Source: Tomocerus qinae
Taxonomy: Eukaryota > Arthropoda > Collembola > Entomobryomorpha > Tomoceridae
DNA: 64,000 nucleotides
Direction: 5' to 3'
Assembly (NCBI GenBank): GCA_020055645.1
Contig: CM034548.1
Span: 40,292,296 to 40,356,295 of the forward strand
Shown here piece after piece: positions 1-64,000 of this stretch. Positions within the stretch are counted from its first letter, which is position 1, and each line of letters starts with the position of its first letter. The translations under genes and the position numbers were made by a program. The notes beneath the pieces are model-generated. The model saw only the letters and a program-made list of their open reading frames with translations, had not been told where the DNA came from and ran no database searches.

Positions 1-19
1 GATGATTCTAATAGTATTT

Positions 20-40
20 GTAGTAGTAGTAGTACTAGTA
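20..40. repeat. (AGT)n microsatellite
   Basis: Short imperfect TAG/AGT trinucleotide run at the left edge, followed by related GTAGTACTACT sequence to about position 51. It is a simple-sequence tract with no coding sense. Confidence 0.8.
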
Positions 41-51
41 GGTAGTACTAC

Positions 52-978
52 TGGGAAAGGATGAGACTCGAGTGTAGCACAGAATAATTGAGGAGGTGCA
101 GGCAGAACAAGATGAATGTCGTAGGTACGCAGACACAGAGAGCCCTATAAAGTCTCGGATCCAAAGTTAAAACTGCCATTGCTACTTAACTTAGTTCAAG
201 TTTCCTAACTTGCCGTATTTTACGACGGGCTTGTCTCCTTCCATCCACTCTCCCATTCTAATCTTCAACTTCTTTTCCTAGTATTTTAGTATTTCTGATC
301 TGATGTGCAAGTTGAAGATGAACTGCCCTGTTTCCAACCAACTAAAGGTGTTCCCTCAAACCAATTTTTGCCTTTCTTGCTGTATTTGCATGTGGATACA
401 TCGTTTTTATTCCATTATTCTATTCAACTCGCATGCCAAACGAGTGCGAAGTGACTCCGACGTCGACTCTAAGCCGATTTCCAAGTTTCTTTTATCCTCT
501 TCTTAAATATCTTACAGTCTACCAGCCACTTACACATTAGTATTATAATCTAGTACCTACCACTAGCAGACGCCAAAGAGGAGTTAATATATTAATACTC
601 CTCGACTACTTTCCCTCCTACTATAAGTAACAAGCTTCACTGACTCAGTGCAATAATGTTTACGCTATATAAGTATTTAGCACTCTATGCATTGTAGCTA
701 AATTGAAACTGACTAAATTGACAATGAAACTGTGTACTCTTACTACACGACTCTGTACACTGTAATACATACTGGCAGGTTATATTTTTGTTTTCCTTCC
801 AACTTTTCTGTCACTAATAGTTTTTTCGTCCAACTTGACTCCAACCCTTAAAACAGTCTACTACAATATGCACATTTTCTTTACTACAGAAACAGTAACT
901 TTTTACACAACTTGTCTACAATTTATGTATCATGACCAACATATTTACATGTAACATCTCAAGCAGTATCTGCAAAGT
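52..978. other. Non-coding, nothing recognised
   Basis: AT-rich sequence with stops in all frames. The one short open frame (303-506) has no recognisable motif and ordinary base composition. Confidence 0.6.
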
Positions 979-1114
979 ATTCCTTCGTGTAGGTTAAAAT
1001 TTTTGAGAATCGACTCTAATCATTGTTAGGTAAGACTTTGCAGACTATGAGTATGAGTCAGCGACTTTATTATGTTATATAATAATAATTGGCGAAAAAT
1101 GTGATCTTTGGTTT
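979..1114. repeat. Tandem duplication, copy 1
   Basis: Starts ATTCCTTCGTGTAGG and ends GATCTTTGGTTT. It is repeated immediately downstream at 1117-1249. It differs by a few substitutions and by an extra six bases near 1048, where GAGTAT is partly doubled (actatgagtatgagtc against gctatgagtc in copy 2). No coding potential is visible. Confidence 0.9.
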
Positions 1115-1116
1115 CA

Positions 1117-1249
1117 ATTCCTTCGTGTGGGTTAAAATTTTTGAGAATCGACTCTAATCATTGTTAGGTAAGACTTTGTAGGCTATGAGTCAGCGACTTT
1201 ATTATGTTGTATAACAATCATAATTGGCGAAAAATGTGATCTTTGGTTT
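1117..1249. repeat. Tandem duplication, copy 2
   Basis: Second copy of the unit beginning at 979, offset by 138 bases. It is nearly identical by eye, with only scattered substitutions, so the duplication is young relative to the surrounding non-coding DNA. The two copies are separated by two bases. Confidence 0.9.
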
Positions 1250-4200
1250 AAAGTTGCAAATTGCGTTACACAACATTGGAAACATTATAAATATTGACGT
1301 CATTCAGTAGTCACATTTTGTGTCGTGGAAAATGTCTAAAGGGTCGTGTTACAATTATTTCCCGACGTCATTCGTAGGATTATCGGATATATTATGTATT
1401 ACTTGAATAATGATGTCCTAGTTATTGCAGTGAGTGGGATAACAAGTATCATTATATAATGATTATATATACATATATGTCTGACCTGCAATTTAGGATG
1501 AATAGATTAATAGAGTTTGCATGGGGATAGACAGTTATGATTATAGATGGTAGATGCATGCATGTATGTACTTAGTTTCCTTTATTTAGGTAGTTCATTT
1601 GCACTTTATTTACGACATAGCACAGTTTAGTAGAGTTCAGTCATCAAAGGCGAACCCCATTTCGTAATTATACATAACTATGGGAAGAAAGCGGGAGGAG
1701 AGAGAGAATAATACGCTTCATTTGAGCTCAGCTTGTCAGTTTTGTTTGTGGTGTGAAATTAAAGGAACTCGGTTTATTTGTTAAACAATGATCTCCACCA
1801 AATTCTATGTATTATTATGTGATGCAATGTAGATAGGTATATGTATGTTGTGCAGATAAACGAACCGACACGAAGTATAAATTACTAAACATGGCAAAAC
1901 GGGCTGACAGGAAGCTCATCTATAGCCACTGACTATTATATAACTATATTGTTACACTTAAAGACTGCTGTGACTTAACTATATACTTATATAGACCACA
2001 GTACAAGGGCAGTTCAAGTCGTAGTCAATTTTCTTGTATGTACCACAATGACAAACCAACTTGGCATTATAGTCATCAGTCTGCCTGTTAAGCTTTATGC
2101 GATGCGTACGCGTAGTTCGTGGCTTTTTTGGACTCATTTCTTACACCTCTCTCTACTTACACATTTTCGCATACTTGTGCATTTTTGTCCTATTGTACAG
2201 CTATGTATATTTTGGTATAGGTTAGTTGACTAGAGTAGGAAAACGTGGAATTGACATGACGTGTGTAGAGCGTGGCTTCGGTGATCGACTTCGGTTCACT
2301 ACTCTCCTCTCCGTGCTCGTCGCTCTGACTTGCAGCTTCCCAGCCCATGACACTTGTGTCTTCTCTATTTCATATTTTTATGGACTTTTCCTTGTCAAGA
2401 CCTCTCTAGCTCCATTCCTTGTTCGTTTTACATCGAAAATACTAAAAATGACAAATTAAATGTACCTAAGTATTTAATTTAGGATGAATAAATGTTGTAA
2501 TAGGGATAGATCGTCTAAGTTATGCAACTACTCAGGAAGCAATGACTAGATAGCCTTTGGCAGTAAATGCACTTTATTTTTCCATGTTTAGCAAATGGCT
2601 ACATTTACAAGAGCAATTAATTAGCTACGCTAGTATAAAAATAGCGTGTTGTTCAAAGATTAAAGGCAACATCCTAAAGATTTTCGTATTTTTGCTCAAA
2701 ATCAATTTACTTAAAAGATTGGCGTAATTTTTTACGTTGTAGACAGCTTTCCTGCACTAGAGTGAATCTGTCTACACTTGTTACGTTTATTTTTTACCTA
2801 TTAAGGCATATTATATAAAGATAATTTGAGTAATTTGATGGATAGTATATTTAGATTGCAATTTCATCCAAAATTGGATTAAAGGCAAAACTTTGTGGAC
2901 GCGTTGATGATTTCTGGTTAAGAACTGGGAATAGCTTTTAAATTAAAAAACTAAATTGCTACAGAAGTAGAGAAAGGAAATTGTTCTGGAATTGGCTGAC
3001 AGACCACAAGTGATTGAAATGTGTGTATGTGTGTAATCTTTAGTTATTGGACGCCATTAAAGACGAACGAACGTACGTTGCCCGCATATTTGCCTGGGAC
3101 ATACTAAGAATGAGGGCAAGTGAGCAGTAGTGCGAGGGAATCTTAATCTAATCACAGCGGTCCGTAAGTGTTTCAACAATCCAGCCAGGTAGATGCAACA
3201 GCAGATGAGAATATTATATCCGTTTAGGATCAAGGTGGACGTAGTATAACATAAGTGCTGGTGGGTGGGATATAATTTGGCTGAAATAGTGCAGAGCGAG
3301 GTAGATTTAGAGAGAGAGACACAGAGACTGAGAATTGTGGCTGTACTAGTGACTTTTGTGACATCAGCTCAAATCCCAATAATCACACTTTCATCTGACC
3401 TATATATACGCGTGTAATATAAAATGTAATGACTCGTAGCCAAATGTCAATGAAGGGAACGTAGGAAAGTAATTCCGAGTGGTTTCGTTTCACTGCCGAC
3501 ATAAAATCTCTTTCAATCTGATCGTCAAACATGGAATACCTAGCAATGCATGTTAGTATAATGTAATGAAGAAGGAATAGTTCTGCGAATGTGCTCTTCT
3601 TTCTGTTACACTGCGATATGATGGCTTTTTTGGCTTGACGGAATGATTTGAATCGGCACATTATTTGTTTTACGATCCTTCGCCTTTCAATGCATTCATG
3701 TCTTCATTTCTCGTCTTTTCTGGATTGTCAGTTTATGATATTATTATTATTTTGGTGACATTGTTCAGGACATGGACACGTAAACGGTACTAACACATTC
3801 TAAGTATACACATACTGAGCACATAATCAATGCTAGTCTATATGATTGTCTTCGGACAACGTTATTCGGATATAAAATATGGCTGTTGAAGTAGGTTTAC
3901 ATTTACAGTTACTATGTAGGGCTATGTAATAAATAAATTCATCTGTAGAGGCTACCTAAATATATACTACTATGAGTCATTATGTGTGATGTGAACTTGT
4001 TTCGTGTTTAATTTCATCTCGTAAAGTAAAGTAGTACATCGTCTGCGTGCCAATTCATTGTAGTAGATACATTACAGTACACACCAATGCAATTCCATGC
4101 TTTAAGTAGGACACAAGAGAATCATTCTACCAATGTACGTAATCGAGAAATCAACACCGTCGATAGCCGATATCATCTCTCTCGTAATATACGAGCTATA

Positions 4201-7200
4201 TATTATATTTATCTTTCTAGGAAGATCATATTATGTACTTACTTAGTTGTATCTGTAACTGTAGTTCATTTACTTATATATCTATTGATGTGCTCCTAAT
4301 TTTCTACCATTTCTATCACGTGTGTATTAAAGTGAATGCCACTCCAACATGTACTCCATTTATAGTTTCTCATTTATCCAGCTCTGTTCTGCTTAAATGG
4401 TCCAGAAACACTACACGGAAATGACAATGTGTGAGTAGACACATAATATTATTATGGATCGTGTAAGCAATAAATTATTTGCTCTACTTACTTATCTTTT
4501 CGCATTGCAAACCCATATACTAGAACAAATGATTGTTAAGGGATGAGCAAAGTGAGACACATTTTCTAGTGGGGCAATTTTGCGGTTTTAGAAGAGAGAA
4601 CTCATTTAACGTTATAACATTTATTGAATGAACATATAATGTGTATAAAATTAATTCCACATGAGTAGGTTTAAGTACAGACTGCATTTTATATAGCTAA
4701 AATTGCAATTATTGATGCATTTCATTTATCTGTGCAATCAATAGACATTTCTTTACAAGATGTGTGCCTTTTTACTGATCCAAAAAATAAAAAGAATTTT
4801 TAAAAGTCAATAGACATTTGGTATAGGATTTTTGATGGGATTGACTGGAGGGAATGGCTAGGTAGTATAAGTTAGTTTTTAAAGTTGTGGAGTAATCCTT
4901 GCAGTTTTAGACGTGTAAGTGTAGTTTGTGAATAGTTGACTGTAGTAGACAAAGGTAAATAGGGAGAGAGAAGTTTTGTGCGAAAGACTTGACTGATATT
5001 AATCTTGAGAGAGTGAGTTGAGCTGAAGTCTATTTTATAAGAAGTAACGATAAGTAGAAGAGTAAAAGAATGGAGGGAACAGATGCAGACGGAGGTTTGG
5101 GCAGAGGAGGAGAAAGCTGGAGAAAGTGCAGGGGAGAAAGACGCACAGCGTTCATCAACATTTAACTCGGTCTTCTTAACTCTGCCTCCTTGTAACGTAA
5201 TATAAAGAAGAAAAGAGCCACTCAGTCAAGATAAGTTAGCTGCATGGCTTGACTGAGTTTGGCTTGGCCCACTAATGCCAAGGAACGGGAAGAACGTCAA
5301 GTGCTTCTTCTCCAGTCCTGGAACAGCTTGAATATTATCCTATTGCCTTACTATTTCCTTGTGGTGGTTCGAGGCTCCAGAAAAGTGTGCGGACTCACTC
5401 TGTCTGAATCTGGACTCACTCAATCCGATGCTCTCGCTCTGGTTTTCCACTACACCAACTTTATAACTTACAGTCAGAGGATATTTACGTTGACGCTATT
5501 AGCTCAGAATGAATGCAGGGCACAGCCAATGCATTAGGCCAACCAAATGTTCCTACTCTTCTTTTATTGTATCATCTAAAAATGCGTCTCTCTCTCCCCA
5601 TACACGCTGTACTACTCTATAAAATAAAAGTTTAGAAATACAAAACTCAATTCTCTAACTAATGCCATCAAAAATGTGCATTTTATTATTTCACACCCCA
5701 TGCAGAGTGCAAAAGTCTACAGTCCAATAGTAATGGAATATCTTTATGTCCTTTTTTAGTATATTGGATCCCTGGTCACATGAATAGCAGATTGAAAATT
5801 ATGATAATGTCGTCTCCTATAAAACTTTAAATGAACACCTTAGTTTTGTAACTTTAAACATCATATATTATGACTATAAAACACTCAACATTTATTGAAT
5901 AGTACTCTCAATATATTATAGTCATCCTGATCGATGAACTTGTTCGATCATTTTCTCGGAGAGATAACTGTAAAGAAAGGAAGACAGATAACCCTACTAG
6001 GAGGTCTATTGTTCCTATTCATTTAGTTAGATACCTCATTATAGACATTTTTCTGAGTTTGTGCATTAACAGTGCATTAAAGAAATTATTATATTTTGGA
6101 GACAAAAACTTATCTTATTCCGAAATAGTTGTCCTTGTCCAAAAGTCCACATGTGGCATGCACAATTCGGGGTGGTACAATAAATAAACAAGATAGCCAG
6201 AAATTTTTTTGTATGCAGGACGTGGTGTGTGGATTGTGGGATATATTAGAAAACTAAAAGGGTATGACTACATGACGTGGTGTTTGCTATAGTTGTACAC
6301 AGAGCTATTATAGGTATACTGAATGAAATGATTTGAGTATTGAAGTGCATAAAATAGAAAGCCTGTGCGTGGTCACGCCATGCCAAAAGGCTATCGCAGA
6401 GCAGTCTAGCAAACCTACTGTTGCTTTCCATCACTTTTTCCATTTCTTGTTCGCTTTTTGTAGCACACATTCTGATTGTGAACGGAGGGAAGTCAACTTT
6501 TAGGTATACACATTATAGTCATGGATTTGGAAGGCCAACAACATTTCGATTTCAAACCCGGAGAAAGAGAAGTGACAAGCAGGTCGCTCTGACAGATTTC
6601 CTGTTCGTGCTCTCCAGCTCTTTTGTCAAGGGTAGGTACTACTAGGCAGTGCTACATTCAGTTCAGTCTGAAGAACATTCGTCCGATTTTACAAGTGAGT
6701 TTTTTGTAGGCAGGTAGTTATCGGAAATTGACTGCGAGGACAGCTTTGCATCCAGAATAATGGAACACCTATCTAATAATGCCAGGGACCTATATGCAGT
6801 AGTACTAAGAAGAATATAGACTCTCTCTATAGGTGGTGACAGTATTATTTATTTGGTTAAAGATTAAAGAGAGAAAACGCCGCATGTTGTCATGTAGAAA
6901 AATCAAGACCTTGCATTTGTCTGAACCTTTTCTCCGAATTTTACTTCGGAGTGTTATGCAATCTCACACTTACAGTTTAATGAACCTACATATTATGATG
7001 TCATACACAGTCGTACCTCTACATACATACTGACGATATTATCTAATGATTTTCAATTAAGAATTTCTGTGTACATTTTAAAATACCTTTTCATCACATC
7101 GTAATTCAACTTAAAGTGGAAAACCTGGTTGCCTTTTTTGTGTGAAATCAGAGGATGTAGATAGAAATAGAAATTAAGCGTCTACAGATTAATAGATAAG

Positions 7201-10200
7201 TACGTATAGTTCTTTGCAAGAAGCTGCTAGGTGAAGCATAGAGAACTTTCCTTGAAGTAGTGTAAGGGAATTTATTAGTGCTTTGTTCATATTAACGACA
7301 TAAATAAGAAGTTGCGTGCATCATGATATTTATATAAATTGTAAACGTATAGCTATTATTTCAAACGGGACATTTAGCCTATAGTGATGACCAGTAGCAT
7401 TATTTGGCATTAGTAGATATATAAAGTGTAGTAGTAAATATTTATGTGCAGGAGCAAAGAAGACATAAATGTTGATATAAGGGTGGAGACAGAAATATAA
7501 ACTATTAGGTTGGGTTTTCTTTGAAAGCTTAGTATAAATGTTATTATAAGAGAGATAAAGTCTTTCTTTGAGTCAGATCAGATCGGAGTCTTGTTGGCTT
7601 TGATTGGAACAAAAGAGTAAAAGTTACTTTCTTCCTTCCCACAGTAAAAACATAACATACACATGTGATGTTAGAAAGTGCCGTTTTCTCTGCGACACAG
7701 TAAAAGAGTACATACGGATGGAACAACAACAGAGATGATATTTGTAGAAGTATTTTGATAGTATAGTTGTTGTACCTGGAGAAAGTTCTTAGGAGCAGTA
7801 CAACAATACATAACAAAAAGTAGACAGAGAAATAGAGGTTTCCCAATTGCTAGAGTTTGTCTGGAGGCAATGGACGTATAAAGCAAGTTGTACAATTGAG
7901 TCGAGTAATGTTCTCAATCTTAGATAATGTGCAGTAGTGTAAGTTGTGTGCGTATGGATACAAATTGAACGGAAGAAAGCTCTCTGCTAGTTGGTAGACA
8001 GTCTAATGCATAATATTATATCTGTAAACAGTTATTGTTATATATCCAGAAGAGGAGGTATGATAATAATAATATGATGGCCTAGAGCTAACTACCTTGA
8101 TATTACTCGGGTGGAAATGGACAGAACTCCGTACTTGAGACTCTATTTCCAAGGAATTGTAACATCATAAAGCTAAGCTGAGCTGTTGTTAGCACTTGTG
8201 TTTTTATTGTGCCCATGATACAAGTTACACTTATTATGGATGTTGTACATTCCAGTTCTCTTGTCATAGCCAGAGGGAGATACACACACCGAGTTTTCTC
8301 CAAAAATCTGAAATAAATTCTCTCGTTTCTCGTATACTTATTGCTTCCCAGCACCGCTTTTCACTCTGTGGATAAATTATTAGCAGTTAACCACCTGGCC
8401 ACCTCTGAGATCATCCTTATAGTCGAAGACACGTCTTATGCATGAGATTTTAAAGGGCAGTGGCCTATCTACTCCTGTTTTAAATAGTACACTCACCAGA
8501 CTTTCTCCGACTTTCTTTCTAACTAAGTTCGTTCACTTCAGTATAATTTGTTGTAGCCTATTGCAGTTATTCACTCACGCTCTCTCACAACGGCGAGTCA
8601 CTCCTACCAACAATAACCACACTACAGAAAGCACTACTTACTTACTACTGGAGCACAAGTTTATTTGAACACACTCTATACCATACTCTTGCAGAACGAA
8701 TGCTACCAATACCAAGTGTGTCTATTATTGCATTTTACTGAATTCAATTCAACTCAATGACATGGCTGCACTACTCACTTGCTTTATTTTATCACAATGC
8801 TATACTCTTATTGCTACAAAAGAATCTTTAAAGATGAACCTTTCCTTACTACAAGTAAGAACATAATTTACTACTACTCTATACTATCTATACAACTCAG
8901 CCATGCATTGGGAAAGTTAAAGAAGAAAGAGATTTCATTTCAATTCCAGTTCAACTTGGTTTCTATTTACTTTTAGACAACGATTATTCCTCGACTTAAT
9001 TAAACACACATTTTTACCCTCATTTCTAATTGAACTGTAAGACGAGGAGGTTATTTTCGTATCGTAGTACAGAAGATGGATCAATGTCGGGAGAAAGAAT
9101 CCAGCCAACCCCAACTGATCTACATAACTTAACTCATCCTTGAAGATATAAGGTATCCTGTTTTGTTTGGTAGTGAAAGCTGAGATGGGATCTCACGTAG
9201 GTGCCTGCCTAGTTACAATTTGGGTATAGTAGTGGGATGGAAGGAACAAGTTTGTATAATGGATGCGTATTGCTTTCCGTTTTGCGTGCGGAAATCAATG
9301 GGGAAGGTGGGACGACAGGATAACATTGCAATGGACTGACTTGACTTCCCTCTCCTATTCCATCGCATGCCATGGATCGCTTTGTAGCTAACAATAACTA
9401 TCCTCTCCTCTGCTCTAGTTTCTCTCCACAAAAGGTGCTCCACTTTTATAAGAAAACTCTCATGGCGGAATTTTACAACCTCCTCATCTACCTATACTCT
9501 ATTAAATTAAGCATTCCATCATTTGCAAAAATTATCACAAGCTTTGATTTGTTTGAGAATCTTTTGTTTCCCAAACAAAACCAGAACTACAGTAGTGTAC
9601 AAATAGCAAGACGAGACGTTTTTGCAAGTAATCGAAAATTACCGACTCAAAGGAAATTGAGTCACGACTGACGTCAAATCTTCTTCTTAGTCTATCTATA
9701 GTAAATACTTAGTCTCGCCGTAGATGTTAATTAAATATAGTTTACCAATATTTCAGAAATTTCATTAGGGGAAATAGGGGAAATCATATTTTCACCATGA
9801 ATGTAAGGGCGTGGGTGCGGCTGCTTCTTTCTACAAAGTGTGACTTCCCTTCGTCACTCACTACCTACTATATATAAACTGTGTGCTGTATCTAAATATG
9901 TGTAGCACGCTAGTGAAACGATAGCAAAGGGAATTTAGAAAAGAGGAAATGAATTTTCGTCGCTTCTTGTCATTTCACATCGCACTGCAATTTGTTTGAC
10001 GTGCGGCTAAAGGCTAAACAGTTCGTTCTGTTAGATCCGAAAGTCTAAAGAACTTAGGAAATTAAATACTTTTGCTGACGCTTTGGAACTATACCTTGTT
10101 ATTTCATTATTTGGTAGAATATAATTTGGATTTTATTGTAATGGTGTAGTTATTCACTCAGGTAGATAAGAGATTACTCTCTACAAATTCATTTGTACTT

Positions 10201-13200
10201 TGGGAATTAAGTATGTGGAATCATATGAGGGATTCAGGATGAGATATCATTTATCGAGAGAGAACTCAATACGTCTGACTACCATACCCGTTTTAGTGTC
10301 TAATCTATTTAGCTGCAATGTGTGTGTCAGGTACAGAGTATCTATTCTATCACAGTATTGGTAGGAAGGATATTTTGTTTGCACACCCACTCGAGCCGTT
10401 TGTTGTGTTGGTTCGTGTCAAGTTTGTTCGTTCTGTGAGTTTATTTTAGATGTGATGCGAGATGCGATGTGCTGCTTCTTGTTAGTTAGTTTATCTCACA
10501 TATATATTATCGTAAAATAGGATGGATGGATGGATAAAGGTGGAGTAATTGCTTTCCTCACCGCTTCGTCCGATCCTTCCTTCCCAACTCTGCCGTAGAC
10601 TCCCTTTCATGTAAATTCTAATTCTCAGATTCTGCTCCCTTATTTTATAGTTCCTGTTCACTCCTCACTCACTGCATTATTGCCATTGCAATCTTTATTC
10701 CTAATAATAATGTTAGTTTCTCTCAGCTTCTACTCCCAGCCCAGCATGGGATTTATACCAAGTTTTTTTAAATGATAGAATCTACACACCGGAGAAATCC
10801 GCTCAGCCCCCGAATAAGCACAACTGGACTGAGTTCCATTTTCCTTTCTACCCCAACAACTTCTTTCACTCTGATCTATATTGCATAACATTTCCTCTCT
10901 CTTGTGCAAATTTCCCAAATGCAATTTCATCTTTACAAACGCTGTTTGTGACGCTTTGTTTACCAATCAACTTTTACCACTCCTTTTCTATTTCCCCGAG
11001 GCAATTGTTATTTAACCTCCTCTAGAATTCCTGTTGTCAATACGCTATGCAATCCATCACATGAATTTAATATACGTTTATTGACATAGATTGATTATAT
11101 TCATACTTCACATAGTTACTAAGGTCACAGTTTATTGACGTTATACAATTTTGCAAAAAATATTTGCAAACGATAGCAAATTTATAATAATTAAACACTA
11201 AATACGAGAAAAGTGGGTTTGTGGATTCAGCTAAATAGCTGAATAGATTCTATGTAGGATATTCCATGCACGAATCTATTAGTGAAGATAGTTGCAAATG
11301 TATTCAACTGCACGGTCGATTTTACCTCGCCATACAATACTGTGCATGTAAACAGAATTGGAAAGAAAGTTTTAACAGAGCTCTGAGAACTCCAAGTGAA
11401 AGTAAGTCGAAAGAAAGTTATTTCTATAGTCAAGTGTTGTTATATAATAGATCTCAAAATATTTCCACTTGATTCTTATTTGTATATCAAATAAGTTTGC
11501 ACAGCTCAAATGCCTAATTTCATTGCTCCATGGTTCAGTGAGAGATCAACACTTTTACTACTATTACACTCAGTCGTATTGGACTACTATTTATCACAAT
11601 CCATTTCAAACTACACTTGTAAATTGTTCTACGCCGAATCAAGTAATGTACAAACAGTACTATCAAGTCTTGTTGTAGTAATATGTACGGAGTAAGGAAT
11701 ACTGGTTTTGGCTTGATACACGAATAAATTCCACAATGGGGGACCAAATGGCAAACTATTTAACATCGCTAAATAATTATGCGTACAAGTTTTAGTGTGC
11801 AATTACAAATTTTGAATTACCAAAGGTAGAACTAATTATTTTTTAAAGAACAAAAGATTATTCTAAAATTAAAACAAATGAAATGAAATATTTAGTTTTT
11901 GTTGTATAAAGATTTTTCCCCGAATCGAAATTAAAAACCTTGGAACAATTTGGTTTTATTCAAATTCGAATCAATTCACCCTCACTATATACAACTATTG
12001 ATGTAGTATTCTTGTAGTCTAATAGAAATATTGTGAGAATATTTTTTATTCCGCCCCTATTGTTGTCATTGGTAGGTTAAAACTTTTCTGCATTAATTGA
12101 AGGTGTCGTAATACGATTCAATCCTGGGTAGTGTTGCATGAAATTATCAGGAATGGAAGGTAAAATGGATATGTCGGAGAGTGAGTTTGAAGAAACGACA
12201 TTGTCATTGATTTGACTAGGTTTATAAACTTCTGTTCCCTAGAATTGAAGCCCAGGGAGGATTTTAGTTCTTTTCTCTTTCAACTTTCTTTGTCAGGGCA
12301 GGAGAAGAGAAAAATTTCCGTTGTTCGTGTACCAGATATTGCCATCTTCCCAATCTAAGTAACTCGTGTACAAGATATAAAAAGCTATATAGACTCCACT
12401 GCAGATTAGTGCCTAGCTTTGCAGCATTTCTACCGTTAAAAGTGTAGTGGGCGCGTAAAAGGCATATAAGTACCTTACCAATAAATATACAAGTTTCCTA
12501 AAAGCGGGGTTTCCATTAAAAACAAGAAAAGTCAACGATCAAGCTAAGCTAACAAATATTTTCTTTTTCTTTAGTCTTTCGTAGTCTTGGAGTTTTAATA
12601 GGAGTCTGACTGAGATATATTGTCTCTTGGCGACGGAATTCTCAAAACCCATTTCACAACACTATGACTTAAATCCTACATTATTAGCAAAATGGAGAGA
12701 TTAGTATTTTAAGATATACTTACTTTGTCCATGGTCTCTATAATCAAAATGGCTAACACGTTTAGAGAACTCTTACAGAAGTACTTTTAGGTTTTTTAGA
12801 CTTTTATCAATAATTGCGTATTGTCAAAGAGCTTATCCTAAAAGCACGCATTGTACAGCTCTCTCTACTACATTACTGTAGGTACTACAATGTGCACGGA
12901 GTAGATTTACCAGAGCTGAAAGTGCAATCATGCTTCTTTCTACATGCTGAGTGAATAGAAAATATTTTTCTGCATTTATCTATTGAAATGTCTTTTGAGT
13001 ATGTGAGTTGATGTGGATATTGAGTTTCAACGCAGATTCAAATTATGTACAAAAAATAGACAGAGGCTTGATATCTACATCATTAAAAGTATCTCCATTT
13101 TGTTGTATTTTATGATTGAAAGAAGCCTTTTATTTTCATTGGCCCAGGTTGACTTGGAATGTAATGTATATCCAATCTCAGTTTTGTAATTTGTTTACAA

Positions 13201-16200
13201 TAAATCTTTCATTTTGAAGAAACGAATAAAGATGATTGTATAAATATGTGAGTAGTTACCAAGTTACATCACAATAATCTACTATTTCGCTTTTGTTGTA
13301 AATATTGGAGAAGTTGCTTGGAGAAAGTCAAAGCAAAAGGGTCTGTGAATTGAAACGTTGCCTTCGGGTGAAGCTGTAGAAATACTAAACAAGTTTTGTT
13401 GTATTCCTGGAATAGGTAACTGAATGTATGTTATAGAAATCTGTTTTCGTTATTTCAGTTGAGTCGAATCTTTCTATTTCTTCATTTGTGATCTGATGTG
13501 GTTTGTTTGGTGGTTCTGGGTGTATCTGCAGTTTAGATGATGGGTTTGATGTCGGATGCTACGAACATTTCTTTCATTTCATCTTCTTTCTCCTCCGCGT
13601 TGTTGGCATGTCATTTTTCCTGACTACTCCCAATATCCCGACTTTGACCACACTCTCGTCTTCCTCGAATCTAATCATAACGTCTTATCAGATTTCTCTG
13701 TATACTTAGAATTATTTATCCTTTAGCTTTCTCTTAAAAGAAAAGTCCATTCTAGCAAACTATTTGTGTACACGTAAATAAAATCGGTATTATTGGGTGA
13801 CATGATACATCAAAGTAGGCGTGCCACATTTTTGTGGAAGAATGTTGAGTCACAGTCATTTAAAATCCAGTTAAGCTGAGCTAGTTTAGTCGCTGGCAGT
13901 TTGCAGAGTTTCGTAATATCCTTGCATCGTTAGAGTCTCGTATTTGGCAGCAATGTTTATTAGATGTACATCATTCAAACGCTTTGGGGTTAGGTGCACT
14001 GTATACGCTTACGGTGGCAATTTCTTTTACTAATGTACTCATACCTCAAGGTACCTGTAGTCTATGTATAGTGCAGTGCTATTTATATTTTCCCAACCTA
14101 AGTACGTAAAGTGTCTTGTAGTAGAAAAAAGTCTAGCTATATTTATCGTTGCACCATGGAGGAATAATAGAGTTGGGGTATTACGTATATATAAGGAAGG
14201 ATTTTGCTAAGAAAAGGGAGTAAATGTTAGAATGAAGACGTATCTTTAAATCCTTAGCCAGCCTGCAGCCAAGATTAAAAATATCTACGGGAAAGAACGG
14301 CATTTCTTCTGTGTAATGTTGGTGGCCTAGAAAATAAATGGGTTTTACATTTGCACGTAATATTTGGGATACGTCGTGTGGTACTTATCTGTCTGTCGGC
14401 ACTAATACAGACACAGTGGCATTAGAAGAAGGCAGAATGACCTAGTAATAGTCGTTGTGCTGTGGCTACAGTGCATTTCCACAATTTCTTCCGTGAGAGT
14501 GCAGTGTAAGTGGAGTAGGTACATTTTGAAGAATACTCTTATGATTTTAGCCAGAGAGTTTAAGGAAAAAGGAATCCGGAAAGCCTTTTATTGTGAGTTT
14601 CCTGCTGGACTAGGATGGCTCTGACCTCGCTCTCCACTTCCTACCAATACTATTACTTGTATTATGTATGATTTTGTTTCCATTACTTCTATATTTTGGA
14701 GCTCTCACTCTGACTCAGTGGCCCTAAGTATAAATCCAACCAGTCAGTAGCCAGAGGAGGAAATTTTTAAGAGCTGAGCAACTTTAGAAAAGTATTGAAT
14801 TAAGAATGTGTGTAGTCCGTCCAATTTTCTGGTCTGACTGACTGGAAAAAGACGAAGCCACTTAGTTGCCCAGATAAGTAAACGGTTTATCTATACTTCC
14901 ATCAAAACTTGTCCGACTTCATCTCCCGTATAACTCAAATGCACTATCTCTCCTCTTTCTGCCTACAGTAAGTGGTATAGTAGCTAGGTGTATTTTCTCT
15001 CTCCACCGAAGGGCTATGCAAACTTTTGGACACACTAATCGTAAATAAGTAAACGGGGAAGTGGAGCAGCGTCGCGTTGCGTTGTGGTGGACTTTCTGGA
15101 CTCGTCGACTCCCTGCCCACTCAGTCAACGCTAACACCATAAAAGCTCTATTTTTTATTTTCTCGGCAACTGCAGTCACCAGGCAGGACTCAACTTTCCC
15201 AGTCAGTGAATAAATATGTGCAAATCTCACGTCAATCTTTTCCAGCCAGAGGCACTTACACGACTTTTGACAAACTGAACAACAATTCAACTTCCGTATA
15301 ACTTTCTCAGTCAGCTCCTCCACAGCCACTCACTCATCTTCTGTAAAATATTTATTTATATCATATACCTACCCCTTTAGACATATTACAAAAAGATCTC
15401 AAACTATCACATTCCTTGTTTTGTGGTACTCTCTCTTCAATCAATATTTTTATTTTCCTCTCAAACTTTCACAAGATACCTCACTCACCCGTCTTCTGTT
15501 TTGCTGTTACAAATTTGATACACTGTTAAACAGTTTTAAAGCATACTTATTCTTGAGAGTCTTCTAGTAAGTATGATTCAAATAATATAGTCTGACTTGC
15601 TAACAAATACTATTATAATATACTAGTACATAGTTTAGGTACTATAAGAATGACGAAGGAAAGTGTATCTGGGTCAAATCAGGTTGGCAGGTTCTTAAAA
15701 CCCATTTCAGTAGTATTACTTGGTCTAAATAGAGTTAGGCAGTATATCAAGCATAAAATTCGGTTTGTACTGTAATGCAATTTGAAGAGTCGAAATAAGC
15801 TCAAGTACGGAAGAATAAAAGTTAAGATGCGTGTAATTCTCACTACGGCAGTGGCATGGACGACTCCGTTGGGTTGGCCTTGGCGTAAGTGTGAGTAAGT
15901 GCATGAGAGACTTGATGTTTGTGAATTGTCTCATGATGATGACTGTAACTATCTAAATGGATGAGGAAGATGTAATCATTTGTAGACATTACCATTTTGC
16001 CAGAGGTGCTGTTTCTGTGTGCGGGTTGTGGTTTGGCTTTGTATAACTATCTCTTTACGTCTGCCTCTGTACACTAGTAATCCCTTCTATACAATGCCAT
16101 ACTATACAATAATTATATTCTCTTCCCTATTGTTTTCTATAATCACTTGGTATATGCTTCTTTGTCTCGTCCTCACAACCAAGAACTTGGCACGTTGAGA

Positions 16201-19200
16201 AATATTTAATTTGAAGAGGGTTGGAAGACATGACAGTTCTTACAGAAATAAGAAAATTGATAATTGTCATAATCAATTTATAGAAATTGAAATGGCGTAA
16301 ACATGCCAATTGAAGTGTATTGAATTTTACTTATGCATTCTTTATGATACGGTAGAAAATGATGATGAGTGTGGGACAGGATGAACATTCTTCTTCAGTG
16401 TTAGGTTATATGAATAAGTAAATGGTTATGATTGATGAAGTACAAAGTAGAGGCGGTGCATTAGGTAATGGCTGTAGTAGTAGTAGGTGCATAATGTGGT
16501 GCACTGTTTTAAGAGAAGTACTCTTCTGGTTCTCCTGCTGGTGGCATTATTCATTTCATTACTCACTAAAACTCACATCATGCATCACGTCACTGTCTGT
16601 TATGTTGCGGAGGAAAGTCTACTCCTTGCAGTTTTGCATAGGGTGGTGCTAGTTAGCAAAGTGAATTTATCTGAGTGAACTGAAGTTCTCAAAGTCGCTC
16701 AACTCGAACTGAGGCATCAGTTCTGCAGCCACGAAAACCACCTCCTCCACTAACCGTCGTTTCATTGCTTACTTAGAGGAACTCCTTGCATGATTGCCTG
16801 CATTGCATGACTCGGATTTCGGCTTCAATTGCGAAAATGATTAAGTCATGTTGTTTGTTAGCTGATTTATTTGATATTTCATAGTAGAAGAGAAGAAAGA
16901 GAGTGTGTGCGGAGACAAACCGAAGGAATCCAATCTAACCCACTCAGTCTTGTCTGGAATGACACTCATTTCACGTTGATTTCATGCCGTGGAATTCCAT
17001 CCAACAACGGCACTAACAAAAATTATTGCAAATTCCTTACATTGCTCTCTGTTTTTAAATCAGCTTATGAGATTTCCTCCTTTATCACATTTAAAAAATG
17101 CTCCTCCTATATCATATTGTATTTATTTTCCTAGTGCATAATGTATTTTCTTTTGTAGTCGTAGTACATTGACCTATTAACACGTAGCATAGCGGCGAGA
17201 ATTATACCAGCTGTAAACCCCCTCTGGTTTCATATGTAGAGCTAATAAAGATTTACTACCGTATACATGGAGAATGGGCACTTCAATTAAAATCCCCATT
17301 TTTATAGCTACGGAATTTTTTAATATCTCTAAGCAAATAACACGAGACATAAAAAATGCGAATTGCTACTCATCTGTGTCATGTGCAACCACCGTATCTA
17401 CACACAGACTTATTGTTATTTTCCATTATTCCATGCCCTGTGTAAATAGTAGTAGCAATAATTGTGGTTTTTGATGACGATGTATTATATTTCAATTTTA
17501 GTCCTTGGTTACAGTAGCTACACAAACATGGTGGTGGCTACATTTGGTTTTACTGTATGGTAATCAAAATGAACCTTTGGGGTGTGATAGGTGTGAACAA
17601 AACCGTGTGTTTGGGGTTTCTAGTTTTATGTACTGTACTGTAGTAGTGCATATAATTACATACAATAATTTATTGCAGACTAATATTTGCTAATGAATAA
17701 TTACGACTATTCTCTTTCTATGTAATTGCTTTGTTTACTGCATAATTAATCGTCTTTCCTTTTCTAAGGAGAACATGCTCTAAGTAATAATTCAAGGGTG
17801 TATGTCTCATGATGTGACTCATATTTCCCATTCGTCATGTAAAAGAATAACTTATGTACAAAAATAATTCACCCAAACTCTCAGCTTAGCTTTAGCCATG
17901 CTGTATGAGTAATTCACATCAGAGAAGTAGAAAAAACTAATAAAGTTAGATATAGAGAATGGCTACAAGTTACAGATGCCAGATGCTCCCATCCCGTACA
18001 AACAAGACATAGGTACATAAATAGGAATGTAGGCAGCTGATTGTTGGAGGTTTATTTAGGTAGTTGTTGAGATGTAAATTGAGTTTTGTGTTCCACTACT
18101 GTATGTGCAAAGGAAAGGAAAAGTCAATAACGAGAAACATCAGCCTGCTCTATATAGGAGCTTTGAGTTTTCGGTTTTACTCCTATAATATGCACTCTAC
18201 CAATTGTAATATAGATAGTAGTTGCTAGAATATTATACATACTTACTTAAGTAAGTTAAACACGCAAAGTTCCATATGCAAACAAAGTACATGGTAGTAA
18301 CTCCAAATAGTGTATCTCTCTCTCCTACATTATCATAGGTACATATCATAGCGTGTATTTATGCGAACAAAGTGGGAGCGACAAATTTGCATTATAGGAA
18401 AAGGACTTTTCGAGGAATATTGGCTGATATAATGTCAGTGTTTTCAATGTAGTACCGTTTTATGTGCAGATATTTAGGTAGACAACGCTATAAGGAGGGA
18501 AGCAGGAGAGAAATTGCAAATGGATTGTCTAGTAGATGTCTTGTCTTCCTCGACATGAAAAGAGGGAGTTTGTTGGTTACACATAAGTGTGTATTATTAT
18601 GATATGTGTGTATGCAAAGTGAAGTGTGTGGAGTAAAAGATGAGATTAGACATGAGAGGAGGAGATAAGGGTACATTAGATAACCATGCTACATGAGATG
18701 CTACATTACTCTTATGCATATCTCCAGCAGATACCTAAATACCCACAGCCTCGATGCATTATTCTATTATTATTAGAACTACATAGACCTAGGAAATATT
18801 GTTATTGTGTGCGCACTATTTACATCTTTTGGCTAGGTATTATATATATAGAGAGAGGAAGTAGTATAGAAAGAGGTTGGGTGGGTGGGTACGGTAGTCA
18901 TACATAGCACTCGAAGGAAAAGATCTCTCTGGATGATTGCAATAAGGTATCCTTTTAATGCGTCTTCTGTGTACTGTAAAATAAAGTAAAGAAGTAGACG
19001 TTGGAAGTGGAACTGGAGATGCAGAAAATGATGCATGTATGATATATGTGTGCAATGAAGCAGTAAAAGTTCCAGAGTTTTGTCGGCGTCTCCTCAATCA
19101 CCTCACACACTTCCCATCCCCTTTGAGACTTATACTTTCATAATATTTGATATACTCGAAAATCCTCTATTTATTAATAATAAGATACTAATGACCAAGA

Positions 19201-22200
19201 ATATAATCAATAAATTAAATGTTATTTTTATTAAGAGACTCTGTAATTTTAGATGGGAATGAAATTGGCTCTGATGCAATAATAGTGAGTACTATGTCCA
19301 TGTGCAGAGATAAAATGTACTAAATGAAGATTTTACAACTATGCAGTATATTACGAGATAGTGTTGGGATACTAGAGTAATGTATGAGGGCACTTTGGTA
19401 GTACAAGGAGATAATAATCAAATTGTATGCATTCACACAGTCGGCTCTAACCCTTGGTGAACAGAGATGTGAAGCTAACAATCAGTCTGGAAATGTATGA
19501 GATGATTTCTTTTTTTGCGAGAGTAGTAATAGGTCATAAGGTAGCCATATCTGGGATAGCTTTCTTGTGGGCTATGCAGAGAATATAAGTCAGTGTACCG
19601 CACAGGACAGCCACGCAAGGAGAATAAGAAGATATGATTCAATTCAATTTTGCTTAAGTTTACTTTGCTCTCTCCGTTCTGTTTTTCTTGGAGTTTTTCT
19701 TTTGCCATTTCTTCTTTTCCTGGAGTTTTCTGTGTATTAAGAGATGGCCTAGATGGGATGCTTAATGGCATGTTGTTATGTACCTACAATGCATACAGGA
19801 AAGCAGATCTTGCGAGTGTAAGTAAGTAAGTGCTTTAGTTTTTCTTTCATTCACAATGCTCTCATAATAAGTTGGATGGCAGTAGGTAACCAGATAGGAC
19901 TTTCCATCATCATCGTCCTTGTAATGTTATCAGTACAACTCAGCTAACCCAACCAACCAACATTGCATAGTTAAGTGCAATTCGACTGTACTGAACTAAC
20001 TAAGTGACTCTATTAAATTATGCTGTATAAAACATCTTCCTTTCATTTCAAATCCCATTATTGGCTCGAGTTTATTTATTTAGTGTCCTTTATGGTTTGC
20101 TGCGTTGGGGCTCAATTCTCCTCCGATGCATACTCCTATACCTAGATTATTCATTTACTCCTCTCCTTCACATTAGCCCACACAATTCCGCTCGTGCTAA
20201 AAGTAAATACCAATAGTAAAAATAAGGTGCATGTGGCTCTACATAATAATGCATTGTAAACAAACTACATGTAATGCTGACGTATACGCAAAAGGAGAAA
20301 CCTCCTTGTCTGTCTGCTTTTACATGTAAAATACAAATCACCATCGATCGTATTTACGCTTACAGCACTGGGAATTCTATTGCATCACTTTCAATTTGTA
20401 GTTATAATTAGTCGCTCTAACAATTTATGACTGGTGTTACTTGATATTATACTTACATCCTTTTGCTTTTCAGAAACAAATTATAAGATTAAGAGCTGTG
20501 TAAGTGTATTGACTTATGTATTAGTATTGACGTAAAAAACTTTCACTGACAAGACTTGTATTGACGTAAAAGTGGTAATTAGTAATTAATTGAAATCAAT
20601 TACATAATGCAGCCATTTATATGCATCATTTTAAAATCTTGGATAGGCTGTTACATAATATAGCCTGCCAATGATAGTTTGTAGGAATAATTATCTTGGT
20701 ACTTTCACTGAAGAGGAACACGGTTAGCTTTTCTTCTGTAAATGCATGAAATGTTTTGTTTGTAGAGGTAGGACTTAGTACCTGAACAAAGACATAGGAA
20801 TGAGTTATAGTTGTGATTATGCTGTCAATTGGAGTGTAATCAGAATAGAGGTTTGCAGTGCAGGGATTTTTATTGATTAGACATTAGGAAAGTTGAAGGT
20901 ATCTTTTTGAATGTAAAGCTCGTATAATATATCTGCAGTAATGTTAATGAGTTGAGGAAAGCAGCCATTAGTGTTTGACAGCTAAAAGGACGAAGGAAAA
21001 GCGTTGCAGCATTTATATTTTGCATGCACAATTACATTTTGGCAATTTTAGTGTAGTAGTAGCATGAATGTATGGTAAGCTGTTCACATTCACACGTTAG
21101 TTAGGAGTGCCTAAATTCCTTGAATAATATATTATATGGTAGCTGTAATAACTGCATGTAGGTATATAGTTTTAGGAGCTCTGAGGTCATTCACATAGAG
21201 AGTCCATGAATATAACTGCATTTATTATTATTAGGGTAGTGTGTTTCATTTTGTGGCTTTTGTTTGTGAGGCAGGCTCATTAGAAGAAATAAGTTTTGGA
21301 ATTCTAATAGAGAGAATAGGAGAGGTATCAAGTAGCGATAGAAATTATCTATTCATTATTCGATTAAGGAAAGAGTCAAAGCTGGGGAAATCAATAAGAA
21401 TTGTTTTCTGTTGTTCTGTGACTTAATAATAACTACAATAAGAAGTTTGTCGAGCATCTACACTCATTATACTCGTAGTGTATGATTATTATATGTGCAA
21501 TGCCGTGTAGGTCTGTATAATGCATGTAGCTCTTGTTTTGAACTTGCTGTTAGAGTCAGTCAGTTTGCTACTTAATGAGCATTCGAGTCTTCCATTCCCT
21601 TCGTTTAGCTATCTATTTATTATTTACTCCACTCTACTTCTACACTTCTTTCCTAGACTGCATTGGCTCCCACGCTGCATACTTAGTTCGAGTTCGGGTA
21701 TATCAATTCTTAACTATGTGCTATTTAGGTATATCTAATTATGTTATCCTTACATTACTTATAGCCAACTCTATGCAAACTGCGGATGTATTGGTTGTTT
21801 GTCTTCAGTTTAGTTGGCGTGGTGAGAATGTTATGCAAAGTCAGCTAATGTGGTGCAAAGTAATCTAATCTTCTGTTGTTCCAGCATTGTTCTATCTGCC
21901 TCGCATCTAATGTAACGTAACAAAATGCAAACTAAGCTTTTCCTCTAAAGTATTTCTATTACCACGCTCTAGTCCGAACTTTCGGTATCAATTGCACGCA
22001 TAAAGACTTCATGTACTACAGGGTTACTATATTTCTTCGCCCATACCCTGAACAATCATTTTTACCTAATAGAAAGTATTCTCACGGCACTGCTTTACAA
22101 TCGTTTTTGCCATGCTAGGTTTCATGGAACAGATCACCCTTTTGAGGTCGAGTTTGTAAAGTACATTCTCTAACTCTGTAAAATGGAGCCATTAGACATC

Positions 22201-25200
22201 TGCCCTGCCTAGTCATTGTTTACTAATAGCTATGGAAATTGTTTCTTATCCGCCAACAGTCTAATTCATAGTGACCCTGTATGTACAAACCGCTCGATGG
22301 AGAAAGTTCGGTTCATTTATTAACATTTTCATTCCTTCGCCCTTTTTGTTTTTCTTTGCTCTTTTGAGAATTGTAAATAATAACCAGAGAAAAAAAAGCG
22401 TAGTGGTTGCCGATACAATAGTGCGAAGCATGGTATATATCATATTATGCAATATTTAGTACAAGGCATGAATTGTGAAGTTTGCCAGCCATTTCCAAGC
22501 TTTCTGCTCATCCCTTATCAAATTAACTTTGTTAGGTACCTACATGTGAATTTTCGTTTTGGTTTTTATTTCATCCAAAATCCTTTTAGGTTGAATTTAG
22601 TTATTGAATTAGCTACAAATAAATATTTTGAAACTGATTGATAGACATATTGTATTGTATTTATATAGTAATTTCCTTAATGTCGATGTAATTTTAAATA
22701 GTGTCCCCTGAAAAATCTTGTAGAGTATTTTTAGATGTCGTATTAATCATTTTTTTAAAAAGATTTTTGTAATATAAACTACATATTATTATTAACTAGC
22801 AAATTGTAATTGATATGTACAGACATGTTATAAGGAGGAGGACAGCAAAGATTACTCATTAGTGCTTAGATAATTTGACTTGCTGCATGGAGATACAGGT
22901 ACCTACTAGTCTGAGTGTCAGCCACACGACAGACAGCTCGGTATGCCCACGATTAAAATTAAACGTCGTGTTAAGAGACGTAGTGTCTTAATGCATTTAC
23001 CTAATAAGTGTAATTTATGTAGAAGTAAGTCGATTAATTTTAGAATAGTATATTTGGTTGGGGGATACGCAGTTGTAGATAAACTCTGACTTAGCACGAT
23101 ATGTAGCTAAAGAAACATGAAATTAGTTTCGTTAACTGCCGTATAAAATAAGGGGAATTAGTGATAGCAGTTGTAGCTTGTAGTTGTGGCTGCGTGTTAA
23201 ATATGTTGTGGTAGTCTTCTTCATTTGTCTTTATCGTAAATATAGTTACATCCCTATTGTTTCTATGTAGATGGATGTCTACTTATTAAGCTTGTGCAAA
23301 GGTCACAAATCCTAATCGCCCTTTGTTTTATTCCCACTCGTTGCTAGTATTGTATTATATTATGTTGCATGGTTTCCGATTGTCTGCGTTGCGTACCGAA
23401 CTAATGCTTGATGGTGAAGATGCTTTCTCACAAATACTTTACCTACACTTATTGTATAGCAACAGTTGTATAAGCAGTCCTATCTATCAATTCAGCTTCC
23501 TATACAAAGGCTATTGCTGTCATTTTAATGGGTATTACAATCTCCCATCCAGGACACTGTTCATAAACGATTACATTCAGAGTAGGAATATTCTTTTATC
23601 TAAATAAACCAAAGAAAGACATTCTGACATGCCGAAATATTAGGGACTAGTAAAAATATATTTACATGACCTAGCTGATGCCCGACCATTGTAGCCTTAC
23701 AAAAGTTATTTAATTCATTTAATATTATATAAGCTCAACGTTTATATAAAAGCCGAAATTTTCTTATAATACAGGGACTTGTGCATTAAAGTATGTGCAT
23801 TTAAATATGAAGTATAATTATTTTTGTCAGAGTGTTTATCTGTGTTGTTAATGATATTTTTCAGATTAAAAGTTTTCCATAGGTTATTCTAGGACTGTAA
23901 TTGTAGATATTACTGTCAAATACATTTACAAAATGGTCTATAAGATTAACAAAGGTTAAAATTGAAATATGAGATGTTATTTTATAGCTAGTGCATAGGT
24001 TAAAAGTTCGTCAACTGCCAACAGTATTGCAGTACTTGGGTTGTTCTTAATTTGTGCAGGGTATTATGGGTGTGTTGAATAGTTGAATGGTTTCATTTGC
24101 ACATAGTAAAAGTTGAGCTGTCAGAAAAGCTAACGAAAGGAAACCACGAGTCAGCAATAAATGTTGTGCTATAATAAAGATAATCGTCGTATAATAATAT
24201 TAATAATTGTGTGACTTGCCGTTTAGAGACGTTCGTTGACATTGTCTTTCTGCGTGAGTCATTTCATTGTAAAATGTGAGGGGAGCTTTTCAGATTAGAT
24301 ACATGCATAATACAATTTAGACGCATCCACGCAACAGGCTCACTAAATCATCATTCTGTGCACTCATCATAATGATATTTTCATCACATAGACTTTATTA
24401 CACAGTGTCGTATACCATTTACTACTGTAGAGTTCCGTATTGTATTGCAGCAAAGAGATAACACGCTCTTCTTAAATGTCGTTCTTTGTCTGTCACTGCA
24501 GTTCAAGCACTTTTCTGAATGCCTTTTACAATTAGTTTAGTAGTTAAACGTGGTCCCATTGACAACACCGTCCAAATAATTCCTCCTGTCTGTGTGAAAC
24601 AAAGTTTTTACTATTTTCATAATGTTTTCTGTCTGCAATCAAACAAGTTAATGTAGTCACACTAACACGTAACGCTTGGAATAAAACTGTCTCCACAATT
24701 AAATTCGACGAAAACATTCTGTGAACTTGTAATGTAAGAGTGCAACTCAGCATACGAATAAGGAAGTCTTACAATAATATGGTAATTACTGATAAATATA
24801 TTACCGAAGTGGAGGATTTGTGATAATTTCTATAGAATGTTGCAAATGGTGCAGTATACTCATCATTATCTCTGTGGTTATGTTTCGAAATACTATTTTT
24901 GTCTGTAATATTATACAATTTCATGTTGTGACCTTTTGTACCAAGTTTACTTCCGGTCAATCACAGCTAAAAATAATGTCTTGGATTAAAATAAGTTTTT
25001 CTGTGTCAACAAAGTACGGTACCAGTTTAGTTTAGCAGTAAAGGTACCAGAGAATTGTATTATTCTTTCAATTACTTAATGGTACCTCTTGTGTCATATT
25101 AACATAATTAAATGAAAAGTGCTATGTAAGTGTTAGTAATACGATTAGTTCTACTTCTAGGCAAAATCGTGTCAGTAGTAAATAATCGCGGTTTGGTAAT

Positions 25201-25829
25201 TAGTTATAATTAAATTGCATCGACACCTTACGTTTACCTAGCATCACATGCATTTAGCATTGGCTGATAATTGGCTTGGGTTTTATTTCCACTTGTAAAT
25301 ATGTACATACTAATTTCAAATTAATACAAAAGTTGTATCAGTTTACTAAGTTATTGTTCCTACATGCCAAGCCTTACCTTTCATTATTCCACTTCCAGTC
25401 AATAAAAGCCATAAAAGACATGCACACAACGTCCCAGTTACAATCTTACAATACAAAGAACAAAAAATATAAATACAAAGCATGCCAAAACTGAAGACTG
25501 ACATACATAGGTAGAATAATTCAAACTCTGGCTTCCGTAATAGTCACTAATATGGTTTCACAACGTTTGCATTTAGTGTATAATATTTGTGTTATAGACT
25601 TTGTGTGTCTATTAAAATATGTCAAAGTACTATATTAATAACATTTTTATAGGTAAATGGGGCAATGTTCTAATAAATTATTCTTTTATTATTTGCCACT
25701 ATTCTTCCTGATTTTTGGTGTAGTTTTAAAGCAACAGTTTTGATTTTGTGATTGTGACGGAACTTATTATAACTTGTTATTGAAAGACACGTTGCCATTG
25801 TATTGACTCTTCTTGTTTATCTATTTCAG
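1250..25829. other. Long gene-poor stretch, no supportable gene
   Basis: About 24.6 kb of AT-rich sequence. All open frames are below about 140 codons, lack recognisable domains and overlap other frames as expected by chance. I found no convincing splice-flanked conserved exon. It contains scattered simple repeats, for example at 10520. It could be intergenic or a giant intron of a gene extending outside the window. The sequence does not decide between these. Confidence 0.5.
10520..10535. repeat. (GGAT)4 microsatellite
   Basis: Four perfect GGAT units in non-coding sequence. Confidence 0.9.
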
Positions 25830-25942
25830 AGCAACTTCCAATTCCAAGTCATCACTACGTGTCAATCTTTTTGAAGCCATCATTATTTGCATGGTAAAAA
25901 TAGATGCTCAGCTGAAAATCACTCTAGGAGATCAATACTCAG
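25830..25942 (+). other. Exon-like block with strong splice signals, gene unknown
   Basis: The block is preceded by a pyrimidine-rich acceptor (ttgtttatctatttcag) and followed by a consensus donor (CAG|GTAAGA), giving a 113-base candidate exon. One frame is open across it, reading about 37 residues that include VNLFEAIIICMVK and ITLGDQYSG. I do not recognise the peptide and found no partner exons nearby. It could be a true coding or untranslated exon of a gene with large introns, or a chance pairing of splice motifs in AT-rich DNA. Splice signals are what I see. Membership of a gene is inference. Confidence 0.25.
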
Positions 25943-27939
25943 GTAAGATTCTATTTTACGACATTGGCGTACTTTTATTTAGGTCAATACTAATGCTAAT
26001 TTATTAGGTAAGCCCTAAAACAAAATAGGAGATTCGAGGAAGGGTCTTGAATGAAATGCTTTTAAATCGACATTAGACTCTGCAGGGCCGTATTTTACCC
26101 AAAGGGATAATCCCTAATTCAAATATAGTTTGCAAAAGCCCCATGGAACAAATCCTCCTCAAAAAATCATATGTCGCTAGTTCATAATTCTTTTCCTTTG
26201 GGACCGGTGCGTAAGGTGTATAAGTAGCAGTTAGGTAAAATAAGAGTCTCTTCCTGCACCCTGGTGAGAGTTCTCTTCTCTCACCCCGTCCATAGAGCAT
26301 GTAACACACGTTTTTTAAAAATGTCCAAAAGAGACTGGAGCGTGGCTGAAATGAATCTGGATTACCCATTTTTAATGTAAGTAGACAGGTTGAGTACCAC
26401 ACGCACGTGCGTTATGCTTTAACACATGGCTGTCTGTTTATCTTGACCCTGATGCTCTATCTGGGATGACACTGTCAGTCCACGTTACTGACAGTTACAG
26501 CTAGAAAAGAAATGAAAGAGTCAAGTCAAAGTCAAATCAGCTAAAGCGAAAGACTGACGACGGTGTTTTTGGAGCTCCAGTATTTACTTTTTCTTCGGTT
26601 GACGTCCCTCCCATCAACTCTCATGGATTTTCTATTAAATGGCCACAATGTCTCTATGGTTAAGTGTTTCTTCCTATAATCTGTCAGGTAGACAATTTAC
26701 AATAAAAGCCACATGGACAAATACTAGGAGAAACATTGAATTGAGCTGTGTATTAAAGCATGTGCAATTTGGGATTTCCCCACCAAATGTGAACTGTTTA
26801 AAATTGATTGCTCAGTTAAAATCCACTTTGTATTTCATTTTTAATAACTTCTATCACATGAACCCAAAGTGTTTGCTACTCCATCATTTTAGACGCCAAC
26901 TGACCAATTTGATGATAATGTGGAGGACGTTTGCATGAAAATGTAGCTTAGCTTTTAACAGAATCTACCAATGTGGGGTTACACGATACGGTTTTGAAAA
27001 GATGTTTTGGTACAATCATGATTGAAATACATACATTCATGTACATAATATAGTATAAAATGGCGTCCCTCTACGCCCCAGTTAGTGCCCAATAAATTTT
27101 TACTCATCTAAATGATTAGTCCGTATTATTCTGATTTAGCATTAGCTTCTGGTATGGATTAAAATAATTGGAGCACCTATTTGTTTAGTATTCTTTCTAT
27201 AAATTACTATACAATTATCAATGTAGAAATGCACATTCTTGCGATTCAATTGAATTTAATTTAACGACGTATTTGTCCATTGAAACTATTGTAGGATTTG
27301 GAACAAGAGGCAGATATGGAATTGTTGAGAGGATAGGAATGGCTATTGTGTTATTGTAGATAATTAAGGGTTCTTTAGAAGTTTTGTTTTGGAAAGAAAA
27401 TATAAGGCCGTAATGAAGGAACTTTCTAGTATGCACTAAATGATGTCACTGACTATCCATAATTATAGTTTGGTCAACTTTAATGAATTAGAAAGATTTT
27501 GTTTCGAGTGGTAATGTCGGTTGACGCTGTCGTCATTACATTTAATTGACTCAAGCGAGTTTTGTCCTAAGAGGATTCGATCGAACAAGTCACAACATAG
27601 TATTCTTTGATGTGGCTGACTCTCTCGCGAATATTATGAGCATTTATGTGCCAATAATTTAAATAGTAAAACACAGTTGTTGTAAAACTTGTGTCAAAAG
27701 TTCGAGGAGTTAGTCGAGCGTGGATGTCCTGCTTGATTTTGGTCAGATATAGCAAAAAGCATGTTCCTATGTGAAGTAAATTATAGATGACTGACTACGT
27801 GTTGTGAAAGGTTACTGCACTGTCTACTAACGACCAGGGCATTCTGAATTATTTGGTTTTAGGCAGGCTGATTTGCCTCTACTCCACACTACTAGATTGT
27901 CTTGTCGAGGAAATCTGCATGGAAAACAAGAGAACTCAG
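25943..27939. other. Non-coding, nothing recognised
   Basis: Contains only unrecognised short open frames (the longest, 26073-26402 on the - strand, has no domain). No repeats or RNA genes were identified. Confidence 0.5.
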
Positions 27940-28215
27940 CACAAGTATTAACTTAATAACCAGTAATTAGGGTGAACACAATGTTGTACTGTGAGCAGTG
28001 GAAATCCAATTTAAATGTTGCTATGCGAGAATTATCTTGCAAGACTGACTCGCACTTACTGGATATGTGACATTAAGTGATATCTGCCTGACTCCATCAA
28101 ACCATGTACATGGATGGCACTCAAAAGATATAATACCTACTTTAAACAAATGAGCCTATCCTGGATTGACCTCTCTATCATCCTCGAGAAATCAAATTAA
28201 GAATACCTGCTGGGG
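27940..28215 (+). mobile_element. Decayed LINE ORF2 C-terminal fragment
   Basis: Conceptual translation across stops and at least one frameshift matches, in order and spacing, the region just after the reverse transcriptase of the LINE at 45-49.6 kb. There is a YCE block (VECG in the better copy), then YW..., LPD..., AL, and then SWIDLSIILEKSN against SWVSQFKILLEKAN. The distance from AL to SW is identical (14 residues) in both copies. The fragment has several in-frame stops and no preserved ends. It is an old 5'- and 3'-eroded copy of a related non-LTR family. It may extend to about 28500 but the similarity fades there. Confidence 0.55.
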
Positions 28216-29153
28216 AATACTTGGACACTATTTTCTATCTCTGTCTTGACAAATTGCCTACATCCTCTATTGTCAGCTCGCTTATTAAAAAGAAGGCGAT
28301 GTACATCCATGCAGAAGAAAAGGCTACATTAGAATACAATGGAAACAATTATTTGGTTCATTTGCACTAGACACCTGCCACTAGCATCGTATAATTTATT
28401 GAATATATCTACTTACTACAGACCTAGATTGGTCTACTGATCTGAACTTTTCTTTCAGTAGTACTCTTGCTAAAATCCTTGTCTTTACTGGTAAAAAACA
28501 CTTCATGCGCTCCTTTATTAACATTTACCCCAAAAACCTTTGAAGGCAAATGATTTCTATTAATACTATACTAGTATTTAGAATACGAGACTTATAATAA
28601 ATTAAGAATAAATTGACCTTAAAAATACAAAAATCGTTTATAAAGAGTTTTTTCCGTTTGGATAACAAATCTTTTATGTTTAGCCCTTTTATTTCTAGGA
28701 ACATGCAATATATTACACCAATATAGTTGCAAAGGTATATAGTTCCTCATCCCAATGTGATTTACTTTGTTATTTCAAATCTTTCAACAGATAAAATCTG
28801 AAAAAGTACTCTGAGTATTAAACAATAGAATGTTTAGTGATATATTATTTTTGTATGTTCATTCTAGATGTTTTCTGAGCAGAAAATACTTAATTAGTGA
28901 GTAGTATTTATCTATATGGGAAATGGGAGCTGTGTGGATAACTCATAAGAATGTGTAGGAAGGTATGAATTTCTAATAGTTGTCAGAGTAGAAGTGGATG
29001 AATGCAAATTTTTGTAAGTAGGAGCAGGAGTAAAATTATTATTGTTTCCGCATTTCCATCTCTCTCTCTGCCAGAAAACAACTGTGAAATAGCAAGTGAG
29101 AATCCTGAACGCATCTTCTTCTGAGTTCATTCATATTATTGTGATTGTTATGG

Positions 29154-29168
29154 GTGTGTGTGTGTGTG
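29154..29168. repeat. (GT)n microsatellite
   Basis: Fifteen bases of uninterrupted GT alternation in non-coding DNA. Confidence 0.85.
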
Positions 29169-31217
29169 CTTTTTAAGTGGAGTGAAATGACTGCGTCGAA
29201 GAATAATGGGGAATAATACCTCCACAGAATGATATAACGTTTTCTTGTTATGTGATAGTGATAATAATAATAGCGTTGGTTGAGATTGAGTTTCTGTGGG
29301 TCCTCCTTCCATACCATCAACTTGCATTATAGGGACATAGTAAAGTAGGAACATAAACAAGTACTATCTATATGCATGAATGGAGAGAAACGAGGAAGAT
29401 GAAAACTGAAGTTGTTTTGTTGAATGCGAAAGAGAAGTTTATCGTTGACTTGAAAGTTGAATGAGGAGTATGTGGAACGAGACCTAACAGTCTAGCGTAA
29501 TAATGTAAATGCAAAATGTATTACAATAAATAATGACATGCTGTTTGCGGGATTGTAGAGTGGATGTATCTGAGCATCGTCGTCGTCCTCGTGGCATTAC
29601 ATTATGTCGTGTTGGAACTGTACATTTATTGAGTGTGAGTGGCCATACACTTTGGTGTGTGCTAAGTGTGAATGTGTGCGGTGTATGTGGTGCACGACTA
29701 CCAGAGACACTAATGCTAAATGGCCTCACTTTGTCTGGCATTATGTAATCACTCCGAATTGCTCTTTGTCTCTGTTTTTCAATGAAGCCACAAAATTATA
29801 CAAAATGTTAAACCTAGGACTCTGATAGAGTACATGACATTTATCGGATTTTGTTTTGGTTAACGAACAAAGAGGATTTGAGGCAAATAATAATACCACT
29901 CTATGCTTTTTACTTCTATAAGAATATAATATTTGCAGAATGGAAGATTAGCGGTAGAAATGTAATGCCGAGTTAATTGTACCTATCATTGATATGAATA
30001 AAATGTTTGAGTTTCTTTGTTTGTGGTTCAGTGCTGTTAATCTGATAATGATGCTCTATTATGTGTAAGCGCTGAGTTAGGATGTATTATCGATTATCGT
30101 TCACTATAATGCGGAATGTAGATCATCTCTGTCCATATAATAGACCCTGATATGCAAACGTTTACATAAGTAGAATATGTAACGAACGATTACGTATACA
30201 TTAGGCACAGACAGATTTCACTATATAGGATTCATATTGATTTTTGCTTTTCTGCCAAGATTAGTAAAGCATCTTTTTCTAGAGTTGTATTGCCAATATA
30301 GAATGATAGTAGTAGGACATTAATTTAAAATGGACATATAGTATATAGTTTTATTTTGAAAATGAACTTGGGTAGTTATTTCAGGTAGGTAATCAAAAAG
30401 GTATTAGAAGTAATGAAGGGATTAGTAGAGAAATATTGTAGAAAAGGGTTATGAATGAAATGGAGAGCAGTATTATGTATTGAGGGGTTGTCGTTGGATA
30501 TAAATCCTCCTTTGACAGAAGTTGTGGTTGCAAGTGTACAGGACTATCGTTTTATCTGACAATAAAGGAATGGTTGTGAATGGAGTGGTTGACTTGGGTA
30601 ACACGGAGTATTAATATTAACTTGGACGGAATAGGCAGTAAGATGATCGATACGATGAGATGTAAAGAGTGTCTTTTACTGTTATGAGATGTGCATGATG
30701 AAATGAGAGATATATTCCCTTTGCTATTGCAACTGACTTGGATGGATCTGAGACTGAGAGAAACACGACAGAAAGAGGAAACTTGTGTAAAGAGTACTTC
30801 AATTTCAATACGAAATCCTCCTCATTTACTTACTTTCCGTTCTAATATTAGGGTTAACTCATCGAAACTTTTACCTAGAAATCTTATCTCACTGACGATA
30901 TGGTTTTACTTGAGATCCATGCTAGTTTAACTGAAATGGCAGAAATAATATTATCCATATAAATGTGTAGAAGCATTTCTTTAATACCTTTTGACACTCA
31001 CTCAAAATGACACTCGCTTGAAAAGCTTCAACAAATTATATAAAATATTATAGTTTAAAATACAAGGTAATTAATTAGAGCAATTTGAGTTTTAGTACTA
31101 GCACAGAATTATGAATGTGTTGCTGTTTATTTATTTTAGTGGTAGATGCTATTTGGTGGTAGGATAAGAAACCCTGCGGATTGGGTGTTTGCATCGGTGT
31201 GGATATTCCACCCACTA

Positions 31218-31233
31218 CTCTCTCTCTCTCTCT
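31218..31233. repeat. (CT)n microsatellite
   Basis: Sixteen bases of uninterrupted CT alternation in non-coding DNA. Confidence 0.85.
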
Positions 31234-34200
31234 TACTGAAATTCACATCCCCTCCTGGCTTTTCGGCACTTAGCATTTTCAATTTCGTAAGAGCTGCAAC
31301 GCAAGTTGGTCTAAAGATAAGTAAGCTAACATAAGCCCAGCCTTTATTCTAGATTTCACTTCAGTTCCGTGCCGGCTGAACATCTCAGATTGAAATTCGA
31401 GATTTGAAATTATAAAGGAAGTTAGAAAGTCGTGGGGGAGATGATATGGATTCTTATCTGGCCTAACCAAACTCACCTTACATAAACTAATAACTTGGAT
31501 TGACGAAAGAGTTAAGTTCACTTCAGGGATAATGCTAAGATGTACATAATAAAAGATTATGCTACGCAGAAACACATCGAGAGTATTGCTGACACAAGAC
31601 GAAATTATAGCAACTCTTCAGCTTATAGACATTATGCACAATATCCGATGTGCTCGGCTGAACTCTCGAATTTGAATTAGACTGTGGTTTCCATTCAACT
31701 CCTCCAATGTATCTACAGCATACTAAAACGATTCAAGTGCTATTTTGTTGGATAGCTAATAAATTGGGACTGGCTGAGGTGGGGTGGGTTAGGAACAGCC
31801 CAAGCGAACGAGTCTATTTTATTCGTGATATTCTACCCGGCTCTGCATTAGATAGACGAACTCTTCTTCCAAAATCTTTCCGCTGACTTATGCCTATGAT
31901 TATTACCTTGTTGGAGAACAAAACACGATAGCTCAGAGGATAACAAGGAAAATGTTCCCTGGACAATGACTACAGTTCTTTCATCACCGTATTACATTTT
32001 AGCATGAAAACTTTCCATTACAACTAAATGCTGGAACGAGTAGATATTCTTCAAATGGAATGGTTGGAAATAATATACAATACTATAGTAGTAGGTCATG
32101 AAGAAATATCCGAATGAAATGACATTAGCACCCAGAGACACATTTACAGTTAGCCTCCGAACAAAGTAATTAATTCCCACGATCATAAGATGCGCTCTAA
32201 TGAGATTACTAATAGACGACTACATGGCCTTAACCAACACCTGGGCTTTGCCTTACACAATTCCAGAGTCCTATCTATAGGTACATAAAATACATCAAAA
32301 TGGCGACAATAAGGATCTTAATCCTCTTGAACGTTGTATCGAGCTGCCCATTCCCTAAACTCCTAATGACATTTCAGAACATTCCCCTCTGCCGAACAAC
32401 AAAATTTGTCTAAAAATAGACATTTTGCTCTAACTCTTGTCCTCAAAGGATAGAAGTAGAGTAGTTCTTAGAAGAATATGCATTAGACATTTTCTATTGA
32501 TAAATACCCGTATTATATACTTACAAACTATCGGTACTCATTTTCTGAATACTGTGAATGACAACCTTTCTTCGTTTAATTAGCATCGGAAAGGTTTGGA
32601 TTGTATAAAATAAGCTATTTTATGTCACTACGACAGGTTTTGATAGACATTTAGCAGTATTAAACATTAGATTGAATGGCTAAGTGTATTCTTTGTTGAT
32701 CGATTAATTGATGGGAGTTGAAGTTGAAATGTCTTTTCTATCTCTATATATAAGCGTATACTAGCACAATCTAATTATGAGATAGTTTATAGTATGCTAG
32801 AAGTAATTAGTTTTGCTTTTATTGTTTTACAGTCCTTTGAGTTGAATTTTGAGAAGATTATTATTATATTTTTTGTGTATTAGGTTATCGTCGTAATTAG
32901 GAGTTTACATCTCAATCAGAACTTTTAAACGTGAAGAAAATGAACAAAAATGCATGTCATAATTTGGTAGGACTTTCTGTCTGCGGTTCATTATTCATGC
33001 CATATAAATACTTTACACCTACGCCCTGTGATTTAGACAGGGTCGGACTGGTTATAGAAGTCGACAGGTTTCATTCCGTACATTGTTTTGAGGAAATGTA
33101 AATAGATATCTGTGTGCGTGGTGCAGAATAGCCATTAGCTAATAGGTACCAATATGCAATACGCTAATAACTGGATTTCCTTATACCTGCTGCCATTCAT
33201 TCTGCCTCAGTTCTTTTACTTAACAATGTGCAACTAATACTAATAAGATTGTCTGTCTAATGCAGTAATGGTTCGTTTTGTGTGTGATTCTAATTGAGTC
33301 TTTCTTGTGTGGGATGGGATAATGCGCTCGTTAACAGGGTTTCTAAACATTATAGCTTTCATGCCAAAAACTTCGTAGAATGGCCATTCTACTCAAAATG
33401 ACCAACTAGTTAGTATTTTCCATTCTATTCACACTATAATAAACTGTCATCTGACATTATTTCTAAATAATCTTTAATTCAAACATACAATGTTAAGATA
33501 TGCTTATAAATGTGCAAAGGAAGAAGACAATCTATCTCAACAAATATGACAATCTACCGATGTCGTATTGCAAAATATATCTAAAAGCCTTCAGATATCC
33601 ACTCTCTTCATTTTCTGCGTGGGGCATCGTTTTTTAAACCTGTCCATTAGACGTCTGTGACTTGTGACTGTTAGCAATAATTGCAAGAAAATAATGAGAA
33701 AGCCATCAATTGACTTTCAAAGTTTTAGTCCGTACATTTCGAAACCCTGGTTGGTGGTAGGGTCTACATGTACGTACCTGGTATGTACAAATAGGTATAA
33801 GGAAAATGCAATTACGTAGAACAACTAGGAATATAGGTAATCTTGGTATTCTTATCTTTATAATTTTGTAGCTCCTCCACGAAATCGCTTTCCCTGTGGT
33901 GATGTCTACAGAGTGACAACTCCAACTCCCTCACAGTTTCAATTATGGCCAACGTGATGTAGCCAACGCATCTTCCCTACTAATTCATATATATAAAGTA
34001 CGAAGAGGTTTCATTTGGCTTGTTCCATTAGAAGGTGACGTAACGATTGTCATAGAACTGACTGACATCTCTTCTTATGTGCGTCTGGCTAAGAAAGTTT
34101 TTATTCTGAGAAAGACAAAGTGGGACGGAAAATGATCTACCTACATTAAGGAGAGAGTCCTAGAAAGTAGAAACTAACCAGATTTGCTCCCTTTAACGAA

Positions 34201-34379
34201 ACTGCGATTGTTGCAAGCCCATCTCGCTCCACCATCTGGCTGTTGTACTCTAGATATGGGTGGGTGGGGTGGGGATACTATTGGCAGATAAAGTACTTAC
34301 CAAGGAACAAGAGGAAGACCAGCTTAGGCTTCTATACGTCTCCCAAGTATATCTCTTATCAAGAGTTCCTTGCTGTTGC

Positions 34380-34670
34380 TACAAGGTACGCAGCCGTTTT
34401 GCTATTGGTCGGACGCAGCCGCTCTCTCATTGGCTCTCGTATGTACCTACGTGTATTCTAAGTGTGGACCATTTCTCTTATGGAAGCTGGTCTTCTATAG
34501 TGAAGCGCCAGCTTCACAGCCCCATCGGTATTCTATGGTACTTACACTCGCCGACTCGCAAAATAAAATTTAGAGTACAAAGCAGACATAGGTATACATT
34601 TATAGATTCAAACCTTGCCATTTGTAAAATTTTTGCGTAAGTGGAAAGATTGAGTGTCCCTATTGGCTGT
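34380..34670 (+). promoter_or_regulatory. Possible Rap1 promoter and leader exon
   Basis: This stretch is clearly richer in G+C and CpG than its neighbours. It contains three ATTGG motifs (inverted CCAAT boxes) at 34404, 34429 and 34662, and a good splice donor GTAAGT at 34637. About 2.5 kb downstream lies a clean acceptor (tttctttgcag, ending at 37181) in front of the Rap1 start codon. A non-coding first exon here spliced to 37182 would make a typical Rap1 gene structure. The motifs are seen. The promoter role and the splice are inference, and no transcript evidence is available. Confidence 0.3.
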
Positions 34671-37181
34671 TTTGCTCGCTGAGGAAATGAAAATGTGAAA
34701 AGGGGAGCGAGTCTATTAGACGGAAGGATGAAAACGACAGGAAATTAACGAGAAGGTTGAAAGTAAAAATGAAGAGAGAAAGTAAAAAAGAAAGCATCAA
34801 ACAAAAGTCATTTGCAAAGTGGAATATCGGAAGCCATTTTTCTCACTGCATGTTTTATTTTTCCTGTTCCAATTTTCCTTTTGGCATTTACAACATTGGG
34901 CCCTAGCTTCACTTCAGACTCTGAATATCTGGCTACCTCTATATCAATCTGCTATATATATTTATACTTGACATAAATACAGAATTTATTACATGATTTA
35001 TAGTTTACTAGCATACATTTTACAATCATTTGTCAAAAATAGGATTGTGACGCGAAAAAATCTTATTTGATTTGACAGTGCACAAAATATACTGATGTAC
35101 TAATTTTAGCAGTTTTTTGTCTACGCTTCATATATCTTATCTAATAATATTATTTTCATACTATTAAGTATGCACTTTACAGATTGTAAAATTACATCAT
35201 AATAAGCCTATTTATTTTATATGCCTAATAAACAAGCAAAATATAATTTCCTCAGGTATCTTTCAGTTTTTTCCAATGCAAATAGTAAATGTGTGGGTTT
35301 TACATAGACAGGATACACTACATTAATAAAATAACATTAAAGCAACATGTAAAACCATTCTCTTCCGCCCAGTTAGTTTGACCGAAAAAGGAAACGTTTT
35401 TATTATATGCAGTTTTATTTGTCTTCTCAAAGGATTTGCCGTATTGCAGTTAAGATAACATGTGTGCTCATTCGCTATTTCTGTAAAAGTGTCTGCTAAT
35501 TCATTGTAAATAGAATATGATCCTAAAATCGCATTAGTGGGAGATGATAAGAATTCAGGCTACGATTACATTCATTTGAGATTGGGCAAAGATTGGACAA
35601 GAACATCGAAAGTCATTTTGTCAAATATTTTGTATTTGGTAGAATGTAAAAGCAAAGTTAGAATGGAACATCAAAATGAATACTTTTATTACAAAAACAT
35701 ATCTCATGTTGCCCACATCCGAATTGGAAATTTGGTTGGCTTTGCCAGAGTGCCTATCCATGCCCTGAAACCGTTGTAGATGCAAACTAATGCTTTCTTG
35801 CACAAATAGTATGAAGTCATTATACAAATATGCCCTGTTCATTTAAAATTCAATTACCAAATTACCATGCTGAAACAACATAATCAGCAACTATTGCAAT
35901 GCAATAAAAATTTTAATGTCAATCACTCGTATCATATTGCCAGGTATTAATGACGTTTTCTAATGAGATATACCTGAAAGAGCGGCAATTTTGATTCCTC
36001 CGCAATTAACAAAATAGGAAATGCTATTATGGCATGGCAACTGGCAAGACCGCAGTACATCACAAGACATGCATGACACTTTTGCAGAAATTGCTATTAG
36101 TTTTACTATTTAAGCTTTTAAGACGTCAATCCTTGGTTTGGTAGTGTAAAATTTAATTGTTTTGAGATTATTTTAATTGACTTGACCAGGTAGAGAACTG
36201 CGGAATGTGCGGAACGGACATTTATATCTATTATCTATCCTCAATAGTTAAACAATTATTCAATTTACGCATTCCTTTACCAGTTCTGCAACATTCAGCA
36301 TTTATGATTTAGTTGTTCATTTTTTGTCTGTGTTTTTACATTTTATATTTGTATTGCTCACTGTAGTGTGTAGGTTTACTGTACAGCTTGAGCTTATCTT
36401 GTACTATAGTTAGTAATTAATAGCAAAGTGGATAGTTTTCGTTAGATCTTGGTTTTTCATCTCCTTTTCTACACTAGCATAAAAATGGCAAAAACAGTTC
36501 ACCATTTATTACTTGTTTGTGTAACGCAAAATGTTGTGCAAAAATGGCATAATTTGTAAAATGATATGCACTATATTTGTTGCGTATATTGTTAGTATCA
36601 ACATTGCGAATTATTTATTACAATACAATATATACAAAGTAAAGCACAGTAGAAAAAGTAGAACATGGTCAGTAATGTAGGTTTTGGTTGCGTTTGTGAT
36701 TTAAATAGCAATGAGGAGTGAAATGAAAGGAAACGCTATCAAAAATAGAATATCAGATGTAGTTTTTTGGTTTAAAGTTAAATATTTATGGTTATAATTA
36801 ATGTTAGTTGATGCGATCGCTAAGGCATTTATTTAAAAGATGTAGAAAGCAAGGACTGAAGTATAGTGATATGATAGTGGAGATTGGAGGTTAGTTTAAT
36901 AGTAGTATACACTATTATATGCACAATAACACAATTAGTGTGTTATACATAACAATATTGGTTTAAAGATACATATTATTAGATTTATCTGAGTAGATAA
37001 CGTACTTTTTCATCTTTGATACGGTTGAGCGTTTTTAGAAACTTAAGTAATACTTGAAAAGGAGGTCATGATTAAATTAGTTGATTGTGTATAGATCGAT
37101 AGTAAATATAACGTCACTTATAAATTACATTAAGTATGAATAATCTAAAGATAATCTGATGAATTTATTGTTTCTTTGCAG

Positions 37182-37570
<389 letters not shown>

Positions 37571-38605
37571 TGACTGAATTTATTTAATACAGGTACCTTC
37601 AAACTATTTCCTTCTATTAATGAACAAGGTTTTGCTTTTAAAATACAACCAAATAGGTTTTTTGATGAGAAAATGGGTCAGCCTTAATTGGTGGTTATTT
37701 TATCAGAATTGGAAATGTCATTTACTCAAGTTTCTATTGCGGTTGAGTCAATGTCTCATCGTGGATTTGCAAAACATGGGCATTTATCTGTTCTGTGCAA
37801 CTTGAATTACTTTAAATTGCCATTACTCTGATTGAACAACAATTTGGGCATTTAATTCTCGTGTCATTTTCCAGAAGTTCATAAATGTGGTAAACCAGAG
37901 GAGTTTGGATGCAAAGTTGATTTGATTGGATACAAGGATGGGATTGTCTGTTTTCTGAGAGTGCTCCCCTAGTACAGCAGTAATTAGTTCTGTTTTCCAA
38001 AAGCCGACACCGAGATTACCTCCTCAAGGGTTATCCATGTCGATATTTGGGTTAGTTACAGAACGGATGTTTGTAGTTCGTGCAGGACACAGAGTTTGTA
38101 GTTTGTTTGTCGTTTGAGTTTGAGTATGTATGTCATCGACCGCCCGGTAGGAGACAGGATAGGAGATGGAGATGTACTGAAGTGTAGTCAGAAGTGTCAT
38201 CATAGTGTGTGCATAACAATACCTGACGAAAGAAAACGTAGGCATGTGACAATAAGTGACATCAAACAGTTCCTATACCACGGGAAAGAGAGAAACATCA
38301 AATGAAATAGAATCTCTCTTATAATGACATACATACCATTATATAGCCTTCTCTTCTTTACTTTAACTTCGAATGATGAGGATTCTGGTTTCGTCAGCAA
38401 AATACGTAGGCATTTCATGTTTGAAAGATGGAACCTAGGAAACCAATAATATTACCTAAATGCAAAGTGCGTAGCAGATGAATTATACAATGCCGCTATT
38501 AAGGACATTGACATTTAAATTCTTTGCAAAACCGCTAACGTTATCTATAATGAAGGAAATAAATCCGTTTGTAGTATAATAGACAATAGATATAAGTGAT
38601 ATTAA

Positions 38606-38860
<255 letters not shown>

Positions 38861-39346
38861 TGAAGTACATATTACATGGCAAGGAGAATAGTCATTAATC
38901 GTCTCACCTAGCCCGTCTCACAGAAAATGTCTGTCAAAGGTCATGCTAGAGAAAGTTAGTGAAGTGGGGTATTTTAATAATGAATTCTCTGTCAACCTCT
39001 GATTCCATTAGTAATTATTGATGGACTGATTGATAATATTTGATACACGTTTCTGAGATGAAGAGCATGGATGGATGTGTGTTGAGATGAATTATACATA
39101 GCTGCCAATGGAGTACGATGTATGAATGTAAATAATGAAAAGTGGATGAGAGATTGCCTGTGTAGAATTTTTGATAAATAAGCAGTTGGGCTGGACGCAG
39201 ATAAAATTACTAATGGAAGTTGGAGGGAAGCTGAGCAAATTTATCTAGAAAGTGGTAATATAAATAATTGATGGCCTTTGACACTGAGGGAAGGTGTGTA
39301 GTTGGCAGGCGCTGATTGATTTATTGTTATATGGAATTCAAACTAG

Positions 39347-39499
39347 GATACAGACACTGTCCCAATGGTCTTAGTGGGAAATAAGTGCGATCTGGAGGAC
39401 GAGCGTGTCGTGGGGAAGGATCAGGGATCCAATCTAGCTCATACATTTGGTTGCACCTTCCTGGAAACGTCTGCCAAAGCCAAGATCAACGTTAATGAT
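39347..39499 (+). CDS. Rap1: Rap1 coding exon 3 (residues 105-155)
   Basis: 51 codons, phase 0 at both ends. It begins [20 protein letters not shown] and so carries the guanine-specificity motif NKCD (116-119), then [16 protein letters not shown], then ETSAK (the second base-contact motif, about 144-148), and ends INVND. The NLAHTFGC segment is one residue shorter than vertebrate Rap1A and matches the length of insect Rap1, which supports an arthropod source. The acceptor is aaactag. The donor is GCAAGT, not GT; moving the junction to any nearby GT would delete conserved residues or break the frame. Confidence 0.95.
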
Positions 39500-40176
39500 G
39501 CAAGTCTCTTTTATTAGCCTTCTCTCTTGTCTCCTCCGCTCTCTCCCTTACTGCCTTAATTTTTCCGTTTCCCAATTTAGAGTCGTTATCTCAGAAGACT
39601 TGTGTCCTTATTTATTTCCTTTCATGTCCTCCTCGTGTTTCCTTGCCTCTCCTGGCTGTTGTCTCCACACCAAAGGCAGATAGATACTTACTGCTCTACT
39701 CTCGCTTATTCTTCCCTCCTTTCGACTCAGTCGTCGTCTCCCAAATTACATTCATTAGTGAAAGAAATAGGAGCAACTAGAATCACTTCTATAATCAAAG
39801 TTGTGCTTTTAGTCCTCCGCCTTTTGTTTATTTACAGTCCGTTTGTATTTACTTGTCCTAAATTATCTATCTACACAGAAACATACAAATGATGTCAACT
39901 TCTGTTGAAATTTGAAAGATTTTCAATTATTTTAAATGCAAACAAGGATTAGTACACTCAGAGACAGTAATGAGTAAACTTCATGTGCCGCTCTTTGCTG
40001 ATTTGATGTTTATTTTCCCGTTGCTTCTATGTAATTGTCTTATTTGATGTTCGTCTTTCCTTCCTTTCCAAGTATTTGACTTATTAGGATTAATAATGTA
40101 CATACAGGAAGCCCGCTTTGTGATTTCGTTGTTAGCGAGTTCTCAGTTGTAATTATTTTTGTATTTGACCTTTCAG
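39500..40176 (+). other. Rap1: GC-AG intron of Rap1
   Basis: Intron 3 begins GCAAGT and ends with acceptor cctttcag. GC-AG introns are a known minor class recognised by the major spliceosome, normally with otherwise strong donor consensus. Positions +3 to +6 (AAGT) are perfect here, but the exon side is GAT, not the usual AG. The assignment follows from protein continuity ...INVND|IFYDLV.... Confidence 0.85.
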
Positions 40177-40266
40177 ATATTTTACGACTTAGTGCAACAA
40201 ATTAACAAGATATCTCCACAGAAACCCAAACCCAAGCCGGGTAAAAGCCGGTGCCGTCTTCTGTAA
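40177..40266 (+). CDS. Rap1: Rap1 coding exon 4 (residues 156-184 and stop)
   Basis: Begins IFYDLVQQINKISP, the last helix of the G domain. It continues as a lysine/proline-rich tail (QKPKPKPGKSR) and ends CRLL before TAA at 40264-40266. CRLL is a CaaX box with terminal leucine, expected to be geranylgeranylated on Cys181. With the basic tail this targets the protein to membranes. The total length is 184 residues, equal to human Rap1A. The hypervariable tail differs from other Rap1 proteins, as is usual for this region. Confidence 0.95.
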   Translation: MFYDLVQQINKISPQKPKPKPGKSRCRLL

Positions 40267-40802
40267 AGACTGAACTGTGTGCTTTCAGTCTGGACAACGT
40301 TCATTATTGTTACTACATACATACATGCAGATACAATACCTTATACCTACATACAATACATTACTATACTGAATTTACTAAAATATCTGTACCTAGTTGA
40401 TTGTTACATACGTACATACATATTAGTAAAGCTAAATTCGCAGATTCCAAAATGACTTGAATGAAAATTAAATCGCTACTACTGCTGTCAAGGCCGGTGC
40501 TGGTGCTGACCAATACATATAATTAAATATGGGGACACCGCCGACACTGAACAAGTTAGTTTCTCAAGAATAACTAAACTATGATATTTATGAAAATACC
40601 TACTTATGTATCACTGTACATAAGTAATTGTGTCCTCTGCTGTGCTAGTTAGCTAATTGTAATCTAGGTAGGTATGTATTGTTGTTGTTTTTAAAATGGA
40701 ATATCTGGCAAATATCTGTATACTTACATCTGTATAGGTAAGTAGGTAGTAGGAGGTACGTAGGGGCGTAAAAATACGCATTCATGCATATAATTAAATA
40801 AA
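40267..40802 (+). other. Rap1: Probable Rap1 3' untranslated region
   Basis: Non-coding sequence after the stop codon with two possible polyadenylation hexamers, ATTAAA at 40522 and AATAAA at 40797. The true cleavage site cannot be decided. If the longer transcript continues beyond the second hexamer, the hairpin at 40865 would be part of the 3'UTR. Confidence 0.5.
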
Positions 40803-40864
40803 TGCATCCATATATAATACATAAAAGTCTTCTTTAAGCGGGCAGGATAGTGTTAGAATGCCGT

Positions 40865-40904
40865 GTGGCATGTCAGGACACTTTGTCGTGTCCTGACATG
40901 CCAC
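40865..40904. repeat. Perfect 16-bp inverted repeat (hairpin)
   Basis: Arms GTGGCATGTCAGGACA (40865-40880) and TGTCCTGACATGCCAC (40889-40904) flank an eight-base loop CTTTGTCG. Wobble and a few further pairs, with one mismatch, could extend the stem to about 40858-40911. The arm sequence is G+C-rich in AT-rich surroundings. It could be a structured 3'UTR element, a small-RNA precursor or a mobile-element scar. None is shown. Confidence 0.9.
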
Positions 40905-40911
40905 GTCGCGT

Positions 40912-43900
40912 CAACTTGTAATTGATTGGCACAATACAAGAAATAGTCAAATTAAATATTTAATTGTAATTAGTGACTCTATTTATGTCTAAATGTATGG
41001 AAAATCAACAGAGCAGGATGAGCATTTTAGAATTATTAGAGTACACTTAACTACGTATATTATATTATGCTTTCTTAATGAGTGTCACTGATACATATAA
41101 ATACATATGACTGACTTTGGAATGAATTGAATAGTCATTGGCATTGTTTTTGAGAGAATAAGTACAATTAAATACATACTGATGCTACATTACTACTAAT
41201 TGTAAACTTATATTATTATATATACAAATACATACTAAATATAAATACTTAGTAGGAGGAGAGAAATATACTGTCTGTCTTGTAGCAAATGACGTGGTAC
41301 GGGCATAATTGTATCAACAATCAATACAATTTACTCAGAAATAATTCTAAACCCTACTTGAATGAGCTGGATGTAAATCCAATATCACTTGGTCACTATA
41401 ACATATTTACAAAAAGGTACTTTAGTGGTACGACGATATAATATTCAACATAAAGTATATTCCACCCGTTGACAAATACTTTTGAGAATACTATTATTTA
41501 CCCTATCACCTGAAAGAAGAGGCCTCTAAGGATGAGTAGTTCGTTGACTAAATTCATCTTCATCGTTGATTTAACAGATGCATGTGCCTGATACGTAGTA
41601 TTGAATCTTTTGGGTCCGTACAGGTTACGGATATCCAACAATGGCTTATATATCCCTTATACTTGTTTGTACATGTAGTTTGTGTGAGGATTGATGCATT
41701 GAATTTACATCCAAGTGGAAACTCATTCATGTATCGCGTCATGTCATATAACTATTACTCATAATCTTCACCTTATTTGTCTGTATCCGTAAAGAAAACT
41801 ATTAAGTCTCTCTTCGCTTGCTAAATAAATGTGTGTAATTAAAATAGCAAGTGAATGCGTATATTTCCTTACCCTTTCTTGAATGGAGTAAAATATTGGA
41901 TTTCGCTCACCGTCAGAAGCATAGAGAATAGAAATTACAATGTACTACGTAAGTAGAGTAGACAGGCATTGCATTAAATTAAATTACATAGTCTAGAATG
42001 ATGAAAATGTGAATGGTGAAATGAAAGTATACATATAAGTATGTAGGAGACAAAATTGTTGAAAGTTTCATGTGGATGGCAAACTCTGTGTTCATTGTTC
42101 AAATTCAAATTACATAAATACATACAATATTACAACTATCATCTTCATTGCTAAAATGTGAACTACTACTACTAATCGCATTAAAAAGGACATGCAATTT
42201 AAGGTTAACATTAAACTACAACATACAATATGAATATTAATTAAATATAAAAGTGTACTGTGACACGAACTATGCGTACGTGCATCAATGTCACTACGAA
42301 ATTACGAATCACTGTGTTAAGCGCTGCATATGCGTTTCTGCTTAAATGTTCTCTGTCTTCTCGTGTCTCTTCTGATTTATGTTCTCTTCTCCGAAATAAT
42401 TCCGTGAAGATGTTCCCCTAGAGTAGATACATGCCACACGGTATGTATAAGTAGACATCACATCCCATGACGATCACACTACTACACAACAAAACTACAA
42501 GAAAGACCGTCTGTAGTAGACTTACCATTAGAAGAACTCTGTTGTTGTTGTAATTCGCTTGAGAATGTTAGGTACTCGTCATTTTATTGTTAAGTAAATA
42601 AATAACTACGTATATAGAGATGAGTAGGTATTTCCGTGAGGATAATGCCAAGTGATGTCATACAGTTAAAATAATTACATGCATTGCATAAATTATAATT
42701 GTTATCTACTATATATAGCCTGTTGTTCTAATACATCACAATCACAAGTAAGTATTTATGTAACATACTTAGTATTTAGTGCAAGTATTGTTGTTGTACC
42801 GTTTGATTTTCATTCTGGAATCCGGAGACTCGATAAGTATCTTTGTTAAGCGATTAGTAGACAGAAAAATATGTATTAAAAACTTACCTATAAACTGCAC
42901 TTACTGTACTATTACTACACGTTATCGTTAGCTCTGTATTATAATTTTTAATAATCATGAAGAATCAGCTTGTTAATTGCGCTTCCGCAACATCAAGATG
43001 GATGAACGAGCCAATTATGCTACAAGGACCAGTCCGTAATGATTTGATTCCAAGTTTTCTACTCCAATGATTGTATTGTGACTAAATATTACGTAATTCT
43101 TTATACCTTCTCTACCCACACAATCTACTTACTATGAATATACCAGACTAGTAGATAAGTGACTATTATTAGTGTGAGACATAGGTATTGTAGATGTTTT
43201 CCAAGTACCTTTACCTGTCTACCTAAATCATACTATACTGCTTTACCCATTAAAATTTTCTTTAGTTATATTGAGGATATTTTATGGTCTGTAAGTATAC
43301 GTTACACGAATCACATTCATATTTTTGGCAAAGCTGAAGATTCATTTACATATTTGCTATACGATGCCTGCCTTGTCTACCTAAGTATTATATTCCTAAA
43401 TCGAAATATTTGGGTAGAATATACATAATATTCTACGTAATACAAAGCGTATAGTAATTAGTTATTAGGTACCTATGCTTTCTGTCTTTATTATAATATA
43501 ATGTACTTATTGTTAGTATGTCTTTATTCTACACTATGTAGAACTTATATCAATTATTTAACATTCAAGGCTAGTTTACTGTTTGTGAAATAAAATGTGT
43601 TGTTGGAATAATATACTATAGAACATTTGCTAAATACTTTACATCTCAGACAGATTCCTTCTGTTTCTCTTCGCTCCGCTCTCCTTTCACAATTAGTCCC
43701 ATCTTCACAGAAGCTTATTGATCCAAGTCATGTCCTTTATCATTCGTGCTATTTTTTATTATACATATAGCATCCTAATCATAAATAAAATAATCATTTT
43801 ATTATACCTTAGATAAGTATCTAATTGTAAGTATATTATGCTTCATTAGCACTTTATCTCCTTCCTCAGCTCAGCTCAATAAAGTAGATCCAACTGTAAT

Positions 43901-45044
43901 AGAGCTTTCTTAATTATGCTAAGCAAAACTTTTGAACAATTCTCCCTTTGCCCAACAAGACCTTTAAAATCACCTCAAAATTAATCAAGTCAAGATAATT
44001 TCGGAATTATAGATAGTAGATGATGCCGCTCTTGTCGCGTTTCACTTTTATTAACTTAATAGTAGCAGTCTTTTGCAAAACGGTGATATTTAATAATTAT
44101 ACTACATATATAGTATGTAAGTACTACACTTATTACAGGTATCGTACTCTAAATACTGCATTACTACGTCAGAGTTGTTCAGGCACGCACATTCTAAATA
44201 TAATTACACAAAATTGTCCCATGGGAATTTGCAAGATTGTTTGTCACCGTACTACTATACTGTAATTGTGAGTTTAGCCGAAATATATACGTATATATAA
44301 TTATTATGAAAGATATTATGTGCATATAAGTAGAATAAAATAATTATGCTGCCATATTATTTATCATGTTAATTTATTTATTAGGAAAGTCATACATATC
44401 AAATCTCATGTTGCGGGAAATGATTGTTCTATCTAGAGGAGGCACAAATACAGCACAACTGCACAAAGTAATAAAATACGCGGAATTAAGCACTGCATTT
44501 CTGGGGTAGCGTTAGTACTATGAGGCAGAGTTAATTACCTGAAACTATCATAAAATTTAGCAGAATACAGAAGCTCCTTCCAAAACTTAATACCTACTCA
44601 TTTATAGTAATTAGTAGATTGAAAAAAAGTATACAGAAATGGCCCAACATCTTGTCATAAGTAATGAAGCTCTTTATTATTTCCTCCTCTAGCCTGCCCA
44701 TATAAGTTACAGAATAAGGAAAAGATTCCAACTACTGTGTTATATTCCAGGAAGCACAGAATTGGTAACAGACTTCCGAAAAACATTTTTTGGCAGCCCT
44801 CCTCCTCGTAAATGCAGGTCACGTAGATTAATTTTTCTACGTGCAAAAGAAGATATTATAGACACAATAGTTACAACTTTTAACGCACGTAGTCCTTTTA
44901 CGCCCATTGATATCGCAGTTTCCATGATATGCCCACTCAAAGTATTTATTACATAATATTGGCAATAACAAGGTATAAAAATGTACATATTCTCCGTAAG
45001 TGATAGATTCCCTATTTAGCTCAAATTGATTTAGTACCCTGGTT
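40912..45044. other. Non-coding, nothing recognised
   Basis: About 4 kb between Rap1 and the LINE, rich in TACATA and GTAGGTA-like motifs. Only short unrecognised open frames are present and there is no convincing exon. Confidence 0.5.
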
Positions 45045-45057
45045 AATTATGTATCTG
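45045..45057. repeat. LINE target-site duplication, left copy
   Basis: AATTATGTATCTG occurs here and again, identically, at 49648-49660 directly after the LINE tail. The pair marks the two boundaries of a single insertion. Confidence 0.93.
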
Positions 45058-45697
45058 TGATGAACTCTTCCTCTGTTCTTCCTCCGATAGTTTTTGACCG
45101 TTGAATGCTCCTTTCCACACGAATTGCTTTTGGTAAATCCTCGTTAATGTAGATGTTCCTTTTGTTCATCGATTTAAAGTTTTTTAGAAGATGCCGGTTT
45201 CTAAAAACTAGGTTTCGGTCGTAGCGAAGACTGAAGCGTACAGCAATAGGTCTTGTTTTCCCATTAAATGTGTGCGGTAGCCGATCAGCTGTGTCAATCT
45301 TTACATTAGAGATTTTTAGCCCCTATTCGATGATGTGCTGCACCTTTTGGAAACGCTGCTCCTCAGTTTCTGTGTTTGAGTCGTCGATCCCAATAAAAAT
45401 CAGATTACTTCTACGAAGTTCTTTTTCCAGGTAGTTGTTCGTCTGCTGTAGTTTCCTATTGTCGTCCTCCAATATTTCCACTTTTGATTTTAAGTTTTTA
45501 ACTTCCTCCGACAACGTAGACGTATTTTGTTCTATGACTTCCAACTGTTTTTGAATATTTTCTTGACCAAATAAGATTTTTTGTAGCATTCTGTCTGTTT
45601 TTGATTTCCGTTGGTCTTCGTCCATCTCGTCATCTGCTCCCTCTCTGGGTCTTTTCAGCTCTGTTTTCTTTGGTGAATGTCCCCCAAAAGTAAACAT
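45058..45697 (-). pseudogene. LINE ORF1 (RNA-binding, coiled coil), inverted and broken
   Basis: Starts MFTFGGHSPKK at 45697. It has an acidic/basic N-terminus, then a long heptad-rich coiled coil (about residues 35-95, including LEVIEQNTSTLSEEVKNLK). An RRM-like segment starting RRSNLIFIGIDD follows. An in-frame TAG at 45325-45323 interrupts it after about 124 residues. The same frame then resumes with typical ORF1 features: DRLPH, KTRPIAVRFS, KRNIYINEDLPKAIR. It runs to the element edge at 45058, and the next stop is supplied by flanking DNA. Coiled coil plus RRM-like core is characteristic of LINE ORF1 proteins, which coat the element RNA. The native C-terminus is missing here because the inversion breakpoint cuts it. 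Confidence 0.8.
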
Positions 45698-46129
45698 CCT
45701 ATATAAATTTTATTCTTATTGTAATCACCATACAGCGAGCAACAGTTGGTAGATCGGTCAATTCTTTCGATGTTAAAAAGGCGAAAATAAGATTAAACTT
45801 AGACTTATCTGTTGACAAGCCCGGCCAAGCCAGTCTATGTTATGCCCCAGGGCGGTACAAAATTTGCTCGGACCGGGTAGAGATGCGATGGCTGTTTAGC
45901 TTCGATTTTACTATGTTAAAGTGTCAGGCGATGTTTAATTTAAAATTGGAATGTAAAAGTATTGCCTACCAAATTGTCTAAACTCAGTTTTAATCAAAAT
46001 TAAATCAAAGTAAATTGCAGTAATACAAAAGTTTGACCGCTCGCGGTGAGCGCCAAGGATCTCCCGTCAGCTGGGAAGGAGGATGGACAACCGCAAGTGT
46101 TGACACCTAACAACGACAACTCAAAATAG
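45698..46129. other. LINE leader and inversion junction
   Basis: The left part (from 45698) is the inverted 5' leader of ORF1. The right part (about 46020-46129) is + strand LINE sequence just before ORF2. A frame shared with ORF2 is open from after TGA (46034) to TAG (46127), reading AVSAKDLPSAGKEDGQPQVL. This may be the end of ORF1 in a normal element. The exact junction cannot be placed by eye and probably lies near 46000-46035. Confidence 0.5.
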
Positions 46130-49100
46130 GATATAGGCAGGCCCATAACACAACAATCAGGTTTAAATATAAGTTTCTGGAATCTAGAAGGTATTAATAA
46201 TATTTATAATATATTTAAAAATGACGAATGTATTTTAAAAAACAGTGACATAATCTGTCTTGTAGAGACATGGGAAAGAAAACCCAACATTAAATTATAC
46301 GATAAGTATTTAGATGAAAAATACTATGCTATTCACTCTCCAGCAATTAAAAATAAACAGAAAGGCAGAGCGGAGGGAGGTCTGTGTATACTAGTAAATA
46401 GAGGATTGTTTGTACATACAGTATTGTCGATGAACGAATATTGGATAATTGCGATGGTGTCAGGTAAAGACAACACTTGTACCAAGTTTATTTTAGGGTT
46501 AGTCTATATTCAACCAGATAAAGAAAGAAACGGTATTTTGGACTTATTATTTGAGGAACTAGAGTTAATACAAAATCAAAACCAAAACTGTTGCATTTTG
46601 GTTGGAGGAGACTTTAACGCGAGGATGGGAAAACTTGGTGATATTAATGCAAACTTGGCTGGTGTTATTGATGGTAGAGAAGAGCGCATAGTCAAAGATA
46701 CAGTGCAGAGCGTAAGGGGTGGTAAATTAAGCTCTTTAATCTATGAAAATAATTTTATTATTTTAAATGGTAGGGTGAAACAAGACATCCCAGGCGATTA
46801 TACCTTTATAAATGGGAATGGGAAGAGTACAGTCGATTTACTGTGGACCAATGAAGCTATGTATAACCATGTCATCGAGCTAACCGTCGAGGAATCCTCG
46901 TACTCGTACCATAAGATACTTAACCTCTCTACAGACCTCTACCAAAGGGAACAAAGCAAAAATCCGTCTAAAACTACCAAAAGGAAACGTAAACTGAAAT
47001 GGAATCCAGAGAACGCCAAAAAATATAGAGAAATACTTTCCCAGTATACGCCAACGAATGTAACAGACATCAATACTACAAATAGAAGCCTTAGCAATGC
47101 AATAAAACCGCAGGGCGGGAAGCAGGCATGTCAACAAAACCAACAGCTGAAAACAAAACGGAATGGTTTGATGCCGAATGTAGCGAAAATGTTACCGAAA
47201 TGAGGCAAATATACAGAAAAGGTAAATCGCAGGGATGGACAGATGAACTCCACTCCACATATATAAAGAAAAAGAAAGCTTTGAAATGCCTGACTCGTAG
47301 AAAAAAGAAGGAACTCCAACAGACAAGAATAGTTAACCTGAGAAACTGCAGGAAAAAAGGAAATAAGTTCTGGAAAACAGTAAAATCCTTTAAAAAGACA
47401 AAAAACAGAACAGAAAGTATACCCATCTCGAACTGGGAGAACCACCTTCACGAAGACATGCCCCAAATGCAAAGACCAGATCTTGGGTATCTTACCCCTA
47501 GAAGTATCGAAGTACTAGATGGCCCGATTGTCATGGAAGAACTAACAGACGCGTTGTCTAAATTGAAACCTAATAAAGCACCAGGGCCCGACAACATATC
47601 CAACGAATTTCTCAAAAACCTCCCAATTAACGTTCTCCAAGAATACTGTGCCCTGTTTAATCAAGCTTTAAGAACAGAAAATATCCCGGAAGAGTGGGCC
47701 CATGCTGAGATATGCACAATTTTTAAAAAAGGGGACCCCACCAACACGAGAAACTACAGATTTATATCATTACTAGGTACGACATTAAAATGGTTCACAC
47801 AAGTCTTACAAGCAAGAATTCAAACCTTTATGGACGAAAAAAGAATAATTGGGGAATGCCAAGCCGGTTTTCGCAAACATCGCAGTTGCCTGGACCATAT
47901 ATTTACACTATCAGCCCTCATACAACTAAGATTGTCAAAAGGTCACAAACTTTACACAATATTTGTGGATGTGGAAAATGCATTTCCCTCGGCGGACCAC
48001 GAAATCTTATTTTCAACCATGTTTGAGGAAGGATTTAGTGACAAAACGATAAGATTAATGGCGGACATCTATGGGAAAGCCAGTGTATGTGTGAAAACTG
48101 CCCTGGGGAAGACAAAAAGTGTTAAAGTATCGCGAGGCCTTTTACAAGGCGAGATATGCAGTCCTACATTATTCTCTGTCTACATAAACAAATTAGAACA
48201 ATGGCTTGATGAATCAGGAGCTGCCAGAGTACAAATTGACCCAAAAAATGGAATTCATCTCCTTATGTTTGCCGATGACATGGTTTTAGTAGCTGGAACT
48301 CTTCCCGATCTCCAAAGAAAAGTCAACGCTCTCTCGGACTTCCTTAAAGCTAGAAATCTAAGACTGAATATAGGTAAAACAAAAGTAATAATTTTTAGGA
48401 AAAAGGGTGCCATTCCTAAGAACACAGTTATAACGTACGGATGTGAAAGAATCGAAATTGTACCAAGTTACAAATATCTCGGGGTGGTATTTTCTAGTTC
48501 AGGAGTTTTTCGAATAGCTGCAGACTCCAAAATAAGTGAGGCTAGGGTAGCCGTCAATACGGTTTGGGGGACCCTAACGGCATCCAAAATGGATAATTGG
48601 GAAGGTAGAATTAAACTCTTTGAAACTATCGTGGAATCTTGCCTTCTATATGGAAGTGCTATATGGGGTCTCAGATATCTAGAAGATATAGAAAAAGTCC
48701 AATCTTTATTTCTAAAAAGGCTACTAGGGCTGACCAAATCTGCAGCTAACTATATTACTAGAGTTGAGTGTGGTAGGGTTAAACTAGCTTACAACGTTTT
48801 CAAAAGAGTATACAACTACTGGCTAAATATACTGGAATTGCCAAATGATAGACTAACAAAGATTGCCTACAACGCTCTGGTCAAACAAGAAGGGAATATA
48901 AAGGACCACAGAATGAGCTGGGTGTCACAATTCAAAATATTACTAGAGAAAGCAAATTGTATTACCATTTGGAATAGGCAGGACGCAAAGCAAGCTAGGG
49001 AAAACGCAACCTTTGCTTTTGAGAGCTTTAAAAAAGCGTTAGTTAAGGAGGACCTATGTAGGGTTGAAAAGTCTTCTTTCAACCCTGTATATAAATTATA

Positions 49101-49467
49101 TAAACCCAAAAATGGGATTCCTTGGTACTTACGACAATACTGTAGTATAAATAAAATTAGAGCAATAGCGCAAATGAGAATAGGAGGGGGCAAAATATAC
49201 ATTAGTGGAAATGGGTATAAATTAGAATCTCCTGACAATTGCTCGCTGTGTAATGTACAAAAGAAAGAGGACGTATACCACTTCTTATTGGAGTGCCCGT
49301 TACTTAAACAGGTTAGATCCCATTGGTTAAGTAATTACATAGACATTAATCCCACACTTAATGATTTTGTAAAAGTGTTGAGAGTATTTGACAGAGACCA
49401 TCTAGATAATTTATATTACTACTGTGTAAACGCACTGAAACTTAGAGCTTTTTTACGTAATGAGTGA
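46130..49467 (+). pseudogene. LINE ORF2: endonuclease + reverse transcriptase, frameshifted
   Basis: The endonuclease part (46130 to about 46930) shows LNISFWNLEG, ETW and GGDFNARMG, matching the N, E and D-x-N active-site blocks of AP-type endonucleases. The expected SDH block reads SYH (46904-46912). The reverse transcriptase follows with NKAPGPD, LLQGE..SP and catalytic FADD (codons 48268-48279). The C-terminus has a cysteine/histidine cluster, CSLC...H...C (from 49240). The reading frame changes near 47104-47107, inside a run of four A. Before it the frame ends at 47203 and after it the next frame is open to 49467. One missing A explains both. No ATG precedes the endonuclease after the TAG at 46127. 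About 1110 codons in total, a normal ORF2 size. Confidence 0.9.
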
Positions 49468-49615
49468 AATTATCCTTCTAGTTCCGTTGACCTTTGTACC
49501 TTAGTTCAAATTGACTAATTATTATTTCTTGTAAATTAACTTTTCACTTTTGCTATTATGTACTTTGCTGAATTGTGTTATGGGCTGAAGCCTGAGGAAC
49601 ACTAAAGATAAATAA

Positions 49616-49616
<1 letters not shown>
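49468..49616 (+). other. LINE 3' untranslated region
   Basis: About 150 bases between the ORF2 stop and the tail, ending GGCTGAAGCCTGAGGAACAC then AAATAAAT. The end sequence is likely the part recognised by the reverse transcriptase to start copying. This is inference from LINE biology. Confidence 0.7.

Positions 49617-49648
<32 letters not shown>
49617..49648. repeat. (TTGA)8 LINE tail
   Basis: Eight perfect TTGA units at the 3' terminus of the LINE, immediately followed by the right target-site duplication. The last A is shared with the first base of the duplication. Short tandem tails in place of poly(A) occur in several LINE clades. Confidence 0.95.
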
Positions 49649-49650
<2 letters not shown>

Positions 49651-49660
49651 TATGTATCTG
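49648..49660. repeat. LINE target-site duplication, right copy
   Basis: AATTATGTATCTG, identical to 45045-45057. It defines the right boundary of the insertion. Confidence 0.93.
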
Positions 49661-52600
49661 AACAGGTACTACTTACTAGCAGATGCTCTAGCCGCAATAT
49701 CCCTGAGAATATTATAGTGTAAAAGGGAAACCTAGTTTTCCAAACCAAGAAGAGGACTAATATTATCATTGGAGTCTTTCGACCAACTTTTTATTTAGCC
49801 TACTACCTGCCTATCTATTGTATTTGAATTTTAGTAAGTGTGAGTAGTGTAAAAGAGTAGTAAATTCTTTGGAAGGAAAGAGAAAGTAAGAGAAAGTTTC
49901 TCAGCCTCTTTCACCAACTATAATTCACTTAAGAAGAAAGGAAAATCAAGGCAAGGGAGCATCTTGTTCTATTTTGTATGCACTCCATTCCGTTCTAATA
50001 ACTTCAGATATAACAGAAGCCGTCTACTGACGTAATATTATTATGGAGAGCTCCATTGTGAACTGGTTATAGCTAGAACCAAATCAAAATTCTGAGTGTC
50101 AGGCGCTGTATTTTCACGTTCCTAAATAGATATTCTTCATTCATAAATAATTCCATTCACCATCACAGGTAAAAATATATTCCAAGTATCTACAGATACT
50201 TACTTTCAATAGCTAGGCTCTGTTCTGTTGGCTCAATATAATTAATTCCAAACTGAATATCTAATATTGTACTAGTTACACTAGTAATTCCGCACAAAAT
50301 GTTAGAAAGAAAGGAGCAGACAAAAAGTTCTGACAATGACTACTGCATACATAATTTCCTGGTCTATTATGGCTATAAATGTGTGTAGTGTAATTGCGTG
50401 GGGAATATTTTCTTATTAAATATCTTGAGTCACTCCACTCCTGCACTAAATTCACCTGTGCTACTGTAGCCGCCAATTAGCAGCGGAACTCATGCTCAGG
50501 TGACAACGAGTCGGTCAACAAACTCTAACACTGAATTAAATATTCAACTTTTCATTGATTTTTCCCCTTCAAATTTCTAATACAAATCCAGTCGATAAGC
50601 TATCTTCACAAGGTACAAAAAGAACAAAATGAACAACTAGGGCAAAATAAGACAATGATTTCTTGTTAGTTTGTAGTTAAGTGGGGTACAAAGGAATGAA
50701 AGAGACAAACTTTTCGAAACATTCTTTTGTCATCTCTCTGGCACTATATTTAAACGTCCTAGCCAATATCCATCATTTCATCTGAAAGGCCTTTGTCCAT
50801 TTAATTAGTTTAGGATTTGTGCTCTGCAAGTTTACTATCTAAATTCATATCTTTGAAACTCATTCACGGGGTACTGTGATCACAGATATTCCAGCCAAAC
50901 AGCACACTTACTATGCTTACATTTGACGCTATTTAGTGCTTTTTCTACTCTATGCGCATTTTAAAAGCATTTCTCCAGAATAATACTCGTTTCATCCACT
51001 TTGTTGAAAGAACAAAGCCATATTTATTTGGAACATTTACTATTAAAGACTCTCTTTAATGGCTAATGACTTGTCTCTAAAGCAGTCTGTTTATTTTAAA
51101 CAATGCATAATTATTGACATCGTTGCATTATGCAAATTTGCATTGTTATTCCACTGTGAAATTTGTATACAAAATGTATTTATACTACTTATACGTACCA
51201 AATATGCAAACAATAAATTTGAATAGGAATTAGATACACAAATATACATCCTCCATTACTAGAATAGCTATTCTACACAATTAATGCTATTGTTTAGACC
51301 CATAATATATTCTCTTTACAATACCAGTTTAACAATGATATAGGATATTTCCATACATAATGAACATGTAGTCAAATTAACTGGCAATGCGAATTCATAC
51401 AATCTCAAAATAATGAACTACTTTACATATAGCAAGTTGTCGATAGTTAAATTCATGGCCCTGCTTAAAAGTATGATAACATAAATTTGTGCTAGTGCTA
51501 TGTAATGAGTGTCTCTAATATAATACTAACCTCCTCAGCTATTCATCTCTTTATACAATATCCGCTGACTTTACATTCCATTCTGTGCTTATTCTGCATA
51601 CTAAAGATTATGCAGAAAATGCTGAGACATTGTACTTTCTGTCCAGCTTCCTTCTACCCAATTAAAGCATTACAATTTTAAAATATTTACGCCAGATCTG
51701 ATAATGTGTCTCATCATCACTGATTTGTCCTCGATTCTCAATGAAAACGATGCCAATCCTTTGCAGGATTACTTACATCTATTCTACGTAATACAAGCAC
51801 ACCTCATTATTATTAATTCTGATGGTGAACCAGCTTTAAAACGTCATAAATACTGCTTAAAATAAATATGGGTATAGTAAATGCTAGTAAGGTTGTAGAC
51901 ACTTTTGCTTGCCTTCCATGTTGGTAACTATTATTGTTCAAATAATTCTTGCCTTTTATTGGGATTCGTGCGTATTATGTAGCCTAAACATTTTAACGAT
52001 TTTTTTACTTGTTTTAGCTTTTAGCATGTCGGCAAAAGTATTTACTAAAGTGCTAATTAGTTTTATATGTCTAAAACATTATTGAAATTAGGTTTAGTAC
52101 TTATCAACAAACAGTAGTACTACTATACCATGATTTAAGACGAGATAAAGTTTGTGGTACTAACATAGTTACACAAGCATTAATCGCTATGAGTAAAAAA
52201 CTAAACTTGTTAGACGTTGTACATTTAATGTCTGCACTGGGTCGTAATTTTATAATAACTGTTAATGTATGTTTACGATTTGACATTTTATTTGCCTTAG
52301 CTGTCTGTGCAGCATAGTTATACCACATTTACTAGAAATAGAGTAATTGGTAATTGTTGAATTGGCTATTGCTATCAGTGTTATGAATTGTACATGAAGG
52401 TTTCTGTATGGGCTAATTGAGATTGAGATAGCAGTGACTCTGTTGGGTTAAAAATAAACATATTAGGTAGTCTTATTACTTAAAAAATGTTTTATGTCAT
52501 TTTAAAAGTAACTACTATAGAGCTATGTACTTTATCCATGTTATGTATACTTACGCAATGATAATAAGATACGACAACGTAATTAAGTAATCTAAATGTT

Positions 52601-54370
52601 TAGTAAACGATGCATTGATATCATTATCACACTAAAAGCCGTCGGATTATGTAAATGTATAGACGATATCAGATTGTTGCTTCTAAATTCTAATGATTTT
52701 CGACGGTCTTATTAGTAGTAATTATTGATTTGACAATTGTTAAGTCTTTGGACGATGAGCCAACATAACTGTGTATATTGTAGAAGTAATGTAATAAGTA
52801 GTAATTTGTACTATTCATTTGTAGATGTTGTAGTACTTTACTTGTACTGAGTTCAGCAATCGACATAATATATACTTATAAACTATATATAAATATATAA
52901 CATATATGCTGATATATGATAATATATGAATAAAAATGCTATATAAATAGTACCATTGAAAATCGCTTTGCATTCCTTTTATTGCTGCATCAAATCTTGT
53001 TTTTATTGTTTTCAGCTTACATACTAACATTTTTATGATTGGACCAGACTGTACTCTACTACAGACCAACTGTACTTATTAGCATATAAAACACTGCAGT
53101 CGCATATAAATACGAACTTATATTTCCCGTTAAAAACAGCTAACCTCGAGAATAGTTAAAATTTCAAGTAGATTTCCGATTTAATTTCATATGGCATCTT
53201 TAAATACCGGGGTAGAGTAATACGTATCAAATCGACTATTTTCTCTTGGGCGTTCAATACTAAAAATCTGTTAAGGATATTTATACCTTCCCTCATACAG
53301 AACACCATTGAAAAAGTTATTAGCATATCATTAAAAACGAATCTTCTTTTCAATAAAATATACAGTATGAAAGTAATTCGAAATCTTGTTAGAGAATATT
53401 TATCCGTCCATGCATTGAGAGTGGCTTTGCATTAGTTATACATGCAGAAAGGAGGGGTATTGTAATACACCGGGTCGATTGTAATAAAGGATATATTTTA
53501 ATTTTGTCCCATTTCAGGCAATTGGAGAAGAATGTCTGTATAATAAAACAAGATGAAAAGCTAACGATTCGAAAAGGCCATAAATAAGTATTAAAGTGAG
53601 TAAAGGGAGGGAATGGTATATAATAACTTGGATGATTGTGTGCATTAACTAAACAGAAGATACGTGAACTACTTATTCTGCGTACTAAATAGAAGTCTGG
53701 GTGGATACTAAAACATATCTGCAGGATATATGTAGCGTGTAATAATATCTAGGAAGCAGGTACTTGTTTTAGGATTATTAGGATTCCATTTCAAAGGTTA
53801 GCTTAAGTTACAATAGTCTGACTGGAGTGGCTTGTCTACTAGATGTTCAGGGAGTAGTAAGGCTCGTTTTGGGCTGTTGTAGTAGTAAAGTAAGTACAAC
53901 GGTTTATGGCAACAGATAAATCTGCAAATGGCTCCAATGTGTATTTGTGTGCAGTAATGATGTCGTAAGTACATTATCTGTATGTATAACAAAAGTAAGT
54001 CTATATAGTCTAGAAGGAAAGTAATAAGTACTAGCAGTGCATGGTCTATAGGATATGATAATATAGTTGTGCATGGGGATTGATGTGGAGTAATAATGTA
54101 GGGCATTGTCTATTGCTGTGTGGATACTGACGAAGTGGAAGAAAAGAGAAAGTGGAGAAAGCAGTCTCAAGCACCCACCACACAACAATGGAAAGGTACT
54201 TTACAATTTGCTACTTGACTGCTGACGATAAATCCATTACTATTAGGAGTACTACATTTAGCCCGGGGCACAGAGAGTCCATCTACTACTACTCACTTCA
54301 CATCCACTTCATCTCAAAGCGTCTATAGTCGAGTAAATTATACGAGTTCTAATAAGAAATGCATTGATTA
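49661..54370. other. Non-coding, nothing recognised
   Basis: AT-rich, including an extremely AT-rich TATA-type stretch near 52860-52950. Short open frames only. The 65-codon frame at 53156-53353 on the - strand has no identifiable domain. Confidence 0.5.
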
Positions 54371-54793
54371 CTAAGTGCTCCGTTTAAAACAGGAGCAGGA
54401 ACAGTTACAATCCACATTTGCGTCCGAGGCCTCGATTTCCGTGGAATTGGCTCCTTTCCTCCGCAGTCCAAGATTTGTCGGGAGAGTGTGGAGGTCGGGG
54501 GTGCCCCCGCCGTCCCGCCCCGCAGACCCACTTCTTACTCTTCCTTGGACCGTTGAAGAGGTTGAAGTCAACGTTGAGGTCGAAACCGATCGAGGCTCCT
54601 CTTGCTCCAGAAATTTCTCCAGCTCCTCGAGAGTTGCATCTGCACCTTCTGGAGCCGTCGTGGAAGTCGATAAATTTGGGCGACCCCTCTCTCCGCTTTC
54701 TAGCTCACTTTCCTTCAAGTTCATCCTTCCCGTCCTTTTGTTTTCCTTTTTAATGATAAATTTAGGATTTGAGAACAGTTGACTGACGCCCAC
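54371..54793 (-). CDS. Candidate GC-rich exon, protein unknown
   Basis: A G+C- and CpG-rich island, open in three overlapping frames on both strands, which is unusual in this AT-rich window. The - strand frame looks most protein-like. An internal Met begins MNLKESELESGERGRP, then an acidic helix LEELEKFLEQEEP, a long Ser/Thr stretch (SVSTSTLTSTSST), a Gly-rich part (GRDGGGTPD) and a Cys-rich end CNCSCSCFKRST before a stop. Composition is that of a disordered tail, possibly a last exon on the - strand. Just upstream, an out-of-frame run (QKQGEELEMLVCEM) also looks coding-like. I do not recognise either, and a chance GC island is possible. Confidence 0.3.
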   Translation of the reverse strand: MGVSQLFSNPKFIIKKENKRTGRMNLKESELESGERGRPNLSTSTTAPEGADATLEELEKFLEQEEPRSVSTSTLTSTSSTVQGRVRSGSAGRDGGGTPDLHTLPTNLGLRRKGANSTEIEASDANVDCNCSCSCFKRST

Positions 54794-56267
54794 TCATTTC
54801 ACAGACCAACATCTCTAGCTCCTCACCTTGCTTTTGTACTAATATCTCTCTTTCCCCTACGTCAATGTGTTAAATCATCATCATATAATAGCTAGCACTT
54901 CTCTAGTCTCCTCTCCTTGTTCCACTTAAAACCTCCTACCTTCCTCCAATTTACTTGATACTTTTACTTATTCCTAAAACTTTTACAAATTCTCCATCAC
55001 TGCACTTGCCTCAATTCATACTTTAGCTTCCTACTACTTTGTCTTTATGTCTTTTAAAAGTATTACGCTCCTCTCCCAAACTTTACACTCAATTATTTAT
55101 GCCATATGCATGATACGTGCAATAGTAGTCCCGACTAAATGGCTTTTGGTATTGCGTACAACCCTACATAACAGATACTACTATTTTATTAAATATAATA
55201 GAACTGTAGAACAATGTAATGCTAGTAGCTACTTCTAATGTTTGAGTTGTTAAATTAGATCGATGGGGATTTGCTAAAGCAACCCAGACCAACCAAAATG
55301 CATTTAACAATTACATGAGCATTAATCAAAAGTAATAAAAAATCCCTCTTTGGGATTACTAAAGTTTTTTTCCCAATTCTACTCCATTGAATACAATGTC
55401 TGAAGGAGCATCTGTTACCATAGACCTTAATTACTTACAAGCATTGCATGTTTTATTACTTCAAGAAAACTTTGAAGATCTCTTCAAATTCCATTCTTTC
55501 ACATTATTCGCTGGATTTAAAATCGCACTTTGAAAGAAAAGCACTTTATTACACTGCGTAATGTTGCTTCACATTACAAAAGTGATTTCAGAACCAGGGG
55601 AACATTGCAACACACCACTTGAGTGCACTCTAAACTAAACTACCTGACTTGGCTTAACATAGTTCCTCACTCAGTTATGGTTTCTCAAGAGAATCAATGT
55701 TAATCTAGTAGCTTTTGCTAAATGCTATGCTACAGGAGCTAAAATTGTCAAAGATAAAGTTCAAGGCCAATTGTATACTTTGCTGTTGTTATCAATTTTT
55801 TCAATTCAGGTACTCAATTATATAATTTTTTGCTTTTTTCTTACTTATGGCTTATATACTATTGTGTTATATTATAGCCAAATTGTTATTAAAAATATGG
55901 TTAAGTAAGGGAGCTATACAAAAGAAAAATACTTTTTGGCAATTTAAGCTCAATTTCGACAAAAACGCTTAAAGTTTTCTATAATAGATGTCTTTAAATG
56001 AATTGCCAGTCTCTCTCTCCCGAAAATGAGTTCTGAGTAGGGTACTGTGTACAGTCACTCATAGTTTTAACCAATTCAATTTAAAAGTGAGATGTACACA
56101 ACTATATAAGTATTTAGTTTAAAGTTAGTACTTTTCCCCGAATGAGCATCTGTATAGAATTGACTATGGAATATTATATTAAGTTCTCGACTGAAAAGAG
56201 ATTGTTTTCAAAAATATTCTAAGAATTTTTAATTAAGCAATACGTAGAGAAGCATTAATTTGATTAC
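54794..56267. other. Non-coding or intronic, nothing recognised
   Basis: No gene found. If the exon-like blocks at 54.4 and 56.3 kb belong to one - strand gene, this would be the intron between them, but no link is shown. Confidence 0.4.
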
Positions 56268-56489
56268 CTCGCTGTCATCCTCCTCACTATCTCTCGAAAA
56301 AGATCTCCTCTGTCGACAAGGATTTAATCTTCGGGGACTTTGTAGTTGGCTTATATTAGCTGCAACGCCCATTATAATCTTGTCAATTAGTATGTAATCA
56401 TTTTGTTCCGGTGTCTCTGCTTCTACAATAACCTGAATATCCAAAAACAAAATAATCATGAACACCGACGCCCAGCTTGTTTGAGACAT
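56268..56489 (-). CDS. Candidate first or internal exon, possible secreted or membrane protein
   Basis: Reads MSQTSWASVFMIILFLDIQV followed by IVEAETPEQNDYILIDKIIM and a basic/acidic end (RRLNPCRQRRSFSRDSEEDDSE), 74 codons. It ends in phase 0 at a possible donor (GAG|GTAATC, at 56267). The N-terminus looks like a signal peptide or signal anchor. Alternatively the segment encoding the hydrophobic part is intron, because an acceptor-like ttttggatattcag lies inside it, and the exon would begin at VIVEAE. Not recognised. A real exon is somewhat more likely than chance because composition changes from hydrophobic to charged as in secreted proteins, but no further exons were found. Confidence 0.3.
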
Positions 56490-57078
56490 GCTCCAGAATT
56501 AACAGAAACATCCACGTTAGAAGGAGCAGAACAGAAGAGCAAGTAGCAGCAACATAACACAGGGCTAAAAGGGATGATTTTGTATTTTAACAGGGTAATT
56601 CTAGAGTAGGAAACATTTCTGGACGACTTGCTGCGTTGTACTCCTTTTCTAAAACGACATTTGGAAATTGTGAATGTTCAAAGTTGGAAATAATGACTAA
56701 GTGCATCTGCATGCTATCATTTGTGCGAGTAAGTTATTCTTTATGGCGTTATACTAGATGACAATTCCTTAGGCTCTCTGACAAACACAAAGAAAACTGT
56801 GGTATTGCCGAAGATTGATATTCGCTGAGGCTGACAAAAAGGGCCGCCCATATCATAGAGATCAAAAAGAAGGAAGAGAGAGTAAACGAGTGACGCTGAA
56901 GTCATGGAATTGCCTGGATATGGCTCTAACCTCTTCCTCCACTCATGGACTCGGATTCATGAATAAACTATTGCAAAACGAAAATATAACAGCAGAGAAG
57001 TTTATCTTGAACTTAAAATCACGTGACCCTTGACCTCTGACCAGTAGTGGTCTATTTAGAAATGGCACATAACTAGTT
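56490..57078. other. Non-coding, nothing recognised
   Basis: One 72-codon frame (56815-57033, + strand) is lysine/arginine-rich with no motif and was left uncalled. Confidence 0.45.
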
Positions 57079-57187
57079 AGCTTTCGAACGAGCTATTACA
57101 CAGCTTTATACGACCAATAGAAACTAAGTTGCATCAATTTTCATTTGTTTTCAGTTTTTCACCCTCTTCCCCTGTTTGGTGATGGCT
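57079..57187. repeat. Diverged repeat pair, unit 1
   Basis: Begins GCTTTCGAACGAGC (57080) and contains CTAAGTTGCATC, then TTTTTCACCCTCTTCCCC, then TTTGGTGATGG. The same order of motifs returns in unit 2. Unit identity is limited, so this is an old dispersed or tandem repeat, possibly of SINE type. Confidence 0.55.
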
Positions 57188-57220
57188 ATAATCTATTTAA
57201 TATTCGTTCTGGTCCTTTTT

Positions 57221-57337
57221 GCTTTCGAATAAGCACGATTATATTGCACGATTGTTGTGCGGTGAAAATATCTAAAGTTACATCCAGTTTTAGTTATTTT
57301 TAATTTTTGAACCCTTTCCCCGGTTAGGGGTGAGACA
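57221..57337. repeat. Diverged repeat pair, unit 2
   Basis: Begins GCTTTCGAATAAGC and contains CTAAAGTTACATC, then TTTTTGAACCCTTTCCCC, then GGTTAGGGGTGAG, parallel to unit 1 with a period of about 140 bases. No RNA polymerase III boxes were identified. Confidence 0.55.
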
Positions 57338-58951
57338 GACTTTGCTCACTTAATAACTCGGTCTTCCAGTTTACCTTAACGTTGTACCCTGTAAATTTGA
57401 ACTGTCTAGCACAAATTCTATCTTTATCGTGTACAGAGATCTCCGAACGGACGGACAGAATGAGTATTCCTGTACAGAAAAGATAAACTTCTTTAAATAA
57501 TGAGTACGAGAGGGAAGGCTCTTTTGATATTGATGTCGATGTTTCTCTTTCACCACAACACAGAGCACAGGTAAATATATAATTACACACGACATGCATA
57601 TACATCTAAAATGTATGTATAATCCAGGCCATTAGCTATTCGATCATTTTATAGTCAGCCAAGTTCTTTACATCCCAGCAGTCTGTCAGCATAGTCATTT
57701 GAATATTTTACCTGAAATTCATATACTATGTATACGAAAGGAAGTCTAAAATCTTCATGCGAATTGCAGTGTAATATTTAATGCAATATTTTACTTCCGC
57801 TTTTTCTTATTCTTCAGGGGACAGTGTTTTACAAGCCATTGGCTATTTGCAGGCTAAATTGGTTGGCTAAAATTGTCTATAGGATGGTCCAAAGTCCAAA
57901 TAATTGATACCCAGGGCTAAAATAAATCCAGGATAAATTTGAATATTGGCCAATTTGGCCTCTAGACACTTTAACAAGCTATAACGTCTACTGGTATTGT
58001 AGCCTAGCTAAAATATAAAATCCTGCTGAAATAAAACTCCATCAGCGAGTTATTGTGCATTCGAATCTGTAACCTTTTGCCATTGCATATTGCATTGCCC
58101 TAGACTAAAGGGATTGAAAGCAGCGGACATTGGTTGGATGTTATTGGATTACTCGTCTCCTACTATTTACTGTAGTAACAGCATTTTTGTTTTACTATTC
58201 TAGATACATTATAATAACGGATTTATCGGTTTTTTCAGATCTGGGCGTTCTCGTTATATAATAATTCAATAATTATACGATGCATTTAATAGAACGATTT
58301 TGGCATTATAAATTATCCGTAAAGCAAAATTTAGATTTTGAAGGACGAATGGCCACACATGCTAGTCATTTATTTATTTGTTCTGAATGGATGGCTCAAT
58401 TATAATTTTGACGACCTACATTTTTTGGTTATCGCTCTTTTGCTTTTGGTTTCGTTATTATAACATAACCCTGCACGATTGAAAGAACAAAGAAGGAATG
58501 AAGGAGGGACTCATGCACGTTGTGTTTTCCTATTAATTATTAATGGATGCTCCACTCCGCTCTACTCCAGTTACATAGTTCACTTCGGAATACATTATGT
58601 ATTGAAAAAAGGAGAGAGACTTTCACCTCCACGGCATCATGTAATATCTGCCATCTGTAGTAAATCCTGTACGGGACCTTTACACGATATTCCTGGTGTT
58701 TCATTATCAATCTGCATATCATACATTAGACTATGCTCACTTAAAACGTCTCTACTACTCACATAATCGTATTTTAAGCCAAGGAAAGTTAAGATTTTGA
58801 GAAAATAGATTACGTAATAGGCAGATATAGAAGAGAAGGGGTGTGGAATAAGGAACTACGGTAGTACTTCATATGGGAACTACTACTATACAACATTATG
58901 CACTATATGAGTTATAATTTGACTGGCTACAAGGGTGAACCGTTTATGCAG
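57338..58951. other. Non-coding, nothing recognised
   Basis: Short unrecognised open frames only; no repeats of note. Confidence 0.45.
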
Positions 58952-59069
58952 GAGGCAGTGCATATGATAAGTAGAGCAGAGCCGACAGACCATGAACAGA
59001 ACATGAAGAGAACACAAGAGGGCCAAGTTTTCAATAAATTCCTTTCCTTGATGCTTTGCGACGAATTTT
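58952..59069 (+). other. Exon-like block, gene unknown
   Basis: Flanked by an acceptor-like cgtttatgcag and a donor GTGAGT (59070). It is open in one frame for 39 codons, reading EAVHMISRAEP and then TQEGQVFNKFLSLMLCDEF, phase 0 in and phase 1 out. Composition looks protein-like but I recognise no family. It could equally be a chance frame. Confidence 0.2.
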
Positions 59070-62000
59070 GTGAGTACAAGGATTGCCATTGAAGCACTTA
59101 AGCTCGCTTTCCATTGTCTATATGCATGTATACCTATGCATGATAATGGGGTAGGTACACCCACACAATGGGAAAACAGTCCTCATGCATACTTGACATC
59201 GCAGATTACAGAGAAAGGACAAAGCAGAGAAATTGGTGCTTGTACAAGGCAGCCGTCTTTCTTTCATCTTTCACTCAACCCAAATCTGGCATTGCGACTG
59301 GAACCACCACCAATTCTACTCAGCTATGTCCTATGTTAATATTTAGCTGAGACCACAGAAATTCTTCGCACTTGTGTCGACCTATATGCCAATAATGAAA
59401 TAATAATATTCGAAAATGTTTAATTGCCCTTCTACATAATATATATCTGTGGGTTTGTGTCTAGAATATAGCCTTAACTGATGGCAATAGCGTTATATTT
59501 AATAGTATTAATTGAATTAGCATTATGAGAATAATTGGAGTACTTGGATTTCATCAAAACTGTTGTAGTACCCTAGAAATAAATAAATTTAGCTAGTTCT
59601 GATGGTTTGCGTCATGATGAAACAGAGAAAATGCACTAATCCTCCACAGAGTGAATATTGATACTGGCAAATAGAGCTAGTTTATATTTGTTTGCTTTAC
59701 TTATCGGACGAAGCTTAACTTTGATAGGAGAATCATATTATTTCCAGAGTCGCTGGAAGGTGGAAGGTGGATAAGGTTGCATTATAATATAGTAGGGTAA
59801 AATAAAGGGGATAAAAGTAACAACAGGAGTTGGTACAATACGTAACACGCTGTCAAATAAGTTATGTGAGCTGAAAGGAGGATGTAAAGGAGTGGTGGAG
59901 AAAGTAAGGAGAAAGTAAGTAAAAGTGGTGAAAGGAAGAAGGTCGGTAGTAGTAAGTGTAGTGTATTATATCTCAGGGAGTTGTAGCCGTGGAGGTACTA
60001 TTCAATAATCCTGATGGCAGCCCAATTCTTCTCACAGAAGCTTTTAGAAAAGCAGACGATGGCAGACAAACAGATTATCGAACCAAGAAAGCAATGTAAC
60101 CTTCATAATGCTCTTCGCTTTGTACTTCTAACCAATGTTGAAAATGTACTTGGCGATGTGCAGAGAGAGTGTGGTGGACTATGTAATAATGCAGTAGATA
60201 TCTGGAGAAGTTTCTCTGTAGCTCGGTCGCTTAAAACGGATGAGTTTTTGCTCTATCCTATGTAAATCCCTACCAAACTAACCACCACTCCTTCAGCCAA
60301 CTCTCTGATATGCAAATACTTATCATCTTCACTGCTCAGTCGAACAGTAAATTAATATTTACACAGACATCCCAACTCATTCAATATTAGGTTCCTACAT
60401 TTCAACCAAAATGGCACAATAATGTAAAATATAGGCTTCAGTCACCTCTGGAATTGTGCTCTGCCATTGCCGATATATTATTTGCGGGTAGATCAATCTA
60501 GCATTCAACTGGTTGGTCTCTCATACCGACTTTTTTACTTCCAATCGTACATCATGCAATATTTGCCGTACCTACGGACATCCACTTATACCAATGGATT
60601 TTCTCTTCCATGTAATGTCTAACAAATCAAAGCAACATAAATGGATTTGCTTCATCCAGTCATTTATGAACATAATTCGCTAATCGAATATCAAGTTATC
60701 TTGACAACAGCACTAATGGACAATATTATCATATTAGCAGCTAGTTGAGTTACGTAAGTTAAACTACTGGATATCGATTATAATCGTGTAGACTAGCCAT
60801 CGAAATTTCAATTCCTCCATTGATTTGATTTTATAATTTACACCAGAATGCTGCAATTATTATTTACATTATTGGATGAGATTGATGGGAATTACAAAAT
60901 GAGGCGTAACTGATATGTTAATTTGATCTAGATAATACAATTGTTCTTGAAACCCTTCACAATACTGTCCGCTGAAAAGAAACTTCATTTTGGGCATTCA
61001 TTTCTTCTCAGAACTTTACGAAGAAGGATGTATTCCAAAATGTGAGTGAAGTCCACTTTTAATTACCCTTCGGCATTATGCCGACTTTCTATTGGTCGTC
61101 TGCTAACTACCTAACTTCACTTAGGATTCTGTCAGCCGCATCCGTTTACTAAGAGATATCGGCTTAATAATACTTTTAGGTACAGGTACTAGTCAAATAC
61201 TAGAACTGGTAATGGAAGGGTAAACAACTATGCCGCATATCAAAATAGATGGGGATCTAGTTTTATTTAAACATTTTTGTTGCAGTTGAAGTTCACTTAG
61301 AAATTTATTTCCCTGTCAGTGAAATACAATCATCTCCTCCAACGAATTTTGGATACTTAATATTGAAGTAGATAATAGCAACTAACTTTACCTTCTGTTG
61401 AAAACACAGTAAAAAATATAAGTAATATCAGATTACTCTCAGTTTCGGTTTCATAAGCATGAAAGTTGTTCATTTAAGTTCATATAATATAATACACTGG
61501 AGAAAAAGGTGAACCAAGATGCCCCAGCAACAAGCATCATCAGCAAGCAATATGCTATGTAAATACAATGTGGAGTTCAGTTTTATGATTTATTTCTCCT
61601 GTATGTAGTGAGTAGTGAGTCGAGTGGTGATCTAGTGATCTTGGTTGTAGTGCAAGTGTAGTAGGCACTCACTACAAAGTACAGACAGTAGTCATCTTGT
61701 AATGTCAGTTGCTTAACAATCTCTAAAGCACGTCAACCATAGCAAAAGTCCCATTTTTTTGGTTTCTTTGCTATCTCGCATTTCAAATACATATTATATT
61801 ATTGCATTGCCCTGACTAAAGGTGTCTTTATTAGTGAAACGCCCCGAATTTTAGCAAAACATTCTTTTTTGTAGTTGCATTTATTGATTACAGTATTGAA
61901 GTTACACATTAAATACCATTCAGAAAATAAATATGCAGAAAAAATAGTTGAGGAATTTTGCATCGATAAAATGTACAAAATAATTTGTGGACAGAAGCCC

Positions 62001-62559
62001 GATATAAAATTTTTTTAAATGGCCAAGGGCAGAAATGAGAATTGAGAATCCTTTTTGATTTTTGATAAGGAAAACTCTAATGTGCTTAGGTAATGCCATT
62101 TTTATATATGATATCATCCTATATGGTAGGTAATGCCATCCTTCGAATCTGAACTAGATAGGAGTGTCTCAACATATTTAATTTAGTCTTGTCCCTAACA
62201 AAAGTATGCAGGAATTCCCTTCAAAATATTTATCATTGCTACAATGCAATATCACAAACATTTCATTATTTGGTCTGGATTGGTTGGCACAAATTAATTT
62301 GATTTGATAAGACAAAAGTCACAAATTATTATTTGATTTTTTCGTACTTAATTGTGATATTCGGTACGTAATTAACACATGGAATGTTGTCCATAATTAA
62401 ATGTCATTCTATCCTAGTCGCTTTTTAGCCTCCTTCTGATGTCTCAAATCGTGATTTAATCACATCAAGTATTTTTATACGTCGAATTAATTTTAAAACA
62501 TTTTTCAAATAGAAGAAAGCTAAACTTCAATAACTTATGTAGGGTTCGAGTAGTGAAGG
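59070..62559. other. Non-coding, nothing recognised
   Basis: Contains one 83-codon frame on the + strand (60014-60265) preceded by an acceptor-like cttctcacag, without recognisable domains. A 10-bp inverted repeat at 61604/61667 is short enough to be chance. Confidence 0.4.
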
Positions 62560-62780
62560 AAGCAAACAAGATGAAATATAGAAAGCACAAAGATGTTTTC
62601 TAAAATTCTCATGCACGTAGATCTGATCCAACGAAAGGTAAATCTAGTCTCTTCTGACATTAACTATCCATACGTCAAGGATGCCATCTGATGCAGGTGC
62701 CAAGTACCATATTATACTGACAATCTGCAATTTCTTACATCAATCCACATCAATCCATGTTATAAGTATGTAGTCTAATC
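62560..62780 (+). mobile_element. Possible decayed LINE fragment
   Basis: Conceptual translation across stops gives KAQRCFLKF near the start, resembling the EKVQxxFLKR block after the reverse transcriptase (EKVQSLFLKR in the LINE at 48.7 kb). About 40 residues later it gives AKYHI, resembling the following conserved region of related LINEs. The evidence is two short blocks only, and no ends are visible. Confidence 0.3.
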
Positions 62781-63509
62781 AAAGCTACCTAAAAATTGTA
62801 TCATCTAAATTCTGTTTCATCCTTTACATTCACTTCTGAACAAAAACGTACAGCAAAGAAAAATACAAAAGGCTTTCAACAAAAACTAGTCATTAAGATC
62901 TATAATTTTAACTCACCTACAAAAAATCACGATTTATATCCATTCCTGCCTTGAAGTCTATGTACAAATAAGAAACGACCAAATAATTTCAACAGACAAT
63001 ACTTAGTCTCATGATTAATAGACAGTATGTCAATACTGTTTCAATGTGTATACAATATGAATAGTTGATCTAAGAACAATATCACGGCTATCTTATTACC
63101 TACATATACATTTATGACTCCCGTAAGCTAAGCATTAGGACAAGGCATTCATATAATTATACTTAAGAAAGATAGAGGTGCCCATGCGAAAAAGTTTCTG
63201 CCAACTCCGTGATAAATCCCATTTGTCAATATTAATAAGATAAAAATAGAAGCATTTTTATTTGTCCTAGATAAATTGAAGCAAAGTTCGTAGAAAGAAA
63301 GTAAATCCTCTCTCATTAATTAAAGGAAAGACACCATAGTATGTTATTTCGCTAATCAATTTATTTTTAGATCTACCAAGAAAAGCTGTATAGAATGTAC
63401 AGATGGAAAGGATGTCATTGGAAGGGAAGTCCAAAAAAAATAATTAGTAAATCCTAAGAACCCAATGATAAATTAGTGACAGGAAAGAAAAGAGTAGCAA
63501 GGGACTCAC
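62781..63509. other. Non-coding; probably intron of the gene at 63.5 kb
   Basis: It follows the donor of the - strand exon that ends at 63510. No second exon was recognised in it, so the intron is either longer than this segment or the next exon is short. Confidence 0.4.
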
Positions 63510-63947
63510 CGATGACCCATCAACTTTGAAAATAGCGTCACACCAAGATTTCCCATCAGAATAGAACGAGCCGAGGTCATGATTATTTCCATCTTTGACG
63601 ACAAGAGTTACGCTGGAATCCGAGAGGAATTTGATCCAACCTTGCATGAACAAGGCATGAGTTAACCTGTATGAAACCTGAAACACATTCCTTCTTCCAG
63701 AAATATGTTTCGTGAACCAGATCCCTGGACTCGATTCCGTTGGCTTTTCTCTGGCAGATGTTAGCCGTAAATGATTTGGAGTCAAGGCTGGAAAAAATCC
63801 TTCAATATCTTCTACTTTCGGAGTATAGAAATAATGCCCACTAAATACCCACAACTTCGCGTCGCCCACGGTATCCAATTTCAGTTCGTAACCGACGGAA
63901 AAACATACCAATAACAAAGTTACGGCGATTGTTGCTAAATATTTCAT
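63510..63947 (-). CDS. Secreted protein of unknown family, first coding exon
   Basis: Starts MKYLATIAVTLLLVCFSVGY, a textbook signal peptide with likely cleavage after about residue 19. The mature part begins ELKLDTVGDAKLWVFSGHYF. It then has alternating hydrophobic/polar segments (FQVSYRLTHALFMQGW, SSVTLVVKDG) and a single mature cysteine in SWCDAIFKVDGSS, consistent with a beta-sandwich extracellular domain. The exon is 146 codons and ends in phase 0 at consensus donor GTGAGT (63509-63504). Reading on past it meets a stop soon. The ATG is chosen over the upstream frame because an acceptor (ttgtttgcag) ends at 63977, so the exon starts at 63976 with a 29-base leader. I do not recognise the family; the beta-rich fold is inference. 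Confidence 0.75.
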
Positions 63948-64000
63948 CTTTGCCGTTTGCCCTAATTCAGTTAAACCTGCAAACAATATTTTTTGAAAAC

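Follow-up and report, generated by a model that had tools for sequence, protein, structure and literature searches.

A LINE of Tomocerus qinae carries its 5' part inverted inside a single target-site duplication, and the integration of one LINE RNA by twin priming, by far the best explanation of this arrangement, is very probably how it arose. Twin priming is a known mechanism, met here twice in LINEs of one genome. Positions below are those of the window, i.e. the whole 64,000-nt stretch of DNA analysed.

45045..45057, left target-site duplication AATTATGTATCTG, with a 1-nt overlap: the final G (45057) matches what the element would have there
45058..46065, minus strand, inverted 5' block (5'UTR and most of ORF1), extending to the 5' end (GGGAGATCC...) found in sister copy B
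45058..45697, minus strand, ORF1: a coiled coil, then a part weakly resembling L1 ORF1p; truncated by the left duplication
46064..46065, inversion junction; CC can be assigned to the inverted 5' end as well as to the sense block
46064..49647, plus strand, sense block: C-terminal remainder of ORF1, ORF2, 3'UTR and tail
46127..46129, plus strand, UAG separating ORF1 and ORF2, with one frame for both
46130..47203, plus strand, first part of ORF2, APE-type endonuclease
46141..46153, plus strand, 5' arm of a proposed long-range pairing (GCCCATAACACAA), beginning 14 nt past the first base of the UAG
47095..49467, plus strand, second part of ORF2 after a frameshift: reverse transcriptase and C-terminal Cys-His stretch
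49573..49585, plus strand, 3' arm of the proposed long-range pairing (TTGTGTTATGGGC), within the 3'UTR
49616..49648, plus strand, (ATTG)n / (TTGA)n tail, (ATTG)8.2; the final A doubles as the first base of the right duplication
49648..49660, right target-site duplication AATTATGTATCTG

The original prediction described ORF1 on the minus strand and ORF2 on the plus strand, head to head within a perfect 13-bp duplication, and the window bears out both the frames and the duplication, at 45045-45057 and 49648-49660. The ORF1-like frame starts from an ATG at 45697 and continues into the left duplication, with a single in-frame TAG at 45323-45325, and ORF2 is interrupted by a frameshift between its endonuclease and reverse transcriptase parts. 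The perfect duplication encloses the inverted ORF1 block together with the sense ORF2 block terminated by (TTGA)n, and no further exact AATTATGTATCTG occurs in the 64 kb. Outside the element, an exact copy lies 3-6 kb upstream for six of 52,286 13-mers, which puts a chance duplication at about 1 in 10^4, even before its position exactly at the end of the tail and at the ORF1 edge is also required. At that edge there is neither a tail nor a duplication of its own, and, as had been proposed, the two parts were inserted together, one duplication bracketing both. The insertion edges are not repeated at the inner junction, where the longest match is 7 nt against a null median of 7, and the window contains no second copy.

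The element is an APE-type LINE (non-LTR retrotransposon), with an AP-like endonuclease (Pfam Exo_endo_phos_2, 3.5e-9) and a reverse transcriptase (RVT_1, 1e-29) in ORF2. The C-terminal Cys-His stretch scores 20.9 bits against zf-RVT, under the cut-off of 27.5. In a PDB search the reverse transcriptase part matches R2 and LINE-1 ORF2 chains, and the endonuclease part alone gives no match at E up to 0.001. For ORF1, a six-sequence profile has LINE-1 ORF1p as the best two of 72 PDB matches (E up to 1), at 5.4e-5 and 5.5e-5, and the read-through sequence matches the same protein at 0.011; the two ORF1 pieces searched apart give no LINE-1 ORF1p match. Against Pfam, ORF1 yields only matches below the cut-off, mostly to coiled coils, and its structure model is poor (mean pLDDT 58.7). 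No relatives were found in a plasmid collection, IMG/VR or GTDB.

The native organization of the family is revealed by two unrearranged copies in the same genome (C1:26.61 Mb and C1:55.47 Mb), called A and B here and 97-99.5% identical, which are flanked by separate duplications of 15 or 16 bp and each have ORF1 in sense orientation directly upstream of ORF2. The alignment of family copies that had been suggested as a check thus maps the rearrangement: compared with A and B, the window copy is an inversion of the 5' part (the first ~1,008 nt) up to the duplication, and 10 nt present in both sister copies are absent between its two breakpoints, the native order being GTTCATCAC-TACAAAAAGA-CCGTCAGC and the middle segment missing. 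The joins show overlaps of 2 nt (CC) at the inversion junction and 1 nt at the duplication, either of which alone could be due to chance. The 5' side of the element lies at the inner junction and its inner end at the duplication, in agreement with the earlier reading that the 5' leader of the inverted part sits beside ORF2 and its 3' end at the outer edge. The 5' end itself is deduced from copy B; copy A begins differently, with 7 extra nt and a match starting 5 nt further in. Composition alone put the junction at 45.67-46.00 kb, its true position being 46.06 kb.

A second, independent case comes from a related family on another contig, where L019 is likewise a 5'-inverted copy, compared here against L018. 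By eye, its sequences show one 14-bp duplication, a loss of 1 nt and a 2-nt overlap. The inverted part of L019 includes a 63-nt stretch unmatched in L018, where 9 nt occupy the place. With its native sister copies, the single duplication and this second case, the prediction of twin priming is well supported.

Under twin priming, nicking of the bottom strand by the endonuclease, at ATAATT/AACC, would release an end from which a first cDNA is primed on the (UUGA)n tail and extended until it has just entered the last part of ORF1. A second cut, in the top strand 13 nt from the first, would provide another 3' end, which would anneal to the ORF1 region of that RNA some 1 kb from its 5' terminus and prime a second cDNA up to that terminus. 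Joining of the two cDNAs at the 2-nt overlap (CC) would give a product whose first ~1,008 nt are inverted, that is short of only 10 nt at the point of inversion, and that lies within one 13-bp duplication. We infer this order of steps and the enzyme activities. The evidence that the top strand annealed is not strong, since primer and template share 1 nt at the join in the window copy and the match between the second primer and its template is imperfect in L019. A role of the proposed long-range pairing in directing the second primer to the ORF1/ORF2 junction is unsupported by the breakpoint positions, which lie ~65 nt before the UAG in the window copy and ~520 nt before it in L019.

Nearly the same structure would be expected had a normal full-length insertion later undergone a two-break inversion of its 5' part, and nothing in the structure dates the inversion apart from the insertion. 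Such a history, however, demands that the outer break coincide precisely with the duplication's edge, and that this happen by chance a second time in L019, and the losses of 10 nt and 1 nt with 2-nt overlaps suit the joining of two cDNAs at least equally well; we regard it as improbable. Still less probable is an assembly error at a repeat: the duplication is perfect and the joins have short overlaps, the window copy has substitutions of its own relative to A and B, and L019 lies on a different contig. A repair route other than twin priming may also give an identical product, the comparison here being within one genome.

The opposed frames, seen in the window copy only, could in principle reflect two separate head-to-head elements (a piece with ORF1 and a LINE with ORF2) or a family with a natively antisense ORF1. 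Both versions are ruled out by copies A and B, which hold the two blocks in sense order at 97-99.5% identity, and what probability we leave them is negligible. ORF1 is also in sense orientation upstream of ORF2 in the related copies L016, L017, L018, L020, L022 and L023, and a separate element would have to lack both a tail and a duplication at the ORF1 edge. A search of the genome for the family gave at least 26 matches; among the matches listed, ORF1 is covered only by the window copy, A and B, and none represents an ORF1 family standing alone elsewhere.

A side result, which may matter more than twin priming, concerns the boundary between the two reading frames. In all nine comparable copies elsewhere in the genome, from six families, ORF2 continues the frame of ORF1 after a single UAG (11 copies were given, and two without one of the ends were left out); the shared frame is not kept in the decayed copies L027 and L028, found later. 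No AUG precedes the first ORF2 domain in the nine copies, the first Met being at residue 15-151 of ORF2. In five of the six families the bases just after the UAG are strongly complementary to a 3'UTR segment ~3.4 kb away, with some compensatory changes; chance is rejected as the source of this complementarity for these five families and not for the L018 family. The 3'UTR segment, hairpin-like by eye, folds as a hairpin in three of four sequences tried. In the window copy it is not clearly more stable than shuffled sequences, 42 of 200 folding at least as well; the difference is clearer in L020 (6 of 200) and L023 (11 of 200) and absent in L018 (74 of 200). The segment adjoins the place where reverse transcription would start.

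These patterns could mean that ORF2 is made as an ORF1-ORF2 fusion by UAG readthrough, that pairing with the 3'UTR ~3.4 kb downstream promotes the readthrough, and that the pairing would be disrupted once copying starts from the 3' end, halting further ORF2 synthesis; we find the case for and against this scheme evenly balanced. If it is true, LINEs would have a kind of translational control already described in plant RNA viruses, and the making of reverse transcriptase would be directly linked to the start of reverse transcription. The putative switching-off of ORF2 synthesis may be likened to the 'traffic control' proposed for barley yellow dwarf virus, the bearer in this case being a cellular retrotransposon.

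Documentation of twin priming comes mainly from mammalian L1, and Ostertag and Kazazian reportedly attributed 5'-inverted human L1 insertions to it in 2001. Among human L1 copies inserted in cultured human cells, most 5' inversions have duplications 10-20 bp long (PMC4245944), and the joins often show microhomology (PMC2912911). The present cases agree in their single duplication of that size (13 and 14 bp), the inward-facing 5' side and the short overlaps, each of which could here be due to chance, and differ in belonging to another LINE group, in the (TTGA)n tail and in an inverted part that reaches the 5' end of a sister copy. The original prediction also held that the mechanism is common to distant LINE clades; two cases in a different LINE group speak for this, although the idea is not wholly new, as one 5' inversion is reported for the zebrafish Nimb LINE (Nimb-2_DR) in chicken DT40 cells (PMC4245944). 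That case, too, is a non-L1 LINE giving a 5' inversion, as a cell-culture event in a foreign host, whereas the insertions described here are two clean natural ones from two families, with sister copies giving the breakpoints to the base. Since it is not confined to the L1 group, twin priming may accompany LINE integration in general as a by-product, given a long enough duplication (13 and 14 bp here).

For the proposed readthrough, the nearest parallels are the bipartite UAG readthrough signals of the plant tombusviruses carnation Italian ringspot virus and tobacco necrosis virus D (PMC5009743). There, too, readthrough occurs ahead of the polymerase gene and involves a part just past the stop and a distant part, as in the long-distance frameshift signals to which these readthrough signals are likened; here the bearer is a LINE retrotransposon, not a virus, and readthrough is proposed from sequence alone. 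Other LINEs obtain a second protein from one RNA by different couplings, namely stop-start in SART1, reinitiation in L1 and a 2A sequence in L1Tc (PMC5972666), unlike the present elements with their shared frame, single UAG, lack of an AUG before the endonuclease and complementarity to the 3'UTR.

The exact 13-bp duplication that the original prediction placed around an ORF1 on the - strand and an ORF2 on the + strand, AATTATGTATCTG, lies at 45045-45057 and 49648-49660, with no further exact copy in the window. As a yardstick of chance, of 52,286 13-mers taken from outside the element, 6 recur exactly 3-6 kb further upstream. The claimed (TTGA)n tail is also present at the ORF2 end, and no tail was found at the ORF1 edge. 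A search for the insertion edges at the inner junction detected no recurrence, the longest match being 7 nt (null median 7, 95% point 10).

Features of the window copy (the LINE with an inverted 5' block)
ATG at 45697, single in-frame TAG at 45323-45325, - strand: ORF1-like frame, running into the left repeat
46130-47203, + strand: ORF2 endonuclease part, Pfam match
47095-49467, + strand: ORF2 reverse transcriptase (RT) part, Pfam match; one frameshift separates the endonuclease and RT parts
End of the ORF2-side block, between the 13-bp repeats: (TTGA)n tail

Searching the genome (334,443,149 bases in 115 contigs, with the window at C3:40292296-40356295) with the window element yielded at least 26 matches, and a nearly complete element occurs at two other loci, C1:26.61 Mb (copy A) and C1:55.47 Mb (copy B). 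Copy A is 99.5% identical to the window sense block over 3,578 columns and, in the opposite orientation, 98.5% identical to the inverted block over 1,004 columns; the values for copy B are 97.5% over 3,584 and 97.0% over 1,015 columns, respectively. Both copies run in a single direction, in the order 5'UTR, ORF1, ORF2, 3'UTR, tail, so ORF1 is natively sense and a natively antisense ORF1 is ruled out. Copy A is flanked by a 15-bp duplication (AATATAGACGAACTT), and its ORF1 and ORF2 are uninterrupted; copy B is flanked by a 16-bp duplication (TGACATGATATTTAAA), with a late break in ORF2.

Aligning these copies, as the original prediction had suggested, also places the window breakpoints to the base. 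Copies A and B read GTTCATCAC-TACAAAAAGA-CCGTCAGC in this region; the window inverted block stops with GTTCATCAC at the left duplication and the sense block opens with CCGTCAGC, so that the 10 nt TACAAAAAGA are absent. At its opposite end the inverted block has GGGAGATCC, which equals the 5' end of copy B immediately after the duplication of that copy, and copy A starts differently, with 7 additional nt ahead of ATCC. CC at the inversion junction (46064-46065) is compatible with both sides, and G at 45057 with both duplication and element. This arrangement is the product expected from twin priming.

Ten more stretches with weaker matches were fetched and compared. Another family includes a second inverted copy, L019 (C1:20475900-20485800; element 3399-8063), 99.2% identical over 4,022 columns of sense parts to L018, which has the native order and its own 14-bp duplication, AAATGCCACATCAC. 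The first part of L019, about 570 nt as measured in L018, is inverted and includes a 63-nt stretch vs 9 nt in L018. Judged by eye, there is a single 14-bp duplication (AAATAAGCGGTTGA, L019 3399-3412 and 8050-8063), 1 nt is lost between the breakpoints with a 2-nt overlap (CA), and the inverted end stops about 20 nt short of the L018 5' end. At the first-strand nick site the window copy reads ATAATT/AACC, copy A TATATT/AAGC and L019 TTATTT/AATG; ATGTCA/GTGAGT (B) and GCATTT/GTTAAA (L018) fit that pattern less well.

Among 13 insertions of this LINE group with a judged 5' end, two are inverted (window copy and L019), five 5'-complete (A, B and L018, together with L016 and L017, counted solely because a 14-bp duplication lies some 435 nt ahead of ORF1) and six truncated (a C4/C5 pair, C1:139.72 Mb, L021, L022 and, from the L018/L019 family, L031 with a 14-bp duplication and L032 with none clear). 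This tally covers the genome matches compared here in sequence, and 2/13 is no rate, because the searches began from two families with inversions. Outside it stand L020 and L023 (5' end unclear) and L013, L015, L024, L027/L028, L029, L030 and L033 (broken or partial). The C4/C5 copies were counted once because they are 99.9% identical together with their flanks: L011 (C4:1210400-1213200) and L012 (C5:23958800-23961600) share about 2.76 kb at 99.9%, with one truncated LINE copy inside, reflecting either a recent duplication or an assembly duplicate. In L020, an exact 683-bp direct repeat (1223-1905 and 6926-7608) surrounds the LINE copy, apparently not reaching its ends. At 13 and 14 bp, the duplications around the window copy and L019 fall within 10-20 bp, the range given in PMC4245944 for the majority of inverted human L1 insertions in cell culture.

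By sequence, the ORF2 RT part of the window copy matched R2 and LINE-1 ORF2 chains in PDB (10 matches), and the endonuclease part had no PDB match at E up to 0.001. ORF1 read through its stop gave 12 matches at E up to 10, the best being a weak one to LINE-1 ORF1p (E 0.011), and its two pieces queried separately gave none to LINE-1 ORF1p. With a profile built from six of the group's ORF1 sequences, the top two of 72 matches at E up to 1 were LINE-1 ORF1p (5.4e-5 and 5.5e-5), a coiled coil lying within the matched stretch; Pfam matches were all below cut-off. By such comparisons the identity of ORF1 is less certain than that of ORF2, and the frame is assigned as ORF1 because of its place in nine copies. 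Elsewhere in the window are a Rap1-like small GTPase exon (about 38627-38758; PDB Rap-1b, E 8.7e-23) and a tandem pair at 979-1252 (units about 138 bp, 89% identity).

ORF1 of copy A, 242 codons long when measured from the stop before it, shares its frame with ORF2 (1,111 codons), a single TAG standing between the two. Eleven copies were entered in a test for this arrangement and nine have both ends (families A/B, L016, L017/L020, L018/L019, L022 and L023); in all nine the ORF1 stop is TAG, then GA, and the same TAG is the in-frame codon preceding ORF2.

Shared frame with conserved UAG
Window 46127-46153 (with 49573-49585); stretches L009, L010, L016, L017, L018, L019, L020, L022, L023

The first Met of ORF2 is at residue 15-151 and the endonuclease starts, by eye, at about residue 10-20, so AUG initiation would truncate or remove the endonuclease. 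The decayed L018 relatives L027 (C1:30.73 Mb) and L028 (C1:30.74 Mb) have lost the shared frame; they lie about 10 kb apart and, being 99.9% identical over 1,851 columns, are probably one insertion, duplicated.

We propose that ORF2 may be made by readthrough, helped by pairing of the bases after the UAG with the 3'UTR. Window 46141-46153, starting 14 nt past the first UAG base, is the perfect complement of 3'UTR 49573-49585. This single 13-nt match in the window alone could be due to chance, and two further perfect 13-nt pairs are among the 25 longest listed for the 5.1-kb stretch. The complementarity recurs, with partly different sequence, in other families and is present in five of six.

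Pairing arms by family
A, B: GGCCCATAACACAA with TTGTGTTATGGGCT
L016: GGCCCACAACACCC with GGGTGTTGTGGGCT
L017, L020: AGCCCACAACA with TGTTGTGGGCT (from the common register; the automatic search ranked another stretch longest)
L022: AAGCCGGCCCAT with ATGGGCTGGCTT
L023: GGCCGGCCCAT with ATGGGCCGGCT

GCCCA stands at a constant offset of +14 to +18 in 7/9 copies and is missing from L018 and L019. At offsets 19, 25 and 26 a change in one arm is accompanied by a change in the other; these changes separate A from the mutually related L016 and L017 and may represent few events. Offset 24 is mismatched in L017, and offsets 20 and 24 are unpaired in L022 and L023. The 3' ends of L016, L017, L018, L022 and L023 have a common 3'UTR segment with varying tail units (TTGA, ATTC or ATT).

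Controls used six representatives (A, L016, L017, L018, L022, L023), excluding the near-duplicates B, L019 and L020. The best 40-nt partner for the 37 nt after the UAG, sought element-wide more than 120 nt away (744-889 windows each), is the 3'UTR site in 5/6, and mononucleotide shuffles of those 37 nt are at least as good as the observed energy in 0, 0, 0, 2 and 2 of 500 in these five families. The L018 family fails this control (156/500 as good), the complementarity being absent from L018/L019. When the other arm was slid (778-783 windows), A, L016 and L017 were matched only by windows overlapping the stop; equally good windows numbered three in L022, about 2.5 kb downstream, one in L023, 259 nt upstream, and 136/781 in L018.

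Pairing between families is often strong (A scores -40.3 with the L022 3'UTR and -39.6 with that of L023, vs -33.8 with its own), which indicates a core common to families and shows within-family co-evolution in part only. The protein, which reads G-R-P beyond the stop, could account for some of the conservation there, and Pro, where present, is CCC every time. Alternatively, the complementarity would govern how reverse transcription gains access to the 3' end, with no readthrough involved. As to pairing-assisted readthrough, in L016 and L017 the helix starts some 6 nt past the UAG, and a spacing of about 6 nt is usual for recoding signals.

Twin priming in an invertebrate LINE is reported by title or abstract start in none of the open-licence matches listed, and PMC2718515 (Drosophila R1/R2) and PMC5389967 (Anolis) confine the term to their reference lists; in chicken cells, zebrafish Nimb-2_DR is reported to have given one 5' inversion (PMC4245944). 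Among the open-licence papers matched on this subject, none describes, as far as its text was seen, readthrough between ORF1 and ORF2 of a non-LTR retrotransposon, and PMC5972666 reviews as routes to a LINE second ORF SART1 stop-start, L1 reinitiation and 2A. Among viruses, PMC5009743 describes 'traffic control' in barley yellow dwarf virus and, in two tombusviruses, bipartite readthrough signals, likened to frameshift signals whose pairing spans 4 kb.
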